Shown one piece after another: positions 1-64,000 of a stretch of 64,000 nt of DNA. Origin of the DNA: Actinomycetota bacterium (GTDB taxonomy: Bacteria > Actinomycetota > Actinomycetes > Streptosporangiales > Streptosporangiaceae). Positions within the stretch are counted from its first letter, which is position 1. Each line of letters begins with the position of its first letter. A program made the position numbers and the translations under genes. A model generated the notes under the pieces. The model saw nothing but the letters and a program-made list of their open reading frames with translations, did not search any database and was not told the origin of the DNA. The DNA is taken from positions 4,339 to 68,338 of the forward strand of contig PMSU01000194.1 in NCBI GenBank assembly GCA_003168255.1, read 5' to 3'.

Positions 1-53
1 TTCGGCCCGGTCCGCTCCCGCTGTTTCGGCCCGGTCCGCTCCCGCTGTTTCGG
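1..53. repeat. 24-bp tandem repeat at the window edge
   Basis: Two exact copies and a partial third copy of a 24-bp GC-rich unit (starting TTCGGCCCGG) run from base 1 to about 53. They lie just beyond the stop codon of the acyl-CoA dehydrogenase at 66-1217. The array may begin before the window. The unit shares CCGCTCCCGC-like wording with the 30-bp array at 3263-3382. Confidence 0.75.
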
Positions 54-65
54 TCTGCGGTGTCG

Positions 66-1217
66 TCACCCGGGCAGTCCCTTGGCCAGGATCTCGAGCT
101 GGATCTCGTCGGTACCGCCGCCGATGCGCAGCACCCGGACGTCGCGGTAGTGGCGCGCGACGGGCGTCTCCTCCAGGAAGCCGCTGCCGCCGAAGATCTG
201 GACGCACTCGTCGACGATGTGGCATGCCGCGATCGCGGCGTGGTACTTGGCCATGGCCACCGACTTCGCGGTCTCGGGGTGACCGCCGTCCAGCCGCGCC
301 GCGGCCCGGTAGGTGAGCAAGCTGGCTGCCTCCAGCTCCACCGACAGGGCCGCGAGGCGATGCCGGATTGCCTGCATGCTGATCAGCGGTGAGCCGAACG
401 CTTCGCGGTCACGGGCGTAGGCAGTCGCGGCGTGCAGGCACTCGGCCGCGTGACCCAGCCCCATCGCGGCGAGGGCCAGCCGTTCCAGCTGGAAGGCCGA
501 CATGATCTGGTGGAAGCCGCGGCCGGCGTCGCCGAGCACCGCGTCGCCCGCGACCAGGCAGTCCGCGAGGATCACCTCGCGGGTGTCCGAAGCGTGCCAG
601 CCCATCTTGCGCAGCGGCCTGCCCACGGACAGGCCGGGATTATCGGCATCGACGATGAACGTGGTGATGCCCCGGTGCCCGTCTGGCGACGTGCGCGCGG
701 CGACCACGAAAACGTCGGCGATCCCGGCGTTGGTGATGAACATCTTGGTGCCGTCGAGCCGGAACCCGCCGTCGGCCGCGGTCGCGCGGGTCCTGATAGC
801 GCCGACGTCCGAGCCTGCGCCGGGCTCGGTGACGGCGATGGCCGCGACCTTCTCACCGGCGATAAGCCCCGGCAGGTAGCGGGCCCGCTGTTCGTCGGTG
901 CCAAACTGCGCGATATGCGGCGTGGACATGTAGCCGGTCACCAGCGCGGTGACGGCGATGCCGCCGCTGGCCCTGGCCAGCTCCTCGGCGAGCACGATGA
1001 TGGCGAGCGTGTCGCCCGCGCCGCCCCCGTATTCCTCCGGCACCGCCAGCCCGAGCAGCCCGGCGCTGCCCATCTCCTTCAGCAGGGCGGCCGGAGGGCG
1101 GCCGGCTTCCTCCGATTCCTCGACCAGCGGGCGCACCTGACGGTCCACGAAATCCCGAACGCTGGCCCGGAACTCCTCGTGCTCAGCGTCAAGCTCCCAG
1201 GTCATGGATGCGGTCAT
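66..1217 (-). CDS. acyl-CoA dehydrogenase
   Basis: This 383-aa protein has the usual length of a medium-chain-type acyl-CoA dehydrogenase, an FAD enzyme that introduces the alpha,beta double bond into acyl-CoA. Visible family landmarks are AVTEPGAGSDVGAI and GTKMFITNAG in the middle domain, and REAFGSPLISMQAI with a C-terminal IFGGSGFLEETPV followed by IGGGTDEIQLEILAKGL. The ATG at 1217 has a GGAAGG ribosome site about six bases upstream; a second ATG at 1205 is possible. It is divergent from the TetR gene at 1285, and the 67-bp gap contains a strong palindrome, so the TetR product probably controls both genes. The natural substrate is not known. Confidence 0.93.
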   Translation of the reverse strand: MTASMTWELDAEHEEFRASVRDFVDRQVRPLVEESEEAGRPPAALLKEMGSAGLLGLAVPEEYGGGAGDTLAIIVLAEELARASGGIAVTALVTGYMSTPHIAQFGTDEQRARYLPGLIAGEKVAAIAVTEPGAGSDVGAIRTRATAADGGFRLDGTKMFITNAGIADVFVVAARTSPDGHRGITTFIVDADNPGLSVGRPLRKMGWHASDTREVILADCLVAGDAVLGDAGRGFHQIMSAFQLERLALAAMGLGHAAECLHAATAYARDREAFGSPLISMQAIRHRLAALSVELEAASLLTYRAAARLDGGHPETAKSVAMAKYHAAIAACHIVDECVQIFGGSGFLEETPVARHYRDVRVLRIGGGTDEIQLEILAKGLPG

Positions 1218-1258
1218 GAAAGGCCTTCCCGCGCGGGCCCGGCTGCCATCGCCCGCAC

Positions 1259-1280
1259 TACTAATTAACGTTCGTTAGTA
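1259..1280. promoter_or_regulatory. palindromic TetR-type operator
   Basis: A 22-bp near-perfect palindrome, TACTAA-N2-AACGTT-N2-TTAGTA, lies in the divergent gap between the acyl-CoA dehydrogenase and TetR genes. It ends five bases before the TetR start. The even length, symmetric half-sites and position make it the likely binding site of the adjacent TetR protein, with autoregulation. Seen: the symmetry. Inferred: the binding. Confidence 0.75.
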
Positions 1281-1284
1281 CCGT

Positions 1285-1938
1285 ATGCTGCTGCCCATGG
1301 AGAGGTCAACCGCGACGAACCATGCCGCCGTGCTCGACGCGGCGCGCACCCTGTTCGCTGACCACGGCTATCGCGGTACCTCCATGAAGGACATCGCGGA
1401 GGTGCTCGGCGTCCGCGCGCCGAGCCTGTACAACCACGTCGCGTCCAAGCAGGACATCTTGCACGCGATCATGGACAAGGCGATGGACCGCGCGATCACT
1501 GCCCTCGATGAGGCGCTCGCCGGCATCAGCGACGTGTCCGAGCAACTGCGCCGGGCGACGGAATCGCTGGTGCTGGATTTCCTGCGCTATCCAGCCGAGG
1601 TGACAGTCTGCAACAACGAGGTACGCAGCCTTGACCCCGGCAACCGCATCGCCATCGTGGCCAAGCGGGACCAGTACGCAGGTCGGCTGCGCAAGATCAT
1701 CGAGCAGGGCTGCCGAAGCGGCCGGTTCCAGACGCGAACGCCGCAGCTGGCCGCGTTCGCCGTGCTCGAGATGGGCAATGGCGCAAAGTCCTGGTTCAAG
1801 GCCAGCGGCCGCTACACCGACACCTACGTTGCCGGCGAGTACGGCGAGTTCGCGTTGCGCGTCGTCGGCTGCACCGACTCAAGCGGCAGGTCACCAAGCG
1901 CCAAGGGCCCGCAGAGAAGTAAGCCGCAGGTTTCGTGA
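1285..1938 (+). CDS. TetR family transcriptional regulator
   Basis: This 217-aa protein has an N-terminal TetR helix-turn-helix (about residues 10-55: AARTLFADHGYRGTSMKDIA, then VRAPSLYNHVASKQDIL). The C-terminal ligand domain resembles that of fatty-acid-responsive TetR regulators. Divergent pairing with an acyl-CoA dehydrogenase suggests it senses an acyl-CoA. The ATG at 1285 lies five bases from the operator palindrome, so the message may be nearly leaderless; an in-frame ATG at 1297 is an alternative. The last 30 or so residues are basic and low-complexity, and the gene runs to within about 20 bases of a dispersed repeat. Confidence 0.9.
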   Translation: MLLPMERSTATNHAAVLDAARTLFADHGYRGTSMKDIAEVLGVRAPSLYNHVASKQDILHAIMDKAMDRAITALDEALAGISDVSEQLRRATESLVLDFLRYPAEVTVCNNEVRSLDPGNRIAIVAKRDQYAGRLRKIIEQGCRSGRFQTRTPQLAAFAVLEMGNGAKSWFKASGRYTDTYVAGEYGEFALRVVGCTDSSGRSPSAKGPQRSKPQVS

Positions 1939-1956
1939 TCGTCAGCTCGGGCCGGG

Positions 1957-2170
1957 GCGCCTCCTTCCGCATCGTTTCCATGATCGATGTGACGGAGCCC
2001 ACCACCGGTGGTAGGCCATGTCACATCGATCTTCGGCGGCGCTCCGGAAGTCGTGGCTCACGGGGCCGGTGGTGCCGGTGTGACGAGAGTGGTCCGGCCG
2101 GCCGGGTCCGCGGGCACCGGACGATCGTCCGGGACCAGGAAACGACGGTTCATTCCACGACGCGCCCTAA
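1957..2170. repeat. long dispersed repeat, copy 1, with structured 50-bp core
   Basis: About 210 bp here recur, with scattered substitutions, at 12997-13218. The core (1982-2031) is an inverted repeat: 12-bp perfect arms GATCGATGTGAC/GTCACATCGATC enclose a second palindrome, ACCACCGGTGGT (2001-2012). Further right lies a 16-bp perfect palindrome, CCGGACGATCGTCCGG (2117-2132). The core alone also occurs at 3985 and 27958. It sits between convergent gene ends (TetR and LLM), which would suit a terminator or a mobile palindromic element. No convincing protein is encoded. Confidence 0.8.
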
Positions 2171-2200
2171 CTGACCGGTCGCGTTGCGGCTTGGCAAAGC

Positions 2201-3382
2201 TCACGTCGGCGGGTCGTCGCGGTCGAGGGCACCGATGAAGTCCAGCGCCCGGCCCAGGTTGTCCAGGCGGGCGGCCAGCGTGTCTCCGGCCGGGTAAAGG
2301 CGCACGGTGTTCACGCCGGCGTCGCGCCATACCTTGAGCCGGGCGCGGACCATGTCCTCGGTGCCGATCAGCGTGGTCGCGAGGACCATCTCGTCGGTGA
2401 CCAGGTTGGCGGCACCCTCGCGGTCTCCGGCCTGCCAGCGTGCGCGGATCTGGGTGGCGATGTCCGCCCAGCCCTGGCGGCTGTAGGCATCATTGTAGAA
2501 GTTGGTGCTGCCCGACCCCATGCCGCCGAGTGAGAAGGCAAGCTCCTTCTTGCGGCTCCCCGCGACGTGAGACAGTTCGGCTTCGTCGGCGACGAAGTTG
2601 ACCTCGGCACCCTGGCAGATGTCCAGGTCAGCCCGCGTGCGGCCGGCCCGGGCCAGCCCCGCGTCGAGAGGGGAGAAGTAGGCGCCGGCGCCTTCGGGAA
2701 CGAAGCTCGTCCCCAGCCAGCCGTCGGCGATCTCGCCGGTCAGCTCCAGCATCTTGGGCGACATCGTCGCCAGGTAGACCGGAACCGACACGGGCGGCAC
2801 GTTGACCCGCATCGGTCGGCCCTCGCCGCCGGGCAGCGGGATGCTGAACTGGCTGCCCTGGAAGGAGATCTTCTCGCCGGTGAACACGCTGCGTACGATC
2901 TGGACGGTCTCGCGCATCCGGGCCAGCGGATGCGCGAACGGAATCCCGTGCAGGCCCTCCAGAACCTGTGGCCCCGAAGCCCCCAGGCCGAGCAGGAACC
3001 TGCCGCCGGACAGGTGCGCCAGCGTCATCGCGGTCTGCGCGATCGTCACCGGGGAGCGGGTGCCAAGCTGAATGATCCCCGACCCCAGCAGCATCGTCTC
3101 GGTCCGGGCCGCCAGGTAACCCAGCGGCGAGGGCGCGTCGCTGCCCCACGCCTCGGCCACCCAGCAGATGTCCAGGCCGAGCTTCTCCGCCTCGCAGGCG
3201 AACTCGCAGATCTCCCGCCAGTTCCCGCCGGAGCCCTCGACCGTCGTCGCGGTGCGCATCATGCTCCCGCCGCTCTGACCCGCAAGTGCCGCGCTCCCGC
3301 CGCTCTGGCCCGCGGGTGCCGCGCTCCCGCCGCTCTGGCCCGCGCGCGCCGCGCTCCCGCCGCTCTGGCCCGCGCGCGTCAC
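2201..3382 (-). CDS. LLM-class flavin/F420-dependent oxidoreductase with repeat-extended N-terminus
   Basis: A luciferase-like TIM-barrel monooxygenase, probably F420-dependent, of 393 aa if the GTG at 3382 is used. The family-like part begins at about residue 41 (MMRTATTVEGSGG) and continues with ICWVAEAWGSDAP, LGSGIIQLGTRSP and LLGLGASGPQVLEGLHG. The first 40 residues are four near-identical decapeptides (AGQSGGSAAx) encoded by a 30-bp tandem array. The GTG at 3382 overlaps the stop of the upstream SRPBCC gene (GTGA), so translation through the repeats is plausible. The conventional start would be the ATG at 3262 or 3259, which has a ribosome site that is too close. The substrate is unknown. 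Confidence 0.9.
   Translation of the reverse strand: MTRAGQSGGSAARAGQSGGSAAPAGQSGGSAALAGQSGGSMMRTATTVEGSGGNWREICEFACEAEKLGLDICWVAEAWGSDAPSPLGYLAARTETMLLGSGIIQLGTRSPVTIAQTAMTLAHLSGGRFLLGLGASGPQVLEGLHGIPFAHPLARMRETVQIVRSVFTGEKISFQGSQFSIPLPGGEGRPMRVNVPPVSVPVYLATMSPKMLELTGEIADGWLGTSFVPEGAGAYFSPLDAGLARAGRTRADLDICQGAEVNFVADEAELSHVAGSRKKELAFSLGGMGSGSTNFYNDAYSRQGWADIATQIRARWQAGDREGAANLVTDEMVLATTLIGTEDMVRARLKVWRDAGVNTVRLYPAGDTLAARLDNLGRALDFIGALDRDDPPT
3263..3382. repeat. four tandem 30-bp repeats inside the 5' end of the LLM gene
   Basis: Four consecutive 30-bp units, each beginning GCTCCCGCCGCTCTG, fill the interval exactly from the LLM family-like start to the overlapped upstream stop codon. Thirty bases keep the reading frame, so copy-number change would lengthen or shorten the protein by ten residues at a time. 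Confidence 0.9.
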
Positions 3383-3891
3383 GCCCCGGCCTCGGCCAGG
3401 TTCTTGATGGCCGCCAGGTTGGCCGTGAACCCCGTCTCGAACTCCCGCAGCCGCACGAAGACGATCTTCTGCTCCTTATCCGGCATCGCATCGATGGCGA
3501 AGCTCAGCCCCGACCGGGCCGGACCCATCTGCGTCCACTGCTCCAGGATCGTGCCCGTCCCTTCCGGGCGCAGGGTGAACCGCCAGATCGACCACGGATG
3601 GTCGGGGTCTCCCACCGCCCACCCGAACCGCCGCGGCTCGTCGTACTCGACGATCGTGCTGGTCGTCTCCCAGTTGCCCAGCGCCTCATGGGCGTTCCGG
3701 CCGACGAAACGGTGGCCCACGGCCGGGCCGGTGACCCCGTCGAGCCACTCCACCTCCTGGAGCTCGGTGCTCAGCCTGGGCATCAGGTGGATGTCGCTCA
3801 CCAGCGCCCACACCCGCTCCGGGGAGGCCTCGATGTGGGTCTGCACGGCGACGGTCGGCGTATCCGCGTATACCTGCCCCGTCCATTTCAT
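3379..3891 (-). CDS. SRPBCC (polyketide cyclase/dehydrase-like) protein
   Basis: This 170-aa protein has the START/Bet v1-like fold signature: VAVQTHIEASPERVWALVSD at the first strand/helix, LSTELQEVEWLDG in the middle, and a C-terminal helix ending GFTANLAAIKNLAEAG. Family members bind hydrophobic ligands; no catalytic residue can be assigned. The ATG at 3891 has a GGAGG upstream. It is translationally coupled to the LLM oxidoreductase through a GTGA overlap, so the two probably act in one pathway. A copy of the structured repeat lies about 95 bp upstream. Confidence 0.85.
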   Translation of the reverse strand: MKWTGQVYADTPTVAVQTHIEASPERVWALVSDIHLMPRLSTELQEVEWLDGVTGPAVGHRFVGRNAHEALGNWETTSTIVEYDEPRRFGWAVGDPDHPWSIWRFTLRPEGTGTILEQWTQMGPARSGLSFAIDAMPDKEQKIVFVRLREFETGFTANLAAIKNLAEAGA

Positions 3892-3984
3892 GACGTTCAG
3901 CTCCCTCCGGTCTCAGCCTCCATAGTCGCAAGGCTGCTCGCGCGTCCTGACGTCCGGCGCCCCTTCGGGCTCGACCACGCCCGT

Positions 3985-4036
3985 CGATGGATGTGGCAGG
4001 GCCTACTACCGGTGGGGGGTAATTTCACATCCACGC
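3985..4036. repeat. structured dispersed repeat, copy 2
   Basis: An inverted repeat with arms TGGATGTG (3988-3995) and CACATCCA (4026-4033) is separated by exactly 30 bases containing TACCGGTGG. It matches the core at 1982-2031 but has G-C where copy 1 has C-G in the second pair outside ATGTG, a compensatory change. It lies downstream of the gene at 4067 and upstream of the SRPBCC gene, both leftward. Confidence 0.75.
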
Positions 4037-4066
4037 TGCTGGCCAGGGCGCGTGAGCCAGCCGCGG

Positions 4067-5284
4067 TCAGCCGAACGTCTTGCCCTCGCCCCGGTAGGTG
4101 GGCACGGTCGCGACGATCCTGTCCCCCTCGATCAGGTGCAGCTCGGCGAACCGCTCGCACAGTTCGCCGGCCTTGGCGTGCCTGAACCAGACCCGGTCCC
4201 CGATCCGCAGCCGGTCCGCCGCCTGCCCGAGCAGCGGCGTCTGCACCTCGCCCGCCCCCTCGTTCTTATCCAGCCGCAGGCCGGGCGGCAGGTACGGCCG
4301 CGGCAGCCGGCTCTTCTCGGCCGGGCCGGACGCCAGGTAGCCGCCGCAAAGCGCGGTCGCCACACCTGGCCCTGGCCTGCGCACCACCGGCAGCGCGAAC
4401 AGCGCGGCCGGCCGCCCGGCGAACGAGCGGTACGAGTCGAACAGCGCCGGATGGTAGAGCCCCGACCCCGCGCCGATCTCGGTCATCGCGGGCTCGGCGG
4501 CGGTCGCGGCGGCCGATCCGGTACCGCCGCCGTTGACGAATTCGAGATCGGCGATGGCGCGCACCGCCTCGACGATGGCGCCCCGCCGCTGCGCCAGCTC
4601 GGCAGCCGACTTCCTTTGCATATACCGAACGGCCGCCCCGAACACTGGCCGCCCAGGCGGATTGTCACCGACGCCGGCGATCTGCGACTCATACGCCATC
4701 AGCCCGGTCAGCCGGACGCCTGCCCGGCCGACGGCATCCCGGGCGAGCTCGGCCGCCTGCAGCGGCGTGCGCACGGGGGAGCGGAGTGCGCCGGCCCGCA
4801 GCCGGCCGCCGAGTGCCACGTATGCGGCGTCGAGGTCGATGCACACCCGGACCGGGTGCGACTCTGGCAAGCTGGCCGCTGCCTTCTCGATCATGTCGAG
4901 GTGGACCGGGCAGTCGATCATCACGGTGATCGTCGCGGCCAGCGACGGGTCGGCGGTGAGCTCGGCGAGCGCGGCCCGGTTGGCGGTCGGGTAGGCCACC
5001 AGGATGTCGTCGCTGGTCCCGCAGCGGGCCAGCCAGAGCGCCTCGGGCAGCGTGTACGCCAGGATCCCGCGGAACCCGTCGAGCCGCAGCGCCCGTTCGA
5101 TCACCGCCCGGCAGCGGACGGACTTGCTCGCCAGCCTTACCGGCTTGCCCGCGGCCCGGCGGGTCAGGTTCTCGGCGTTGGCGCGCAGTGCCGCCAGATC
5201 CACGATGGCCAGCGGCGGCTCGAGATGGCTGGTAGCCGCGTCGAAACGCTCGCGATCGGCTGCCCGCTCCGTGATAGTTCCCAC
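4067..5284 (-). CDS. PLP-dependent amino acid deaminase/aldolase (alanine racemase-like N-domain)
   Basis: This 405-aa protein resembles D-threonine aldolase/D-serine dehydratase-type enzymes. It has an alanine-racemase-like barrel carrying the probable PLP lysine in RLASKSVRC (about residue 53), then MAYESQIAGV, VNGGGTGS and a C-terminal beta domain (LRIGDRVWFRHAKAGELCERF). It probably acts on a beta-hydroxy D-amino acid; the exact reaction is inferred. The start is GTG at 5284. Its immediate upstream neighbour is a scrap of a serine dehydratase 3' end, suggesting the gene was once beside, or recombined with, a serine-catabolism gene. Confidence 0.82.
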   Translation of the reverse strand: MGTITERAADRERFDAATSHLEPPLAIVDLAALRANAENLTRRAAGKPVRLASKSVRCRAVIERALRLDGFRGILAYTLPEALWLARCGTSDDILVAYPTANRAALAELTADPSLAATITVMIDCPVHLDMIEKAAASLPESHPVRVCIDLDAAYVALGGRLRAGALRSPVRTPLQAAELARDAVGRAGVRLTGLMAYESQIAGVGDNPPGRPVFGAAVRYMQRKSAAELAQRRGAIVEAVRAIADLEFVNGGGTGSAAATAAEPAMTEIGAGSGLYHPALFDSYRSFAGRPAALFALPVVRRPGPGVATALCGGYLASGPAEKSRLPRPYLPPGLRLDKNEGAGEVQTPLLGQAADRLRIGDRVWFRHAKAGELCERFAELHLIEGDRIVATVPTYRGEGKTFG

Positions 5285-5285
5285 G

Positions 5286-5331
5286 TCAGCATTCGATCAC
5301 GTTGACGGCCAGCCCCGCCACGCGAGGTCTC
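5286..5331 (-). pseudogene. 3'-terminal remnant of an L-serine dehydratase gene
   Basis: About 45 bp match the last codons and stop of the intact sdaA at 13277 (encoding [14 protein letters not shown]). One inserted base breaks the frame. The upstream part of the gene is absent; the sequence passes directly into the end of the PaaX-like gene. It is best read as the scar of a deletion or duplication. Confidence 0.7.
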
Positions 5332-5346
5332 TGCGGCGCCGCGGAT

Positions 5347-6099
5347 TCAGCCCTGGCTGTAGTCACGGAGGAGCTCGGCATAGGTGGTGCTGAACTCGGC
5401 GTAGCGTTCCCGCAGGCCCGTTCCTGGCCAGTGCTCAGGCAGCAGTTCCGCGGGCAGGCACGGGTCGATCAACAGGTGCCGGAGAACCTCGGCGGTAACG
5501 ATGAACCCGGCTTTGAGGGTGCTGGCGGTGTCGAGTTCGCTGCGCAGTCGGCTGGCTTCGGCGGCCCAGCCGCCCAGGTCCCAGAGCGATCGGGCTAGCC
5601 TGACCGGTTGCTGCTGGGGGCGGCTTTCGAAGAAGGCGCACTGGTCGGTAACGACGCGATCGGGTTGTCGCAGCAGGTTGGCCGGCCGGAGCCAGACACC
5701 CTCGCGGATCTCGGCGAGACGCAGCGCGACCATGCTCTTGCGCAGACAGACCCGCTCGGCCAGGGGGCGCGATATCGCGGTGACGATCGCCATCTCCCAG
5801 GTTCCGTCCCATTGCCTGGTCCGGGGTGAGCAGCTCTCGTCTTGCTGTGCCTGGCGCTGGACGAGCCGTTCGGTGAGCCGGTAGACGCCGGTGTCGGCGA
5901 CCACGTCGCCGTCGGCGACCATCCGAGTCAACGCGACTCGGGTGGTTCGCTCGGCGATCCCGAACAGGCCGCCGACCCGCACGAGGGCGCTGACGGGCAG
6001 TGCTGGCGGGTGATAGCCGAGCAGGGTGCTGAGCACGACTGACCGGGCGGTGAGCGGTCTGATCGCCGGGAGATGCCGGTCTTGCACCGCCGGGAACAT
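5347..6099 (-). CDS. PaaX family transcriptional repressor
   Basis: The protein is 250 aa. The N-terminal winged helix includes SVVLSTLLGYHPP and FGIAERTTRVALTRMVADGDVV, followed by the PaaX middle and C-terminal domains (VYRLTERLVQRQ; KSMVALRLAEIREGVWLRPANL). PaaX proteins repress aryl-CoA catabolic operons and are released by the CoA thioester formed by the pathway ligase. It is divergent from a CoA-ligase operon, with an inverted repeat between, so it is the probable regulator of that operon. Confidence 0.9.
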   Translation of the reverse strand: MFPAVQDRHLPAIRPLTARSVVLSTLLGYHPPALPVSALVRVGGLFGIAERTTRVALTRMVADGDVVADTGVYRLTERLVQRQAQQDESCSPRTRQWDGTWEMAIVTAISRPLAERVCLRKSMVALRLAEIREGVWLRPANLLRQPDRVVTDQCAFFESRPQQQPVRLARSLWDLGGWAAEASRLRSELDTASTLKAGFIVTAEVLRHLLIDPCLPAELLPEHWPGTGLRERYAEFSTTYAELLRDYSQG

Positions 6100-6152
6100 G
6101 CGACCTCTCCCATGGCTCCTCGGGGACCCTAGCGTAGCCGTGCACTGTGATG

Positions 6153-6178
6153 TTACATTAATGCATCAGTCAATGTAA
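6153..6178. promoter_or_regulatory. inverted repeat, probable PaaX-type operator
   Basis: TTACATT (6153-6159) and AATGTAA (6172-6178) form a perfect 7-bp inverted repeat around 12 bases, in an AT-rich island of an otherwise GC-rich gap. It lies between the divergent PaaX-like and acyl-CoA ligase genes and is the best candidate operator for both. Confidence 0.65.
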
Positions 6179-6236
6179 AAGTGTGACCTGCTTGAGCTCC
6201 GACGGCGCCCTGGCAGCCTGGGAGGCTTGTTCCGGT

Positions 6237-8030
6237 ATGAATGACGCTCAAAGCCGCAGCGCCATCGACCATGCGCTGGCTCAGCCGAGCCTGTCGGCCG
6301 CGTTCCTGGCCCAGGCGACTGCCAGCCCCGACCGTGTCGCGTTGCGTGCGTTCGGATCGGATGAGCGCCTGACCCTGGGCGGGTGGTCCGCCCGCGCCCG
6401 GGCAGTCGCCGGCGGGCTGGCCAGCCTGGGAGTCCGGCGAGGTGAGCGTGTCGGGCTGCTGCTCAGGACGTGCATGGAGTTCCATGTCGCCGACATGGGT
6501 GCGCTGCTGGCGGGTGCTGTCCCGTTCTCGTTGTACGTAACGTCCCCGGTCTCGCAACTGCGGGAGATCGTCGAGAATGCCGGGCCACGTGTGCTGATCA
6601 CCGAGGCGTCGCTGGCCGGGAAGGCCAGGGAACTGCTGGCTGCGTGCCCGGTCATCGAGATCCTCGTGGTGGTGGAGGCGCACGCGATTGCCGGCGACGA
6701 GCTCAGCCTTGCCGCCCTCGAGGCACTGTGCCCTGGCGATTTCGATGTGCGCGCTGCGGTGGCGGTGGCTCGGCGTGACGACATTTGCACGCTGGTGTAC
6801 ACCTCCGGGACGACGGGGCCGCCCAAGGGAGTGCAGTTCCGGCACGGCGGGATGCTGGCCTGCCTCGATTCGATCCGGCAGCGGTTCGAGACCTCCTCCC
6901 GCGACCGCGCGATCTCGTATCTCCCGATGGCCCACGTCGCTGAGCGGATATTCGGGCACTATGCGGCGTTCGTCTACGGCTACGAGGTGACCTCGCTGGC
7001 CGATCTCGGCCAGCTCGGGGCGGCCCTCCAGGCGGTCCGGCCCACCCGGTTCTTCGGCGTGCCCCGCATCTACGAGAAGCTGCTGGCCGGCTTGCAGCAG
7101 GCGATCGCCGTATCCCCGCAGCGGGACCGGCTGCGAGCGGCGCTGGCATCGCGGCTTAGCCGGGTGTGCGCCGAGCAGGCCGGCCAGCTGGCCGCCGGCG
7201 ATGACCGCGGCGACCGGGATGACCGTGACCTGCTGCGGCCGCTGGCGGCACTGACGGGACTGGATCAGGCCCACTTCCTGGCCGTGGCCGGCGCCCCGAG
7301 CTCTCTGGAGATGCTGGCGGAACTGACCGCGTTCGGCTTGCCGATCAATGAGTTCTACGGCTCGTCGGAGACGATCATCGTCACCTGTAGCCCGCCCGAG
7401 CGGATCCGGCTGGGGACCGCAGGGACACCGCTCGCCGGGGTCCGGCTGCGGCTGGGCGCGGACGGCGAAGTGCTGATCGCCGGGCCGACGATCACGCCGG
7501 GTTACTACCGCGACCCGGAGCGCACCGCCGAGGCGCTCGAACCTGATGGCTGGTTTCACACCGGCGACATCGGCCAGCTCGACGATGACGGCTACCTCAG
7601 CATCGTCGACCGCAAGAAGGCGCTGATCATCAACAGCTTCGGCAAGAACATGTCGCCCGCCAACATCGAGCAGGCCATCAAGGGCGGCCAGCCGCTGATC
7701 TCCCAGGTACTTGTCGTCGGGGACCGGCGCCCCTACAACGTCGCGATCATCGTCCTGGACCGGGACGGGGTCGCCGCCTTCGCCGCAGAGCACGACCTTG
7801 GCGAGACATCATTCGAGAAGCTCACCGGGCGGCGGGAAGTCCTCGACACCGTGGCCGCGGCCGTGCAGGCCGGCAACCAGCGGCTGTCGCGCCCCGAGCA
7901 GATCAAGCGGTTCAAGATTCTCGATCACGACTGGCCGCTGGGCGGCCGGCAGCTGACCCCGACCGCCAAGGTCAAGCGCAGCGAGGTCGCGGGTCAGTAC
8001 CAGGCCACCATCGACGACCTCTACGCCTGA
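6237..8030 (+). CDS. long-chain/aryl acyl-CoA ligase (AMP-binding)
   Basis: An ATP-dependent acid-CoA ligase of 597 aa from the ATG at 6237, which has a GGGAGG site 11 bases upstream; an in-frame GTG at 6183 lies beside the operator and is less likely. Adenylation motifs are clear: LVYTSGTTGPPKGVQ (P-loop), INEFYGSSETIIV, WFHTGDIGQLDDDGYLSIVDR and the hinge/lysine region KKALIINSFGKNMSPANIE. It resembles FadD15-like long-chain synthetases. As the first gene after the operator it probably makes the CoA ester that both enters the pathway and relieves PaaX repression. The substrate is unknown. Confidence 0.92.
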   Translation: MNDAQSRSAIDHALAQPSLSAAFLAQATASPDRVALRAFGSDERLTLGGWSARARAVAGGLASLGVRRGERVGLLLRTCMEFHVADMGALLAGAVPFSLYVTSPVSQLREIVENAGPRVLITEASLAGKARELLAACPVIEILVVVEAHAIAGDELSLAALEALCPGDFDVRAAVAVARRDDICTLVYTSGTTGPPKGVQFRHGGMLACLDSIRQRFETSSRDRAISYLPMAHVAERIFGHYAAFVYGYEVTSLADLGQLGAALQAVRPTRFFGVPRIYEKLLAGLQQAIAVSPQRDRLRAALASRLSRVCAEQAGQLAAGDDRGDRDDRDLLRPLAALTGLDQAHFLAVAGAPSSLEMLAELTAFGLPINEFYGSSETIIVTCSPPERIRLGTAGTPLAGVRLRLGADGEVLIAGPTITPGYYRDPERTAEALEPDGWFHTGDIGQLDDDGYLSIVDRKKALIINSFGKNMSPANIEQAIKGGQPLISQVLVVGDRRPYNVAIIVLDRDGVAAFAAEHDLGETSFEKLTGRREVLDTVAAAVQAGNQRLSRPEQIKRFKILDHDWPLGGRQLTPTAKVKRSEVAGQYQATIDDLYA

Positions 8031-8044
8031 GAAAGAAGCCGACG

Positions 8045-8953
8045 GTGCCCTTCACCCTTCAGCCGCACGACGATCGCCGGCACCGGCCGGCCGATGGCAC
8101 CAAGGGCCGCGACAGCCTGTACTTCAACCTGATTCTTCCCGACCTCGAGCTCGCGGTGTTCGTCTACACCTGGGTCGACCAGAACGGCACGGCCGGGCGG
8201 CTGGTCACCGCATGGGGACCCGAGCCCGAGCCGCTCGCCTTTGAGGTCGTCCACGGCGTTCCCATGGCAGCGGCCGACTTCGATGACTGGCGCCTGGCGG
8301 GCCTTGAGCTGCGCCACCCCCAGCCGCTGCGCACGGCTGAGATCCGCTACTCGGGCGAGCATCTCCAGCTGGCCTACGACTTCGAGGGCAGCCACGAGGC
8401 GTTCGACTACACCCGCAACCCCGGCGGCTGCCCGCAGTGGATGGCCGTCAACCGCCTCGAGCAGGCCGGCCGGGCGCAGGGCGAGCTGCGCCTGGGGGAC
8501 CGGGTTATCGCCTTCGATCAGCCGGCCCACCGGGACCATTCTTGGGGACGCCGCAACTGGCGGATGCCCCAGCACTGGAAATGGGTGGTCGCGCAGACCC
8601 CGTCGGGCCGGGCAGTCAACCTGTTTCAGTGGGTCGTGCGCGGCGAGACCGGGACGAACGGCTACGTGCTGCGTGATGGCAAGCCGGTCGCCCTCGTGGA
8701 TGCCCGCTGCCGGGCCAGCTACGACGCCGACATGACCAGCCGGAGCCTGCACGCCAGCCTCACCGACGCGGCAGGAGGCGTAACCGAGCTCGTCCTGCAC
8801 CGTTACGGCACCGTCTCGCTTCCGGTCGGCACGGACACCGTCCTGCACGAGGCGGCGTGCCGGGGAAGCATCGACGCAGAGCCAGGCTGGGGCCAGTTCG
8901 AGACGCAATGGCCCGCCTCCTACGTGGAGTACCTCAGGGACACGCAGCGGTGA
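8045..8953 (+). CDS. DUF7064-like protein (AttH/hydroxyneurosporene-synthase-like fold)
   Basis: The 302-aa protein starts at GTG 8045, 14 bases after the ligase. It looks like the two-part lipocalin-like DUF7064/7065 proteins: an early RDSLYFNLILPD, a central invariant-looking DHSWGRRNWR and a third block FQWVVRGETGTNGYVLRDG. No enzyme activity is established for the family. Its constant company with acyl-CoA ligases and dehydrogenases suggests handling of a hydrophobic substrate or product. The family assignment is from memory of motifs. Confidence 0.7.
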   Translation: MPFTLQPHDDRRHRPADGTKGRDSLYFNLILPDLELAVFVYTWVDQNGTAGRLVTAWGPEPEPLAFEVVHGVPMAAADFDDWRLAGLELRHPQPLRTAEIRYSGEHLQLAYDFEGSHEAFDYTRNPGGCPQWMAVNRLEQAGRAQGELRLGDRVIAFDQPAHRDHSWGRRNWRMPQHWKWVVAQTPSGRAVNLFQWVVRGETGTNGYVLRDGKPVALVDARCRASYDADMTSRSLHASLTDAAGGVTELVLHRYGTVSLPVGTDTVLHEAACRGSIDAEPGWGQFETQWPASYVEYLRDTQR

Positions 8954-10002
8954 GCGGCGCAGGCCCTCCCTTCAGCATCGGGGCACTCGAGGCGTGGCTG
9001 CGCGCTGAAGGGCTCTGCGCCGGTCCTGTCCGGCTGACCCGCATCGGCGACGGCCACTCCAACCTGACCTATGCCGTCCAGGACGGGAAACGGACGCTCG
9101 TGCTGCGCCGGCCGCCGCCTCGCCCGTTCCCCCGGGGCGCCAACGACGTGCTGCGCGAGGCCCGCATCCTTCAGGCGCTTGCCGGAACCGACGTGCCCGT
9201 CCCCGAGGTGCTCGCGGTGGCCGCCGCCAGCGACGTGATGGACGTGCCCTTTTTCATCATGGAGCACCTTGATGGCGTGGTCGCGACCGCGGTACTGCCG
9301 CCGGGACTCGACAATCGCGCGGAGCGCTCCGCTCTCGCCGACGCCGTCGTGGACGTCCTCGCCGCGCTCCACGACGTCGACTGGCGCGGCCGCGGGCTCG
9401 GTGACCTGGGCAGGCCCAAGGGGTTCATCGACCGCCAGCTCGACCGGCTGCCGCTGCTCATCGCCGCTGATGACGGCGCGCTGCCCGCGCCGTTCGCGGA
9501 GCTGCGCGACGGCCTGCGGGCATCGCGGCCCGATTCGGATGACGCAGCCCTGATCCACGGCGACTTCCGCTTCGGCAACCTCATGCTCGCCGGTGACCCC
9601 CCGGCCAGGGTCGTTGGCGTCCTGGACTGGGAGCTGGCCGGCCTCGGAGATCCGCTGGCAGACCTGGCCTACCTGCTGGCTACCTATGCCGTGCCCGCCG
9701 AGCCGCTGCACGCACTGACCGAGATGTCGACGGTCACGCTGGGCCAGGGCTTCCCGGCGCGACGGGTACTCGCCGGGCGCTACGCGGCCGCCACCGGCCG
9801 CGATCTTTCCCGGCTGCCCTGGTACGAGGGACTCCAGCTGTTCAAGCTCGCCGTGCTATTCGAGTACAACCGCCGGAAGGCCGCGACCGGCGGCGGCGAC
9901 GCGTACTACGCCGACCCCCTCCTGGTTGATGGCCTGCTCGGCGCGGCCCGACACGTCCTGCACGCGTCGTCTACCCGCCACCTAGACCCCACGGAGGCCT
10001 GA
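8950..10002 (+). CDS. phosphotransferase (APH/choline kinase-like) family protein
   Basis: A 350-aa aminoglycoside-phosphotransferase-fold kinase, similar to the ACAD10/11 N-domain. It shows a nucleotide-loop region (IGDGHSNLTYAV), the catalytic LIHGDFRFGNLML (HGD...N) and a metal-binding VLDWELAGLGDPLADLAYL. The GTG at 8950 overlaps the previous stop (GTGA). In animals the ACAD10/11 kinase domain phosphorylates 4-hydroxyacyl-CoA; a like role beside a CoA ligase, crotonase and acyl-CoA dehydrogenase is an attractive inference. Confidence 0.88.
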   Translation: MSGAGPPFSIGALEAWLRAEGLCAGPVRLTRIGDGHSNLTYAVQDGKRTLVLRRPPPRPFPRGANDVLREARILQALAGTDVPVPEVLAVAAASDVMDVPFFIMEHLDGVVATAVLPPGLDNRAERSALADAVVDVLAALHDVDWRGRGLGDLGRPKGFIDRQLDRLPLLIAADDGALPAPFAELRDGLRASRPDSDDAALIHGDFRFGNLMLAGDPPARVVGVLDWELAGLGDPLADLAYLLATYAVPAEPLHALTEMSTVTLGQGFPARRVLAGRYAAATGRDLSRLPWYEGLQLFKLAVLFEYNRRKAATGGGDAYYADPLLVDGLLGAARHVLHASSTRHLDPTEA

Positions 10003-10814
10003 TGGCCAAGGTCGTGTACGAGAAACGCGGTCAGATCGCGTACATCACCCTGAACCGGCCCGAGAAACGCAACGCTATCGACACCGAGACCGACGACCTG
10101 CTCTTCGACGCCTGGACCGCTTTCCGGGACGATCCCGACGTGCGCCTGGCCATCCTGACCGGCGCAGGTGACCAGTCGTTCTGCGCAGGTGCCGACCTGT
10201 CCGGCCACGTCGACGGCTGGCTCGACGGGGGCCCTGGACTAGGCCGGAGCGTGCTCGGCCGGGGCTTCGCCGGGGGGATCACCCGCGGCCTGCACCGCAC
10301 GAATAAGCCGATCATCGCTGCCCTCAACGGCTGGGTTATCGGCGGCGGCATCGAGCTGGCCCTCGCCTGCGACATCCGGGTTGCCGCTGCCGACATCCAG
10401 TTCGGGTTCTTCCACATGCGCCGCGGCATGCACTTCGGCGACGGCGGGATCGTCCGGCTGGTCAACACCTGCGGCGTGGGCATGGCGATGGAACTCGAGC
10501 TGATGGGCGAGCCGATCAGCGCCGAGCGCGCCAGGGAGTGCCGCCTCGTCAACCGGGTCGTTCCCCGCCGCGACCTGATGGCGACGGTCGAGGATATGGC
10601 AGCCAAGATCCTGCGCAACCCCCGGGTCGCGGTCGAGTCGGCCAAGGAAACAATCCTTGAGGTCATCGGCCGGCCACTCGATGACCAGCTGCGGCTGGAA
10701 TGTCTCAACAGCTACTCCACGATGGGCGATCCCGAGATCGTCGCCCGCAAGAACGAGTTCCTACAGCGCCATGACGCCGGACGCTCCGCCGTGACGGGGG
10801 AATCACCAAGGTGA
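10002..10814 (+). CDS. enoyl-CoA hydratase/isomerase family protein (crotonase fold)
   Basis: The protein is 270 aa. Crotonase landmarks are LNRPEKRNAID at the N-terminus, the oxyanion loop FCAGADLSG and the second glycine loop NGWVIGGGIELALACDIRVAA. The usual second catalytic glutamate region is replaced by FFHMRRGMHFGDGGI, so a classical hydratase is uncertain; it could be an isomerase, a thioesterase or a C-C hydrolase. The ATG overlaps the upstream TGA. Confidence 0.9.
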   Translation: MAKVVYEKRGQIAYITLNRPEKRNAIDTETDDLLFDAWTAFRDDPDVRLAILTGAGDQSFCAGADLSGHVDGWLDGGPGLGRSVLGRGFAGGITRGLHRTNKPIIAALNGWVIGGGIELALACDIRVAAADIQFGFFHMRRGMHFGDGGIVRLVNTCGVGMAMELELMGEPISAERARECRLVNRVVPRRDLMATVEDMAAKILRNPRVAVESAKETILEVIGRPLDDQLRLECLNSYSTMGDPEIVARKNEFLQRHDAGRSAVTGESPR

Positions 10815-11767
10815 GCAGTGGCGATGTCCGCTTCGGCGTGAACCTGATGCCGCAGCTGTGGGCCGGCGAGTCGGCGAGGACCGGGGCGGACCTGATGGCC
10901 CACCGCGGCCGGCTCCTGGCCCGGATGGCGGCCGTCGGCATCGACCATGTGATGGTCGGCGACCACGTCATGTTCCACGGCGGGGTCGGCAACGACGGCC
11001 TGACCGACGCCGCGTCAGTGGTCACCGCCCGCGACGACCTGCACGTGTACCTGGCCGTGTACCTGCTGGTGCTGCGCCACCCGCTGCTCGTCGCCCGGCA
11101 ACTTGTGACGGTGGCGCAGTTCGCCCCTGGCCGCCTGTCCGTCGGGCTCGGGATCGGCGGCGATGACCGGCGGGAGGTGATCGCGTGCGGCGTCGATCCC
11201 AGCACCCGGGGGCGGCGGATGAACGAATCGCTCAGCCTGCTCCGCCGTCTGCTGGCCGGCGACGAAGTCAGCCACGCCGGCGAGTTCTTCTCTCTCGATC
11301 AAGCTCGCATCCGGCCCGTGCCGGACCAGAAGATCCCGCTCGTGGTTGGCGGCCGTTCTGATGCCGCGCTGCGCCGGGCGGGCCAGCTCGGCGATGGCTG
11401 GCTGGGTATCTGGACCTCCGCCGCCCGCTGCGCCGCGGCGATCGCGGCCGTCGCCGGTCACGCGGCCGACGCGGGGCGGACCGGCGTCGACTGGCGCCAC
11501 GGCATGACGTTCTGGTGCGGATTCGGAGCCAACGACGCAGCGGCCCGCGGCCGGGTCGCCCCCGTCATGGAAGGCCTCTACCGCACCCCGTTCAGCGACT
11601 TCGAGCGTTACATCCCTCATGGCACGGTCGGCCAGGTCGCCGAGTTCGTCGCCCCGTACGTCAAGGCCGGCTGCACCACCCTCAACTTCATCCCGTTCGC
11701 CGGGAGCAGCGAAGCCGCCATCGACGCGGTGGCGGAAGTCCGCGAGATCCTCGATCGGGGCATGTGA
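10811..11767 (+). CDS. LLM-class F420/flavin-dependent oxidoreductase
   Basis: A 318-aa luciferase-like oxidoreductase with VRFGVNLMPQLW at the N-terminus, IDHVMVGDHVMFHGG, RLSVGLGIGGDD in the barrel and a late RPVPDQKIPLVVGGRS. The GTG at 10811 overlaps the crotonase stop. It may reduce or oxidise a pathway intermediate with F420 or FMN; the cofactor is inferred from family and taxon. Confidence 0.88.
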   Translation: MSSGDVRFGVNLMPQLWAGESARTGADLMAHRGRLLARMAAVGIDHVMVGDHVMFHGGVGNDGLTDAASVVTARDDLHVYLAVYLLVLRHPLLVARQLVTVAQFAPGRLSVGLGIGGDDRREVIACGVDPSTRGRRMNESLSLLRRLLAGDEVSHAGEFFSLDQARIRPVPDQKIPLVVGGRSDAALRRAGQLGDGWLGIWTSAARCAAAIAAVAGHAADAGRTGVDWRHGMTFWCGFGANDAAARGRVAPVMEGLYRTPFSDFERYIPHGTVGQVAEFVAPYVKAGCTTLNFIPFAGSSEAAIDAVAEVREILDRGM

Positions 11768-12930
11768 TGGCCGGTCTTTCCTTCAGCTACACCGACGATC
11801 AAGAGCAGTTCCGCCAGACTGTCGCCCGCTTCGCCCGGCAGCGACTCGCGCCCGGGTACCGGGAACGGTCCGGCAAAGAGGCCTATCCCATGGATCTGCA
11901 CGCCGAGATGGCATCGCTCGGGGTGCTCGGCATTGGCCTGCCCGGCGAGTTCGGCGGCACCGGCACCGAAGACCCCATCGCACTCGGCATCGCGTGCGAG
12001 GAGATCGGGGCCGCTGACGTCAGCCTGGCGGCAGCGCCGGTCACCATCGGCCTCACCGGAGCTCAGCTCGCCAAGGGCGGCAGCCGAGCCGTGCAGCAAC
12101 GCTGGCTTCCCGCGATGATCGACGGCAGCGAGATCGTTGCCTTCGGCCTCACCGAGCCCGAGGCCGGCTCCGACGCCGCTTCCATCCGGACCACGGCCAC
12201 CCCAGTTGACGGCGGCTGGCGCCTGTCAGGCGAGAAGAACTCGGTAAGCCACGTCCACGTCGCCAGCGCCACCCTCGTCTACGCCCGCCAGCCCGGCAGC
12301 GAGCGATCCGCCGGGGTGAGCGCCTTCCTCGTCGAGATGGACCGTCCTGGCGTGTCCACCGGCAGCTTCCACGACATGGGGCAGCTGCCGATCGGCCGGG
12401 GATCGCTCCACCTCGACAACGTATTCGTACCGACCGAGAACCTCGTCGGCCAGGAAGGCCGTGGCTTCGCCATGGTCATGGGCCACTTCGACTACAGCCG
12501 GGCGGCCATCGGGCTCCAGTGCCTCGGAGCAGCCGGAGCCAGCCTCACCGAGTCTTACAGCTACGTGAAGCAACGCCGGGCCTTCGGCAAGCCGATCGCA
12601 GCGTTCGAAGGCGTCTCGTTCCCCCTCGCAGAGCACGCCACCTTGGTGCAAGCAGCCCGCCTGCTCTGCTACCAGACCCTGTGGCTTCGGCAGGAAGGCC
12701 TGCCGCACACGGCCGAGGCGGCCATGTGCAAATGGTGGGCCCCCCTGGTCGCCAAAAACGCCATAGAAACCTGCCTGCTAACCCACGGCCACTACGGCTG
12801 GTCGGACGAACTGCCCTTCCAGCAGCGCTTCCGCGACGTGTTCGGGTTCCAGATCGGCGACGGCACCGCGCAAATCCAAAAGCAAGTCATCGCCAGTCGG
12901 CTCATCGGCCCCGAGGCCAGAGACCGCTAG
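11767..12930 (+). CDS. acyl-CoA dehydrogenase
   Basis: This 387-aa protein starts at the ATG at 11767, which overlaps the preceding TGA. Landmarks: FGLTEPEAGSDAASI, WRLSGEKNSVSHV, KQRRAFGKPIAAFEGV and, near the end, LLTHGHYGWSDELPFQQRFRDVFGFQIGDGTAQ. The last motif resembles acyl-CoA dehydrogenases acting on cyclic or branched substrates, where the normal catalytic segment is altered. It is the last gene of the six-gene operon. Its 3' end is the first copy of a 38-bp duplication. Confidence 0.9.
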   Translation: MAGLSFSYTDDQEQFRQTVARFARQRLAPGYRERSGKEAYPMDLHAEMASLGVLGIGLPGEFGGTGTEDPIALGIACEEIGAADVSLAAAPVTIGLTGAQLAKGGSRAVQQRWLPAMIDGSEIVAFGLTEPEAGSDAASIRTTATPVDGGWRLSGEKNSVSHVHVASATLVYARQPGSERSAGVSAFLVEMDRPGVSTGSFHDMGQLPIGRGSLHLDNVFVPTENLVGQEGRGFAMVMGHFDYSRAAIGLQCLGAAGASLTESYSYVKQRRAFGKPIAAFEGVSFPLAEHATLVQAARLLCYQTLWLRQEGLPHTAEAAMCKWWAPLVAKNAIETCLLTHGHYGWSDELPFQQRFRDVFGFQIGDGTAQIQKQVIASRLIGPEARDR

Positions 12931-12994
12931 CCCTAGCGGCTTGCACCGCGGAAGGCGGCCCCGAGGCCAGCGACCGCTAGCCCTAGCGGCTTGC
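12907..12994. repeat. 38-bp direct repeat at the end of the acyl-CoA dehydrogenase gene
   Basis: Bases 12907-12944, which include the last codons and the stop, recur 50 bp downstream at 12957-12994 with one mismatch. Each copy contains CCGCTAG-CC-CTAGCGG, a tight 7-bp hairpin, so the duplication doubles a possible terminator. Confidence 0.85.
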
Positions 12995-12996
12995 CG

Positions 12997-13218
12997 CGGC
13001 CCGGCGGCGCCTCATTCCGCATCGTTTCCAAGATCGATGTGACGGAGCCCCCCACCGGTGGTAGGTAACGCCACATCGATCTTCGGCGGCGCTCCGGAAG
13101 TCGTGGCTCACGGGGTCGGTGGTGCCGGTGTGACGGGAGTAGTCCGGTCGGCCGGGTCCGCGGGGCACCGCACGATCGTCCGGGATCAGGAAACGACGGT
13201 TTATGTCACGACGTGTCC
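12997..13218. repeat. long dispersed repeat, copy 3, with structured core
   Basis: The counterpart of 1957-2170. The core has 12-bp perfect arms AAGATCGATGTG (13030-13041) and CACATCGATCTT (13072-13083) with a 30-nt loop containing CCACCGGTGG. The right-hand palindrome of copy 1 is conserved with one change. It lies between the converging acyl-CoA dehydrogenase and sdaA genes. Confidence 0.8.
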
Positions 13219-13276
13219 CTAGGCCTTCGTGATCATGAAGTGGCGAGAGTGCGTCGGCGGCGTGGGGGAGCCCAGG

Positions 13277-14776
13277 TCAGCATTCGATCACGTTGACGGC
13301 GAGGCCGCCGCGCGAGGTCTCCTTGTACTTGGAATGCATGTCGCGCCCGGTGTCCCGCATAGTCTTGATCACTTTGTCCAGCGAGACGAAATGCTGCCCG
13401 TCGCCGCGCAGCGCCATCCTGGACGCGGTGAGCGCCTGCACCGAGGCCATGGCGTTCCGCTCGATGCACGGCACCTGGACCAGGCCGCCGATCGGGTCGC
13501 AGGTAAGGCCGAGGTGGTGCTCCATCGCGATCTCGGCAGCGTTCTCCACCTGCCCGGGGGTCCCGCCGAGCACCTCGGTGAGGCCGGCCGCCGCCATCGA
13601 GCACGCGGAGCCGACTTCGCCCTGGCAGCCGACCTCGGCTCCGGAGATCGACGCGTTCTCCTTGAACAGGATGCCGATGGCGCCGGCGGCGAGCAGGAAG
13701 CGCACCACGCCTTCGTCGCCGTAGCCGGGGACGAAGTCCCGGTAGTAGTGCAGCACCGCCGGGATGATGCCCGCCGCCCCGTTGGTCGGCGCGGTGACCA
13801 CCCGCCCGCCGGCGGCGTTCTCCTCACTGACCGCGAGGGCATAGAGCGTCAGCCAGTCCATGGCCCGCAGCGGATCGGGCGACGGACCACCCTCGCCTGC
13901 CCCGCGCACCCCATCCGCCTCGCTCGCCCCACGTACAGCATTCGCCGCGTCCGCCCCGCGCACTCCATCCGCCGCGTCCGCCCCGCGCACTCCATCCGCC
14001 ACGTCTGCCCCGTCCGCCTGGGTCAGCTGGGCGTAGACGGCCGACGCGCGCCTGCCGACCTTGAGCCCGCCCGGCAGCGTGCCACCGGTGGCACACCCCC
14101 GGCGCACGCACTCCGCCATGACCCGCCAGCGGTCCAGCAGGCCGGCCCTGGTCTGCGCTTCGGGCCGCCAGGCGGTCTCGTTCGCCAGCATCAGCCCGCT
14201 GATCGACAGGCCCGTCCGCTCGGTCAGTTCCAGCAGTTCAGCAGCGTTGCCGAACCGGTGCGGCAGCTCCCTGTCGTCCGGCTTGATCCGGTCGGTTCCC
14301 GCCGCGCCCTCGTCGACGACGAACCCGCCGCCGACCGAGTAGTAGATCCGCGACGCCAGCTCGGTGCCGGCGGAGTCGGCAGCGGTGAACGACATCCCGT
14401 TGGGGTGAGCGGGCAGCGAGCGCTTGCGCTCGAACTCGAGGTCGGCGGCCGGATCGAACGTGATCTCGTGCTCGCCGAGCAGGTTCACCCGGGCGCGTTC
14501 CCTGATGGCCGCGAGCCTCGCCGGAATTCCGTCCACGTCGACCTGGTCGGGTGTCTCGCCCTCCAGCCCCAGCAGCACCGCCTTGTCGCTGCCGTGCCCC
14601 TTCCCGGTCAGGCCCAGCGATCCGTACAGCACCACGTGCACCGATGCCACCTGGGACAGCAGGCCATCGGCCCGCAGGCCGACGGCGAACCGGCCTGCCG
14701 CGGTCATCGGCCCGACGGTGTGCGAGCTCGACGGGCCGATCCCGATCTTGAAGAGGTCGAAGACGCTGATCGTCAT
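13277..14776 (-). CDS. sdaA: L-serine ammonia-lyase (single-chain, iron-sulfur type) with internal repeat insertion
   Basis: This 499-aa enzyme deaminates L-serine to pyruvate. The N-terminal beta domain starts [19 protein letters not shown]. The alpha domain carries [36 protein letters not shown], whose cysteines are expected 4Fe-4S ligands, and ends [12 protein letters not shown]. About 50 extra residues of ADGVRGADA-type repeats (roughly residues 255-300) interrupt the linker between domains, making it longer than the usual ~455 aa. It follows gcvT and gcvH in one leftward cluster, linking glycine cleavage to serine breakdown. Confidence 0.93.
13897..14020. repeat. 27-bp in-frame repeats inside sdaA
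   Basis: Four to five degenerate 27-bp units (containing CGCACTCCATCCGCC) encode nine-residue repeats of the ADAADGVRG type. The two most similar units sit side by side. They occupy the interdomain linker, where length change would be tolerated. Confidence 0.8.
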
Positions 14777-14822
14777 TGATCCATCCGCCCCTCAACACTG
14801 CCAGGCGCTAACCAGGCACTGG

Positions 14823-15206
14823 TCAGTCGGCTTCCTTGATCAGCTCGGCGTACTGGTCGGCCGAGAGCAGATCGGCCGGCGGCTGGCCGGCCAGCCTGAC
14901 CTTGAACAGCCAGCCGATCCCGTAGGGGTCGGCGTTGACCTGGCCGGGGTCTTCCTCTACCTCGGTGTTCACCTCGGTGACCTCGCCGTCCACCGGCGAG
15001 TAGAGATCGCTCACCGACTTGGTGGATTCGATCTCGCCGCATGGCTCGCCCGCCGTGACCTTCGTGCCCGGCGCCGGCGGGGACACGTAGACCACATCGC
15101 CGAGCGCACTGGCGGCATGCTCGGTGATGCCGACGGAGGCGAGGGTGCCGTCGATCGCCACCCATTCGTGCTCTGCGGTGTAGTGAAGCTGCTCCGGGAC
15201 CGCCAT
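14823..15206 (-). CDS. gcvH: glycine cleavage system H protein
   Basis: The 127-aa lipoyl carrier has the lipoylation motif [20 protein letters not shown], with the modified lysine in ESTKS, and the C-terminal [13 protein letters not shown]. It shuttles the aminomethyl group between the P, T and L proteins. It begins three bases after gcvT ends. The gcvP gene is not in this stretch and must lie elsewhere. Confidence 0.96.
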
Positions 15207-15209
15207 GGG

Positions 15210-16352
15210 TCATTGCCTCCTCTGGTAAAAGGGGAGCGTCACAAGGTCAGCGGCCTCGCCGCGCCCTCTGATGTCGATCGATAGCCGGCTGCTGTCGCCG
15301 GCGGCTGTCTCCGCCGCGAGCGAGGCGACCTCCGGGTCCAGGTAGGCCATGGCTATGGGCACGCCGAGAGTCGGGGACGGCGCGCCGCTCGTCACCGTGC
15401 CGCATGGCGTGGCGTCCCACAGCACGTCGTAACCGTGCCGTGGCACCCGCCGGGAACGGCAGGTTAGTCCGGCCAGGACGCGCCGCGGCGGTCGCTTCGC
15501 GACCTCGGCAAGCGCTGCTCGGCCCACGAAGTCTCCTGGCTTGTCAAGTTTGACCACCCGGCCCAGGCCGGCGTCGAACGGAGTCACATCTGGGCCGAGT
15601 TCGTTGCCGTACAGCGGCATGCCGGCCTCAAGGCGGAGGGTATCGCGAGCCGCGAGGCCGGCCGGCACAAGCCCCTGATCTTCGCCCGCGGCGGCCAGCC
15701 CGGCCCACAGCGGCTCGGCGTCCTGCGGCGCGCAGAACATCTCGAAGCCGTCTTCGCCGGTGTACCCGGTGCGGGCGAGCAGCACCTGCCTGCCGCAGAC
15801 GGCAGCCGGCTGGCTCGCGTAGTACTTCACTTCGGGCAGATCGGTGCCGGTAACCGCGGACAGTATCGCAGCGCCGTTCGGACCCTGGATTGCAATTAGG
15901 GCATACTCGCTGGTCCGGTCGGTGACCTCGGCGCCGAACCCGGCGGCCCGGTGCGTCAATTCCTTGTGCACGACCGCGGTATTCGCCGCGTTCGCCACCA
16001 CCAGGAACTCCGCAGCCGCCAGCCGGTAGACGATCAGGTCGTCGAGCACCCCGCCATCCTCGGCGCAGATCATCGTGTAGCGTGCCCGGCCGGCGGCGAG
16101 TGCGGACAGCCGCCCGACGAGCGCGTAGTCGAGCGCGGCTGCCGCGTCCGGCCCGGTCACCGCGATCTCGCCCATGTGGGACAGGTCGAACAGCCCGGCC
16201 GCGGTGCGGACCGCGCGGTGCTCGGCAGTCTCGCTGCCGTATCGCAGGGGCATCAGCCATCCGGCGAATCCGGTCATGCTGGCGCCGAGGCGTTCGTGCA
16301 CCGGCTGCAAGGGGCTGTGCCGCAGCTGGCCGGCGGGCTGGATCTGTGTCAT
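15210..16352 (-). CDS. gcvT: glycine cleavage aminomethyltransferase (T protein)
   Basis: This 380-aa protein transfers the methylene group from the aminomethyl-lipoyl H protein to tetrahydrofolate, releasing ammonia. Seen: GASMTGFAGWLMPLRYGS, LFDLSHMGEIAVTGPDA, ARTGYTGEDGFEMF and RDTLRLEAGMPLYGNEL. The ATG at 16352 has a GGAG nine bases upstream; an upstream in-frame TTG at 16367 is less likely. It heads the gcvT-gcvH-sdaA cluster. The short divergent gap shows no glycine riboswitch. Confidence 0.95.
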   Translation of the reverse strand: MTQIQPAGQLRHSPLQPVHERLGASMTGFAGWLMPLRYGSETAEHRAVRTAAGLFDLSHMGEIAVTGPDAAAALDYALVGRLSALAAGRARYTMICAEDGGVLDDLIVYRLAAAEFLVVANAANTAVVHKELTHRAAGFGAEVTDRTSEYALIAIQGPNGAAILSAVTGTDLPEVKYYASQPAAVCGRQVLLARTGYTGEDGFEMFCAPQDAEPLWAGLAAAGEDQGLVPAGLAARDTLRLEAGMPLYGNELGPDVTPFDAGLGRVVKLDKPGDFVGRAALAEVAKRPPRRVLAGLTCRSRRVPRHGYDVLWDATPCGTVTSGAPSPTLGVPIAMAYLDPEVASLAAETAAGDSSRLSIDIRGRGEAADLVTLPFYQRRQ

Positions 16353-16418
16353 GGGCGGGCACTCCAAAGGTCGGTTGCGACCCTAGCCGGCGCCGTCTCG
16401 TCGTGATAAGGCAGACGA

Positions 16419-16697
16419 ATGGACCTGCTCACTGAGGAAGCGCTCGCCCTAGAGCTTGCCACCGTGCCCGACTGGGCCCACGTCGACGGGAGCATCAGGC
16501 GCACCGTCACGCGGGCGGATTTCCGCGCCGCGCTGCTTTACGTCGGCGTGGTCGCCTACCTGGCGGAAGAGGCAAATCATCATCCGGACATCCTGATTCG
16601 ATGGAACAAGGTGACGCTGACCCTCTCCACCCACTCGGCGGGCGGCCTGACTGCCACTGATTTCACGCTCGCCAGGACCATCGACGCGCTGACCTGA
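16419..16697 (+). CDS. 4a-hydroxytetrahydrobiopterin dehydratase (pterin carbinolamine dehydratase)
   Basis: This 92-aa protein has the family's normal size and its signature EEANHHPDILIRWNKVTLTLSTHSAGGLT; the HHP pair is part of the active site. It dehydrates 4a-hydroxy-pterins and may also help protein assembly. It is divergent from gcvT, perhaps because both touch pterin/folate chemistry. Confidence 0.92.
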   Translation: MDLLTEEALALELATVPDWAHVDGSIRRTVTRADFRAALLYVGVVAYLAEEANHHPDILIRWNKVTLTLSTHSAGGLTATDFTLARTIDALT

Positions 16698-16728
16698 GCT
16701 CCCCGGCTGACGGCAGTGGTTCGCCGGC

Positions 16729-17973
16729 TCAGGCGCTGAAGTCGCAGGGCATCCGCTTGATCCCGTTGATGAAGCTGGACAGCAGCCGGTCCGGCTCGGC
16801 GGCGACCCGGATGTCGGGCACCCGGCCGAGCAGTTCGCGCAGCATCACCGTGATCTCCCGGCGGGCCAGGTGCGCGCCGAGGCAGAAGTGCGGGCCTGGA
16901 CCGCCGAAACCCAGGTGCGGGTTGGGGTGGCGGGTGATGTCGAATCTCGCCGGGTCGGTGAACACGGACGCGTCGCGGTTGGCCGCCCAGTAGACCAGCA
17001 GGGTCTTGTCGCCTTCGGCGTAGTCGTGGCCGTTCATGGTGTAATCACGGGTCAGCGTCCGCCGCATGAAGATCACCGGTGACGCATAGCGGACGATCTC
17101 CTCCACCGCGCCGCCGATCCGCGGCTCGAAGTCAGCCAGCAGGAGAGCGCGCTGATCGCCGAACTGGGTCAGCAGCCACAGCGCATGGGAGATGGCGTTG
17201 CGGGTGGTCTCGTTGCCGGCCACGACCAGCAGGATGAAGAAGGAAGCCAGCTCTGCGGTGGTCAGATGCTCCCCGTCGATGTTCGCGTTGACCAGGGCCG
17301 AGACAAGATCGTCTGTGGGGTTGCCCGCCCGGGTGGCGCCCAGGTCGGTGACCAGCGCGCGGAGTTCTTCCGCCGCGGCGAAGATCTGGCCGAGCGCTTC
17401 ATCCATGTCCTCGCTGACCAGTTCGGTGTCGAAGCCGGACAGGATGATGTTGCTGTTGCGCAGCACCATGTCGTAGTGGGCGTCGCCGATGCCCATCATG
17501 TTGCAAATGATCTTGAGCGGAAGCCGGACCGCGACGTGCTGCACGAAATCGCACGGGCCCCTCTCCAGCAATTCCGCGACGACCTGCTCGGCCGTCCGCT
17601 GTACGTCGTCCTCGAAATTCTTGATCATCTTGGGCGTGAAGGAGCGGGAGACGATCCGGCGCAGCCTGGAGTGCCGCGGGTCATCCATGTTGATCATCGA
17701 GCCGAAGTACTCATTGAACTCAGCGGGCACATCCGGGACCTGCGTCGCGCCACGGCCCGAGCAGAACACCTCGGGATTCCGGCTCGCTTCCGTCACGTCG
17801 GAATGCCTGATGAGAGCGTAATATCCGGGCCCCTTATCCGCGAAGGGCGTCTCGGGCTCGGCGAAGAAAGCAGGGTGGTCGAGGGCGCGCAGCCGCGCGA
17901 AGGCCGCCTCACGTTCCGCGAGCGGGAGGCCCCAGAACTCCATGTCCGACAGGTCGATGTCCAGGGCTGCCAT
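16729..17973 (-). CDS. cytochrome P450
   Basis: A 414-aa bacterial class I P450. It shows the I-helix region FFILLVVAGNETTRNAIS, the K-helix EEIVRYASP and the heme loop FGGPGPHFCLGAHLARREI with the axial cysteine. It resembles actinobacterial CYP families acting on steroids, fatty acids or terpenes; the substrate is not deducible. No ferredoxin gene is adjacent. Confidence 0.95.
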   Translation of the reverse strand: MAALDIDLSDMEFWGLPLAEREAAFARLRALDHPAFFAEPETPFADKGPGYYALIRHSDVTEASRNPEVFCSGRGATQVPDVPAEFNEYFGSMINMDDPRHSRLRRIVSRSFTPKMIKNFEDDVQRTAEQVVAELLERGPCDFVQHVAVRLPLKIICNMMGIGDAHYDMVLRNSNIILSGFDTELVSEDMDEALGQIFAAAEELRALVTDLGATRAGNPTDDLVSALVNANIDGEHLTTAELASFFILLVVAGNETTRNAISHALWLLTQFGDQRALLLADFEPRIGGAVEEIVRYASPVIFMRRTLTRDYTMNGHDYAEGDKTLLVYWAANRDASVFTDPARFDITRHPNPHLGFGGPGPHFCLGAHLARREITVMLRELLGRVPDIRVAAEPDRLLSSFINGIKRMPCDFSA

Positions 17974-18109
17974 CTGAACCGTCCTTCCCTAGGGACTAGA
18001 ACCGCATTCGGTTCCATAGTCGCACAGAGGTGTCCGACGGGGAGCCCGTGGTATGGCCGGTGAGCTGCTGGTTCACCAGGAGCTGATCAGCGTTACTTCG
18101 AGCGAACCA

Positions 18110-18517
18110 TCACGCGGGTTCCTCAACGGCGTCCGTGCAGTCCGGAAGCTCGGCGGCACGGCTGACCTGCACCGCCCATATGACCAGCGGCACCTGGAGC
18201 GGGAGGCGCAGGTAGGCGGCCAGGCGTAGCGCGGCTGGTTTGTCACGCCAGTCCCGAGCCATCTGGACATTGGCCGGGAAGACCACGGTAAACAGGCCGG
18301 CTGCGGCGAGCGCCCCGGCGCGGCGGGTTCTCGGGCTGGCGACGGCGGCGGCCACGGCCAGCTCCGCGGCGCCGCTGACCAGGGTCCAGGTTCTGGGCTT
18401 GCCTGGCAGGGAACGCGGGACGATGGCGTCGTACGGTCTGGGCACGACGAAATGCATCAGGCCGCCACCGGCCAGCAGTACCGCGAGACGTGCGGAGGAT
18501 CGGGAAGTCTTCGCCAT
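18110..18517 (-). CDS. DoxX-like small membrane protein
   Basis: The 135-aa protein starts at ATG 18517 (MAKTSRSS). About four hydrophobic segments are visible: LAVLLAGGGLMHFVVP, TLVSGAAELAVAAAVAS, AGALAAAGLFTVVFPANV and LQVPLVIWAVQVS. The FPANVQMARDWRDKP block is typical of DoxX/MauE-like proteins. The function of such proteins is poorly defined (quinone or redox-related). Confidence 0.75.
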   Translation of the reverse strand: MAKTSRSSARLAVLLAGGGLMHFVVPRPYDAIVPRSLPGKPRTWTLVSGAAELAVAAAVASPRTRRAGALAAAGLFTVVFPANVQMARDWRDKPAALRLAAYLRLPLQVPLVIWAVQVSRAAELPDCTDAVEEPA

Positions 18518-18639
18518 GACCAGACATTGTGCAGTCGGCGCTGCGAATCGGCCAGTCTGCCTCGCCGGGTCCTGGCATTGCCCGGGCATCGATGACGCGC
18601 GGTTCGGGTCATTCAGCGTGCGGCGGTCGTGCGATTGAG

Positions 18640-18828
18640 CCCGTCCAGTGGCGGGCACGGCGGGGCGGCGTAGACCCCGCCGGCCGTGATCAGGGTGCTG
18701 GCCACGAAGATGGGCCGCGTCCCGATGCGGCCGAGGAGCTTGGCGGTGATGCCTGCGGCGTCGTGCTCTTCGAGGCCACGACGGGCGGCTGACCCGGTGA
18801 ATCGCCCTAGAGTTTCCGGCGGCACCAC
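18640..18828 (-). pseudogene. fragment of an MFS drug transporter
   Basis: In the 425-bp gap between the DoxX-like gene and purU, the leftward strand encodes GITAKLLGRIGTRPIFVAS followed by a hydrophobic stretch. This is the usual loop-plus-helix of DHA2 transporters. There is no room for the rest of such a gene on either side, so it is at most a relic. Confidence 0.4.
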
Positions 18829-18943
18829 TTCGTGAGGAAGATGGGGCCATGCCAGGTCGATCAGGCAGCCAAGGTGGGCGGAATGTCCCTGGGAGCGACT
18901 GGCCGCAGCCCGTCATTGCCAGCAGAGTCCGTTGGAGCCAGTC

Positions 18944-19834
18944 ATGACCTCATCACAGCCCGCGCCGGGATCGCAGCCCACGCCGGGCTACATCCTGACG
19001 ATCTCCTGTGCCGACGTTCCCGGCATCGTCTTCGCTGTATCGAAATTTCTCGTCGGGCAGGACTGCAACATCACCCAGAGCCAGCAGTTCGGCGATCCAG
19101 GGACCGGTACCTTCTTCATGCGCGTGATGTTCACCCCGGTCGGCGACACGCACCCCAGCATGGAGTTGCTACAGAAGCAATTCTCGGCGGTCGCGGAGAG
19201 GTTCGGCATGACCTGGCGCCTGCTGGGCGCCGCCGATAAGCAGCGTGTGCTCATCATGGTGAGCAAATTCGGCCACTGCCTTAATGACCTGCTGTTCCGC
19301 TGGAGTATCGGCGGCCTGCCCATCGACGTGGCCGCGGTCGTGTCCAATCATCGCGACTTCAGCCGTCTCGCTGACAGCTACGGCATCCCCTTTCACCACA
19401 TCCCGGTGACACCGGATACGAAATCGCAGGCGGAAGAGGAACTTCGGGCGATCGTGCGGGACCTTGACGTGGACCTCGTCGTGCTCGCCCGCTATATGCA
19501 GATCCTCTCCGAGGATCTATGCAGGGAGCTTGAGGGCCGGGCGATCAACATTCATCACTCCATGCTGCCCAGCTTCAAAGGGGCACGGCCATACCAGCAG
19601 GCTCACGCCCGTGGCGTGAAGCTGATCGGGGCAACCGCCCACTACGTCACTCCCGGCCTGGACGAGGGACCGATCATCGAGCAGGAGGTGGCCAGGGTCG
19701 ACCACTCGATGACCGCAGACGAAGTGGCCGCGATCGGCCGCGACGTCGAATGCCAGGCACTTGCACGAGCGGTGCGCTGGCACACCGAGAACCGCGTCCT
19801 GCTCAACGGGTACCGCACCATAGTCTTTCACTGA
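18944..19834 (+). CDS. purU: formyltetrahydrofolate deformylase
   Basis: This 296-aa protein has an N-terminal ACT domain (ILTISCADVPGIVFAVSKFL) and a formyltransferase-like hydrolase domain with the catalytic series INIHHSMLPSFKGARPYQQA and the Asp in LDEGPIIEQ. It releases formate from 10-formyl-THF and balances the C1 pool, fitting the nearby glycine-cleavage genes. The ATG at 18944 has a GGAG seven bases upstream; the upstream TTG at 18932 overlaps that site. Confidence 0.95.
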   Translation: MTSSQPAPGSQPTPGYILTISCADVPGIVFAVSKFLVGQDCNITQSQQFGDPGTGTFFMRVMFTPVGDTHPSMELLQKQFSAVAERFGMTWRLLGAADKQRVLIMVSKFGHCLNDLLFRWSIGGLPIDVAAVVSNHRDFSRLADSYGIPFHHIPVTPDTKSQAEEELRAIVRDLDVDLVVLARYMQILSEDLCRELEGRAINIHHSMLPSFKGARPYQQAHARGVKLIGATAHYVTPGLDEGPIIEQEVARVDHSMTADEVAAIGRDVECQALARAVRWHTENRVLLNGYRTIVFH

Positions 19835-19935
19835 CAGGGTTAGTTTCGGACGTCAGCGACCCGCTTGCCGACCTGGATGTACTCGATCACCTAGTACACG
19901 TGGTGCTGACCGGCAGGCTGCATCGGACCGGCACG

Positions 19936-19998
19936 GCGTGATCCGGGTCTGCGGAATCCAGGCCCCAAGCCTGGCCAGTCAGGACCGCCGGATCACGC
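19936..19998. terminator. nested inverted repeat between convergent genes
   Basis: An 11-bp perfect inverted repeat, GCGTGATCCGG/CCGGATCACGC, encloses a second hairpin, CCAGGC/GCCTGG (19958-19974). It lies between purU and the PH-domain gene, which converge. There is no T-run, so it is an actinobacterial-style terminator or other cruciform element. Confidence 0.55.
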
Positions 19999-20036
19999 AG
20001 CCACGCCAGGAAACATCGCAACCCGCCGTGGTAGTA

Positions 20037-21443
20037 CTAGGCGGCCCGGATCCGCGCATCACGGGCGAGCACAGGCAGCCGGCCGAGGATCTCTTGCGCT
20101 TCGGCGGCGTCGCGGTCCTGGATGCTCGCGGTCACTCGCTTGCCCGCGACATCGAGTCGCACCGACGCGAGCCCGAGCCGTCGCTGGAAAGGGCCCTGCA
20201 GCCAGCGGATGCTCTGTACCTTCTCCAGCGGGACCCAGGTAGTCTTCCGGCACACCCGGCCGCGCGAGGCCACCACGTATCGGTCGTCACCGCCCCACGC
20301 CAGGAAGTGGTACGTCAGCGGCGCTTTCCAGCGGGCGCTTCTGGGGGGCCGCCTCGATGGCGCCGGTCGCGCGCTCAGCAACTCGCCGAGCATCTGCTCT
20401 GCCTCCGCGCGCGATCCGACGGGGATGAGCGCGCGCAGGCGCTGCGACTCAGATCGGTCCTCCCGCCGCTGGCGCGGCCCCGCGACGTCGACCTCAAGTC
20501 GGCACCAGCCGAACGCCCGCCATACCAGCGGCTCGACCAGGCGTACCCCCTGAACGCGCCCAGGGCGGATGGTCTCGGCCGTGGTCTGCACCAGCCCAGA
20601 CCGCAACCGCAGCCCGTCAGGCGCCGCCGCCACAGTGGTGCCAAACTCGCCATTGAACTGGCGCCAGACCGCAAGCACAATTCCGATTCCGAACGGCAGG
20701 AACGACGCAACGATGCCAGGCTGACCAGTCAGCGCGGCGACCAAGGCCATCGCGATGATGACGATTGCTGCGAACGCCCCGGCCCTGCTCAGCGCGATGG
20801 CGCCGGCCAGGCGGCCGGGCCGTACCCGGAACAGCAACCGCTCGGTCTCTTGGGCCCCCACAGGCTCCCCGGCAGGACTGGCCGCGTCCGGCAGTGCCAC
20901 CGTCGCGACAGCCGGCGCCCGGGTCATCGACAGCAGCCGCCGGCGAAGCTGCTCGGCGTCCGCGCGCGAAAGGCAGGCAAGGCGGCCGCCGGAGGAGTCG
21001 GCGCCCGCCATCCGCAACTGGATCTCCGCTAGCCCAAGCACTCGCGCCAGCCCGCTCTGAACCACGTCGATCGCCTGGACCTGCGACAGCGGGAAGCGCA
21101 GTGACTGGCGCCGCACCAGGCCGGTCTCGATGCGCAGCACGCCGTCAGCGACCTGCCAGCGGGTGACGAGCCAGCTCACCACGCCGCCGACTAGCGCAAG
21201 CGTGACGACGACGAGGTCGCCGACGAGAGCGCCGCCCTCCTGATGCTGGTTCAGCAGAAAGAGGGCGACCACTGCGATGACGATGGACAGCAGCCGGCGG
21301 CCAGCGCGGACGACCGGTGACAACGGGTGCAGGCGATGCCAACCCGCGACGTTGTCCCCCGCTGAGTCCGCCAACCCCGCCGAGCCCGCTGAGTCCGCCG
21401 ACCCCGCCGACCCCGCTGAGCCGCCGGGCAGCGGGCCTGTCAC
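20037..21443 (-). CDS. PH (bPH2/DUF304) domain membrane protein, YdbT-like
   Basis: This 468-aa protein starts at a GTG (21443) overlapping the stop of the upstream YdbS-like gene. After a 20-residue Gly/Ala/Ser/Asp repeat come two membrane segments (LLSIVIAVVALFLL; LVVVTLALVGGVVSWLV). Two further PH repeats carry the signatures GLVRRQSLRFPLSQVQAID and GLVQTTAETIRPGRVQGV, and a third is near the C-terminus (VCRKTTWVPLEKVQSIRW). The pair architecture equals Bacillus YdbS/YdbT, with a proposed membrane-stress role. Confidence 0.85.
   Translation of the reverse strand: MTGPLPGGSAGSAGSADSAGSAGLADSAGDNVAGWHRLHPLSPVVRAGRRLLSIVIAVVALFLLNQHQEGGALVGDLVVVTLALVGGVVSWLVTRWQVADGVLRIETGLVRRQSLRFPLSQVQAIDVVQSGLARVLGLAEIQLRMAGADSSGGRLACLSRADAEQLRRRLLSMTRAPAVATVALPDAASPAGEPVGAQETERLLFRVRPGRLAGAIALSRAGAFAAIVIIAMALVAALTGQPGIVASFLPFGIGIVLAVWRQFNGEFGTTVAAAPDGLRLRSGLVQTTAETIRPGRVQGVRLVEPLVWRAFGWCRLEVDVAGPRQRREDRSESQRLRALIPVGSRAEAEQMLGELLSARPAPSRRPPRSARWKAPLTYHFLAWGGDDRYVVASRGRVCRKTTWVPLEKVQSIRWLQGPFQRRLGLASVRLDVAGKRVTASIQDRDAAEAQEILGRLPVLARDARIRAA
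21340..21430. repeat. GC-rich imperfect repeat at the start of the YdbT-like gene
   Basis: Repeated GAGTCCGCC/GACCCCGCC words encode SAGSADSAGSAGLADSAG in the first 25 residues of the YdbT-like protein, before the first membrane segment. It is the same kind of N-terminal repeat extension as in the LLM and DUF3533-like genes. Confidence 0.6.
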
Positions 21444-21949
21444 AGCCCGGCCGCCTGCGCTTCGCCGAGCGAGGCTAGCTGGTCCCGCAGCTTCGCGGCC
21501 TCCGCCCTGTCCAGCCCCGGGATGCGCGCGTCGCTGGCCGCGGCGGCGGTGTGCATCCGCACGGTCGCAAGGCCCAGGCTCCGCTCCACCGGGCCGGCGG
21601 TGACGTCGATGAACTGCATCCGTCCGTACGGGATCACCGACTGGCGGCGGATCAGCACCCCGCGGCGGACCATCAGGTCCTGGTTCCGCTCCGCGTAGCC
21701 CCACGCGGCGACGCGGCGGGCGAGGAACCGTTCCCACACCAGCCCGACCAGCACAAGCCCGAACCCGAGGCCGATGCCGAGTGGGGCAGATCCCGCCATG
21801 CCCGCCAGTCCGCCGGCCAGCGCGACCGGCACGGTCACCAGCACGGTCTGAATGCGCCTGGCGCGCAGCAAGAGCGGCGACGGACGCTGCCACACGACGT
21901 CGGCGTCACCGGGCTCTGCCGGTGGTGAGCCCGGCTCGGCTATCGACAT
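21440..21949 (-). CDS. PH (bPH2/DUF304) domain membrane protein, YdbS-like
   Basis: The 169-aa protein has a membrane hairpin at about residues 35-75 (VLVTVPVALAGGLAG; LGIGLGFGLVLVGLVW). A single bPH2 domain follows with the signature LMVRRGVLIRRQSVIPYGR and MQFIDVTAGPVERSLGLA. It is translationally coupled to the YdbT-like gene. Confidence 0.85.
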   Translation of the reverse strand: MSIAEPGSPPAEPGDADVVWQRPSPLLLRARRIQTVLVTVPVALAGGLAGMAGSAPLGIGLGFGLVLVGLVWERFLARRVAAWGYAERNQDLMVRRGVLIRRQSVIPYGRMQFIDVTAGPVERSLGLATVRMHTAAAASDARIPGLDRAEAAKLRDQLASLGEAQAAGL

Positions 21950-22102
21950 GCGGCCGGGCCTGTCGTAGCGTCGCGGACTCGCTCTGCGCGGGTCACGGTG
22001 ACCTACCTCTGTATATGTTCTGCTCGACTGGGGGTGAAAGGCTACCAGCCGGGCAAGATCTCATATGGCCGCCATTACCGCCGCTGGCCACTCGCGACAA
22101 CG

Positions 22103-22146
22103 CGAGGGTCCGGCACCCCCGCAGCGGCGGAGCTGCCGGACCCTCG
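22103..22146 (-). terminator. long hairpin terminator of the catalase operon
   Basis: A 13-bp perfect stem, CGAGGGTCCGGCA (22103-22115)/TGCCGGACCCTCG (22134-22146), encloses an 18-nt loop about 80 bp past the katA stop, reading leftward. It has no T-run. Confidence 0.65.
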
Positions 22147-22227
22147 TGTGCTGCGGGCGCTTAGGCCTTGTCCTGCCTGCTGATGCGGGCGGGGCTGCCT
22201 GCGCGGCTGCCTTTGGTCCTTCTCGTC

Positions 22228-23688
22228 CTACTTGGCGCGGACGCCGGCCTCGATCCTGTCGCCGAGGTCCTTGTCCACGTTGCGCCAGTACTGGAAGGCG
22301 CGTTGCAGGACCGGTTCGCTCACCGCGTCGGACAGGTGGCCCACGATGTTGCCGACCAGCCGCTCACGGCCCGCGTCGTCGAGCACCTCGCGGACCATCG
22401 TGCCTGCCTGGCCCCAGTCGTCGTCCTGCTCGCGCAGGGTGTAGGCGGTGCGCACCATGTCCCCGTCGGAGTGCCATCCGGCCGGCTCGCCGTACCGCTC
22501 GGTGTCGGCCTTCGGGCCGCCCTTGGAGTTCGGCGCGTACACCGGGTCCGACACTTTGTTGATACGCATCGCCCCGTCCTTGCTATAACTGCGCACCGGC
22601 GCCTGGGGGGCGTTCACCGGGATCTGCTTGTAGTTGACGCCCATCCGGGCACGGTGCGCGTCGGCATAGGAGAATCCCCGGGCCAGCAGCATCTTGTCCG
22701 GACTCAGCGCGATGCCGGGCACGAGGTTATTCGGCTCGAACGCCGCCTGCTCGATCTCGGCGTGGTAGTCGGTCGGGTTGCGGTCCAGGGTCATCCGGCC
22801 GACCTCGATGAGCGGGTAGTCGCTGTGCGGCCACACCTTGGTCAGGTCGAACGGGTTGAACCGGTAGGTCTTGGCATCCTCGAACGGCATGATCTGCATC
22901 CTGAGCGTCCAGCTCGGGTGATCACCGCGCTTGATCGCCTCGAACAGGTCACGGGTGTGGTAGTCGCCGTCTGCCGACGCCATCTGGTCGGCATCGGCCT
23001 GGGTGAAGAACTCGATGCCCTGGTCGGTCTTGAAGTGGTACTTCACCCAGAACTTCGCGCCGGCCGCATTGACCCACAGGTAGGTGTGCGAGCCATAGCC
23101 GTTCATGTGCCGCCAGGTCCGCGGGATCCCGCGGTCGCCCATCAGCCAGGTCACCTGGTGCGCCGACTCCGGGGACAGGCTCCAGAAGTCCCACTGCATA
23201 TCGTGATCGCGCAGGTTGTTGTCGGCGCGGCGCTTCTGCGAGCGGATGAAGTGCTGGAACTTCAGCGGGTCGCGCAGGAAGAACACGGGGGTGTTGTTCC
23301 CGACCATGTCGTAGTTGCCCTCGGTGGTGTAGAACTTCAGCGCGAAGCCGCGCGGGTCACGCCAGGTGTCGGGGCTGCCCCGCTCGCCGGCCACGGTCGA
23401 GAACCGCGCCAGCATGTCCGTGCGGGTGCCGGGCTGGAACACCGCGGCCTTGGTGTAGGCGCTGACATCGCTGGTCACCTCGAACCGGCCGAACGCGCCG
23501 CCGCCCTTGGCGTGCGGCTGACGCTCGGGAATCCGTTCCCGGTTGAAGTTCGCCATCTGCTCGATCAGGTAGTGATCGTGCAGCAGGATCGGACCGTCCG
23601 GGCCAACGGTGAGCGAGTGCTCATCGCTTTCGACCGGTATGCCCGCGTCCGTCGTCGTGGCGTCGGGCTGCGATTGCGTCACTGTCAT
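22228..23688 (-). CDS. katA: heme catalase, small-subunit type
   Basis: This 486-aa enzyme decomposes H2O2. Seen: [22 protein letters not shown] with the distal-side region (followed by HAKGGGAFG), [35 protein letters not shown] and [17 protein letters not shown] around the proximal tyrosine. The ATG at 23688 overlaps the furA stop as ATGA. The AGGAGGA motif is only about two bases away, and the in-frame GTG at 23682 would have a better distance. Cotranscription with the Fur-type regulator implies peroxide-responsive control. Confidence 0.95.
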
Positions 23689-24161
23689 TCCTCCTCGTGA
23701 TATTGCGCTATGGCCGCGGAACCTTCCGCCGCCATACAGGTGGGGCATACGCCCCAGAAGATCACCTCGGCCTCATCGACCGCGAAGCCCTGCTCCTGCA
23801 CCGGGGTAAGGCACGACTGGGCCCCGACCACGTAGTCGACATCCTCGGTGCGGCCGCACCGCCGGCACACCAGGTGATGATGGCTGTCCCCGACCCGGCG
23901 CTCGAAACGAGCGGAATGCCCGGCGGGCTCGATGCGCCGCAGCAGGCCGGCGGCGGTGCAGGTCGCCAGCACGTCATAGACGGCCTGGGCAGACACCACA
24001 CCGAACTGGTCCCGCACGCCCGCGCCGATGGCGTCGGCGGTGGAGTGCGGGTGCTCGGCCAGCCACGTCAGCACGGCCTGGCGCGGCATGGTCACCCGCA
24101 GCCCGGCCGCGCGCAACGCCCGCACCACGGCGCCATCCGGATCGGCAGGAGCGAGAGCCAT
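23685..24161 (-). CDS. furA: FurA-type peroxide/iron-responsive repressor
   Basis: The 158-aa Fur-family protein has an N-terminal winged helix ([42 protein letters not shown]). Metal-site residues lie in [18 protein letters not shown] and the CxxC of [10 protein letters not shown]. The ATG at 24161 is preferred, with a GGAG about 12 bases upstream; a TTG at 24182 is possible. As in mycobacterial furA-katG, it should repress its own catalase operon until oxidised. Confidence 0.93.
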
Positions 24162-24208
24162 GATAAGAGCAGGCTCCTGCAATTTCTGGAATGAGTCAAG
24201 TTTCCGTA

Positions 24209-25372
24209 CTACACCAGGACGCCGCCGTCAGTCGGCTGCTTGCGGCGATCGTTGAGCAGCGAGCCGGCCACCGCGACGATCGCCCCGGCGGCCGCGTAGC
24301 CAGCGATGAGGATGAGGTGCCCGGTGATGCCGTGCCCGCCGAAGTACACGATGCGCCGGACCGAGTCGGTACCGGCCCCGTTGGGCAGGGCATTACCGAT
24401 GGCCCGCCAGAACGCAGGCAGCAGCCCGGCCTGGTAGGCACCCCCGGCGCTCGGATTGCCAAGAATGACGAATACCAGCACGGTGACGCCGATGCCGAGC
24501 ACGCCAAACAGCACCTGGAAGGCCATGGTCACGGTGGCGGCCGCCAGCACCAGCAGCGCGCCGAGCCACCAGAGGGCGAGGAAATGGCCGGTGAGAGCGC
24601 CAAGAACGGGGCCGACGACGATCGCGCCGCCGAGGCCGGAAACGATCGCGTAAGGCGCCATCGCGAGCAGGCGAATGCAGGCCCGGCGGGTCGTCGCCGG
24701 GCGCGCGCCGCCGGAGACTCCGAGCAGTGCCGCGACCAGGTAGCCGCCCACGATCCAGCCGATGACCAGGTAAAACCCGGTCAGGCCGCGGCCATCGCCG
24801 GACTGTAGCGGCACGACATCGGTCACTGCGGCGGTGCGGTGCTGGTGAGCCTCGATCGCGGTGATCACTTGCTCGACCGCGGTGGCCTCCGATGTGCCGG
24901 CGGCAGAGGCCACGAGCAGGGTGTCGGTGCTGGCGGAAGGGTTAACGATCAGCGCCGCCGGGATCGAGCCGTCCTTGATGCGTTGCGTTGCCTGCTGCGC
25001 CGAGTTGGCCGCCGTCGCATCCAGCGGGGTGGCGGCCACGGCGTTGAGCTGGGCAATCGCGCGCGCCGACACCTGCTGCGGGGCAACGACCGCGATGGGG
25101 ATCCGGTGCGGCTTGGGCGAATGGAAGGCGCCGACGTACGACAGGATGAACCCGAGTTGCAGCAGCAGCACCCCGGCAATGAGGGTGATCGTCCGTACCG
25201 AGACCGCGTCGCGGAACTCGGCCAGGAATCGCTGCGGTGCCGCCCGTGGCGTCCCGGCGCTCGCTTTCTCCCCGGCTGCCCCGCCGGCGTGCTCCTGCCC
25301 CGTCCCGGCTTGCGCTTTCTCCCCGGCTGCCCCGCCGGCGTGCTCCTGCCGTCCCGGCTGATCCTCGGTCAT
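24209..25372 (-). CDS. DUF3533/ABC-2-like membrane protein with N-terminal repeats
   Basis: The 387-aa protein is YhgE/Pip-like: one N-terminal transmembrane helix (TITLIAGVLLLQLGFILSYV), an extracytoplasmic domain of about 140 residues, then five or six C-terminal helices (FYLVIGWIVGGYLVAALL and onward). Two copies of an EHAGGAAGEKA-type block open the protein, encoded by a duplicated ~50-bp stretch. It is divergent from a TetR gene, as exporter-like genes often are. Possible role: export of a toxic or lipid compound; inferred. Confidence 0.75.
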   Translation of the reverse strand: MTEDQPGRQEHAGGAAGEKAQAGTGQEHAGGAAGEKASAGTPRAAPQRFLAEFRDAVSVRTITLIAGVLLLQLGFILSYVGAFHSPKPHRIPIAVVAPQQVSARAIAQLNAVAATPLDATAANSAQQATQRIKDGSIPAALIVNPSASTDTLLVASAAGTSEATAVEQVITAIEAHQHRTAAVTDVVPLQSGDGRGLTGFYLVIGWIVGGYLVAALLGVSGGARPATTRRACIRLLAMAPYAIVSGLGGAIVVGPVLGALTGHFLALWWLGALLVLAAATVTMAFQVLFGVLGIGVTVLVFVILGNPSAGGAYQAGLLPAFWRAIGNALPNGAGTDSVRRIVYFGGHGITGHLILIAGYAAAGAIVAVAGSLLNDRRKQPTDGGVLV

Positions 25373-25423
25373 CTTCCTGCCCGCTTTCGCCCGTATTGCC
25401 TTCCGAACGGATGCTACGGTAAC

Positions 25424-25445
25424 GTATCAGATACAGCAATGTATC
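25424..25445. promoter_or_regulatory. overlapping palindromes, probable TetR operator
   Basis: GTATC-A-GATAC (25424-25434) and GATACA-N4-TGTATC (25430-25445) share a half-site in the AT-rich gap between the DUF3533-like gene and the TetR gene. The overlap suggests two bound dimers, with repression of both divergent promoters. Confidence 0.65.
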
Positions 25446-25465
25446 AAATTGAAAGGCCGCTTACC

Positions 25466-26194
25466 ATGGTCGCTCCGGCTAGTCATCGGTCGGCAGCCCA
25501 GCGAGCGCGGCGGTCGGCCCTGCGTGCGGACGGCACGCCGCGGCGGGTGACCCGCCGGCGGGCGCAGACGCGGGAGCGCCTGCTTGACGCCGCGTTCGCG
25601 GTGTTCGCCGAGCAGGGTTACGGCGGGACCAGCATCGAGGAGGTATGCGACCGTGCTGGTTACACTCGCGGTGCGTTCTACTCGAACTTCGACTCGCTGG
25701 AGGAGCTGTTCTTCGCCCTTTACCAGCAGCGCGCTACGGAGGTGGCCGACCGTGTCACGGCGGCACTGGACGGCCTGCCCACCGATCTGCCGCGCGACCG
25801 GCTGGTGGCGGCGCTGGCGGACTGCCTTGCCGACGCACTGCTCGGCGACCGCGAGTGGATGATCGTGAAGACCGATTTCCTGCTGCACGCCGCGCGCAAC
25901 CCGGCCGCGGCCCAGGCTATGGCTGTCCATCAGGCGGCGACTCGCGCCGCGCTCCGGCCGGCCATCGCGGCAGTCCTGGACCCGAGCGCCCTGCCCGCGC
26001 CGCTGAACGAGGTGGACACGCTCACCCGGTCCGTCGCCGCGATCTACGAGGCTGCCCTGATGGGCCTGCTCGTCGATCACGAAGCCGACGACGCCCGTGC
26101 CTGGCTGCGGGCGATGTTCACCGCAATCGTCGGTTCGGGTCAGGCCGCCGCCGCAGCCAGCATGCCACCGCACGACCCGACACTGAGCCGATGA
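25466..26194 (+). CDS. TetR family transcriptional regulator
   Basis: The 242-aa protein starts at ATG 25466. A basic N-terminal arm precedes the helix-turn-helix AAFAVFAEQGYGGTSIEEVC and YTRGAFYSNFDSLEELFFAL. It is divergent from the DUF3533-like membrane protein across the palindromes. Its last codons are the first copy of a 53-bp period duplication. Confidence 0.9.
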   Translation: MVAPASHRSAAQRARRSALRADGTPRRVTRRRAQTRERLLDAAFAVFAEQGYGGTSIEEVCDRAGYTRGAFYSNFDSLEELFFALYQQRATEVADRVTAALDGLPTDLPRDRLVAALADCLADALLGDREWMIVKTDFLLHAARNPAAAQAMAVHQAATRAALRPAIAAVLDPSALPAPLNEVDTLTRSVAAIYEAALMGLLVDHEADDARAWLRAMFTAIVGSGQAAAAASMPPHDPTLSR

Positions 26195-26247
26195 GGGCCG
26201 CGGCCATAGCCAGACTGCCACCGCACGACCCGACGCAAAGCCGATGA
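26163..26247. repeat. direct repeat spanning the TetR stop codon
   Basis: TGCCACCGCACGACCCGAC at 26163 recurs 53 bp later at 26216, followed in both copies by a near-identical AGCCGATGAGG with the TGA in the same place. A second pseudo-terminus thus lies between the TetR gene and the flavoprotein gene. Confidence 0.8.
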
Positions 26248-26257
26248 GGAGCACGCG

Positions 26258-27913
26258 ATGAGACACGACGCCGACGTCATCGTGGTCGGAGCCGGCATCG
26301 CCGGCCTGGCCGCGGCGGCCGAGCTGACCGACGCGGGACGCCACGTGCTGCTCCTGGACCAGGAACCTGAGCAATCTCTCGGCGGGCAGGCATGGTGGTC
26401 GTTCGGAGGATTGTTCTTCGTCGACTCGCCCGAGCAGCGGCGACTGCGGATCCGCGATTCCCGCGCGCTCGCCTGGCAGGACTGGCTCGGCACCGCGGGC
26501 TTCGACCGGCCCGAGGACGACCTGCCCCGGCAGTGGGCAGAGGCGTACGTCGACTTCGCGGCGGGGGAGAAGCGTGCCTGGCTGCACCAGCTGGGACACC
26601 GGCTGTTTCCGGTCGTCGGCTGGGCGGAGCGCGGCGGCTACACGGCACTCGGCCATGGCAACTCGGTGCCGCGCTTCCACATCACCTGGGGTACCGGACC
26701 TGGGGTGGTCGAGCCGTTCGAACGGCGCGTTCGCGCGGCCGCCGCGGCGGGACTCCTGACATTCCGGTTCCGGCACCAGGTCGATGAGCTCACAGTTACC
26801 GCCGGGGTCATCGACGGCGTCCGAGGCACTCTGCTCGAGCCCAGCAACGTCGCCCGCGGGCAGGCTAGCTCACGCAGGCCGGCCGGGGAGTTCGAGTTGC
26901 ACGCCCAGGCGGTGATCGTCACCTCGGGGGGCATCGGCGCCAATCACGATCTGGTTCGCGCCTCCTGGCCCGAGCGCCTCGGGACCCCGCCGGATCACAT
27001 GATCTGCGGAGTCCCCGCGCACGTCGACGGCCGGATGCTCGCGATCACGCAGCGGGCAGGCGGGCACATCATCAACCCGGACCGGATGTGGCATTACGTC
27101 GAGGGCATCCACAACTGGAACCCCATCTGGCCGAAGCACGGCATCCGCATCCTGCCCGGGCCGTCGTCGCTGTGGCTGGATGCCAGGGGTCACCGGCTGC
27201 CGGTTCCGCTGTTCCCCGGTTTCGACACCCTCGGCACCCTCGAGTACCTGCGCACCACCGGCTACGACCACAGTTGGTTCGTACTCACTCGCAAGATCAT
27301 CCAAAAAGAGTTCGCGCTTTCCGGTTCCGAGCAGAACCCCGACCTGACCGGCAAGTCCGTTCGCGACGTGCTCCGGCGCGCCCGAGCCGGCGTACCCGGG
27401 CCGGTGCAGGCCTTCGTGGACCACGGCGAGGACTTCGCGACCGCCACCACGGTGCGCGACCTGGTCGCCCGGATGAACAAGATCACCGGTACCGACCTGC
27501 TCGACCCGGCAATCGTCGAGGCCGAGATCATCGCACGCGACCGGGAGATGGCCAACCCGTTCACTAAAGACCTCCAGGTCACCGCGCTTCGGGGCAGCCG
27601 CTCCTACCTGGCTGACCGGCTGATCCGGACCGCCAGCCCGCATCGCCTGCTCGACCCCGCCGCCGGGCCGCTGATCGCCGTCCGGCTGTCCGTGGTCACC
27701 CGCAAGACACTTGGCGGGCTGCATACCGACCTCGGCAGCCGCGTGCTGGGCACCGGCGGGCTGCCCGTCTCCGGCCTGTACGCCGCCGGCGAGGTAGCCG
27801 GGTTCGGCGGTGGCGGCATGCACGGCTACCGCTCGCTGGAAGGCACCTTCCTCGGCGGCTGCCTGTTCTCCGGTCGCACCGCCGGTCGCACCGCGGCTAA
27901 GGCCGTGGGGTGA
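26258..27913 (+). CDS. FAD-binding dehydrogenase (fumarate reductase/KstD-like flavoprotein)
   Basis: The 551-aa protein begins with the dinucleotide motif DVIVVGAGIAGLAAAAEL and ends with a typical YAAGEVAGFGGGGMHGYRSLEGTFLGGCLFSGR. It resembles the stand-alone FAD-binding dehydrogenase group related to 3-ketosteroid-delta1-dehydrogenase and fumarate reductase A. The substrate is unknown. It follows the TetR gene in the same direction after 63 bp with a GAGGAG site and may be regulated by it. Confidence 0.88.
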   Translation: MRHDADVIVVGAGIAGLAAAAELTDAGRHVLLLDQEPEQSLGGQAWWSFGGLFFVDSPEQRRLRIRDSRALAWQDWLGTAGFDRPEDDLPRQWAEAYVDFAAGEKRAWLHQLGHRLFPVVGWAERGGYTALGHGNSVPRFHITWGTGPGVVEPFERRVRAAAAAGLLTFRFRHQVDELTVTAGVIDGVRGTLLEPSNVARGQASSRRPAGEFELHAQAVIVTSGGIGANHDLVRASWPERLGTPPDHMICGVPAHVDGRMLAITQRAGGHIINPDRMWHYVEGIHNWNPIWPKHGIRILPGPSSLWLDARGHRLPVPLFPGFDTLGTLEYLRTTGYDHSWFVLTRKIIQKEFALSGSEQNPDLTGKSVRDVLRRARAGVPGPVQAFVDHGEDFATATTVRDLVARMNKITGTDLLDPAIVEAEIIARDREMANPFTKDLQVTALRGSRSYLADRLIRTASPHRLLDPAAGPLIAVRLSVVTRKTLGGLHTDLGSRVLGTGGLPVSGLYAAGEVAGFGGGGMHGYRSLEGTFLGGCLFSGRTAGRTAAKAVG

Positions 27914-27957
27914 GATGCCAGGCCTCTCTTGGCAGGAGTTCATGCCGCCTGCGAGAA

Positions 27958-28007
27958 CGTGAATGTGGCAGAGCCCCCCATCAGTGGTAGGCCACGCCAC
28001 ATTCATG
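27958..28007. repeat. structured dispersed repeat, copy 4
   Basis: Arms TGAATGTGGC (27960-27969) and GCCACATTCA (27996-28005) pair perfectly over 10 bp. The distance from ATGTG to CACAT is exactly 30 bases, as in the other three copies. The first pair outside ATGTG is A-T here against G-C elsewhere. It lies between convergent genes. Confidence 0.78.
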
Positions 28008-28151
28008 CCCGGCCCTGGTCTCCGGGCGTCCGTCATCCGCACCCGACACTCACCGCCCGCCCCGTCTGCCCCAAGCGTCCCTCCCTGCCGCCCGACTGAG
28101 CGGGCACCGCGTCGCGCGGCGGCTCAGCGAGGGCTCCGGTCAACGGCAGTG

Positions 28152-28340
28152 TCACTTGGGCTGGGCGTCGATGGCGGCGCGGGCCTGCGTCTCGTTGAGG
28201 ACCCGGGCGATGCCGAGCGCGGTCCAGTCCGAGCTTTCCTCGATCTCGTCGCGGAGCATCGCGGCCTGATACTCAATGTTCACCGGGCCGATGGCCATCA
28301 GCGCGGACTTCTCGTTCTTCATGATCAGCATGTAGTTCAT
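28152..28340 (-). CDS. small protein of unknown function
   Basis: A 62-aa protein from the ATG at 28340, which has GGAAGG upstream. It begins MNYMLIMKNEKSALMAIGP and ends NETQARAAIDAQPK. The opening resembles YCII/EthD-related proteins (MxYMLLIxxxE), so it may be a shortened YCII-like domain. This is not certain. Confidence 0.55.
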   Translation of the reverse strand: MNYMLIMKNEKSALMAIGPVNIEYQAAMLRDEIEESSDWTALGIARVLNETQARAAIDAQPK

Positions 28341-28558
28341 TTCGGATACCTTCCGTCTGGCTGGTCTGGCTGCCGTTCTCGATGTGCATGGCTGGCAGCG
28401 TTCCCGGCCGGCATTATCGAGCGGCGTGGCTTGTCGGCGGCGCCCGGACCGGGATGCGTCCGAGCGCGTGCACCGGGCCATCTTCCTCCACCGGGCCACC
28501 GATCGGCTCGCGCCGGTGCCGAATAAGGACGTGCCGCCGGCGAGTGTCCAGCTTTTCG

Positions 28559-29125
28559 TCAGGCTGGCGGCAGCGGCCGCGGCGAAGATGGACTGGCATG
28601 ACGCGCTAGGTCGCAGGCACCATGCACGGGGTCGAGCGCGTTGGCGTGCATCGCGAGCCGCCGCAGCAGCGCCCGGAAAACCTGGCGGTCTTGCTGGTCT
28701 TCCAGGCCGGCCAGCACGCGGTCCTCTGCCGCCAGCAGTCGGCCGCCGAGGTCAGCGAGCAGCTCGCGGCCCGGCGCGGTTGTCACGATGCGCCGGGCAC
28801 GGCGATCGGCCGGGTCTGGGTGCCGCTCGATGAGCCCAGCCCCTTCGAGGTCGTCGAGCAGGTAGGTCATCACGGTGCGGTCGACGCCTAGGTGACTGGC
28901 CAGCTCCAGCTGGCTCCGGGGGTCGGCGCGCGCGGCGGCTGCGAGAACCTGATAGCCGCGCGGCCCTCCCGGCACGTCGGTGAACGCCGAATTGGCCGCC
29001 TTCGCATAGGAGCGGAAGACCACGCCGAGCGCCCAGCCGAGGTCATCGCGCAGGACGCCGCCACACGCCGACTCCGGGCGCAGCCCGGCAGCAGCACCAC
29101 TACCGGCCCCGCTCGGCGCGCTCAT
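28559..29125 (-). CDS. MarR family transcriptional regulator
   Basis: The 188-aa protein has a winged helix visible in LELASHLGVDRTVMTYLLDDLEGAGLIER and the wing HPDPADRRARRIVTTAPG. A proline-rich tail of about 30 residues may be extra. It is divergent from the NDH/AIF-like flavoprotein gene, its probable target. The AT-rich gap holds AACA-N8-TGTT (about 29169-29184), a weak operator candidate. Confidence 0.88.
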   Translation of the reverse strand: MSAPSGAGSGAAAGLRPESACGGVLRDDLGWALGVVFRSYAKAANSAFTDVPGGPRGYQVLAAAARADPRSQLELASHLGVDRTVMTYLLDDLEGAGLIERHPDPADRRARRIVTTAPGRELLADLGGRLLAAEDRVLAGLEDQQDRQVFRALLRRLAMHANALDPVHGACDLARHASPSSPRPLPPA

Positions 29126-29248
29126 GCGATCATGTTACCCCGAGATCGGTGAACTAGAAGAAGATCTGCCAACAAGATGTTCTGTTAGCTATACTATCTG
29201 TTCAGCAGCATTTGTCATGAGGACTCACAGCCAATGACAGGAGTTCAG

Positions 29249-30364
29249 ATGAGCGTCCCTTCCCCGGCCAAGCCGACTGTGCTGGTCATTGGAGGCGGCT
29301 ACGGCGGGATCAACGTGGCCAAGCCGCTCGACGGAGTAGCCGACGTCGTCCTGGTGGAGCCGAAGGAGTCCTTCGAGCACAACGTCGCCTCCCTTCGCGC
29401 CCTGGCCGACCCGTCCTGGCTCGAGCGGATCTACCTCCCCTACCACGGGCTGCTCGCCAGCGGCCGGGTTGTCCGGGATCGCGCCGTGAAGGTCGAAGCG
29501 GGTCGGGTGACGCTCGGCTCCGGCGAGACGATGGAGGCCGATTACATCGTGCTGGCGACCGGCTCGGCGTACCCGTTCCCGGCCAAGACCGATGTTGATT
29601 CCACCGCTGCCGCGCACAGTAAAGTGCGGGCCGCCCACGCGGCGCTCGATGCGGCATCGCGGGTGCTGCTCATCGGCGCAGGACCGGTCGGCATCGAGCT
29701 CGCCGGCGAGATAAAGGCGGCCTGGCCGGACAAGCACGTGACCCTCCTTGATGTCGCCGACGATGTACTGGGCGCCAGGTTCCGGCCGGAACTCAAGGCC
29801 GAGCTCCGCCGCCAGCTCAGCGAGATCGGGGTCGAGCTGATGCTGTCCAGCACGCTCCTCGAAGGCCCGCCGGGCATCCCCGGCGAGCTGGCGGCCTTCA
29901 CCGCCCTGACGGACTCGGGACGTCAGGTGACCGCCGACATCTGGTTCCGCTGCTACGGCGTCACCCCGGTCAGCGATTACCTCTCCGGTGACTTGGCCGG
30001 CGCCCGCCGTTCGGACGGATTTATCGAGGTCAACTCGTACCTGCAGGTGGCTGGCCAGGCCGGCGTCTTTGCCATCGGTGATGTCAGCGCCGCTGATCAC
30101 AAGATGGCCGGCATCGCCTCCCGGCAGGCTCAGCTCGTGGCCGGCAACATCAGTGCGCTCATCGCGGGGGAAACCGAGCTCACCGCCTGGCAGCCGTCGC
30201 CGCCGGCCATCATCGTGCCGATCGGGCCCGACGGCGGCTCGGGTCAGCTCCCCGGCAGCACCGAGCTGGCCGCTCCTGATTTCGTCGCCAAGCTCAAGGG
30301 GCGCGAGATGATGGTCAGCCGGTACGCCGAGCTGCTCGGGGTAACCGCACCAGCAAGCGCATGA
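29249..30364 (+). CDS. NAD(P)/FAD-dependent oxidoreductase (NDH-2/AIF-like)
   Basis: The 371-aa pyridine-nucleotide-disulfide-fold protein has the FAD motif VLVIGGGYGGINVAKPL, a second Rossmann motif VLLIGAGPVGIELAGEI and the FAD-closing VFAIGDVSAADHKMAG. The ATG at 29249 has AGGAG six bases upstream. No membrane anchor is obvious. It forms a likely operon with the PPOX gene 15 bp downstream. Confidence 0.88.
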   Translation: MSVPSPAKPTVLVIGGGYGGINVAKPLDGVADVVLVEPKESFEHNVASLRALADPSWLERIYLPYHGLLASGRVVRDRAVKVEAGRVTLGSGETMEADYIVLATGSAYPFPAKTDVDSTAAAHSKVRAAHAALDAASRVLLIGAGPVGIELAGEIKAAWPDKHVTLLDVADDVLGARFRPELKAELRRQLSEIGVELMLSSTLLEGPPGIPGELAAFTALTDSGRQVTADIWFRCYGVTPVSDYLSGDLAGARRSDGFIEVNSYLQVAGQAGVFAIGDVSAADHKMAGIASRQAQLVAGNISALIAGETELTAWQPSPPAIIVPIGPDGGSGQLPGSTELAAPDFVAKLKGREMMVSRYAELLGVTAPASA

Positions 30365-30379
30365 GGAGGCAGCTGCCCG

Positions 30380-30829
30380 ATGAGTGATTCCACTGCCGAC
30401 GACAAGCTCCTTGGCCTGATCGCCGCGTCGCGGCAGGGCGTGCTCGCGACGATCGCCGCCGACGGCCGCCCGCAGCTGTCGAACGTGCTGTACGCCTGGG
30501 ATCCTGCCGAACGGATAGCCAGGATCTCGACCACGGCAGACCGGGTCAAGGCGCGCAATGTGCGCCGCGACCCGCGTGCCGCGCTGCACGTCTCCGGCGA
30601 TCACTTCTGGCGGTTCGCTGTGGCCGACAGCGCGGTCACGCTCTCCGAGGTCGCCGCCGAGCCCGGCGACGAAGCCACTCGCGAGCTGCTGGCCGTGCAC
30701 CGCGGCCATTACGGCGCGCTGAACGAGGACGACTTCTACCCCCGGATGATTGCCGCGCGCAGGCTTGTCATCCGGCTGCACGTCAACCACATCTACGGCA
30801 TCGCCCTCGACAAGCCGCCAGGCACCTGA
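30380..30829 (+). CDS. PPOX-class F420-dependent oxidoreductase
   Basis: The 149-aa split-barrel protein begins LLGLIAASRQGVLATIAADGRPQLSNVLYAWD and ends RLVIRLHVNHIYGIALDK, typical of the small F420-dependent PPOX group. It is coupled to the flavoprotein upstream; both end at a strong hairpin. Confidence 0.85.
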   Translation: MSDSTADDKLLGLIAASRQGVLATIAADGRPQLSNVLYAWDPAERIARISTTADRVKARNVRRDPRAALHVSGDHFWRFAVADSAVTLSEVAAEPGDEATRELLAVHRGHYGALNEDDFYPRMIAARRLVIRLHVNHIYGIALDKPPGT

Positions 30830-30837
30830 CCCCGCGT

Positions 30838-30876
30838 GGCCCGCAGGCCCGCAGGCCCGCAGGCCCGCAGGCCCCA
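30838..30876. repeat. 9-bp tandem repeat
   Basis: About four and a half copies of a CCCGCAGG-type 9-bp unit stand immediately before the terminator hairpin. It is non-coding and a candidate length-variable locus. Confidence 0.8.
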
Positions 30877-30879
30877 GTC

Positions 30880-30931
30880 GATAAGGGGAAGGATCGTGGC
30901 CGTGTCAGCGACCAGGATCCTTCCCCTTATC
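30880..30931. terminator. bidirectional terminator, 16-bp perfect stem
   Basis: GATAAGGGGAAGGATC (30880-30895) pairs perfectly with GATCCTTCCCCTTATC (30916-30931) around a 20-nt loop. It sits between the converging PPOX and NTF2-like genes and so should serve both. Confidence 0.85.
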
Positions 30932-30960
30932 TGGCGCGCGGCTCGCCGGGCGCGCGGTTC

Positions 30961-31326
30961 TCAGTAGCCGGCGGGCGTGTTGCGGATGACGAACATGCTG
31001 ACGATCTTGTTGTCGCGGACGGTGAAGTAGTTGCTCATGATCAGCTCGTCCGGCAGGTTGGTCTTGTCGTACTCGCCGTCGTAGCGGGCGCGGACGATCG
31101 TGTCGCCGTAGTGCTGGACCACGTCGGTTACCTCGAGCGTGACCTTGTCGCCGACCATTTCCTTGGCGACCCAGCGGCGAATGGCCGCGGCGCCCCAGAA
31201 TTCGCGGTGTGCGTCGTTGACGAGCGCGTCGTCGGCGAACGTGGCGATGATGGCGTCCTCGTCGAAGGCGTTCACGGCAGCGATGTGCTCGGCCACGACA
31301 CCGTGGAGTGCGGAGATGTCGGTCAT
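30961..31326 (-). CDS. NTF2/SnoaL-like protein
   Basis: The 121-aa protein starts at ATG 31326. It shows the NTF2-like cone-fold features HGVVAEHIAAVNAFDEDAIIATFADDA and LVNDAHREFWGAAAIRRW. Such proteins are ketosteroid-isomerase or cyclase-like; no activity can be assigned. It is divergent from a MerR gene and probably its target. Confidence 0.85.
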   Translation of the reverse strand: MTDISALHGVVAEHIAAVNAFDEDAIIATFADDALVNDAHREFWGAAAIRRWVAKEMVGDKVTLEVTDVVQHYGDTIVRARYDGEYDKTNLPDELIMSNYFTVRDNKIVSMFVIRNTPAGY

Positions 31327-31397
31327 GATGTTGGTTCCTCTCCAGTGGGCCCGGCCCCGGTTGGCGACCTGTTTCCAGCCTCGCGGCTCCCGTCGGC

Positions 31398-31447
31398 GGA
31401 GGGTCAACAGCTCTGCGTAGGCTTGACCCTCCAGCGGGGGGAGGGTC
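31398..31447. promoter_or_regulatory. MerR-type divergent operator with three half-sites
   Basis: GGAGGGTCAA (31398-31407), TTGACCCTCC (31423-31432) and GGAGGGTC (31440-31447) alternate in orientation. The last two make an 8-bp palindrome around 7 bases. Each TTGACC is a plausible -35 box, one facing the MerR gene and one (on the other strand) facing the NTF2-like gene. This is typical of MerR promoters, where the regulator binds the over-long spacer. Confidence 0.75.
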
Positions 31448-31459
31448 GAGAGTGGGGTC

Positions 31460-32284
31460 ATGAAAGCAGGGCTCACGGTCGGCGACTTCGCCCGGGTGAC
31501 GCATCTGAGCGTGAAGACGCTGCGGCACTACCACCAGGTCGGCCTGCTGGAACCGGCCGAGGTGAATCCGGACAACGGCTACCGGTACTACTCGCACGAG
31601 CAGCTCCCGGTGGCTCAGGTCATCCGCAGGCTCAGGAACCTCGAGATGCCAGTGCCCGAGGTGAAGGCCGTGCTCGCCGCACCCGATTCGCCGGCGCGCA
31701 ACGCGCTGATCTCCGCGCACCTCGACCATCTCGAGGCTGAACTGGCCCAGACCCGCGAGGCGGTCGACTCCCTGCGCAACCTGCTCCAGCGCCCGGACAC
31801 GCCGATGGCGATCGAGCACCGGACGGTCCCGGCGACGCCGGCCGCCGGTATCGGGCAGACCGTGGACAGGGAGGATCTCCTGTCGTGGTGGCAGGGTGCG
31901 CTGGGTGAGCTGCATGCCACGGTTCGGGCCCAGGGCCTGCGGCAGACGGGTCCGAGCGGCGGGCTGTACGCGAGCGAGCTGTTCCAGCACGATCGCGGCG
32001 AGGCGACGGTGTTCATCCCGGTCGAGGGGAGCGTCCGGCCGGTCGGCCGCGTCGCGGCTTTTGTCGTGCCCGCGGCGGAGCTGGCCATCGTGGCCCACCA
32101 CGGCTCGCTGGACGACGCCGACCTTACCTACAGCGAGCTCGGCTCCTACGCGACCAGCCACGAGATCAGCGTCGACGGGCCGTTGCGGGAGTACTACCTG
32201 CGCGCCCCGCACGACACACCGGACCCGGCCGAGTGGGAAACGGAGATCGGATGGCCGATCTTTCGCGCCGATGACAAGGGCTGA
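31460..32284 (+). CDS. MerR family regulator with GyrI-like effector domain
   Basis: The 274-aa protein has an N-terminal MerR domain, LTVGDFARVTHLSVKTLRHY followed by YYSHEQLPVAQVIRRLRNL, then a dimerisation coiled coil (LDHLEAELAQTREAVDSLRN). A C-terminal small-molecule-binding GyrI-like domain ends with EWETEIGWPIF. BmrR/TipA-like regulators of this plan sense drugs. The ATG at 31460 lies 13 bases from the last half-site, so the message has a very short leader. Confidence 0.92.
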   Translation: MKAGLTVGDFARVTHLSVKTLRHYHQVGLLEPAEVNPDNGYRYYSHEQLPVAQVIRRLRNLEMPVPEVKAVLAAPDSPARNALISAHLDHLEAELAQTREAVDSLRNLLQRPDTPMAIEHRTVPATPAAGIGQTVDREDLLSWWQGALGELHATVRAQGLRQTGPSGGLYASELFQHDRGEATVFIPVEGSVRPVGRVAAFVVPAAELAIVAHHGSLDDADLTYSELGSYATSHEISVDGPLREYYLRAPHDTPDPAEWETEIGWPIFRADDKG

Positions 32285-32318
32285 GAAGCCGGGCGAGAAG
32301 CCGGGCGAGAAGCCGGGC
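32283..32318. repeat. 12-bp tandem repeat at the MerR gene end
   Basis: Three exact copies of GAGAAGCCGGGC begin over the MerR stop codon and run into the intergenic space before the MFS gene. Confidence 0.9.
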
Positions 32319-32407
32319 TGAGAAGCTCCCCGGAGCTGGCGAACCCCGGCCCGGGCGATGACCGTATCGTTGGCAGCTCAATCCGTCCCAGAATATCGGG
32401 AGCCTTC

Positions 32408-34018
32408 GTGACCGAAGCCCACGCAGATCTCTCCGGGCAGGGTCAGCGCCGCCCCGACCAGCAGCCCAGGGCTAGCGGCGGCGGCGCGGATCCCGGCCAG
32501 CGCGGAAACAAGTGGTGGACGCTGGTAGCGGTGTGCCTCGGCACGTTCATGCTGCTGCTGGATATCACGATCGTGAACGTCGCCCTGCCGGATATCCAGC
32601 TGGCCCTGCACTCGAGCTTCCCCGGCTTGCAATGGGTCGTTGACGCGTACGCGCTGACCCTGGCGGCGTTCCTGCTGACGGCGGGCAGCCTCGCGGACAT
32701 GTACGGCCGCCGCCTGCTGTACATGATCGGCCTGGTGGTGTTCACCTGCGCGTCGGTGCTGTGCGGCTTTGCTACCAGCACGCTGATGCTCCAGCTGTCT
32801 CGCGGCTTGCAGGGAGTCGGCGGGGCCATCATGTTCGCGGTGTCGCTGGCGTTGCTGGCTGACGCTTTCCGCGGCAAGGACCGCGGTACCGCGTTCGGGG
32901 TCTGGGGATTGGTGACTGGCCTGGCCGTCGCTATCGGCCCGCTGCTCGGCGGCGTGCTGACCTCCGGCCTGTCCTGGCGGTGGATCTTCTTCGTGAACGT
33001 GCCGATCGGGATCGCGGCCGTTGTCATCTCGGTGACAAAGGTGGCGGAGTCGCGCGCGCCGCATGCCAGCCGGCCTGACTGGCCGGGCTTCGTGCTGTTC
33101 ACGGTGGCGCTGTCCAGCCTGATTTACGGCCTGATCGAGTCGAACCAGCGGTCCTTCACCGACGGCCTCGTGCTCGGCTGTTTCGTGGCGGCGGCGGTGC
33201 TGCTCGTTGCCTTTGTCTTCGTGGAGCGGCGCAGCGCGCATCCGATGTTCGACCTGAAGCTGTTCATGCTGCCGACGTTCAGCGGCGGCTCGGTCGCGGC
33301 GTTCGGAATCAGCGCTTCGATCTTCTCGATGCTGCTCTATATGGTGCTGTACCTACAGGACATTCTGGGCTACTCGCCGCTGGCCACCGGCGTACGGCTG
33401 ATGGTGATCTCCGGCGGCATCCTGGCCACCTCTACCGTGGCCGGGAGGCTTTCCTCGCGGATGCCGGTCCGGCTGCTGATCGGACCTGGCCTGCTCCTCA
33501 TCGGCGTAGGGCTGCTGCTGATGCGCGGGCTCGACGCGGGCTCGGCCTGGACCCATCTCATCCCGGGAATGATCGTGGGCGGCGTCGGCATCGGCCTGAC
33601 GAATCCGCCGCTGGCCTCCACCGCTGTCGGCGTCGTGCAGCCGCAGCAGTCCGGCATGGCCTCGGGCATCAGTGCCACCTTCCGCCAGGTCGGGATCGCA
33701 ACGGGCATAGCCCTGCTGGGGACGCTGTTCTCGAAAGCGGTGAACGATCAGGTGCGGGCCCGGGTGGCCGCGGTGCCCGGGCTGTCTCACCAGGGCCCGC
33801 GGATCGCCGCGGCCGTGCAGTCCGGGGAGATCGGGCACGTGATTGGCCAGTTGCCCCAGCAAGCCAGGCAGGCCGTGGGCGTGATCACCCGGACAGCCTT
33901 CACCACTGGCCTGAACCGCATCCTGCTGGTCGCGGCGATCATCGCGCTGGTGTCGGGCGTGGTGTCGCTGGCCGCCATCCGCAGCAAGGACTTCGCGCAG
34001 CAGCACGATGGGAGATGA
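32408..34018 (+). CDS. DHA2 family (EmrB/QacA-type) MFS efflux transporter, 14 TM
   Basis: The 536-aa protein has about 14 hydrophobic helices. Motifs include LDITIVNVALPDIQ in TM1, LTAGSLADMYGRRLLYMIG (motif A) and RGLQGVGGAIMFAVSLAL (motif C-like region). It is probably a drug/proton antiporter. The start is GTG at 32408. It lies downstream of a drug-sensing type MerR regulator, so co-regulation is possible. Confidence 0.93.
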   Translation: MTEAHADLSGQGQRRPDQQPRASGGGADPGQRGNKWWTLVAVCLGTFMLLLDITIVNVALPDIQLALHSSFPGLQWVVDAYALTLAAFLLTAGSLADMYGRRLLYMIGLVVFTCASVLCGFATSTLMLQLSRGLQGVGGAIMFAVSLALLADAFRGKDRGTAFGVWGLVTGLAVAIGPLLGGVLTSGLSWRWIFFVNVPIGIAAVVISVTKVAESRAPHASRPDWPGFVLFTVALSSLIYGLIESNQRSFTDGLVLGCFVAAAVLLVAFVFVERRSAHPMFDLKLFMLPTFSGGSVAAFGISASIFSMLLYMVLYLQDILGYSPLATGVRLMVISGGILATSTVAGRLSSRMPVRLLIGPGLLLIGVGLLLMRGLDAGSAWTHLIPGMIVGGVGIGLTNPPLASTAVGVVQPQQSGMASGISATFRQVGIATGIALLGTLFSKAVNDQVRARVAAVPGLSHQGPRIAAAVQSGEIGHVIGQLPQQARQAVGVITRTAFTTGLNRILLVAAIIALVSGVVSLAAIRSKDFAQQHDGR

Positions 34019-34021
34019 CCG

Positions 34022-34279
34022 GTGTTTGAGGATCTTGATTGCGATGACAGCGAAGAGCCGCCCATCGGCCTAGTCCCAGCCGACGTCCCCTGGGATGAGG
34101 TCTACGACCACATCAAGATCGTCCACAGCCCTCTGCTGGTAGGACCGGACGCCAGCGGCGAGTACGCCGGGGCGTACTGGGCCGACTCCAAGATGGTGGT
34201 CGCGGAGGATCTTGGCTCCGATCAGGAGGAGGCGGTCAGCGAGTTCCGGGACCTCCTGCGCGAGCGAGGCCAGGTCTAG
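34022..34279 (+). CDS. small acidic protein of unknown function
   Basis: This 85-aa protein starts at GTG 34022, three bases after the MFS stop, and so is probably cotranscribed. It is acidic, with PWDEVYDHIKIVHSPLLVG and LGSDQEEAVSEFRDLLRERG. I do not recognise a family. Confidence 0.65.
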   Translation: MFEDLDCDDSEEPPIGLVPADVPWDEVYDHIKIVHSPLLVGPDASGEYAGAYWADSKMVVAEDLGSDQEEAVSEFRDLLRERGQV

Positions 34280-34291
34280 CGGCGGCGCCGG

Positions 34292-34654
34292 TCACTCGTC
34301 CCGATGGACGACGCCAGCGGCGAACGCCGGCAGGCACACGGCGACGTACTCCGCGCCGCCGGCTCCTGGCGAGCTGTACCGGACCCACTCACCGGGCCCG
34401 GTATGCACAGCCTGACCGGCTTGTACCGTCATCTGGCCGCCCTCGAACTCCACCAGCAACGCGCCGCGCAGCACCAGCGTGAACTCGTCAAACTCCGGCC
34501 GCTGCCCCGGCTCGGCCCACCCGGACGGGCTCCGCATCCGGGCGATGCTGAGCCGGGACTCGCTCGTATTGACCCGCCCCACGTACTCCTCGATCAGCTT
34601 GGGCGGCTCACCCGCCGCGGTCACCCGGCTCGGCTCACCGATCAGTTCAGGCAT
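34292..34654 (-). CDS. cupin domain protein
   Basis: The 120-aa protein starts at ATG 34654 (MPELIGEPSR). A single cupin barrel is suggested by EFDEFTLVLRGALLVEFEGG and GQAVHTGPGEWVRYSSPG, where His and Glu could be metal ligands. The function is unknown. Confidence 0.8.
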   Translation of the reverse strand: MPELIGEPSRVTAAGEPPKLIEEYVGRVNTSESRLSIARMRSPSGWAEPGQRPEFDEFTLVLRGALLVEFEGGQMTVQAGQAVHTGPGEWVRYSSPGAGGAEYVAVCLPAFAAGVVHRDE

Positions 34655-34703
34655 GCGGCAAGTATTCCGCAGCACCCCAGGTGCCCATAATCAAGACCAG
34701 CCT

Positions 34704-35456
34704 TTATCCGAACGGGCTGGCGCCGGTCGAACTCAGAAGGTACGCGTCGCGGTCCAGGCCAGGGTCGGTCGCGAAACCGACGATCGCCTTGCCGACCTGC
34801 TCCGGGGTGAGCGCAGGCCCCCTGCCGTCCAGGAAGGTGGGGACGTCGACGCCTTGCCGGGCGGCGTAAGCGGCGACGGCGGCCGCGCCCAGCTCGGTGG
34901 CGGGCGTCAGCTGCGGGAGTACCGCGGTGAACCTGATGCCGAGCGCCGCCCGCTCGGATTCGGCCGCGGCGTAGCCGGTAAGGAACCCGATGGTGGCCTT
35001 GGCTCCGGCGTAGCCGCCGGACAGCGGCGAGCCGTTGACCGCGGCCCCGCTGGACAAGGCGATGACCACGCTGCCCGGGTCGAGCGGAAGCAGCAGCGCC
35101 TCGCGGATCCAGTGAAACGCGTGCTGGACGTCGACTTCCCAGTTGCGGCTGAACGTCTGCCACGTGTGCTGGTGCAGCGGCCGGGCCAGCGGGCTCGCGC
35201 CCGCGTTGAGCACCAGCGTGGCCGGGCGGTAGGTGTCCATCAGCTGTCCGGCGACGACCGGGTCGGTCGCGTCGGCGGCGACGGCCGTGAAGCTGTCGCC
35301 GAGTTGCGCGCGCAGTTCTTCGAGCCGGCCGCGGTCGCGGGCCACCCCGACGACGCGGGCGCCCGCCTGGGACAGGGCGATGGCGATGCCGCGGCCAAAG
35401 CCCCGGCTCGCCCCGGTCACGAGCGCTGTCGTTCCGGCGATTTCACGGTTTCGCAT
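34704..35456 (-). CDS. short-chain dehydrogenase/reductase
   Basis: This 250-aa SDR has the cofactor motif ALVTGASRGFGRGIAIALS, the NAG motif in LVLNAGASPLA, the catalytic Ser in IALSSGAAVNGSP and YxxxK in GGYAGAKATIGF. The substrate is unknown. It is divergent from a TIGR02960-type sigma factor and may be its target. Confidence 0.9.
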   Translation of the reverse strand: MRNREIAGTTALVTGASRGFGRGIAIALSQAGARVVGVARDRGRLEELRAQLGDSFTAVAADATDPVVAGQLMDTYRPATLVLNAGASPLARPLHQHTWQTFSRNWEVDVQHAFHWIREALLLPLDPGSVVIALSSGAAVNGSPLSGGYAGAKATIGFLTGYAAAESERAALGIRFTAVLPQLTPATELGAAAVAAYAARQGVDVPTFLDGRGPALTPEQVGKAIVGFATDPGLDRDAYLLSSTGASPFG

Positions 35457-35752
35457 GCTACTTCTCCTTCGGGAGTTCGGGACCGTAATGCGCGTTCACC
35501 CGGTACAGGTACGGGCGGCGGCAGAAACTCACTGGCCCGGCGCCGGTGCATTTCAACCGATGACTTTTCCTCGCGCGGCGGGTCTGTACAGGTGACGGCG
35601 CACGCGCGGCAACGGCATCCACGCGGTCTTCCACAGGAGCAGAGATGCGAGCAACAGCGACGACGCAACCCCGTAGCCTGCTGCTGGGTCACGGTGACCC
35701 GGCCCGGCCTGGCACGGGTCGCAGGCACACCGGCGCGCAAGGGGGAACGGCG

Positions 35753-36730
35753 ATGCCAGGCAGCGAGGATTTCGCGCGTCTGACCGATCCGTTCCGGGCC
35801 GAATTGCTGGCCCACTGCTATCGCATGCTCGGCTCGGTGCACGACGCCGAAGACCAGTTGCAGGAGACCCTGATCCGCGCCTGGCGGTCCTACGGGGAAT
35901 TCGAGGGCCGCGCGTCGCTGCGCACCTGGCTGTACCGGATCGCGACGAACGCATGCCTGCGGGCGCTGGAGAACCGCGACCGCCGGCCGCTGCCATCGGG
36001 CCTGGGCGGACCGGGCGAGGACCCGGCGGAGGCACTGCCCGCGGCCAGGACCGACGTGCCGTGGCTCCAGCCCATTCCAGACGCGCTGTTTGGCGGTGCG
36101 CCGGCCGACCCCGCAGCGATCGTCGCGTCCCGGACGAGCATGCGGCTGGCCCTGATCGCCGCCCTGCAATACCTGCCGGCCCGGCAGCGTGCCGTGCTGA
36201 TCCTGCGCGACGTGCTGGGCTGGCGGGCCGCGGAAGTCGCTGAGCTGCTCGGCACCACGACCGCCGCGGCGAACAGCGTCCTCCAGCGCGCCAGGGCGCA
36301 ACTCCAGCGGGTAGCTCCCGCCGAGAACGAGATCCACGAGCCCGACGACCCGGACGACCGCGCGCTGCTCGACCAGTACGCCACGGCCTTCGAAAGCGCC
36401 GACATCGCCGCCCTCATACGACTGCTGCGCGATGACGCCGTGTTCGAGATGCCGCCCCAGCCGACCTGGTTCACCGGGCGGGAGCCGATCGGACGATTCC
36501 TGAGCTCCCAGGTTCTCCGCGAGCCTGGCAAATTCCGATTTTTCCGAACGGCCGCCAATGGCCAGCCCGCGCTAGCCGTCTACGAGCGCGATCAAGACGG
36601 CGTGCACCGTGCACATGGGATACAGGTGTTCACGATCACCGCAGCCAGCATCGCCCGGGTCGTCTCGTTCAACGACCCGGATCTGTTCGTGCCGTTTGGC
36701 CTGCCGCAGGTTCTCCAGCCCGCTCGCTAG
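35753..36730 (+). CDS. ECF-type sigma-70 factor with SnoaL-like C-terminal domain (TIGR02960-like)
   Basis: The 325-aa protein has sigma region 2 (LAHCYRMLGSVHDAEDQLQE, WLYRIATNACLRALENR) and region 4 (LPARQRAVLILRDVLGWRAAEVAELLGTT). A ~110-residue NTF2/SnoaL-like tail contains VFEMPPQPTWFTGRE. The tail is thought to regulate activity in place of an anti-sigma factor. The ATG at 35753 has GGGGGA upstream. Its 3' end overlaps the convergent pepE gene by 62 bp. Confidence 0.9.
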   Translation: MPGSEDFARLTDPFRAELLAHCYRMLGSVHDAEDQLQETLIRAWRSYGEFEGRASLRTWLYRIATNACLRALENRDRRPLPSGLGGPGEDPAEALPAARTDVPWLQPIPDALFGGAPADPAAIVASRTSMRLALIAALQYLPARQRAVLILRDVLGWRAAEVAELLGTTTAAANSVLQRARAQLQRVAPAENEIHEPDDPDDRALLDQYATAFESADIAALIRLLRDDAVFEMPPQPTWFTGREPIGRFLSSQVLREPGKFRFFRTAANGQPALAVYERDQDGVHRAHGIQVFTITAASIARVVSFNDPDLFVPFGLPQVLQPAR

Positions 36731-37448
36731 TGTCGAACCTGACAGGCAGGTCCAGCAGCCTGGAGACGTCTGATCCGGCCCGAAGCACTTCCGGCTCGGC
36801 GCCTTGCCGGAAGAGGCGGCAGTCGATGGACCCGCCGAGCCTGGCGACTCCGGCCGATACCCGCAGCCAGGTGCCCTCGGGCAGGCCGAGCACGGGGACG
36901 TCGTTCTCCTCGGTGAACTCACCGATTCGCTGCTGGCGGGTCTCGCTGCCCGGCGGGTCGGCCGCTTGCGCCTGGGGGTAGTGCGGATTGACCTGGAACG
37001 GGATAAGGCCCAGCGCTTCGAACGAACCTGGTTCGACGATCGGCATGTCGTTCGTCGTGCGAATCGTCGGGCCGGCCAGGTTCGCACCCGCGCTGACGCC
37101 GAGATAAGGCATGCCGCCGAGCGCGCGCTCACGCAGCTCGCCGAGCGCATCAAGGTCGCGCAGCCGCTTCAGCAGCCGGAAGGTGTTGCCGCCGCCGACG
37201 AACACGGTCTCCGCCTCGGCGATTGCCCGGTGGATGTCTGCGTCGCCGTGAGCGCCCTGCACCCGGACGTCGATGGGAGCCAGGCAATCGCGCATCAGCT
37301 CCGTGTAGTGGTCCGGCTGGCTGGAAGCGAAGGGGATGAACAGCAGCTGCCGATGTCCGTGCAGGATCTCAGCTATCGCCCCCAGGGCATGCTCAAGGAA
37401 CGCCAGGCCTGGCGCCCTCGAATTCGACAACAGCAGCACGTCCGTCAT
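36669..37448 (-). CDS. pepE: peptidase E (alpha-aspartyl dipeptidase), S51 family
   Basis: The 259-aa protein has VLLLSNSRAPGLAFLEHAL at the start. The nucleophile Ser lies in YLGVSAGANLAGPTI, after the VFVGGGNTFRLLKRL loop; a late FTEENDVPVLGLPEG is conserved. It cleaves N-terminal Asp dipeptides. The last ~25 residues lie antisense to the sigma factor end and may be a read-through extension. Confidence 0.88.
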   Translation of the reverse strand: MTDVLLLSNSRAPGLAFLEHALGAIAEILHGHRQLLFIPFASSQPDHYTELMRDCLAPIDVRVQGAHGDADIHRAIAEAETVFVGGGNTFRLLKRLRDLDALGELRERALGGMPYLGVSAGANLAGPTIRTTNDMPIVEPGSFEALGLIPFQVNPHYPQAQAADPPGSETRQQRIGEFTEENDVPVLGLPEGTWLRVSAGVARLGGSIDCRLFRQGAEPEVLRAGSDVSRLLDLPVRFDTSERAGEPAAGQTARTDPGR

Positions 37449-37549
37449 TCGCCTGACTCGCTCTCGTCGTCTCCGTCGAACAATCTTGCAGACTACTCAG
37501 GCAGCGCGCAGCTGCCCGCGGCCCTTCTCCCGGCGCGCTCTCAGCATGT

Positions 37550-38470
37550 GTGGCTAGCGTGGGGCGGGTGGATGAGCTAGCTGATTCCAGTGGCCTGGTG
37601 CATGACCAGGATGCGTTGCGCGGCCGCCTGGCAGCCGATGGCTACCTCTTCTTTCGTGGCTTGCTGCCAGCCGAGCAGGTGCGGGCAACCGGGTCGGCAG
37701 TGCTGGAGAAGTTGCGGGCCGGCGGCTGGATCTCCGGCCGCGATACGCCGTCAGCACGGCCGCGGGCGGTCGGCTCGAGGGACGCGCTCGCCGATCCGGC
37801 CTTCAGGGCAGCCATCACCGGCGCGGCTTTCAACCGGGTCCCCTATTTTCCAGCGCTACGCCAGCTTGTCCGGGGCATTCTGGGGCCGCAGGCGTTCTCT
37901 TATCCGGTGAAAGTGCTGCGCGTCGTCTACCCCGAGCGCCCGGGCAATCGGACCCTCGGCCGGTACGTGCACTACGACTACGGGGTGTCTGGCGTCCAGG
38001 ACATGCTGACGAGCTGGATCCCGCTGATGGACATCCCGGTCCAGCTTGGCGGCCTAGCTGTCCGGCCTGGCGGTCACCTCGCGCGGCTCAAGCCGCCGCG
38101 GGTACTGGGTGCGGCCGAGCCGGGCTGGGCGACTACCGGTTATCGCACCGGGGACGCGATCATCTTTCATTGCCTCACGCCGCACGCTGCCCTGCCGAAC
38201 GCCGGCTCATCACTGCGGGTATCGGGTGACTTCCGCTGGCAGCGGCCCGACCAGCCGACGCCTGCTGAGCTCGTTCTCGGCCCCGCTGCCATACAGCGGG
38301 AGCTGTTCAGCTGGATGTTCCGGCGTGAGCGGTGGTGGGAGCCGGTCCCCGCCGGGCTGGCCCTCTATCCGAGGCAGCAGCTGATCGCCGCCCCGCCGCG
38401 GCCGTCGCGGTTCTTCGCCGTGCACCCAAGCTGGCGGCACTGGCAGCCGCCGCCGGGAGCGGTGCACTAG
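37550..38470 (+). CDS. phytanoyl-CoA dioxygenase (PhyH)-like oxygenase
   Basis: This 306-aa protein has a probable Fe(II)/2-oxoglutarate core: the HxD pair in YVHYDYGVSG, a distal His in IIFHCLTPHAALPN and the oxoglutarate Arg in SLRVSGDFRWQ. The C-terminal part is rich in aromatic residues. GTG starts at 37550, 37559 or 37568 are all possible; none has a strong ribosome site. The substrate is unknown. Confidence 0.75.
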   Translation: MASVGRVDELADSSGLVHDQDALRGRLAADGYLFFRGLLPAEQVRATGSAVLEKLRAGGWISGRDTPSARPRAVGSRDALADPAFRAAITGAAFNRVPYFPALRQLVRGILGPQAFSYPVKVLRVVYPERPGNRTLGRYVHYDYGVSGVQDMLTSWIPLMDIPVQLGGLAVRPGGHLARLKPPRVLGAAEPGWATTGYRTGDAIIFHCLTPHAALPNAGSSLRVSGDFRWQRPDQPTPAELVLGPAAIQRELFSWMFRRERWWEPVPAGLALYPRQQLIAAPPRPSRFFAVHPSWRHWQPPPGAVH

Positions 38471-38488
38471 CGCCAAGACGGCCAGCGC

Positions 38489-39136
38489 TCAACCAGCGCT
38501 TCCGGCCGCGCCGTGGTCCATCAGGTCCGCTACTGCCGCTGCCTCGGCAGTGCCTTCGCCGCGGAGGCCTGCAATGACGCTGGCCTGGTCCGCGGCGCTG
38601 CGGTTCTGGCTCAGCTTGTTCTTCGCCTCGACGGTGACAATGGACATCTCCACGCCCACGATGCCGCGAAGCTGACCGTCGATGTAGGCCGACGGCGCGT
38701 CCGCTACCCACCAGCGCTGCGGGCGGTCATGCTCGTAACGTTCCGTCAGCCTGGTCACGACGTCACGCAGCCACTGCGGATCCTGGTGGAACGTGACCCG
38801 TCCGGTGAAGTGAACCGCCGTGTAGTTCCAGGTGGGCACGACCCGGCCGTCCTTTGCCCTGCTCGGGTACCACGACGGTGACACATAAGCCTGCGGTCCG
38901 TGCACGATGGCCAGCGCCAGTGCCTCATCGGACGCGGTGCTCCACTGCGGGTTGGCGACTGCCATGTGCCCGAGAAGCCGCCCGTGCCCCTCCCCGGAGC
39001 GTTCCCAGCTAACCGGGAGCAGGGTGGCCACCGGACGGGCACCATCGAAGGTCACCAGGTCCGCGGCGCCCACCGCGTCGACGAATCCGGCGATCTGGTC
39101 AAGATCTTCGACTGCGAAGTGCCGCGGGATGTACAC
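38489..39136 (-). CDS. PaiB-like FMN-binding negative transcriptional regulator
   Basis: The 215-aa split-barrel protein has MYIPRHFAVEDLDQIAGFVD, LLGHMAVANPQWS, SPSWYPSRAKDGRVVPTWNY and the C-terminal EAKNKLSQNRSAADQASVI, a close match to the PaiB family. It is more probably a small flavin/heme-related enzyme than a true regulator. Confidence 0.9.
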   Translation of the reverse strand: MYIPRHFAVEDLDQIAGFVDAVGAADLVTFDGARPVATLLPVSWERSGEGHGRLLGHMAVANPQWSTASDEALALAIVHGPQAYVSPSWYPSRAKDGRVVPTWNYTAVHFTGRVTFHQDPQWLRDVVTRLTERYEHDRPQRWWVADAPSAYIDGQLRGIVGVEMSIVTVEAKNKLSQNRSAADQASVIAGLRGEGTAEAAAVADLMDHGAAGSAG

Positions 39137-39212
39137 AACAGCATCCTAAGCAGCCGCTATGCCGTGAAGCACCCAGGTATGCTCACGGGCTGCGGAGAGC
39201 GTGGAGGAACGT

Positions 39213-40050
39213 ATGCGGCGAGCCTTAACGATCACAGCGGCGGCGGCAGCCCTGGTCATGTGGTGCGCCGGCGTAGCAAGCGCCACCACCACGTGGTCGA
39301 TCGAGCCGACCCCCCCTTGTGTCCGGCAGCCAGCTGGAGGGGGTCTCGTGCCTGTCGGCGACAAGCTGCACCGCGGTCGGGGACTACCAGACCAAATCCG
39401 GGGTTGACAAGACGCTAGTCGAACACTGGGACGGGAGCACCTGGGCGATCCAGCCCACGCCAAGCCCATCGGAGTGCGCCAGCTACCTGCAGGCGGTCTC
39501 GTGTACCTCGGCCGCACAGTGCACCGCGGTGGGGAACTACATCAGGCATGGCTATTACGCGACGCTGGCCGAGCGCTGGAATGGCACCACGTGGGCGGTT
39601 CAGGCCACTCACGGCCCATCCGGGGTGAAGCAGAACGCCCTGAACGCGATCTCCTGCACCTCGGCGACCACCTGCACCGCGGTCGGCTCAACCGCCACCC
39701 CGGGCCCTGCTGGCCCTGCCGTGCCGCTCGCCGAACGCTGGAGCGGCGGCACGTGGGCCGTCCAGCCCACGCCGAGCCCGTCCGGCGCCCTCTTTGCCTT
39801 TCTCTCGGGTGTCTCGTGTGCCTCGAAAACCGTCTGCACCGCGGTAGGGGAGACCATAACCAGCAGCGGGAACTATCTGGCGCTGGCTGAGCACTGGAAC
39901 GGCGGCGCGTGGCGAATCCAGCCAACCGCCAGACCAGCGAGCGGCAAGGGCCTGTCCGGGGTCTGGTGCACCTCGGTCACCAGCTGCACCGCGGTCGGTT
40001 CCGCGACCCTCAAGCACGAGCAAGGCAACGCGCTAGCCGAGCAGACGTAG
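39213..40050 (+). pseudogene. secreted SCTAVG-repeat protein broken at a C7 tract
   Basis: The ATG at 39213 has GGAGG five bases upstream and opens a signal peptide (ALTITAAAAALVMWCAGVASA). At 39310-39316 a run of seven C shifts the frame; removing one C joins TTTWSIEPTP to LVSGSQLEGVSC. The remainder encodes about five repeats of the form VSCTSAxxCTAVG...LAEHWNGxxW.VQPTP, a cell-surface/secreted beta-repeat family of actinomycetes with no known function. It could be a pseudogene, a phase-variable gene or a sequencing error. Confidence 0.8.
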
Positions 40051-40152
40051 CAGCCACCAAGATCAGCCGCTGGGACCCCGACCGCATCCAGCCAGCCAGG
40101 ACTTTGACCAGAGCACTCGCCCGGACATCAGCGGCGTGGTAATGCTGCAACC

Positions 40153-41103
40153 ATGAAGGTCACGCGGCCAGTCCTGCGGGTTGCCGCTGTGGCCGTCATC
40201 GGGGTGGCGGTGGCCGTGTCGGTGACCCAGGTCATCAGCGGCGGCCGGTGGGACTGGTGGTGGCTGGCGGCGGCGCTCGTCCTGGCTATCCTCGCCGGCG
40301 TCCTCGACCAGCTGCTGAAGCGAAGCGACGGTCGTGATGCCGGGCCGCGGCCGGTGCTGTGGGCCGCGCTGCAAGACAGCGACGGGAAACCCAGGCCGCT
40401 CGGCGACGTCACTCCCCGCGACCTCGGCGTGCACCCCTCCCGGTTCGGCGCCGACGGCGACTGCCCCTACATCCCGCGCGCCGCAGACGCCTTACTCGAC
40501 GAGGCACTCGCCGTTCCCAGCCAGCGGGCGATCATCGTGCAGCGACCCCGGCTGGCCGGGACCACCCGGACCCTGGCCCGCGCTGCCCGGCACCACCTCC
40601 CCGGCCACCGGGCAGCCGCCTTCACCGACGACCCGCAGATCCCGCTCACCGACATGATCACCCAGGCCGGGCAGTGGGCCAAAGACAGCGACGGCCCCGG
40701 GGCGGTGCTGTGGCTGGACGCGATCACCCCCGCCCGGCTCACCAGCCTCGCCCACGCCCTGGCCGGCGAGCTGCCCGACCGGCTGCGGCCGGTCGGCGGG
40801 ATGTACGTGATGCGCGAGCAGCTCAACCGCCTGATCGAGGTGGCCCGCCGGCCGAGCATCGTCGTGCAGGTGATCCCGCTGGGTGTCGGCGCCCATCAGG
40901 GCACGAGCGGGAACTTCGTGATCGCTGATTTCGGGGACGGCCCGTCCGTTGCCTACCAGGACACGGCGGTCCAGGGGCAGGTCGTAGACGACGCGGGGGA
41001 TGTCAAGTCGCTGATGGTGATGTGGGATACGCTCAAGTCTGAGGCCCTGGCACGGGCCGCCTCCCTGGAATTGATCGAGGAAGTAGCGAAGACATGGACC
41101 TGA
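40153..41103 (+). CDS. chimeric protein: membrane anchor + STAND-like ATPase fragment + DUF5753 C-terminus
   Basis: The protein is 316 aa. Residues 1-55 hold two hydrophobic segments (VLRVAAVAVIGVAVAVSV; WWWLAAALVLAILAGVL). Residues about 60-215 resemble the start of actinobacterial NTPase/TPR signalling proteins (TPRDLGVHPSRFG; the odd P-loop IIVQRPRLAGTTRTLARAA; GAVLWLDAITPARL as Walker B). From about residue 216, RPVGGMYVMREQLNRLIEVA to the end is the C-terminal half of DUF5753, normally attached to an XRE helix-turn-helix. The DNA-binding domain is therefore replaced. It overlaps the DUF397 gene by 10 bp, as a normal XRE-DUF5753 gene would. Confidence 0.78.
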   Translation: MKVTRPVLRVAAVAVIGVAVAVSVTQVISGGRWDWWWLAAALVLAILAGVLDQLLKRSDGRDAGPRPVLWAALQDSDGKPRPLGDVTPRDLGVHPSRFGADGDCPYIPRAADALLDEALAVPSQRAIIVQRPRLAGTTRTLARAARHHLPGHRAAAFTDDPQIPLTDMITQAGQWAKDSDGPGAVLWLDAITPARLTSLAHALAGELPDRLRPVGGMYVMREQLNRLIEVARRPSIVVQVIPLGVGAHQGTSGNFVIADFGDGPSVAYQDTAVQGQVVDDAGDVKSLMVMWDTLKSEALARAASLELIEEVAKTWT

Positions 41104-41285
41104 GCCGCGCCGACTGGCGCAAGGCCAGCTACAGCACTGGCAACGGCGGTAATTGCGTCGAAGTAGCGCGCAACTTGCCAGGCTTCGTGGCCGTCCGCGA
41201 CTCGAAGGACCCCGATGGCCCGGCGCTGGTGATGGCGCCCGCGGACTGGCAGGCTTTCACTGACCGGGTGAAGGCCCGGTATTGA
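41094..41285 (+). CDS. DUF397 domain protein
   Basis: The 63-aa protein is a complete DUF397 domain: WRKASYSTGNGGNCVEVA, VAVRDSKDPDGPALVMAP, WQAFTDRVKA. DUF397 proteins pair with XRE-DUF5753 regulators in streptomycete development (WhiJ/AbaA-type loci) and may act like antitoxins. Here the partner is the chimeric membrane protein immediately upstream. Confidence 0.93.
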   Translation: MDLSRADWRKASYSTGNGGNCVEVARNLPGFVAVRDSKDPDGPALVMAPADWQAFTDRVKARY

Positions 41286-41292
41286 CGGCGTG

Positions 41293-41365
41293 GCCTGAGC
41301 TGCTGCGCTCAGGCTGATCGTCGCGGGTTGCAGGGGGCGTTCTTGTGTCTGCGGACGCCCCCTTT
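41293..41365 (+). terminator. two consecutive hairpins, the second with a T-run
   Basis: GCCTGAGC/GCTCAGGC (41293-41314) is followed by GGGGGCGT/ACGCCCCC (41333-41362) and TTT. The second is a conventional intrinsic terminator for the DUF5753-DUF397 operon. Confidence 0.8.
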
Positions 41366-41425
41366 ACGCTGCCAGCGTCCAGCGGTGGCGCTCGCCCGCC
41401 AGCCGTGCACGCCGGGCGGGGCTGG

Positions 41426-41470
41426 CTGACCTGATCGGGCCGCCGCCGCCGGCGCGCACGATCAGGTCAG
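41426..41470. terminator. 11-bp inverted repeat between convergent genes
   Basis: CTGACCTGATC (41426-41436) pairs with GATCAGGTCAG (41460-41470) around a GC-rich 23-nt loop, about 150 bp beyond the end of the NlpC/P60 gene. Confidence 0.55.
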
Positions 41471-41617
41471 TCAGCCGCTGGGCCGGGATTCACCATGTTC
41501 ATGGCGGGGTGCGGCCAGGCCCGGGCCAGGGGCACCGGAGATCCCGCTGCCGCGCATGCCGTGCCGGGCCGGTGCGGGCGGCCTGCCGCTACTGGGCGGT
41601 GCGGCCGCCGAGGTTGC

Positions 41618-42082
41618 CTAGCTCCGGATGTAGTAGAACGACGTGCCGGCCGGCCAGCTGTACCAGTCGAGCCAGCCCACCCGGGTTCCGGTGTCGTGCG
41701 CGCCGAACGTCGTGTGCGCCCACACGGTGACGAACTCGACGTGACTGCCGCCGTAGAAGAACGCAAGGTCGCCTCGCTGCGGGGAGGACGTCCGCACCAG
41801 GTGTGATGAGTGCAGCATCTCCGCGGTGGTCCGCCCCAGCCAGATCCGGTCCGCGTCATCGACGGCTGTGCTGACGAGCCCCGAGCAGTCGTATCCCGGC
41901 GAGCAGGACGTGCCGCCGTAGCTGTACCAGCAGCCCAGGGCGTGGGCCTCGGCCCAGTTGAGGGCGTTGTCACCCGGCGACACACTCGCCGTGCCCGGCG
42001 ACACACTCGCCGAGGCAGGGGAGGCGGTCGCAAGGATGGCCAGCGCGGCGGCGGCAGCCGCGGCCAGGCGCTTAGCAGCCAT
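41618..42082 (-). CDS. small secreted NlpC/P60-type peptidase
   Basis: The 154-aa protein starts at ATG 42082. A signal peptide (KRLAAAAAAALAILATASPASA) is followed by a short SVSPGTASVSPG duplication. The catalytic Cys lies in GYDCSGLVSTAV and the His in GGSHVEFVTVW, with PQRGDLAFF between, the NlpC/P60 order. It lacks the targeting domains of RipA-type enzymes. It probably hydrolyses peptidoglycan stem peptides. Confidence 0.85.
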   Translation of the reverse strand: MAAKRLAAAAAAALAILATASPASASVSPGTASVSPGDNALNWAEAHALGCWYSYGGTSCSPGYDCSGLVSTAVDDADRIWLGRTTAEMLHSSHLVRTSSPQRGDLAFFYGGSHVEFVTVWAHTTFGAHDTGTRVGWLDWYSWPAGTSFYYIRS

Positions 42083-42661
42083 GGCCGAGAGCCCATGGTG
42101 AGGTGCCGGCCAGCGCGTGCTGGCTGGCGGGCGCGACATTCTGTATCGCCGCGCTCGCGCTGTGCGGCAGGGGCAGGCAGATCGCCGTGGCCACCCCGGC
42201 CGGGGTGGGCGCGGCGGCGCCGGCTGCCGCCTGCGGCAGCCGGCCGGGGGAGGGTGTGCTGTGAACGCCCAATGGGCTCCTTCTCGTGCAGGGCGCGCTC
42301 CACCACAAGCCGCCCGCAGGGGGCTGCGGGAGGCCTCGGAGCGCCTGACAGCGCAGGAGCCTAACCAGCCCAGGTGCACCATTTACGGTAAATCCGTCAT
42401 ATCAGGACGAACCAATCACCGGTTGCTAAAATCTGCGCCCGCACCCGCATCTGCTCCCCACCAGTCACACCCGCCAGCACCCGCATCAGCATTCACACGC
42501 CACCCGGACGTCCGCCGGACGTGCCGTTCTCACCGTCCGGGCGCACAACGGCACCAGCCTTCCGCCACCGTTCGGATCCGCCGCCGGTTACCTGCTAGCC
42601 GGTAGCGGAGTTGGCCGCCTGCGGTGACGACATGGCGCGCGGTACGCGCCACGGTGGGACC
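42083..42661. other. intergenic stretch with no recognisable gene
   Basis: About 580 bp between two divergent genes. The left half is GC-rich and open in several frames, but no family is recognisable. The middle (around 42385-42440) is AT-rich for this genome and could hold promoters. I looked for a ydaO-type riboswitch upstream of the NlpC/P60 gene and saw no convincing match. Confidence 0.5.
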
Positions 42662-43129
42662 ATGACGGACGACGCGATGATCGCGCTGCTGTCGGCGGCC
42701 ACGCGCATCGCCTGCAGGCAGATGACCCCGCAGCACCTGAACGCCCTGCACGCCAGCGTCGAGCAGGCGTCCTGCCTGTCGGCCAGTCATGACTGGGAGC
42801 GGAAGTCCGCTGCTCACGCCGAACTGTTCACCATGCTGGGTGACTTGACCGATGACTGCGATCTGGTACGGCTGGTGAGCTCGGCCACTGGGTGGCTGCG
42901 GGATCTCGTCGTGGGGGTCGGCGCGGCGGCCGACGGCATCATCGCGAGCTCGCGCCGCAGGCTGCTGCGCCGGTTGAGAGCCTGGGACGCCGACGGTGCG
43001 GCCCAGGAGGTGGAGCGCCATCTCGGGTGCCTGCGTTTCATGGGGCGCCTGGCTGGGGTGGGTGGTCATCGGGGAGAGCAGGCTATGGAGACGGCGGCGT
43101 CGGCCAGCCCGAGGGCTACGTGCCAATAG
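42662..43129 (+). CDS. FCD (FadR C-terminal) domain-only protein
   Basis: The 155-aa all-helical protein, from the ATG at 42662, resembles the ligand-binding FCD domain of GntR/FadR regulators (KSAAHAELFTMLGDLTDDCDLVRLVSS; EVERHLGCLRFMGRLAG). The GntR winged helix is absent, and the upstream 80 bp does not encode one in any frame. It is either a truncated regulator or a stand-alone effector-binding protein. Confidence 0.6.
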   Translation: MTDDAMIALLSAATRIACRQMTPQHLNALHASVEQASCLSASHDWERKSAAHAELFTMLGDLTDDCDLVRLVSSATGWLRDLVVGVGAAADGIIASSRRRLLRRLRAWDADGAAQEVERHLGCLRFMGRLAGVGGHRGEQAMETAASASPRATCQ

Positions 43130-43150
43130 GCACAAGGCGTGCGTAGAGCA

Positions 43151-43189
43151 CCCGGCTGGGCCCCGCCGAGAGAGCGGGCCCCAGCCGGG
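43151..43189. terminator. strong GC-rich hairpin between convergent ends
   Basis: CCCGGCTGGG (43151-43160) pairs with CCCAGCCGGG (43180-43189), continued inward by five further pairs after one mismatch. It serves the FCD gene and the leftward oxalate-decarboxylase remnant. Confidence 0.75.
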
Positions 43190-43217
43190 AGAGCCAGCAT
43201 GGTGCCCAGGGCAACAC

Positions 43218-43538
43218 CTACTTGACGATGATCGGCTTGCCCTTGTAGGCGGTTACCGCGGTGGTGGTGGCATCGTCCAGATTCAGGTGCGCCTGCACGA
43301 GTTCGGGGGGTGTCAGCGCCAGCCACTGATTGAGTGCGAAGCGGTCGCTGCGGGACATCTCCAGGAACACCAGCGGCTCATCCCCGGTGTTGAGGATGTA
43401 GTGGCCCATCGCGAACGGGACGTAGCCCACGTCGCCGGCTTGGTAGTCAAACGTCCTCGCCTTGCCGCTGGAGGCGAACACCGTCATCTGGTCGCCGAGA
43501 ATTCCGAGCCTGATTAGACCGACCGGCAGCCCTGGCAA
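43218..43538 (-). pseudogene. C-terminal cupin of an oxalate decarboxylase-like bicupin
   Basis: About 90 residues from [20 protein letters not shown] through [21 protein letters not shown] to [16 protein letters not shown] match the end of OxdC-type bicupins (normally about 400 aa). The N-terminal cupin is missing, and [10 protein letters not shown] lacks about three residues against the family. The first 15 residues look like junction sequence. Confidence 0.7.
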
Positions 43539-43590
43539 GGAACCAGCTTTGCACCGGTTCCTTCATAGCCGGGAATCGGTCCTCACGGCA

Positions 43591-44450
43591 CTAGTTTGGC
43601 TTGTCGTCTTGGCCTGTTGTGCTGGACAGGGCATCGCAGAACGCTTGAACGGCTAGCTGACCGTCAGCGGCGGCGACGGCTGGGTCAATGTCTGGATGAT
43701 CCAGGGTGATCTGGTCGACGTAGGCGGCGGTGCCCTGGGCTACTGAATCCCCGAAGTTGGCCTTCAGGTCCTCTAGGGCGCTGCCGAGCGATGCCACTGA
43801 GGTCCCGAAGACGGTTCTGACCCGTTCGGCGGCGGACGGGCGTCGCCATGATCATTGTGCAGCAGGACGAATGCGATGTCGTACCAGTCCTTGGGCTTGC
43901 GCCGGGAATGGGCAGCAGCGGCCTTGGCCAGCAGGAAGCCGCCAAGTCCTGCGACATTGACCTCAGCCTGCCTGGGAACGCCGTCGTCAACGGCGGTGAG
44001 GATGCGGACCTCGCTGTCCCGGGCCGCGTTGCCAGTACCGCGCAGGTTTACCGCCCCGAGATCTTGGCAGCCGGTGAACTTGACGATCGCCGCCGCTGGC
44101 TCGGTGTCAAGGTCGGCCAGCAGCTCGAACTTCACCACAGCGGCCTCAGAGCCAATGACTGACCTCCAGCGCCAGACATGCTGATCATCGGGCTGGAACC
44201 CGGCAGCGCGCAGGGCGTTTTCGAGCCGGGCAGCATGAACAGATCCACTGCTGATTTCAAGGTCGACCTGGACGTCGACATCCGTGGTGCCTGCGTGAAG
44301 GATGCCAGATTTAGCACAGAGCAACGCCGGCACGAGCCCGCCAAGCAAGACGAACTCGGGCCGCCCGCCATAGTGGTGCACGACACGCACCAGCGCGAGC
44401 TCGGCGGCTGCCCTAGCCGCCAGCGAGCGAACCGGCTCCTCGTCAGGCAC
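43591..44450 (-). pseudogene. AbiEii-like nucleotidyltransferase toxin, frameshifted
   Basis: The GTG at 44450 has AGGAGG six bases upstream and overlaps the antitoxin stop. The N-terminal nucleotidyltransferase core is intact: FVLLGGLVPALLCAKSG and GTTDVDVQVDLEI (GG...TxDVD). Around 43834 the frame slips by one base: the first frame ends at 43773 with meaningless residues, while the family-like C-terminus (AAERVRTVFGTSVASLGSAL to the stop at 43591) continues in another frame. Type IV toxins of this kind modify tRNA or GTP-related targets. Loss of function is likely. Confidence 0.75.
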
Positions 44451-45399
44451 GCAGCACCTCCTCACGCAAATGCTCTGCGGCGTCTTCGCCCCTCACGCCT
44501 GTTGTCCGCAGATCAGCGTAGGCGCGCGGCCACAGCACTGATGTCAGCCCTGGTTTGATCTGCGAGGCCACCGCGCCGTTGGCCGGGGTCGGAAACGGTC
44601 GTAGCAGCAGACGGCCGCCATCAATCTCATGCAGGCCTGCCACAGCGGCTGCCCTGCGCAGATCGCCATGGGTCCGGCCCGTCACATAGACCTCCATCGG
44701 CACCGGCTGAGTCAGCACCGGTGCCAGGACAGCGGCGGACAGCGCGCTAGTCACCGCCCAGCGGATGCCCGCAGCCTGCCATTTCTGGCCAGCCTCGATC
44801 ACGTCTAGGACGGGATCCCTCCACAGCACGCCAACCCGCAGCGAAGTCGGCGGTCGCAGCCGTTTGGCAGCCGCTGCGTAGGCGTCAAGGAGCGCCTGCG
44901 GGTCGGTGACTTGTCGGCCTGAGTGCCGGCCCCGGGCAGCCTTGCTCCCGAGAAACCCATCACGTTCCAGGAACTTCAAGGACTCAGCCACCGTGCTCAG
45001 CGCCAGGCCAGTATGGTGCTCGACAGCTGACACCGTAGCTGGGCAGCCGGTCAGCAGGACCTCGCAGACCGCTAGCGTGGCCGGCCGCCAGCCAAGTTTC
45101 GTGTCCAACGGCACCGGTGGGCTTCCGCTACGCGAGATACCCAGCGGACCAGCCGTGATCTCGGCCGCTCCGCTCTCATCAACCCACCCCACGCCTTCCC
45201 GGCGAGCCAATTCCCGCGCACCAGGCGACATCTGCGGCGCAGCCACAACGTCTGGCCGCGGATGGGTATCCAACGCTTCGCGCACCTGCCTCGGCCATCC
45301 GACCGGCAGCCAGCGCAACCGAAGCTTCCGTCCCGCCGCGGACACGCAGACATCTCGATCCAGATGGCCGGTTACTTCGATCGGGTAGCCAGGCGGCAT
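44443..45399 (-). CDS. AbiEi-like type IV antitoxin/transcriptional regulator
   Basis: The 318-aa protein starts at ATG 45399, with GGAGG upstream; an in-frame GTG at 45438 is possible. The first ~130 residues resemble the AbiEi family (DVVAAPQMSPGARELARREGVGWVDESG). A winged helix follows (CPATVSAVEHHTGLALSTVAESLKFLERDGFL). AbiEi antitoxins repress their operon through short repeats, and such repeats lie directly upstream. Confidence 0.72.
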   Translation of the reverse strand: MPPGYPIEVTGHLDRDVCVSAAGRKLRLRWLPVGWPRQVREALDTHPRPDVVAAPQMSPGARELARREGVGWVDESGAAEITAGPLGISRSGSPPVPLDTKLGWRPATLAVCEVLLTGCPATVSAVEHHTGLALSTVAESLKFLERDGFLGSKAARGRHSGRQVTDPQALLDAYAAAAKRLRPPTSLRVGVLWRDPVLDVIEAGQKWQAAGIRWAVTSALSAAVLAPVLTQPVPMEVYVTGRTHGDLRRAAAVAGLHEIDGGRLLLRPFPTPANGAVASQIKPGLTSVLWPRAYADLRTTGVRGEDAAEHLREEVLRA

Positions 45400-45423
45400 C
45401 ACAGCCTCCAGCGCATGCACTGC

Positions 45424-45489
45424 ACGATCACCGATCACCGATTCACGCTCACAGACTTACGATCACGGACCCACGATCACACTATAGTT
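45424..45489 (-). promoter_or_regulatory. ACGATCAC direct repeats and -10 box, AbiE-like operator
   Basis: ACGATCAC occurs at 45424, 45459 and 45473, with a related CGATCAC at 45432. On the leftward strand they follow a TATAGT -10 box at about 45482-45487. Three or four spaced iterons overlapping the leader suit cooperative autoregulation by the antitoxin. Confidence 0.65.
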
Positions 45490-45661
45490 CGCTCGTGCCA
45501 TATACTTCGGCAAAGTAGTGAAGTAAATATCTGCGTCGAAGAATTAGTCGGATGCGTAAGCCGTGAGCCGGGGCATCTGCCGAGCGCGCGCGGTCGGCCG
45601 TGCTGAATGCTGCCGTCGGCGTTCAGCGGCTGCCGGACCGTGCTGAACAATGTCGCTCTGT

Positions 45662-45706
45662 CTCATAACCCAGAGGTCGCAGGTTCAAATCCTACCCCCG
45701 CTACCA
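45662..45706 (+). other. att-like site A: 3' part of a tRNA-Met gene
   Basis: The segment runs from the anticodon loop (CTCATAA, anticodon CAT) through the T-arm (GGTTCAAATCC) to the CCA end. The 5' half of a tRNA is not present, and the anticodon stem cannot form with the sequence upstream. It is the duplicated attachment core left by a tyrosine integrase, whose truncated gene lies 77 bp to the right. Related copies: 50861 and 56322. Confidence 0.8.
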
Positions 45707-45710
45707 GGTC

Positions 45711-45744
45711 AGAGGCCCTTCTCGAACATGAGAAAGGCCTCTTT
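45711..45744 (+). terminator. hairpin with T-run downstream of att site A
   Basis: AGAGGCCCTTCTC (45711-45723) pairs at 12 of 13 positions with GAGAAAGGCCTCT (45730-45742), followed by TTT. It looks like the original terminator of the tRNA gene carried along with its 3' end. Confidence 0.8.
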
Positions 45745-45782
45745 CGTGTGGTTTGCTAACGGATTTGTACACGGACTGCTGG

Positions 45783-46124
45783 TCAAGCCGCCTCGCCCGC
45801 GTCTCCGCCGTCCGCCTTACCCATGATCTTTGCGGACGAGAGAGCCCCGCCGATGATCAGTTCCGCGAGGGTGGTGGCGACCTGGCGGCCGGCTTCCAGG
45901 TCGGTCTGCACGTACTGCTTCATGGTGAACGCGACATCCGCGTGGCCGATGCGCTTGCTGAGCGCCTTCCAATCGATCTTCGCATCCCGGCCAGCGGTCG
46001 CGTAGCTGTGGCGGACGTCGTGCAGGTCGATCTCCGGGAGGCATGCCGCCGCAGCGAGTGTCTTGAAGCGCCGCGTGATCGTGTCCGGGTGCGGTGCCTT
46101 GCCGTTCTCCCAGCAGAGCAGCAC
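45783..46124 (-). pseudogene. tyrosine recombinase (phage-type integrase), C-terminal fragment
   Basis: The fragment encodes about 113 residues. It keeps the catalytic LHDVRHSYAT (HxxR), the second histidine region KRIGHADVAFTMKQY and the nucleophile Tyr in MKQYVQTD. The N-terminal core-binding domain and the first catalytic Arg are missing; upstream sequence is unrelated in all frames. The position beside att site A is that of an integrated element's int gene. Confidence 0.85.
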
Positions 46125-46223
46125 GGGTAAGTGGGCCCGCTGCTGCCGTACTAAGCTCCAAGACCGTGCCGATCCTGATCAGCGTCTAGGAGCATCGCCC
46201 ACCGCTATGCCCAGGAGGTTGTC

Positions 46224-46385
46224 TTGAGTCCGCGAGTTGTCTCGTCCGGGTGGGGGCCCGCGCGCAAGGAGCTGCGCGCAACCGAGGCGGCGGCGGTACG
46301 CGCTCTGTGGCAGTTCGCTGACGACACTGGGCGCGAGCGCAAGTACGTCGAGTTGCTGTACCGCGAGAAATCCCCGGGAAGGTGA
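46224..46385 (+). CDS. short ORF derived from a DUF899 protein N-terminus
   Basis: The TTG at 46224, with AGGAGG upstream, begins 53 codons (SPRVVSSGWGPARKELRATE...). The first 20 resemble the start of DUF899 thioredoxin-like proteins; the remainder does not. Its TGA overlaps a possible GTG start (46382) of the DinB-like gene. A related N-terminus occurs at 57728, also before DinB-like remnants, so this leader and DinB travelled together. It may be non-functional. Confidence 0.45.
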   Translation: MSPRVVSSGWGPARKELRATEAAAVRALWQFADDTGRERKYVELLYREKSPGR

Positions 46386-46387
46386 CC

Positions 46388-46906
46388 ATGGCAACTAATC
46401 GGAATGAGGACGCCGAGAACCGGGCGCTGCTGGCCTTCCTCGCCGCTCAGCGTGACGCGGTGCTGTCCATCGTGGCGGGGCTGGACGAGGACTCGTGGCA
46501 CCGGTCGGTTGTGCCGTCGGGGTGGACGCCGGCCGGGCTGGTCGAGCACCTGGGCGGGGCAGAGTGGCACTGGTTCCAGGGGGTCGTGGCCGGCGAGCAC
46601 CCCGAGCCAGCGGCCGGGGATGAGGACCTGGCTCCCTATGATCCGACGGCAGCGTTCGCCTGTGACCAGCCCTCTGCGGAGATTGTCAATTTTTACCGCG
46701 ACCAGTGCGCAAGCTCGGATGCGGTGCTGGCGGTGACACCGCTATCGGCGCGACCGCGCGGCAGGCACGGCGTCCCCGGGCAAGACGAACCGCCGGATGT
46801 GCGCTGGGTCGTTCTGCACATGATCGAGGAGACCGCGCGACATGCCGGTCACCTGGACATCGCCCGGGAACTCCTCGACGGCCAGACCCGGCTCGGGCCG
46901 CGCTGA
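46388..46906 (+). CDS. DinB/DUF664-like protein
   Basis: The 172-aa four-helix protein has LLAFLAAQRDAVLSIVAGLDEDSW, GWTPAGLVEHLGGAEWHWFQG with a metal-type His, and VVLHMIEETARHAGHLDIARELLDG, whose HAGHxDxxRE is the DinB metal motif. DinB-fold enzymes include mycothiol-dependent transferases; the substrate is unknown. The ATG at 46388 follows GGAAGG. Confidence 0.85.
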   Translation: MATNRNEDAENRALLAFLAAQRDAVLSIVAGLDEDSWHRSVVPSGWTPAGLVEHLGGAEWHWFQGVVAGEHPEPAAGDEDLAPYDPTAAFACDQPSAEIVNFYRDQCASSDAVLAVTPLSARPRGRHGVPGQDEPPDVRWVVLHMIEETARHAGHLDIARELLDGQTRLGPR

Positions 46907-47041
46907 CCGGCCCAGCTTGGAGATTGTGCCGTAGCTGCCTGGAGGGCTGTGCGGGAGGGACACCTCGGCGTGCCGCTCCGGTCCCGCGACCGCAGTGGAC
47001 GCTCCCTGATCATAGGATCGGAATTCACGAAGGGATACGAG

Positions 47042-47563
47042 ATGACTGGTGACCCAAGCACGGGCGCCCGGCTCCTGGGCACCCTGGGAACCGCAGATGG
47101 CAAGGGCGTCGTGCGCGTGCAGGACCGCTTTGATGCTGATATCGAAACCGTGTGGTCAGCGCTCACCGATCCCTCGCATCTAGCCAGCTGGTGGGGCGAG
47201 GTTGAGGGAGACCTGCGACTGGGCGGCGAGTATCGCGAGCGGGTGTTTGCCAGCGGATGGGAAGGCACAGGGCGGGTGAAAGCCTGCGAGGCCCCGCAGC
47301 GGCTGCTGCTGCTGCACCGGGAACCGGACCAGCCTGATGACCAGGCCATCGAGATCACCTTGACCGCCGACGGTGGCCAGACCACTGTGGTCTGGGAGGA
47401 GCGGGGCATGTCCGTGGCCTACCTCGCCGGTTACGGGGCGGGGATCCAGGTCCATGTTGAAGATCTCGGCGCTTACCTCGCGGGGCGGGAGCGCTGCGAC
47501 GCCGGTGCGCGGATGGGCGAGCTTTCCCCCGCCTACGAGCCCCTGGCCGCCAAGGTCAGCTAG
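47042..47563 (+). CDS. SRPBCC/AHSA1-like domain protein
   Basis: The 173-aa protein starts at ATG 47042. It shows VVRVQDRFDADIETVWSALTDPSHLASWWGEVEGDLRLGGEY, the AHSA1 pattern, and a C-terminal helix region with VHVEDLGAYLAGR. It is probably a ligand-binding or stress-related protein. It is followed convergently by a decayed gene of the same superfamily. Confidence 0.88.
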   Translation: MTGDPSTGARLLGTLGTADGKGVVRVQDRFDADIETVWSALTDPSHLASWWGEVEGDLRLGGEYRERVFASGWEGTGRVKACEAPQRLLLLHREPDQPDDQAIEITLTADGGQTTVVWEERGMSVAYLAGYGAGIQVHVEDLGAYLAGRERCDAGARMGELSPAYEPLAAKVS

Positions 47564-47689
47564 GGAAGCCGACGGCTGGCCCTGCCCGGGCTGCTGGTCA
47601 CCCCCACCGCCGTGGCCGATGAACCAGGTGGCCGAGCCCATGCTGGCCCACTCACGACCACCCGGGGATAGCCCTCCGCAGACCCGTTG

Positions 47690-48171
47690 CTAACGGGCGG
47701 CGCGGGCGGCACGCTCGATGGAGTCGGTGAGCTGCTCCTCGGTGAGCATGGGGAACAGCCCAGGAATCCCTCATCGTCTACCCCGGACCAGTCGTAGGTC
47801 TGGGTGACTGTGGTCTGGCCCGGCATAGCGGGCTCCAGCTGCCAGGTGTAAGTGTGACCGCGGGCCTGCATGCCGCCGAGCTTGTCGGTGTACCCGTCCA
47901 GCGGGTGCAACTCAGGAGCCCAGCCCAGGGCGCGGTCCTGCTCGTAGACGGTCACGGTGTTGCGCATCTGGTAGTCACCCAGCACCTGGTTGTGCATGTT
48001 CATGACGAACGCATTCCCCACCCCGCTGATCGGCGGCACGTGATCAGCGAGGCCGCGCAGCATGTCGGCCCCGTCGAACTCGACGTGCCCGGATGGATCG
48101 GCCAGCAGCGCGAACTACTGCTCCAGGCTGGTGTCCACGGTGCGGGTAACCCGGATAGCCGAAGCACTCAT
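47690..48171 (-). pseudogene. SRPBCC-family gene with an in-frame TAG and a frameshift
   Basis: The ATG at 48171, with GGAGGGG upstream, opens SASAIRVTRTVDTSLEQ. Codon 19 is TAG, then FALLADPSGHVEFDGADM continues in the same frame to YDWSGVDDEGFLG. Near 47757 an extra base shifts the frame; the family-like ending LFPMLTEEQLTDSIERAAR and stop at 47690 lie in another frame. Two independent lesions indicate a pseudogene. Confidence 0.85.
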
Positions 48172-48364
48172 AATCCCCTCCTGACGCTGAAGCAGCAGAT
48201 GCCACGCCTATCCTGGCGCACCGCGCCCAGGCCGGTGTCCCCGTGTGGGGCAACAATGGCCGCAGGCTCCGGGGCTGACCAGAGCGACGAGCAATATTCC
48301 GAACGGAGCCACGCCAAGCATCGGTCACCAGCACCTGGTCCGGACGGCACCTCATGCCGCGATC

Positions 48365-48404
48365 GCACTACGGGGAGGGGCTGACTGGCCCCTCCCCGTA
48401 GTGC
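48365..48404. terminator. 17-bp perfect hairpin
   Basis: GCACTACGGGGAGGGGC (48365-48381) pairs completely with 48388-48404 around the loop TGACTG. It is the longest perfect stem in the window, just past the leftward pseudogene at 48451. A 7-bp tandem repeat (TGCGGCC) follows to about 48440. Confidence 0.85.
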
Positions 48405-48450
48405 TGCGGCCTGCGGCCTGCGGCCTGCGGCCTTCGGCCACCTAGCCCGG

Positions 48451-49045
48451 TTAGGCCGGGGTCACGGTGTGCTTCGTCCAGACCGTCCCGCCGATTGGCT
48501 CGGTCCAGTCGTCCAGGCCCATGGTCTTGAAGGTGTTGTTCGTGACGGGGCAGGTGATGGCGACCTCGCCCGACGAGCCCGAGTTCAAAGCGAGCGTCGG
48601 CAGCCCGTATCCGTCCGGCAACGTTGCGGTGTCGACCGTTTCGAAGTTGAAGTTGGTGAAGGTCGTTGGTGCCATCCCAGGTCACCGAGGCCGACACGAA
48701 GTACTGGTCGACCCCCACGCCAACTGTCCCGTCGAAGCTCCAGCCGGATCCGCCATAGGGCTGGTAGAAGGAGTAGAAGACGCCGCTGGTTGAGGGGGCC
48801 ACGATGACGATGCCCTTGTCGGTAGCGGTGATCGCCGGCGAGTAATAGATGAACTGACCCGAAGCCGTCGCTACCGTCTCCTGGGTCCAGCCGCCGCCGT
48901 TCTGGTACCAGAACAGCACGTCCCCGGCCCCGTCGATGATCGTGATGACCGAGTTGGTGCCCACGTGGCCTGGCACCCCGGTCCAGGTGATCTTGGGTTG
49001 CTGGTAGCCGGCGCCGGACGGGAGCCCAGACGCCAGCAACGCCAA
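48451..49045 (-). pseudogene. degenerate secreted protein gene
   Basis: One frame encodes ITWTGVPGHVGTNSVITIIDG through VSASVTWDG. At about 48670 the frame changes and continues APTTFTNFNFETVDTATLPDG to ENTTYP-like Ser/Thr-rich sequence and the stop at 48451. The leader region (49030-49125) is a scrambled array of LLASG repeats, probably a corrupted signal peptide. No family is recognised; composition suggests an extracellular beta-rich protein. Confidence 0.6.
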
Positions 49046-49167
49046 CGCGGGCCCAGACGCCGGAAGACAGACGCGGGCCCAGACGCCAGCAAGGCGGCCG
49101 CCAGCCCGGACGCCAGCGTGACCGAGCTGACCGGTGCCGTATGACCGGGGGAGAGGACGATGCCCGT

Positions 49168-49830
49168 ATGGCCGGCAGCGACATCCGCGTGGTCATCGCC
49201 GACGACCATCCGGTGGTGCGCGGCGGGTTGTCGGCGCTGCTGGCCTCGGTGCCGTCGATCGCGGTGGCCGGGGTGGCGGCCGACGGCCGGGAGGCCGTGC
49301 ACGCGGCCGTGACGCTTCGGCCCGATGTGCTGGTCATGGATATCCAGATGCCGGGGCTCACCGGGATCGATGCCACCCGGGAGATCCTCCGCGTCGCCCC
49401 GGCCGTCGCGGTGCTGATGCTCACGATGTTCGATGATGACGACTCGGTGTTCGCCGCCATGCGCGCTGGCGCGCGGGGCTACGTGCTCAAGGGCGCGCAG
49501 CAAGCCGAGATCGTCCGCGCGATCCAGGCCGTCGCCGCGGGCGAGGCCATCTTCGGGCCTGCTATCGCGCGCCGGGTCCTCGGCCTGGTCGGCGCGCCAC
49601 CCACAGCGGACGTTCCGTTCGAGGACCTGACCAGCCGGGAACGCGAGGTCCTCGACCTCATCGCGGCCGGCGCGCGCAACACAGAGATCGCCCGGCGGAT
49701 GTCGATCGCGCCCAAGACCGTGGCCAACCACATCTCTGCCATCTTCACCAAGCTTCAGGTCGCCGATCGCGGCGAAGTCATCATCCTGGCCCGGGACGCC
49801 GGCCTGGGCCGCAACGACCCGGCGACCTGA
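49168..49830 (+). CDS. LuxR/NarL-type response regulator
   Basis: The 220-aa protein has a receiver domain with the acidic pair in VVIADDHPVV, the phospho-Asp in DVLVMDIQMPG and the Lys in YVLKGAQQ. The C-terminal helix-turn-helix is LTSREREVLDLIAAGARNTEIARRM with KTVANHISAIFTKL. ATG 49168 is preferred; ATG 49141 lacks a ribosome site. No histidine kinase gene is adjacent, so it is an orphan or its kinase was lost in the local rearrangements. Confidence 0.92.
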   Translation: MAGSDIRVVIADDHPVVRGGLSALLASVPSIAVAGVAADGREAVHAAVTLRPDVLVMDIQMPGLTGIDATREILRVAPAVAVLMLTMFDDDDSVFAAMRAGARGYVLKGAQQAEIVRAIQAVAAGEAIFGPAIARRVLGLVGAPPTADVPFEDLTSREREVLDLIAAGARNTEIARRMSIAPKTVANHISAIFTKLQVADRGEVIILARDAGLGRNDPAT

Positions 49831-49974
49831 AACCAGACTGCCAAGGTCAGCAATAACAACGTGGCGCGGCAAAAGGAGTCCGCGGGGGTCGGGTCCGGGA
49901 ACGCCTGTAGATGCTCGGCCAAGGGCGGAATGATCGACTTGGGTGGGCGGCACAGAGCGATCGTAATCATGAAC

Positions 49975-50361
49975 TCACTTCGAGCCCGGAAGAGGCTTAG
50001 CGCCCGGCTCAACATCGCTTACCCCGTTGCGCTCTGCCCAGCGCCTGATTTCGTTGCCAACAGAGTGGCGGCCACGGGGGTTCCTGGGGTTTCCCTCTAG
50101 TTTCCCGGTGAACCGCTGCCGCGCTGCCTGACGGGTGACTCCCAGCGCTACTCCGATTTCATTCCAGCTCCGTCCATGCGCACGAGCAACTGTCACTCGC
50201 TCGACCACCAAAGCTTCGTGGCGTCGAACGTCGTCGGCTGCCTCGGCGATTGCGCGCAGGTCAGAAATATCCTCGGCTTGAACTGTTTCTGGATCAAGGT
50301 TATCTGCCCACTCCTCGAACTGCCGGGCGGCGATCGCGATCTGGTCGTCGGTGTGCTTCAT
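49975..50361 (-). CDS. putative antitoxin with helix-turn-helix
   Basis: The 128-aa protein has an acidic N-terminal helical half (EEWADNLDPETVQAEDISDLRAIAE) and a sigma-like helix-turn-helix (GRSWNEIGVALGVTRQAARQRF). It follows the small toxin-like gene by 15 bp. Gene order (toxin first) and the DNA-binding domain suggest an autoregulating antitoxin. The family has no name I can give with confidence. Confidence 0.6.
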   Translation of the reverse strand: MKHTDDQIAIAARQFEEWADNLDPETVQAEDISDLRAIAEAADDVRRHEALVVERVTVARAHGRSWNEIGVALGVTRQAARQRFTGKLEGNPRNPRGRHSVGNEIRRWAERNGVSDVEPGAKPLPGSK

Positions 50362-50376
50362 ATGATCACCTCCTTC

Positions 50377-50604
50377 TCAAAGGAATTTGTAGAACTTCGG
50401 GCGTAGCTTCATGGCGTGAATCACGACTGGATCCTCGCCATCAAGGTCCAGTACGCCAATCTCCAGCAAGCTTCCATCATGTGCAGGGCCGATGAGCATA
50501 GTGAGGTCACTGCCTGACGGGACTCTGCACGTAGCGTTGCGGACGGCATGCCCGATGTCCTCCTCGATGACCTCATGCTTCAGCGCTGGCTCGGCGATCC
50601 GCAC
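50377..50604 (-). CDS. putative small toxin (BrnT/DUF4258-like)
   Basis: The 75-aa protein starts at GTG 50604. It has a two-part pattern: helix ALKHEVIEEDIGHAVRNAT, then strands LTMLIGPAHDGSLLEIGVL and VVIHAMKLRPKFYKFL. It resembles small RelE/BrnT/DUF4258-fold proteins that actinomycetes pair with an HTH protein. The toxic activity is inferred from context only. Confidence 0.55.
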   Translation of the reverse strand: MRIAEPALKHEVIEEDIGHAVRNATCRVPSGSDLTMLIGPAHDGSLLEIGVLDLDGEDPVVIHAMKLRPKFYKFL

Positions 50605-50607
50605 TTA

Positions 50608-50623
50608 GACAATATACCTTGTC
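50608..50623 (-). promoter_or_regulatory. palindrome over a TATATT -10 box, toxin-antitoxin operator
   Basis: GACAA-N6-TTGTC surrounds TATATT (leftward strand), directly before the GTG start of the toxin-like gene. A repressor bound here would block the promoter; the message would be nearly leaderless. Confidence 0.6.
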
Positions 50624-50860
50624 GTGCTGGAAGCTGCGGGAGTGATGTCAGGGCCCGTCGTGTCCTCCAACCTGGAACCCCCATAGGCCGGACCGCAGGT
50701 CAGTACCTAGATCTGTAAACGGATTTGTAAACCGGACGCGGCGGGACGCAGTGAGACGGGGGAGGCGGAGGCGGTCGGACGCAGCGCAGCCTCCTCCGTC
50801 CGCCAAGGTCGCAGCGGCCGCGGGAGACCACGCGAGACGCCAGAGATGGGTGCCGTACGG

Positions 50861-50906
50861 CTCATAACCCAGAGGTCGTTAGGTTCAAATCCTACCCCCG
50901 CTACCA
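50861..50906 (+). other. att-like site B: 3' part of a tRNA-Met gene
   Basis: The same segment as site A, from CTCATAA to the CCA end, with one extra T in the T-stem (GTTAGG). Similarity to site C continues about 25 bp beyond CCA (AGAAGTCCCAGGTCAGAAGCC). About 150 bp upstream an AACGGATTTGTA stretch (50713) matches one beside the integrase end at site A (45759). There is no 5' tRNA half. Confidence 0.8.
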
Positions 50907-50949
50907 AGAAGTCCCAGGTCAGAAGCCGATTCTCGCGCCATCCCCGCGC

Positions 50950-51414
50950 TGGGCATCGTGTGACGACCGCTGGGTCGTTCACGTCAAGGCCGGCCCTGCG
51001 CAGCTGGCCGACGTTGCGGATGACGGCATGGGCGAAGCCGGACTCTGACACTAGCTGGCGCAGATGAGCCTCGACGGCGATATCGAGCCGGGCAAGGGCA
51101 GTAGCGCCGGCTGGTGCCGCATCCACCGCTCCCATGACGTACTCGCGCAGCCGGATCGTGCCAACAGTCACGACCTCTTCGATGAGCTGCTCACGGGACT
51201 CGAAGTAGTAGTAGATCGCCTGCAGCCCCGCCTCATCGGCGATATCGGATAGGCGGGTGCCCGCGTAGCCCAGCCGGGACAAGGTGACGGCCGCGGCCAG
51301 GAAGATCCGCTCGCGGGTACGTTCGGACTTCGAACCGGGACGGACCGCCGCGCGCTCGGGGTTCGTTGCCGACACGTCCAGCACTTCAGATGCCCCGGAT
51401 GCGCCGTTTGGCAT
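50950..51414 (-). pseudogene. TetR regulator truncated next to att site B
   Basis: From the ATG at 51414 the frame encodes a good TetR DNA-binding domain (AAAVTLSRLGYAGTRLSDIADEAGL; IYYYFESREQLIEEVV) and part of the ligand domain up to about GQLRRAGLDVND. Family-like sequence then stops, some 45 bp before the tRNA segment, and the frame runs meaninglessly through it. The C-terminal third was probably removed by integration or excision at the site. Confidence 0.75.
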
Positions 51415-51419
51415 TGTGC

Positions 51420-51672
51420 TCACAGCCCGCCGCGGTCGATGAGCTGGGAGACGATCACGTTGCGCTGGATCTCGTTGGTGCCCTCGCCGACGATCATGAG
51501 CGGCGCGTCGCGGAAGTACCGATCGGCGTCGAATTCGGTGGATTAGCCGTAGCCGCCGTGGATGCGGACGGCGTTGAGCGCGATCTGCATCGGCATGTCG
51601 GCCAGGTAGTTGCCGATCGACTTGTGCTTCCAGATCGGATTGCCGAACGCCTCGCGGACCGTCGTGCCGATC
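51420..51672 (-). pseudogene. acyl-CoA dehydrogenase remnant with deletion and nonsense codon
   Basis: It encodes AFGNPIWKHKSIGNYLADM fused directly to PMQIALNAVRIHGGYG, skipping about 40 residues found in intact homologues. A TAA then stands where HGGYGYSTEF normally has Tyr, followed by STEFDADRYFRDAPLMIVGE and the usual EGTNEIQRNVI ending. The N-terminal two thirds are absent. Its stop overlaps the start region of the TetR remnant, suggesting a former ACAD-TetR operon. Confidence 0.85.
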
Positions 51673-51880
51673 AGCACCGCGACCAACACGGCCGGGCCGC
51701 CGATCAGTCACGCACCTGCCGGGCATAGCTGCCATGCACCCGCGACGACCAGCTGCCGCACGCCGGGCACGCCGCCTCCGGCGGACAGTAACGCGCCCTG
51801 AAGACCACAGCGGAGGGCATGCACTCGATCGTGTCAACGATCACGCTGCTCAGGTGAGGAAGAAGGTCACCAAGCCCGGC
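51673..51880 (-). mobile_element. ISL3-family transposase, N-terminal fragment
   Basis: DLLPHLSSVIVDTIECM and AACPACGSWSSRVHGSYARQ match the zinc-finger start of ISL3 transposases. A frameshift near 51706 separates this from LIGGPAVLVAVLI, which would be the next family segment. The rest of the transposase is missing and the sequence switches to the acyl-CoA dehydrogenase remnant. No terminal inverted repeats could be placed. Confidence 0.75.
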
Positions 51881-52167
51881 ACCCACACCGGCGGTGCCGC
51901 CGGCCACGGCAGGCGGCCTGGAGCTGCAGGCTTCGGAGTCGTGTTCCTGCTCGCTGGCACCATCCTCACGGCTATCCGGTACGTGTGACCACGGCCGCCG
52001 CAGTGGTGCGAGGCAAGCCCTCGCTGTCCACCGTCGGCGCCGTGGCATCGGTGGTGGACAGGGAGGGTGTGGCAGAGGCGTTCACTCACTGTCCGGCAGG
52101 GACGCAGCCGGGCACGATTGGCGTCACCGCAGCGTAGAAATCGTCGGGCGGCCTCGCGGACAGGTCG

Positions 52168-52695
52168 TCAGCCGCTCGTGAGCACGAGGGCATCGCCTGT
52201 GAGCGTGACGGTGAAGGAGATCGACTGTAGACCCCCGGCCGGCACGTCGACGTTGGTCGGCCACGCGTTCTCCAGCTCATACGTGGCGATCGTCACGCCT
52301 GTTGAACTGGTGAGCGTGAGCGTCGCATCCATGCGCCCTGTCGGATTACCTTCCCGGATCAACGCCTCCCAGGACATCATGTCCTGGTAGATGGCGATGC
52401 CCGTGGCGAAGGGCTCGGTAAGGGTGATGGTCGGCGGAACCGCGGTGGGTGTGTAAGTGCAGCTACCCGAGGAGCAGGATTGCTGGTCCTGTTCGTCATT
52501 GGTGATCCCGCCGAGATGCGCGAAGGTAAGCGCCCCGAACTGCGACGTGTTGAGCGTGATCGTCGCTGTCGCGGCCGCTGCGCTGCTATGCGGGTTGTGC
52601 AAGACCAGCGATGGCACCCCTGCTGCCAGCGCCGACCCGGCCATGAGCCCGGCGGCGATCACAACCACCCGGCGCCGGAAGATCCTTAACAGCAT
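52168..52695 (-). CDS. secreted or anchored protein with tail-tube-like domain
   Basis: The 175-aa protein has an N-terminal signal/anchor (RVVVIAAGLMAGSALAAGV). The mature part ends IYQDMMSWEALIREGNPTG, then TLTLTSSTGVTIATYELENA, then WPTNVDVPAGGLQSISFTVT. The order (short helix with a conserved W, a strand pair, [N/E]AWP, then a long strand) recalls gp19/Hcp-like phage tail-tube subunits. One SCSSGSC segment could form a disulfide. The export signal on such a fold is unusual. Alternative: an unrelated secreted beta-protein. Confidence 0.5.
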   Translation of the reverse strand: MLLRIFRRRVVVIAAGLMAGSALAAGVPSLVLHNPHSSAAAATATITLNTSQFGALTFAHLGGITNDEQDQQSCSSGSCTYTPTAVPPTITLTEPFATGIAIYQDMMSWEALIREGNPTGRMDATLTLTSSTGVTIATYELENAWPTNVDVPAGGLQSISFTVTLTGDALVLTSG

Positions 52696-52906
52696 TTGGC
52701 TTCTCCTTTTCCTCGGATCGATCGGTATCCCGGTCCCGCTTGCTACCCCGGCCCCGGGCGAGGATCAGATGCTCACGTGCTCCACCATCACCAGGTGCCT
52801 GGGCGCGGACGGTCCCAACACCCATGATGCGCCACTGGGCAACGCGGACGACAGACGCAGGCGCCCGCCTGTGACCTTGATCGCTAGATAGCGGTGAAAT
52901 GCAGCG

Positions 52907-53110
52907 TTGTCCGAGATCAGGCTCGGCATCACCCGGCTGCTGAACGTCGACCCGCTGCCCCGCATCAAGCAGATCAACAAGGTGAAGCTGTACCCGCCCA
53001 CCGCCGGCGACCCCGGAGCCTATGTGCGCCTCGCACTGGCGCTAACCCGCCCGGTCCGCTGGGACCTGATCGACAAACTCGACGACTTCGTCGGCAGCTC
53101 CGAACGGCCG
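52907..53110 (+). mobile_element. Tn3-family transposase, internal fragment
   Basis: About 60 residues (LPRIKQINKVKLYPP, then GDPGAYVRLALALTRPVRWDLI) match the DDE-domain region of Tn3 transposases (LPRIK...LYRP...LTRPIRWDLI). The expected continuation (QYDQMVKYATALR) is absent. No resolvase or terminal repeats are seen. Confidence 0.7.
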
Positions 53111-53236
53111 GCCAGAACCGTCCGTGCCGTGTGTAGAACTTCAGCAGTCGGGGTTCCCTACTGTTACGGGTTCGCGGGCAGGCTCAATGGGACCGTTGAA
53201 CTAGACAATCAACCGCAGTACGGCTGTGCTCGAAGA

Positions 53237-53264
53237 TGTACGGTGAGCGGTCCCCCACCGTACA
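53237..53264. other. 9-bp inverted repeat
   Basis: TGTACGGTG (53237-53245) and CACCGTACA (53256-53264) flank 10 bases in the gap between the Tn3 fragment and the DUF5615/TPR composite. It could be an operator or a transposon end; nothing nearby decides. Confidence 0.4.
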
Positions 53265-53275
53265 CACCGAGACCA

Positions 53276-53659
53276 TCACCCCCTGGTATCTTCACCGGCT
53301 TGATCCACCAGTAGGCGAGGTGGTTGCGGGTGGTCACGGTGTTGGGGTGCTCGGCACCCAGCACCCGCTCGAGCGTCGGCAGCAGGTCGGCGTACTTGGT
53401 CGCGGGCCGCTGCCGCGTCCCCCGCCTCTGTGGTCCAGTGGGCGAGATCAGCGCGGTCGGCCAGGGTGTCGAGATGCTCGGGGCCGGCTTCCAGGTCGTC
53501 GGTGATCTGCTCGAGGTTGGCGAGGATGACGTCGGCGAGGGGCTGGGGCCGCTTGTCGGTGCGGCGGAGCAAGATGACGCTCGGCGCCGAGACGGGGGCG
53601 TTGGCGAGGAGTTCGCCGAAATCAGTATCGGCGGAAATGAGAATCTGGTTCTGTCTCAC
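53276..53659 (-). pseudogene. DUF5615 PIN-like fragment joined to TPR-protein remnants
   Basis: The first ~57 residues (QILISADTDFGELLANAPVSAP, then LADVILANLEQITDDLEAG) are the C-terminal part of a DUF5615 PIN-like toxin without its first catalytic aspartates. They run straight into GPEHLDTLADRADLAHWT, a unit of an actinomycete TPR protein. One extra base then breaks the TPR frame; YADLLPTLERVLGAEHPNT continues in another frame. It is a mosaic pseudogene. Confidence 0.75.
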
Positions 53660-53705
53660 GCGGTGAGGCGGACGGGAAGCTCGCGCTCATCGACGGCTCG
53701 TACAC

Positions 53706-54806
53706 GTGACGTTCCTATGCACGGTCAGGAACCCTCAAGAAATCGTCAAGGCGGGCCTGCGGGACGTTACGACCTCGCTGACTCATTACCTGATCCGGCA
53801 CCAGCCGCTGTTTCACCAGGGGGAGGACCACCACCTCGACCAGGTCACCATCGTGAGGCACAACGTCACGTCGGAGGTCAAGGCGTACTTCAGCGTCCGT
53901 CCTGCCCGGCTCCGAGGACTGGATGTGAAGCTGGGCAACGTCCAGGTCATGACGCCGGACGAGCTGCGCCTCAAGCAGCGTGAGCGGGAGGTAGAAGGGC
54001 TGCTCACCCTGGAAGAGCAGCGAATGGAGCACCGGCTCGCCCAGCAGGGAGCGAAACTCGAGGAAGAGCGCCGGCGGAACGAGGAGGCCTTCGAGCTGGA
54101 ACGGCGCCGTCATGAGCAAGATCTCGCGCGGATGCAGCAAAAGCTTACGCAGATGGAAGAGGGTTTCCAGCACCAACTGGAGCAGCAGAAGCTCGCGCAC
54201 GAGCAGTTCATTCGGACGACGTCATTCGAGCACGCGGTCGGCGAGGCTCACCTGCTCAAGGATGCGCTCGCGGCGGACGATTCCGAGATGACCACCTTCC
54301 TGGCCGGGGCTATCGGTGAACGAAGTGTGTCCGAGACCACTAACACGCTGAACGCCGATCGGGAACACCGTCGGGGAACGGATGCCGCCCAGGCTGCCCA
54401 GGAACGCGAATGGGTCCATGAAGAGGCACGCTACCGACGGCAACTCGATCGCGAGAGCGCGCAGATGAATTACGACCTGGAAATCGCGAGGCTCAAGACG
54501 CAGGCGGAGGTGGTTGTGGCAGCGGTGAACCGTGGCCTGGCTGACCATCAGAACGTCGAATTCCTCATAGGCGAGCTCAAGAGCGTCGCCAAGCAACTGG
54601 AGAGCGCTTCGGCGAACGGACGGCAGGAATCAGAACGCGCAGAGAGTCCCACGTATTCAGAGCCGCCGAAGCGCTCAGCACAACCGGAGCGTCCAGACGT
54701 CCAGGGCGACGACCGCGTTATCGAAGCCGAGTTGGTCTCCGACGACTTCGAGGCCCGCGGCGTCGACACCGAACCAGAACCGCGGGAGGAAGACCTTGGA
54801 CGTTGA
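53706..54806 (+). CDS. coiled-coil protein with partial SPFH-like N-terminus
   Basis: The 366-aa protein starts at GTG 53706. The first ~90 residues (VRNPQEIVKAGLRDVTTSLTHYL ... LDVKLGNVQVMTPDEL) look like the end of an SPFH/band-7-like domain whose beginning is missing. Residues 95-175 are a long charged coiled coil (REREVEGLLTLEEQRMEHRL, RRRNEEAFELERRRHEQDL), with a second coil at about 230-300 and an acidic tail. It overlaps the DUF4407 gene by 11 bp. The pair may form a membrane-linked scaffold; its role (stress, phage defence or cell envelope) is unknown. It is probably 5'-truncated. Confidence 0.65.
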   Translation: MTFLCTVRNPQEIVKAGLRDVTTSLTHYLIRHQPLFHQGEDHHLDQVTIVRHNVTSEVKAYFSVRPARLRGLDVKLGNVQVMTPDELRLKQREREVEGLLTLEEQRMEHRLAQQGAKLEEERRRNEEAFELERRRHEQDLARMQQKLTQMEEGFQHQLEQQKLAHEQFIRTTSFEHAVGEAHLLKDALAADDSEMTTFLAGAIGERSVSETTNTLNADREHRRGTDAAQAAQEREWVHEEARYRRQLDRESAQMNYDLEIARLKTQAEVVVAAVNRGLADHQNVEFLIGELKSVAKQLESASANGRQESERAESPTYSEPPKRSAQPERPDVQGDDRVIEAELVSDDFEARGVDTEPEPREEDLGR

Positions 54807-55626
54807 GAACTCTCGCGGGAACGGGCACGGCTATTTGGACGGTGTCGCTCCCGTATCGGTGAACAACCTAGGCGATAGCGATCCCCCGGACGACCAGGTG
54901 AGGGCGGCCACCAATGGGCTGCCCCTCTCCCCTGACCACCAGACGCCCGCCGACGGCACCGAGACCACGGAGGTCATCTTCCCACCCCAGGTTGCCCCGC
55001 CGTCGCACGGGCCCGGCCGATGGCTTAGGGGACTTATAGGGGTCGAAGAGAAGCTGCTTGACCGAGTGTGGGAAGAACGTGCCCAGTACACGTGCCTCGG
55101 CGCGATCGTGCTCGGAACGGCGACCATGGCGGCCCTGTCCATACTCGACGCACTCGACCAGATATTTGGGCCAGTATGGCCAGTGCTGATCCTGGTGGCA
55201 CTCTTCTGGGGCGCGTTCATCTGCGGGATTGACCGCTGGCTCATCGCCAGCACACACGGTGCCCGCAGCGGGCGGTGGCGCATATTCATACCCCGGATCC
55301 TGCTCGCGCTGCTGTTTGGGGTGATCATCGCTACCCCGCTGGTACTCACGGTGTTCGGCTCGGAGGTCGTGTCGCAGGCTCAAAACGACCAGAGCAATGC
55401 GTTGCTGTCGTATGAGAGCCAACTGAAGCAGTGCAACCCGTTGCCGAGTCAGCCGGCCCAAGGCAGCGCCGGGGCGCGCTCTTCCTGCTGTGCCCAGTAC
55501 TACGTGCAGGTCGGCGACCCCGCCATCGGAACGGACAAGGCGATCGTGGCCGAGCAGTCGCAGCGCAGCCAATTCAACGGCGTCATCAACGCGGACAACA
55601 GAACGTCGGTGTCGATTGACCAGTAG
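54796..55626 (+). CDS. DUF4407 membrane protein, 3'-truncated
   Basis: The 276-aa protein begins at TTG 54796 inside the end of the coiled-coil gene. After a ~95-residue disordered region come the DUF4407 features: ERAQYTCLGAIVLGTATMAALS (TM1), VWPVLILVALFWGAFICG (TM2), IDRWLIAST and ILLALLFGVIIATPLVLTVFGSE (TM3-4), with the start of the periplasmic coil. Family members continue for 100-200 residues more. Here the frame ends ADNRTSVSIDQ, which is antisense to the HepT gene, marking a recombination joint near 55600. Confidence 0.8.
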   Translation: MDVENSRGNGHGYLDGVAPVSVNNLGDSDPPDDQVRAATNGLPLSPDHQTPADGTETTEVIFPPQVAPPSHGPGRWLRGLIGVEEKLLDRVWEERAQYTCLGAIVLGTATMAALSILDALDQIFGPVWPVLILVALFWGAFICGIDRWLIASTHGARSGRWRIFIPRILLALLFGVIIATPLVLTVFGSEVVSQAQNDQSNALLSYESQLKQCNPLPSQPAQGSAGARSSCCAQYYVQVGDPAIGTDKAIVAEQSQRSQFNGVINADNRTSVSIDQ

Positions 55627-55865
55627 CCGTGGACGATCCGGTTACGTAGGCGGGCTGGCTGCTGCCAGGATACGTGAGGGAAGCGGTTCTTGGTTTCGGT
55701 GGACAGCTGGCTTGCAGCCTCGCCGAGAACGGTGAAGTTCCACAGGAGAGCGTCGCGGCGCTGGCGGTCTGCTGACAGATCACTCGAGGACAGCCCGTCT
55801 GTAAGAGCTTGCGCCTGCTCGGCTGCCTCGATCATCTCGGTGAGCAGCAGGATGTCACGCCGCAT
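55500..55865 (-). pseudogene. HepT-like HEPN toxin, 3'-truncated
   Basis: The start at 55865 encodes MRRDILLLTEMIEAAEQAQ, ALLWNFTVLGEAASQLS and the HEPN RNase motif LRNRIVHGYWSID (R-x4-H). After about residue 88 the family-like sequence stops, and the remaining 33 codons are antisense to the DUF4407 gene. Type VII HepT toxins are RNases neutralised by MntA. The catalytic motif is intact, but loss of the last helix probably affects folding. Confidence 0.8.
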
Positions 55866-56157
55866 ACACAGGCCGCGCCTCGGCGAGGACAGCAGGCCGC
55901 AGCAGCGGGTGGAGCCCGTGCAGTGACACCAGGTCGACTGGGCGGCCGAACAGTTCTGCCAGCTCGTCAGTGAGTTGCTCGATCTCCCAGCCGAGGCGGC
56001 GCCCAGGCCGGAGTGTATAGAGAATGTCGATGTCGCTGTCTGACCGCTGAGTGCCGCGAGCCTGGGAGCCGAAGATCTTCAGCTCGGCGATCCCGTACCT
56101 GTCGCAGATGTCAGCCATGCTGACCTGGTCCACGTCGACTCCTGGCACGATCACCAC
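55855..56157 (-). CDS. MntA-like nucleotidyltransferase antitoxin
   Basis: The 100-aa minimal nucleotidyltransferase shows the MNT motif IFGSQARGTQRSDSDIDIL (GSxARG...SDxD). MntA AMPylates the HepT toxin near its active site. It overlaps the HepT start by 11 bp, the usual arrangement. The start is GTG 56157. The ~500 bp upstream of it (to 56653) hold att site C and no recognised gene. Confidence 0.88.
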   Translation of the reverse strand: MVIVPGVDVDQVSMADICDRYGIAELKIFGSQARGTQRSDSDIDILYTLRPGRRLGWEIEQLTDELAELFGRPVDLVSLHGLHPLLRPAVLAEARPVYAA

Positions 56158-56321
56158 GTGTATAGGCTATCTCAGGCACGTTCGGAGACTGAGCCAAGTT
56201 CATGGCAAGACGACCCGGCGTCCGGCAGCCAACGCTCGGACCTGCCTGCGGCGATGGGTGCGCATCCGATGTCGATGACGTTCGGCCTGTGCCATTCTGG
56301 GTTGAACGGTGCTGACTGGTG

Positions 56322-56367
56322 CTCATAACCCAGAGGTCGTTAGGTTCAAATCCTACCTCCGCTACCA
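56322..56367 (+). other. att-like site C: 3' part of a tRNA-Met gene
   Basis: The third copy of the tRNA segment, with the same extra T in the T-stem as site B and one C-to-T change in the acceptor strand (CCTCCGCTACCA). It is followed by AGGAAGTTGCAGGTCAGAGGC, as at site B. Sites A, B and C are spaced about 5.2 and 5.5 kb apart. Confidence 0.8.
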
Positions 56368-56653
56368 GGAAGTTGCAGGTCAGAGGCTCGATCGCCCAGA
56401 TGGTGGTCGGGCCTTGGCTGTTCGTTGGCGGGATCTGACCCTGGAGCATCGGCTCTGAGATGCGTCATCCGTCGAGAGGGATCGGCAGGGATCAGCATCT
56501 GGAGCAGCTACCACAGCCCATTTTCTGAGTGCCGCTCGCCGGACTCACCGGGGTACTTCGCGCTGCTCGACGGGCTTAACCAACCGCTGGCCGGCCAGCA
56601 GTTGGCCAAGCGGGATCCGGCGGCGTGTCGGTGCCTGGGCATACGGTCGGGGC

Positions 56654-57634
56654 ATGAGGATTGAGCGGGAGACGGAGGCCGGTGCCATCTTCGGCGGGCT
56701 GGAGCGGGCCGAGTACGAGCGGCTCACCCGTGAGCTGACCGGGTACTGCTACCGGATGCTCGGCTCGCCGTTCGACGCCGAGGACGCGGTGCAGGACACG
56801 ATGGTCCGCGCCTGGCGGGATTTCGGCAGGTTCGAGGGCCGCTCGTCGCTGCGCACCTGGCTGCACCGGATTGCCACGAACGTGTGTATCGACATGCTGC
56901 GCAAGCCGAGCCGCCGCACCGTGCCGATGGAGCTACAGCCGCCCACGCGGGCAGAGGGTGCCCAGATCCCGGCGCCGCTGGCCGAGCGCACCTGGGTGCT
57001 GCCGATCCCGGACGCCAAGCTCACCGGCGGCAACGCCGATCCGGCCGGGCAGGTGGTGTCGCGGGAGACGGTCAGGCTGGCCTTCGTGGCGGCGCTTCAG
57101 CGGCTGACGCCGCGCCAGCGCGCGGCGCTGATTCTGCGCGACGTGCTGCAGTTCTCCGCGGCCGAGACCGCGGAACTGCTCGGCACCACCGTGGCCTCGG
57201 CGAACAGTGCGCTGCAGCGGGCTCGCGCCACGGTGCCGTCCATCGACGAGGATGACCCGGCGCTGGGCAGGGCCGACCCCGCCCTGCTGGAGGAGTACGT
57301 CGCCGCCTTCGAGGCCTACGACGTGGCCCGGCTGACCGCGCTGCTACGCGGCGACGCGGTGAACTCGATGCCGCCGCTGCCGCTGTGGCTGCGCGGCCAG
57401 GACGAGATCCGGCTGTGGATGCTGGGGCCAGGCTCGGAGTGCCGCGGCTCCCGGCTGCTGCCCACCGCGGCGAACAGCTGCGCCGCCTTCGCGCAATACC
57501 GCCCGGACGGCCGCGGCGGCTACCACCCGTGGGCGATACAGGTGCTGGAGACCGATGGCAGCCTGATCACCGGTCTGCACGCCTATGTGTTTCCCGAGCT
57601 GTTCACGTACTTCGGCTTCCCTGCCGCCTTGTAA
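56654..57634 (+). CDS. ECF-type sigma-70 factor with SnoaL-like C-terminal domain (TIGR02960-like)
   Basis: The 326-aa protein is paralogous to the sigma factor at 35753. Region 2 is LTGYCYRMLGSPFDAEDAVQD with WLHRIATNVCIDML; region 4 is LTPRQRAALILRDVLQFSAAETAELLGTT. The SnoaL-like tail includes AVNSMPPLPLWLRGQDEI and ends with an aromatic VFPELFTYFGFP. No anti-sigma factor is adjacent. It sits intact amid decayed sequence and precedes a broken DUF899/DinB locus. Confidence 0.92.
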   Translation: MRIERETEAGAIFGGLERAEYERLTRELTGYCYRMLGSPFDAEDAVQDTMVRAWRDFGRFEGRSSLRTWLHRIATNVCIDMLRKPSRRTVPMELQPPTRAEGAQIPAPLAERTWVLPIPDAKLTGGNADPAGQVVSRETVRLAFVAALQRLTPRQRAALILRDVLQFSAAETAELLGTTVASANSALQRARATVPSIDEDDPALGRADPALLEEYVAAFEAYDVARLTALLRGDAVNSMPPLPLWLRGQDEIRLWMLGPGSECRGSRLLPTAANSCAAFAQYRPDGRGGYHPWAIQVLETDGSLITGLHAYVFPELFTYFGFPAAL

Positions 57635-57727
57635 TTTGCCCGGGCGAGGCGATTAGTTCCGGGGACCCTGTCCGTCCAACCTCTGAACGGTGGCGTACGG
57701 AGTCCACCATGAGGACGGAGGAGAGCA

Positions 57728-58122
57728 ATGAGTCCACGAGTCGTCTCGGCTGCCGAGTGGGTGGCCGCACGCAAGGAGTTGCAGGCCGCCGAGGAGGAGG
57801 CCGTACGCACTCTCTGGCGGATCGCGAGGGGCTGGTCGAGCACCTAGGCGGCGCCGAGCGGCACTGGTCCAGGGGGCACGGCTGGCTCAGATGCATAGCT
57901 GCCCTGGGATAAGGGACTGTCCCCTATGACCCGGAGGCAGCGTCCGTCTGCGTCCGGCCCTCAGCGGCGGTCATCGGCTATGACCGTGACCAGCGCGCGG
58001 CGCTCGGATGCGGTGCTGGCGGTGACGCCGCTGCCGGCGCCGCCCCGCGGCATGCAGGGCGACCCGGAGATGGACGAACCGCCGAGCGTGCGCTGGGTTG
58101 CTGCTCTGTCGAGCACCTGATG
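57728..58122 (+). pseudogene. decayed second copy of the DUF899-leader/DinB locus
   Basis: The ATG at 57728 encodes SPRVVSAAEWVAARKELQAAE, a good DUF899 start, then stops at 57847. In other frames the region continues with VEHLGGAERHW and, from about 57990 to 58090, nucleotide sequence nearly identical to the DinB-like gene at 46715-46810 (TCGGATGCGGTGCTGGCGGT and GGACGAACCGCCG). At least one deletion and several frameshifts separate these parts. Confidence 0.75.
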
Positions 58123-58258
58123 CCACAGGGCTGAGCTATTCGAGGCAATCGACAGGTGAAGCCATGCAACGTGGTGCTGTCCGTCCAAGCCAGGCAGCAG
58201 CTGGGAGGCCGCGTCGTGGTATCCAAGTATCTAGTCCGTCTAGACCGATGGAGGCCGG

Positions 58259-58498
58259 ATGCGGTGGCAGGTTCAGGATGCCAAGCAGCGGTTCAGCGAA
58301 CTCATCCGCACCGCCCACGTGGCTGGCCCGCAAGTGGTGACCCGGTATGGCGAGGAGATCGCCGTGGTGATCGACATCGCTGAGTACCGGCGGCTGAAGG
58401 GGGAGACGGCGGAGTTTAAGGAATACCTGCGGTCTGGCTCCGGGTTTGACGCACTCGACCTGGCCAGGGTCGCCGAGCGGCCGCGGGATATTGACTAG
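58259..58498 (+). CDS. Phd/YefM-family antitoxin
   Basis: The 79-aa protein has the Phd/YefM N-terminal DNA-binding fold: MRWQVQDAKQRFSELIRTA, GPQVVTRYGEEIAVVIDIAEYRRL. A C-terminal toxin-binding tail follows. It precedes the VapC remnant by 11 bp. With its toxin deleted it is an orphan antitoxin. Confidence 0.9.
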   Translation: MRWQVQDAKQRFSELIRTAHVAGPQVVTRYGEEIAVVIDIAEYRRLKGETAEFKEYLRSGSGFDALDLARVAERPRDID

Positions 58499-58509
58499 TC
58501 CAGTGAGGC

Positions 58510-58756
58510 GTGACCTACTTGCTCGACACCAACATGGTCTCCGAACTCCGCAAGCGCCAGCCGGACCCGCACGTCCTGGCCTGGCATAGCCGAGCAGTGG
58601 GGCCAGCTCAACGTGCCTGATCCGCTGCCGGTGATCGACGGCCTGCTTGCGGCGTCTGCCAAGGCGCGCGGATGGACCCTGGTCACCCGTAACACCGCTG
58701 ACGTGGCCCGCTGTGGCGTCCCGGTCATCAACCCGTTCGATCCGCCGGGTTCGTGA
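58510..58756 (+). pseudogene. VapC-type PIN toxin with internal deletion
   Basis: The first part, VTYLLDTNMVSELRKRQPD with the first catalytic Asp, reads from GTG 58510. The last part, WGQLNVPDPLPVIDGLLAA through GWTLVTRNTADVARCGVPVINPF, is in a different frame. About 60 residues expected between them, including a catalytic Glu, are missing. The toxin is dead; the antitoxin upstream is intact. Confidence 0.85.
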
Positions 58757-58901
58757 TCTCACCGGTGCCCGGCAGGCTCGCGCCGGGCATGCCGGGGATA
58801 CGTTGTCGGCGCTGCCGGCGTCCAGGTAAAGGGCGTGGGCTCGGTGCCGTCGGCCAGCAGTGCCCCGGCCGTGCGGCTGAATCCCCGTATGCGGGGGCGA
58901 G

Positions 58902-59270
58902 TTATCGTCGGGAAAGGAAGACGACCTGGCCCGGCTGCAGATGAGTGGGCTGGTCAAGGAAGAGGGATAGCGCACTGGTGATGGCAGCGGTGTAAGTGCG
59001 GTCTTGCGGGAAGGTTTTGGTGGAGACGAGAATCAGTCCGGCGTGTGTCTGGCTTGCGGCCCGGTACCGGGGGTCGAGGGGCACGAAGTCCTTGATGTTG
59101 GCGGTGACCAGGGCCCGGCCTGTAGTTGCGGCGTGATCGAGTATCTGGTCGTCGGGCACAGAGATCAGCACTGGGTCGACCACGACCGCGAGTGCGTCGT
59201 GGCCCTTGGCGCGTAGTTCTTCGGCGATGACGCCGGAGAACATTTCATCTAGCAGCAGCGGGCAGCGCAC
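58902..59270 (-). CDS. DUF5615 family PIN-like toxin
   Basis: The 122-aa protein has the PIN-like acidic residues in PLLLDEMFSGVIAEELRAKG and a later LVTANIKDFVPLD, the DUF5615 pattern. It is probably an RNase toxin. It begins four bases after the antitoxin stop, so translation is coupled. Unlike the fragment at 53276 it appears complete. Confidence 0.82.
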   Translation of the reverse strand: MRCPLLLDEMFSGVIAEELRAKGHDALAVVVDPVLISVPDDQILDHAATTGRALVTANIKDFVPLDPRYRAASQTHAGLILVSTKTFPQDRTYTAAITSALSLFLDQPTHLQPGQVVFLSRR

Positions 59271-59274
59271 GTTC

Positions 59275-59721
59275 TTACCCGGCGAGGAGCCGGCGTTCCC
59301 GTTGCCAGGCGTTCTCGGCGTGTTCCTCCGCTGCGTCGGCGGCGGCGATCTCGGCGTCGATCTCAGCGGGGTAGGACGCCCAGTACCGGACGGCGGCCCG
59401 GATGAGGCGCACCGGGATGCCGGTGTTCCCTGCGATCAGTGTGAGCAAATCATCCTCGGCCAGGCCACGCTCTGCCGCGCGAGCCGACTTGATCGCGCGG
59501 ACGGCTTCCCAGACGTCAGGCCCGCTGATCAGGCCCGCTCGCCGACCTGTAGGGCCGAGCCGGAATACGATCCCGGGATGTTCGCTCGTCCGGAGGGCTT
59601 CATCGACGAGCCGGTTTGCAGCCGACGACAGAGACATGCCGGGGTTGGCGGCAACGAATGATGAGAGCCGTTCGGCCACCGTGGTGTCAAACCGGACCGG
59701 TGTCGCAGCACGCTTAGCCAT
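59275..59721 (-). CDS. antitoxin of the DUF5615 module (ribbon-helix-helix-like N-terminus)
   Basis: The 148-aa protein opens with a ribbon-helix-helix-like VRFDTTVAERLSSFVAANPGMSLSSAANRLVDEAL. A second domain contains GIVFRLGPTGRRAGLISGPDVWE and VRLIRAAVRYWASYPAEID. It is consistently paired with DUF5615 proteins in actinomycetes, so it is assigned as the antitoxin and operon repressor. ATG 59721. Confidence 0.75.
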   Translation of the reverse strand: MAKRAATPVRFDTTVAERLSSFVAANPGMSLSSAANRLVDEALRTSEHPGIVFRLGPTGRRAGLISGPDVWEAVRAIKSARAAERGLAEDDLLTLIAGNTGIPVRLIRAAVRYWASYPAEIDAEIAAADAAEEHAENAWQRERRLLAG

Positions 59722-59889
59722 GACTACATGGTAGTCGCTCTGTCTCGCATAGGCAGTACGTCTCGCTCGATGCGGGGCATCGTGAGTTGTGAATCGCGGC
59801 GCCGAAGGCTTCGGCCGCGTGGTGGGGCCGCAAGGATGCCAGCGGGGAACGCGTCTTGGCCGGAGGCGACGCTAACGACGAGGATCTTG

Positions 59890-60170
59890 CGGTCTTGCTG
59901 CTCCATGACCCGCCGCTAGCCCGTCTTGAGCAGCGAGGTTCCATGACCAAGTGCAGGCGGCCAGGCGGAAGACATCCTGGGCCGGGAGGCAGTACTGGAC
60001 AAGGCCCGCGTACTCGGACTGGTACTTCGCGACGATCGTGAAGTCGTCGTCGTGGAGCAGCGCGCCGCGCTTGCCTTCCCTCGCTCTTGCAGGGCCGGAG
60101 GAGGCGAGGAGGCTGGACAGCCGTTTCCCTGCTGCCAGGCCCTGGCGCGGGTTGAGGGATACCGCGATGT
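59890..60170 (-). mobile_element. group II intron maturase/reverse transcriptase remnant
   Basis: LLHDDDFTIVAKYQSEYAGL and VQYCLPAQDVFRLAACTWSW resemble the domain X region of bacterial group II intron proteins (YGAEYRGIVQYYLLA.DVYRL..L.WVME). Catalytic reverse transcriptase motifs and the intron RNA domains V/VI are not seen. The reading frame beyond is unrelated. Confidence 0.55.
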
Positions 60171-60344
60171 GCTCCAGCAGCAGGGCGTGCACGTCTGCGG
60201 CGGGCTCGGCGCGGTAGGTGTTCATCACCCGGTCCGGGCCGACGGCGTTGCGCAGGGCAAGGGGGCACGTTATTTGCGAATATGCCGTAACGATCATGCC
60301 GAACGCCTGCGCCTACCGCCTGCGTGCTCTGAGCACCGACTATG

Positions 60345-60390
60345 TTGCATTAGCTGATAGGAGCACCATACGATGATTGCATTTAGCAAT
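60345..60390 (+). promoter_or_regulatory. promoter and MarR-type operator upstream of the marR-clc operon
   Basis: A -35 TTGCAT (60345-60350) and -10 TACGAT (60369-60374) are 18 bp apart. Immediately downstream, ATTGC-N5-GCAAT (60376-60390) forms a palindrome, and the -35 region repeats TTGCATTAGC. It is the likely autoregulation site of the MarR protein starting at 60411. Confidence 0.65.
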
Positions 60391-60410
60391 TAAAGTGAGG
60401 TGCGCAGGGC

Positions 60411-60947
60411 ATGACCGGGCACGTGGTGGATGAGGCCGCGGTGGACGCGGTGCTGACGGCGAGCCGCACGCTGGTGGCGGTGGCGACGATGTCGCTGGGC
60501 GCGGCGGCGGAGGACACCACGATCGCGCAGTACCGGGCACTGGTGGTGCTGGCGTCGCGGGGCCCACAACGGCAGGTGGACCTGGCCGGAGCGCTGGAGG
60601 TCACGCCGTCGACGGCCGGGCGGATGTGTGACCGGCTGCTGCGCAAAGGCCTGATCCGCCGGCACCGGGCCCGGGCCGACCGCCGCGCGGTGCGGGTGTC
60701 GATCACCCCGGCGGGCCGGCAGGTGGTGGATCAGGCCACCGCCCGCCGCCGGGAGCTCATCGCGGGCATCTTGCGGGGGCTCCCGGCGAGGCGGCAGTCG
60801 GCGGTCGCCGAGGCGCTACAGGCGTTCGCCGAGGCCGCCGGGGAGATCCCCGACAGCCAGTGGCCGGCGGATCCGGTGGACCTGCCGGCGGCATCGCCTG
60901 GCGCAGGCGCGCAGCGGGAAGCAGCCCAGGCTGGGGTGACGCAGTGA
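60411..60947 (+). CDS. MarR family transcriptional regulator
   Basis: The 178-aa protein has the winged helix RQVDLAGALEVTPSTAGRMCDRLLRKGLI and wing HRARADRRAVRVSITPAG. Its stop overlaps the GTG start of the ClC gene (GTGA), so it regulates and is co-translated with the channel gene. Confidence 0.9.
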   Translation: MTGHVVDEAAVDAVLTASRTLVAVATMSLGAAAEDTTIAQYRALVVLASRGPQRQVDLAGALEVTPSTAGRMCDRLLRKGLIRRHRARADRRAVRVSITPAGRQVVDQATARRRELIAGILRGLPARRQSAVAEALQAFAEAAGEIPDSQWPADPVDLPAASPGAGAQREAAQAGVTQ

Positions 60948-62935
60948 GCACGACGTGGCGGGCGTCCGGGCGGGCCTGGGCTGGCCAGGTGTCCCGGTGG
61001 CTGCGGGATTCCCGGGCGGGGCTGTTTGCCATCGCGGTGCTGGTGGGGGTGGGGTCGGGGCTGGGTGCGGTGGCGTTCCGGTACCTGATCTTCTTCGTTA
61101 CCTGGCTGGCGACCGGGCATGACCAGTTCGGCCAGGACGGGTATGCGGGCAGCGCGCACCTGCCCTGGCTGGGGCTGGGGTTCTTCGTGGTGATCCCGGT
61201 GATCGGCGGGCTGGTCTACGGGCCGCTGATCTACCGCTGGGCCCGGGAGGCGCGCGGCCATGGGGTGCCGGAGGTGATGGTCGCGGTCGCGGAGAACGGC
61301 GGCCGGATCCGGCCGCAGGTCAGCGTCGTCAAGGCGCTGGCGTCGGCCATCTGCATCGGGGTGGGCGGGTCAGTCGGCCGGGAGGGCCCGATCGTGCAGA
61401 TCGGGTCCGCGCTGGCCTCCGGCCTCGGCCAGTGGGTCAAGATGCCGGAGAACCGGATGCGGATCCTGGTCGCCTGCGGGGCGGGCGGCGGCATCGCGGC
61501 CACATTCAACGCGCCGATCACCGGGGTGTTCTTCGGGGTGGAGATCATCTTGCGGGAGTTCTCTGTCGACGCGATGTTCACTGTGATGCTGTCGGCGATG
61601 ATCGCCGACGCGGTCGCCATCCCGTTCCTGGGCAGCCGGCCGTTCCTGTCCGGGTTCCCCTCCGGGATCGCGCTGCATCACCCGCGCAATTACCTGCTGG
61701 TGGCAGTGCTGGCGGTGATCGCGGCGCTGATCGGCCTGGCGTTCAAGACTGCGGTGTACAAGATGGAAGACCTGTGGGACCTGCTGTGGAAGGGCCGGCC
61801 GGAGTGGGCCCGGCCGGCGATCGGCGGCCTCGCGCTGGGTCTGGTGCTGCTGGCGCTGCCGCAGATGTACGGCGTCGGGTACCCGGTGATGTACAAGGCC
61901 GTCGCGGGGAGCTACGTGCTGTGGTTCCTGCTTGTGTTGTGTGCCGGGAAGATCCTCGCGTGCAGCCTGACGCTGGGCATCGGCGGGTCAGGCGGGGTGT
62001 TCGCGCCGTCGCTGTTCATCGGGGTCACCTCGGGCATGGCCTTCGGCGTGACTGCGGATCACGTGTTCGGGCCGGGCGCCGGCCAGCCGGCCCTGTACGC
62101 GGTGGTGGCGATGGGGGCGGTGTTCACCTCCGCGGCGCGGGCCCCGCTGACCTCTGTGGCCAGCGTGCTGGAGCTGACCGGTGATTTCACCCTGACACTG
62201 CCGGTGATGCTAGCGGTGGCCATCGCGACCGCGACCTCGCGGGCGCTGAGCTACGGCACGATCTACACCACCAAGCTGCTGCGCCGCGGCCAGGACATCG
62301 ACCGGGCCGCGCCGTGGCGGCCATTTGGCGACCTGAAGGCCGCCGACGCGATGCGCCCCTTCCACCCCCCGCTCCCGGTCGCGGGCGGGACCGGGAGCGG
62401 GACCAGCGCCGCCGTCGGCCCGGCCGTCGGCCCGGGATCGCTGCCCGGCCCGGTGACCTACCAGGGCGACCCGCAGGCCGTGTTCGCCGGCGAGTCCCTC
62501 GCCGGCGTGCTGCGCCAGCTCGCGGCCTACGGCCGCGACGGGCTGCCGGTGCTGTCCGGCGACGGCCAGCAGGTGCAGGGCTGGATCACCAACGCCAGTG
62601 TGCTGGCCGCCGTGGCCCGCGAGATCGGCAGCGCCGGCCCGCAGGACACCCAGGCCCAGGCCCAGGCCGGAGCCGACGGCGCCCGGCCCGACCCGGAACC
62701 GGTCCTCCCGCAACCGCCCGACCCGCTGCCCGGCTACCAGGTTCTCGAGGTCACCCTCGGCAGCGACTCGCCCGCCGCCGGCCGGGCCCTCGCCGCCATC
62801 ACCTGGCCGCCTGGCAGCACCCCGGTCTCCGTGCTCCGCAACCGCCAGCTGCAAGACCCCGACCCCGCGCTCACCCTGGCTGCCGGCGACCGGATCAACC
62901 TGCTCACCCGTAGCTCACGCCCGGCCGCCCCGTAA
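60944..62935 (+). CDS. ClC-family chloride channel/antiporter with C-terminal regulatory region
   Basis: The 663-aa protein starts at GTG 60944. The ClC core (about residues 25-450) shows GGSVGREGPIVQIGS with the gating Glu, the internal Glu in GVFFGVEIIL (suggesting a Cl-/H+ exchanger) and LTLGIGGSGGVFAPSLFIG. After a linker come CBS-like segments (ADAMRPFHPPLP; LRQLAAYGRDGLPVLS) and a TrkA-C-like end (LEVTLGSDSPAAGRALAAI). The linker at about residue 590 is rich in Gln/Ala/Pro. Control by MarR suggests stress-induced anion transport. Confidence 0.93.
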   Translation: MSTTWRASGRAWAGQVSRWLRDSRAGLFAIAVLVGVGSGLGAVAFRYLIFFVTWLATGHDQFGQDGYAGSAHLPWLGLGFFVVIPVIGGLVYGPLIYRWAREARGHGVPEVMVAVAENGGRIRPQVSVVKALASAICIGVGGSVGREGPIVQIGSALASGLGQWVKMPENRMRILVACGAGGGIAATFNAPITGVFFGVEIILREFSVDAMFTVMLSAMIADAVAIPFLGSRPFLSGFPSGIALHHPRNYLLVAVLAVIAALIGLAFKTAVYKMEDLWDLLWKGRPEWARPAIGGLALGLVLLALPQMYGVGYPVMYKAVAGSYVLWFLLVLCAGKILACSLTLGIGGSGGVFAPSLFIGVTSGMAFGVTADHVFGPGAGQPALYAVVAMGAVFTSAARAPLTSVASVLELTGDFTLTLPVMLAVAIATATSRALSYGTIYTTKLLRRGQDIDRAAPWRPFGDLKAADAMRPFHPPLPVAGGTGSGTSAAVGPAVGPGSLPGPVTYQGDPQAVFAGESLAGVLRQLAAYGRDGLPVLSGDGQQVQGWITNASVLAAVAREIGSAGPQDTQAQAQAGADGARPDPEPVLPQPPDPLPGYQVLEVTLGSDSPAAGRALAAITWPPGSTPVSVLRNRQLQDPDPALTLAAGDRINLLTRSSRPAAP

Positions 62936-62977
62936 CGCGGTTACGGTAAGTGGCGTGTCCGTGAATGACCGTTCAAA

Positions 62978-63039
62978 CTGACCCACTACTAAACATTCTG
63001 GGCGGCGACTATGTCGCCAACGCGCGGGGGCTGGGTCAG
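62978..63039. terminator. nested inverted repeats between convergent genes
   Basis: CTGACCCA/TGGGTCAG (62978-62985 and 63032-63039) encloses GGCGAC-TAT-GTCGCC (63004-63018). It lies between the ends of the ClC and TetR genes. Confidence 0.55.
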
Positions 63040-63113
63040 ACGTCAACCGGCGTCCCGCATTCCCAGCCGTTCCACTGTGTGAACAGGAAATCGGCAGCGA
63101 TCGTGTGGCAGCG

Positions 63114-63815
63114 TCACCGCTGCGGTGCGGGCACGTCCTGGTCGCGCCCGCCGCCGCTGCGACGGGTGGCGATGTCGAAGGTCTCGACGAGTTCCTCGGC
63201 GTAGGCGCCGAGGTCGAGGTCGGGCTGGGTTTCGAGGAGGAACGCCAGACCGTCCACCGACCGCTGTACCAGCGACCCCATGATGAACGAATCGAACATC
63301 CGGAATGTGCCGTCGTCCTGCCCACGGCGCAGGATTTGCTCCACGGCACCGATCGCGCGCTGGTCGTTGTCGGCGTCGTAGGAACGGCTGCCACCTGACG
63401 CGTCGCGGAAGCTCACGAATATCGAGGCCAGTGCCTGCATCGCGGTGCGGTGCTCGGCGATGAACTCGACGGCGGCCCGAATGTGGGCCGCGAGCTGGGC
63501 TCGGGGCCCGGTCGCCGCGGCGAGACGTTCGTTCAGGTGGTCCCGGAGCTGCTGGTACACGTGGGTCACTGTCGCCTGCATCAGCTCGTCGCGTCCGGCG
63601 AAATGGTAGGAGATCAAGCGGGTGCTGCTCATCCCGCTGCGTTCGGTGATCTTCGCGAAGGTCGTGGCCCGGTATCCGAGGGCGGCGACCGTGTCGATCG
63701 TCGCGGCGATGATCTCCCGCCGCCGGTCCTCTGGCGACAGCCGCCGCCGCGTTGCCCGCGCATTCGTTACTGCTGCCGTGTCCACGCCCCTGCCTCGCAT
63801 CCGCTGCTCGTCCAT
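63114..63815 (-). CDS. TetR family transcriptional regulator
   Basis: The 233-aa protein starts at ATG 63815; an in-frame GTG at 63839 lies inside the operator and is unlikely. Helix-turn-helix: ATIDTVAALGYRATTFAKI with SSTRLISYHFAGRDELM. The C-terminal domain is helical (HIRAAVEFIAEHRTAMQALAS). It is divergent from a membrane-protein gene cut by the window end, its probable target. Confidence 0.9.
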   Translation of the reverse strand: MDEQRMRGRGVDTAAVTNARATRRRLSPEDRRREIIAATIDTVAALGYRATTFAKITERSGMSSTRLISYHFAGRDELMQATVTHVYQQLRDHLNERLAAATGPRAQLAAHIRAAVEFIAEHRTAMQALASIFVSFRDASGGSRSYDADNDQRAIGAVEQILRRGQDDGTFRMFDSFIMGSLVQRSVDGLAFLLETQPDLDLGAYAEELVETFDIATRRSGGGRDQDVPAPQR

Positions 63816-63826
63816 GTTATCTTTGA

Positions 63827-63852
63827 CATTATTACTCACCCAAGTAATAATG
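63827..63852. promoter_or_regulatory. 26-bp palindromic operator
   Basis: CATTATTACT and AGTAATAATG are perfect 10-bp arms around CACCCA. It is very AT-rich for this genome, lies between the divergent starts, and abuts the GGAGGTG ribosome site of the rightward gene. It is a strong TetR-operator candidate controlling both genes. Confidence 0.8.
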
Positions 63853-63863
63853 GAGGTGATGGC

Positions 63864-64000
63864 ATGATCAGCCTGACCACTCAGGCCGGCCCCGCGGTGG
63901 AGCGGGCCGGCAAGGGACGACTGAAGGCAGCGTGGACGCTCGCGCTGCTGGCCCCGCTCTGCGCCGAGGCGGCGTTCACCGGGATCTCGCTGCCGTCGAT
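63864..64000 (+). CDS. membrane protein, 5' part only
   Basis: The ATG at 63864 has GGAGGTG five bases upstream. The 45 visible codons give MISLTTQAGPAVERAG, a basic segment, then a hydrophobic helix, AAWTLALLAPLCAEAAFTG. It is likely a polytopic membrane protein; the family cannot be told from this part. The gene is cut by the window end. Confidence 0.7.
   Translation, partial: MISLTTQAGPAVERAGKGRLKAAWTLALLAPLCAEAAFTGISLPS

Follow-up and report, generated by a model that had tools for sequence, protein, structure and literature searches.

The frame at the centre of this study, in a 64,000-nucleotide stretch of DNA from a Streptosporangiaceae bacterium (hereafter the window), joins the 5′ part of a membrane STAND-like gene to the 3′ part of a DUF5753 gene, and runs into a complete DUF397 gene (Table 1). 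We consider it very probable that this is a chance gene fusion arising from illegitimate recombination, in which a regulator has decayed and the DUF397 gene is the part that survives. As far as sequence can tell, this is the best reading of a sharp joint, a scrap of recombinase gene with a second deletion beside it, the lack of a second fusion among the genomes searched, and truncated DUF5753 genes elsewhere. Against it stand a frame that is still open over 316 codons with a coding-like GC3 of 0.90, a DUF5753 part without clear relaxation, and the residues kept in its C-terminal part.

Table 1. Features of the fusion locus (window coordinates) and partial DUF5753 loci of the same genome
Feature	Location	Strand	DUF5753 profile positions	Basis or remark
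38-bp remnant of serine recombinase 3′ end	40064..40101	+		match to C174 copy, 35/38, first 30 bp identical
STAND-derived leader	40091..40152	+		DNA comparison; 87% to C174 leader, last 20 bp before ATG nearly identical
Chimeric ORF, 316 aa	40153..41103	+		open frame, translation, Pfam
Chimera 5′ part, aa 1-212: two membrane helices and truncated STAND-like region, degenerate P-loop	40153..40788	+		84% aa / 88% DNA to longer C174 gene
Joint CTGCGG (Leu-Arg), in frame in STAND paralogue and nearest XRE-DUF5753 relative	40783..40788	+		DNA comparison
Chimera 3′ part, aa 213-316: DUF5753 C-terminal part	40789..41103	+	80-178	71% aa to C62 XRE-DUF5753 protein
Complete DUF397 gene, 63 aa	41094..41285	+		start overlaps chimera stop, as in C62 pair
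Partial DUF5753	C105		53-178	cupin gene runs into fragment
Partial DUF5753	C27		76-177	
Partial DUF5753	window		80-178	
Partial DUF5753	C47		42-121	frameshift in fragment
Partial DUF5753	C143		132-175	last quarter only

The chimeric frame combines parts of two unrelated genes

The chimera begins with ATG, and its sole Pfam match is to DUF5753 (residues 212-310, profile 80-178 of 178, E 2.9e-25), covering the C-terminal 99 profile positions rather than the complete domain. Pfam detects no helix-turn-helix (HTH) in it, N-terminal XRE-type or other, as the original prediction had stated. The two membrane segments that had also been claimed are apparent both as hydrophobic stretches (approximately residues 6-28 and 36-56) and as helices 4-29 and 35-63 of an AF2 model, and the overlapping DUF397 gene is indeed complete (profile 1-55 of 55, E 3.4e-24). 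The AF2 model is uninformative for the DUF5753 part, which the input alignment left unaligned; because the alignment is wrong there, the low confidence in that part carries no meaning.

Residues 67-212 can be aligned with 17 membrane/STAND-like TPR proteins, so that alignment and hydropathy together give N-terminal membrane helices followed by a STAND-like Walker A/B region. No Pfam STAND family is found in the chimera; a relative gives only a sub-threshold match to nSTAND_NTPase5. The earlier description of this region as ATPase-like holds for GAVLWLDAI, which is compatible with a Walker B strand, but not for AGTTRTL, which does not form a functional Walker A. The P-loop lysine is absent across the whole STAND-like family (GPRLAGxT; alignment of 18), which makes ATPase activity doubtful, and among the 18 the chimera alone has Arg at the P-loop position that is Gly in nearly all (QRPRLAG, versus QGPRLAG in the C174 paralogue). 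Its STAND part is cut just after Walker B, ahead of the sensor and TPR parts: beyond residue 212 the chimera lacks the remaining STAND region and the TPR/Sel1 repeats, both of which the C174 paralogue has.

Relatives of both halves exist in the same genome (G000) as separate, far longer genes. The DNA match of the 5′ part to the C174 gene spans 40091-40788; the C174 frame stays open for 626 aa up to the contig end and sits behind a 529-aa serine recombinase, and its product is a membrane protein in which the P-loop is degenerate and TPR/Sel1 repeats are present. On the 3′ side, DNA similarity to the intact C62 XRE-DUF5753 gene extends into DUF397, and the C62 relative is an intact pair with its own DUF397, in which Pfam finds HTH_31 and HTH_3. 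The C174 and C62 genes are relatives of the source genes and not necessarily the actual donors. No further copy of the middle part of the STAND protein was found in G000.

We note in passing the surroundings of the C174 gene, where a proB-like gene directly precedes the serine recombinase (13571-15160) and the STAND-TPR gene (15475-17308). A repeat of about 96 bp, present at some ten other places in the genome, lies at the start of the recombinase frame; no tRNA or known RNA was found in it, and the end of an HNH-type protein may, we presume, be encoded on its reverse strand.

What remains of DUF5753

Seven residues are invariant in 30 DUF5753 proteins (E101, G117, L118, Q120, Y124, R150, and E168 in C62 numbering), and all seven fall in the part lost from the chimera; the nearly invariant residues G176, M181, Q184, L188, P203, G207, F216, and S265 are kept in its C-terminal part. 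Placed on an AF2 model of the C62 protein (pLDDT 91.5), the joint lies inside the DUF5753 alpha/beta domain, just past strand 161-167 and helix 168-172. The Foldseek list for this model outside the HTH includes R.NgoAVII (4rct) and SauUSI (7clg), over approximately 190 columns at E 0.01-0.06, which may offer a weak lead on the DUF5753 fold.

Compared with C174, residues 1-112 show a dS of 0.33 and a dN/dS of 0.35, and residues 113-212 a dS of 0.067 and a dN/dS of 0.91, a contrast between the two 5′ stretches that amounts to approximately 18 changes, with the branch not assignable. The second stretch suggests recent exchange or shorter divergence, with little constraint since. Compared with C62, dN/dS is 0.30 for the DUF5753 part and 0.26 for DUF397, which is ordinary constraint; most of this divergence may predate the fusion.

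Searches for a second fusion

The original prediction had called for a search for the same domain combination in other genomes, and none turned up in the genomes searched. Querying 343 genomes of the family with the chimera gave no other fusion of the same kind: matches fell on one half or the other, and those to the N-terminal half ran on into long STAND frames. A profile of the N-terminal half detected the module in 17 of 395 sampled genomes of the class; in profile scans of the fetched loci, among them those from the 17, both parts stood in one frame at the window's own locus only, where the DUF5753 side of the survey was taken among the matches listed and rare fusions beyond these sets are possible. 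A search of genome contigs with the N-terminal half, which may leave out the own genome, found no relatives, and tblastn against plasmids returned only short matches to the DUF5753 part, in HTH regulators. One candidate, G299:C953 (query 12-260), turned out to be a STAND protein with a weak extension and gives no match to the DUF5753 profile.

A STAND or membrane-module gene does lie near a DUF397 or XRE-DUF5753 gene in some genomes (L031 and L129, more weakly L044 and L128), and such neighbourhoods would provide adjacent genes for a deletion of this kind. At L031 (G050:C35), the same two-helix module, here with another, short C-terminus, follows immediately after a DUF397 gene, which suggests that it is reused. 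In another genus, locus L121 (G006:C45:173800-176800) shows the opposite product: its HTH and initial DUF5753 half (profile 2-85) continue in frame as a membrane protein, and the break falls near the same DUF5753 position as at the window joint.

Two readings would give the chimera a function. According to the first, which recasts the receptor proposed on first inspection as a decoy and which we regard as quite unlikely, the frame is a young functional gene whose DUF5753 C-terminal part binds DUF397 and whose membrane helices sequester it from a DNA-bound XRE protein. The open frame, the two hydrophobic stretches, the conserved C-terminal residues, and the intact overlapping DUF397 all agree with such a role, as does the evidence from 129 natural WhiJ-BldB fusions that these two proteins work together (PMC10294661); however, the invariant DUF5753 residues are all gone from a domain that is cut, a second example was not seen in the genomes searched, and DUF397 is kept at other truncated loci that have no membrane part. 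The second, likewise quite unlikely in our view, is that the chimera is expressed as a newly born, membrane-tethered partner of DUF397, so that a DNA-bound pair has become a membrane-held one. The membrane-located receptor for DUF397 proposed on first inspection finds no support beyond the open frame: the seven residues are lost, and so is everything from the STAND sensor onwards. Were such a receptor real, the WhiJ/BldB network would gain a new architecture, but the evidence favours decay.

DUF397 persists beside truncated DUF5753 genes

Partial DUF5753 genes recur in this genome, making up 5 of its 29 DUF5753 loci (Table 1), and an intact DUF397 frame lies downstream of all five. Across four relatives, only about 3 of 127 DUF5753 loci are reduced to the 3′ part (Fisher p 0.006, nominal and post hoc). 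Downstream DUF397 is intact after the G006:C45 and G006:C49 fragments, and frameshifted after that of G010:C102, where another copy follows further on. None of the other truncated loci examined carries a fused membrane STAND module. We also considered a recurrent breakpoint near LRRPVG (window, C27, and G006:C45), and set it aside as a post hoc pattern of few cases.

One could suppose that the C-terminal part of DUF5753 together with DUF397 is a selected minimal module, with the N-terminus irrelevant and the window one of several instances. The window, C27, and C105 do share an open C-terminal DUF5753 frame and an intact DUF397 under differing upstream sequence. We nevertheless judge this very unlikely, since the C47 fragment is frameshifted and C143 retains little of the domain while both keep DUF397, which indicates that DUF397 is what persists; in addition, the DUF397 that follows the G010 fragment is itself frameshifted.

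DUF397, reported from actinobacteria only (PMC7159879), was proposed by Makarova et al. 2009 to act with XRE proteins in type II toxin-antitoxin systems (PMC2701414), and 14 XRE/DUF397 pairs of S. coelicolor showed no toxin-antitoxin behaviour (PMC10364602). The five loci retain DUF397 beside a truncated XRE-DUF5753 gene, a recurrent arrangement that fits poorly with a DUF397 toxin restrained solely by its neighbour, although other XRE copies could act in trans. Such loci are natural material for asking what DUF397 does alone.

The joint and the upstream scar

At the DNA level, similarity to the C174 STAND gene stops at 40788 and similarity to the C62 XRE gene begins there, slightly earlier than the position of about 40795 first proposed for what is indeed an in-frame fusion. 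CTG CGG reads as Leu-Arg in frame in both genes, so that a short-homology join at this point keeps the frame without selection. Upstream, approximately 268 bp of C174 sequence are missing between the recombinase remnant and the STAND-derived leader, so the locus would carry two short-homology deletions, one at the joint and one upstream. No sigma-70 consensus promoter was found in the leader, and the stretches scanned gave no sigma-70 promoter or terminator pattern, Rfam family, or tRNA.

An assembly error between two loci is highly improbable even in a 7.15-Mb draft of 214 contigs and 93% completeness, given that the 6 bp common to both genes at the joint are too few for ordinary assembler overlap, that the joint lies inside a 72-kb contig, and that the 5′ part is distinct enough from the C174 copy (only 88% identical) not to have been borrowed from it.

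A proposed origin by chance deletion

We infer the following course for the chance fusion. A membrane STAND-TPR gene carried by an element, with a serine recombinase gene upstream, would have landed 5′ of an operon of XRE-DUF5753 and DUF397. The sequence between a point past Walker B in the STAND gene and the LR(R)PVGG codons of the DUF5753 gene would then have been deleted, its flanks meeting at CTGCGG, with loss of what followed in the STAND gene, of the XRE HTH, and of the beginning of DUF5753; of these the joint is directly visible, and the event is reconstructed. With Leu-Arg in frame on both sides, the frame would have remained open of its own accord. A regulatory function is improbable for the 316-aa product, which may also fold poorly. 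The likely survivor is the intact DUF397 gene, which, if transcribed, would rely on the STAND leader and need translation to proceed through the chimera. Its product might yet associate with other DUF397 proteins: BldB of S. venezuelae pairs with most of its DUF397 paralogues (PMC10294661), so an orphan DUF397 may act through other partners. The suggestion of an accidental but open fusion, part of the original prediction, is thus the one that fits, given the separate existence of both source gene types in the genome, the joint, the recombinase scrap with the second deletion, the searches, and the 5′-truncated DUF5753 genes found elsewhere in the genome under other upstream sequence.

Beyond the locus, the window holds an AbiEii-like nucleotidyltransferase that narrowly misses the Pfam cut-off (43773-44465, minus strand) and the C-terminal piece of a tyrosine integrase (45783-46124, minus strand), and the region from 40 to 46 kb looks like a degraded mobile island. 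Another frame (39319-40050, plus strand) encodes a protein built of SCTS...CTAVG repeats, for which no Pfam family exceeds the cut-off; a paralogous stretch of its gene lies on C74 (85% over 108 bp).

Comparison with known systems

The chimera resembles three kinds of locus, each incompletely. Like XRE-DUF5753 (WhiJ/Scr1-like) and DUF397 (BldB/Scr2-like) pairs, it has a DUF5753 C-terminal part that overlaps a complete DUF397; unlike WhiJ/BldB-type pairs, it lacks the HTH, the first part of DUF5753, and the seven invariant residues, and owes its 5′ part to an unrelated membrane protein. With actinobacterial membrane STAND-like TPR proteins such as the C174 paralogue, it shares the two N-terminal helices, the degenerate GPRLAGxT, and a Walker B-like WLD, whereas it differs from that paralogue in ending the STAND part after Walker B, in missing the TPR/Sel1 repeats, and in the change of the P-loop Gly to Arg. 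Finally, it is like the 5′-truncated loci (C27, C105, C47, and C143, and G006:C45, G006:C49, and G010:C102), in which the HTH and the first part of DUF5753 are gone and DUF397 is, in most, intact.
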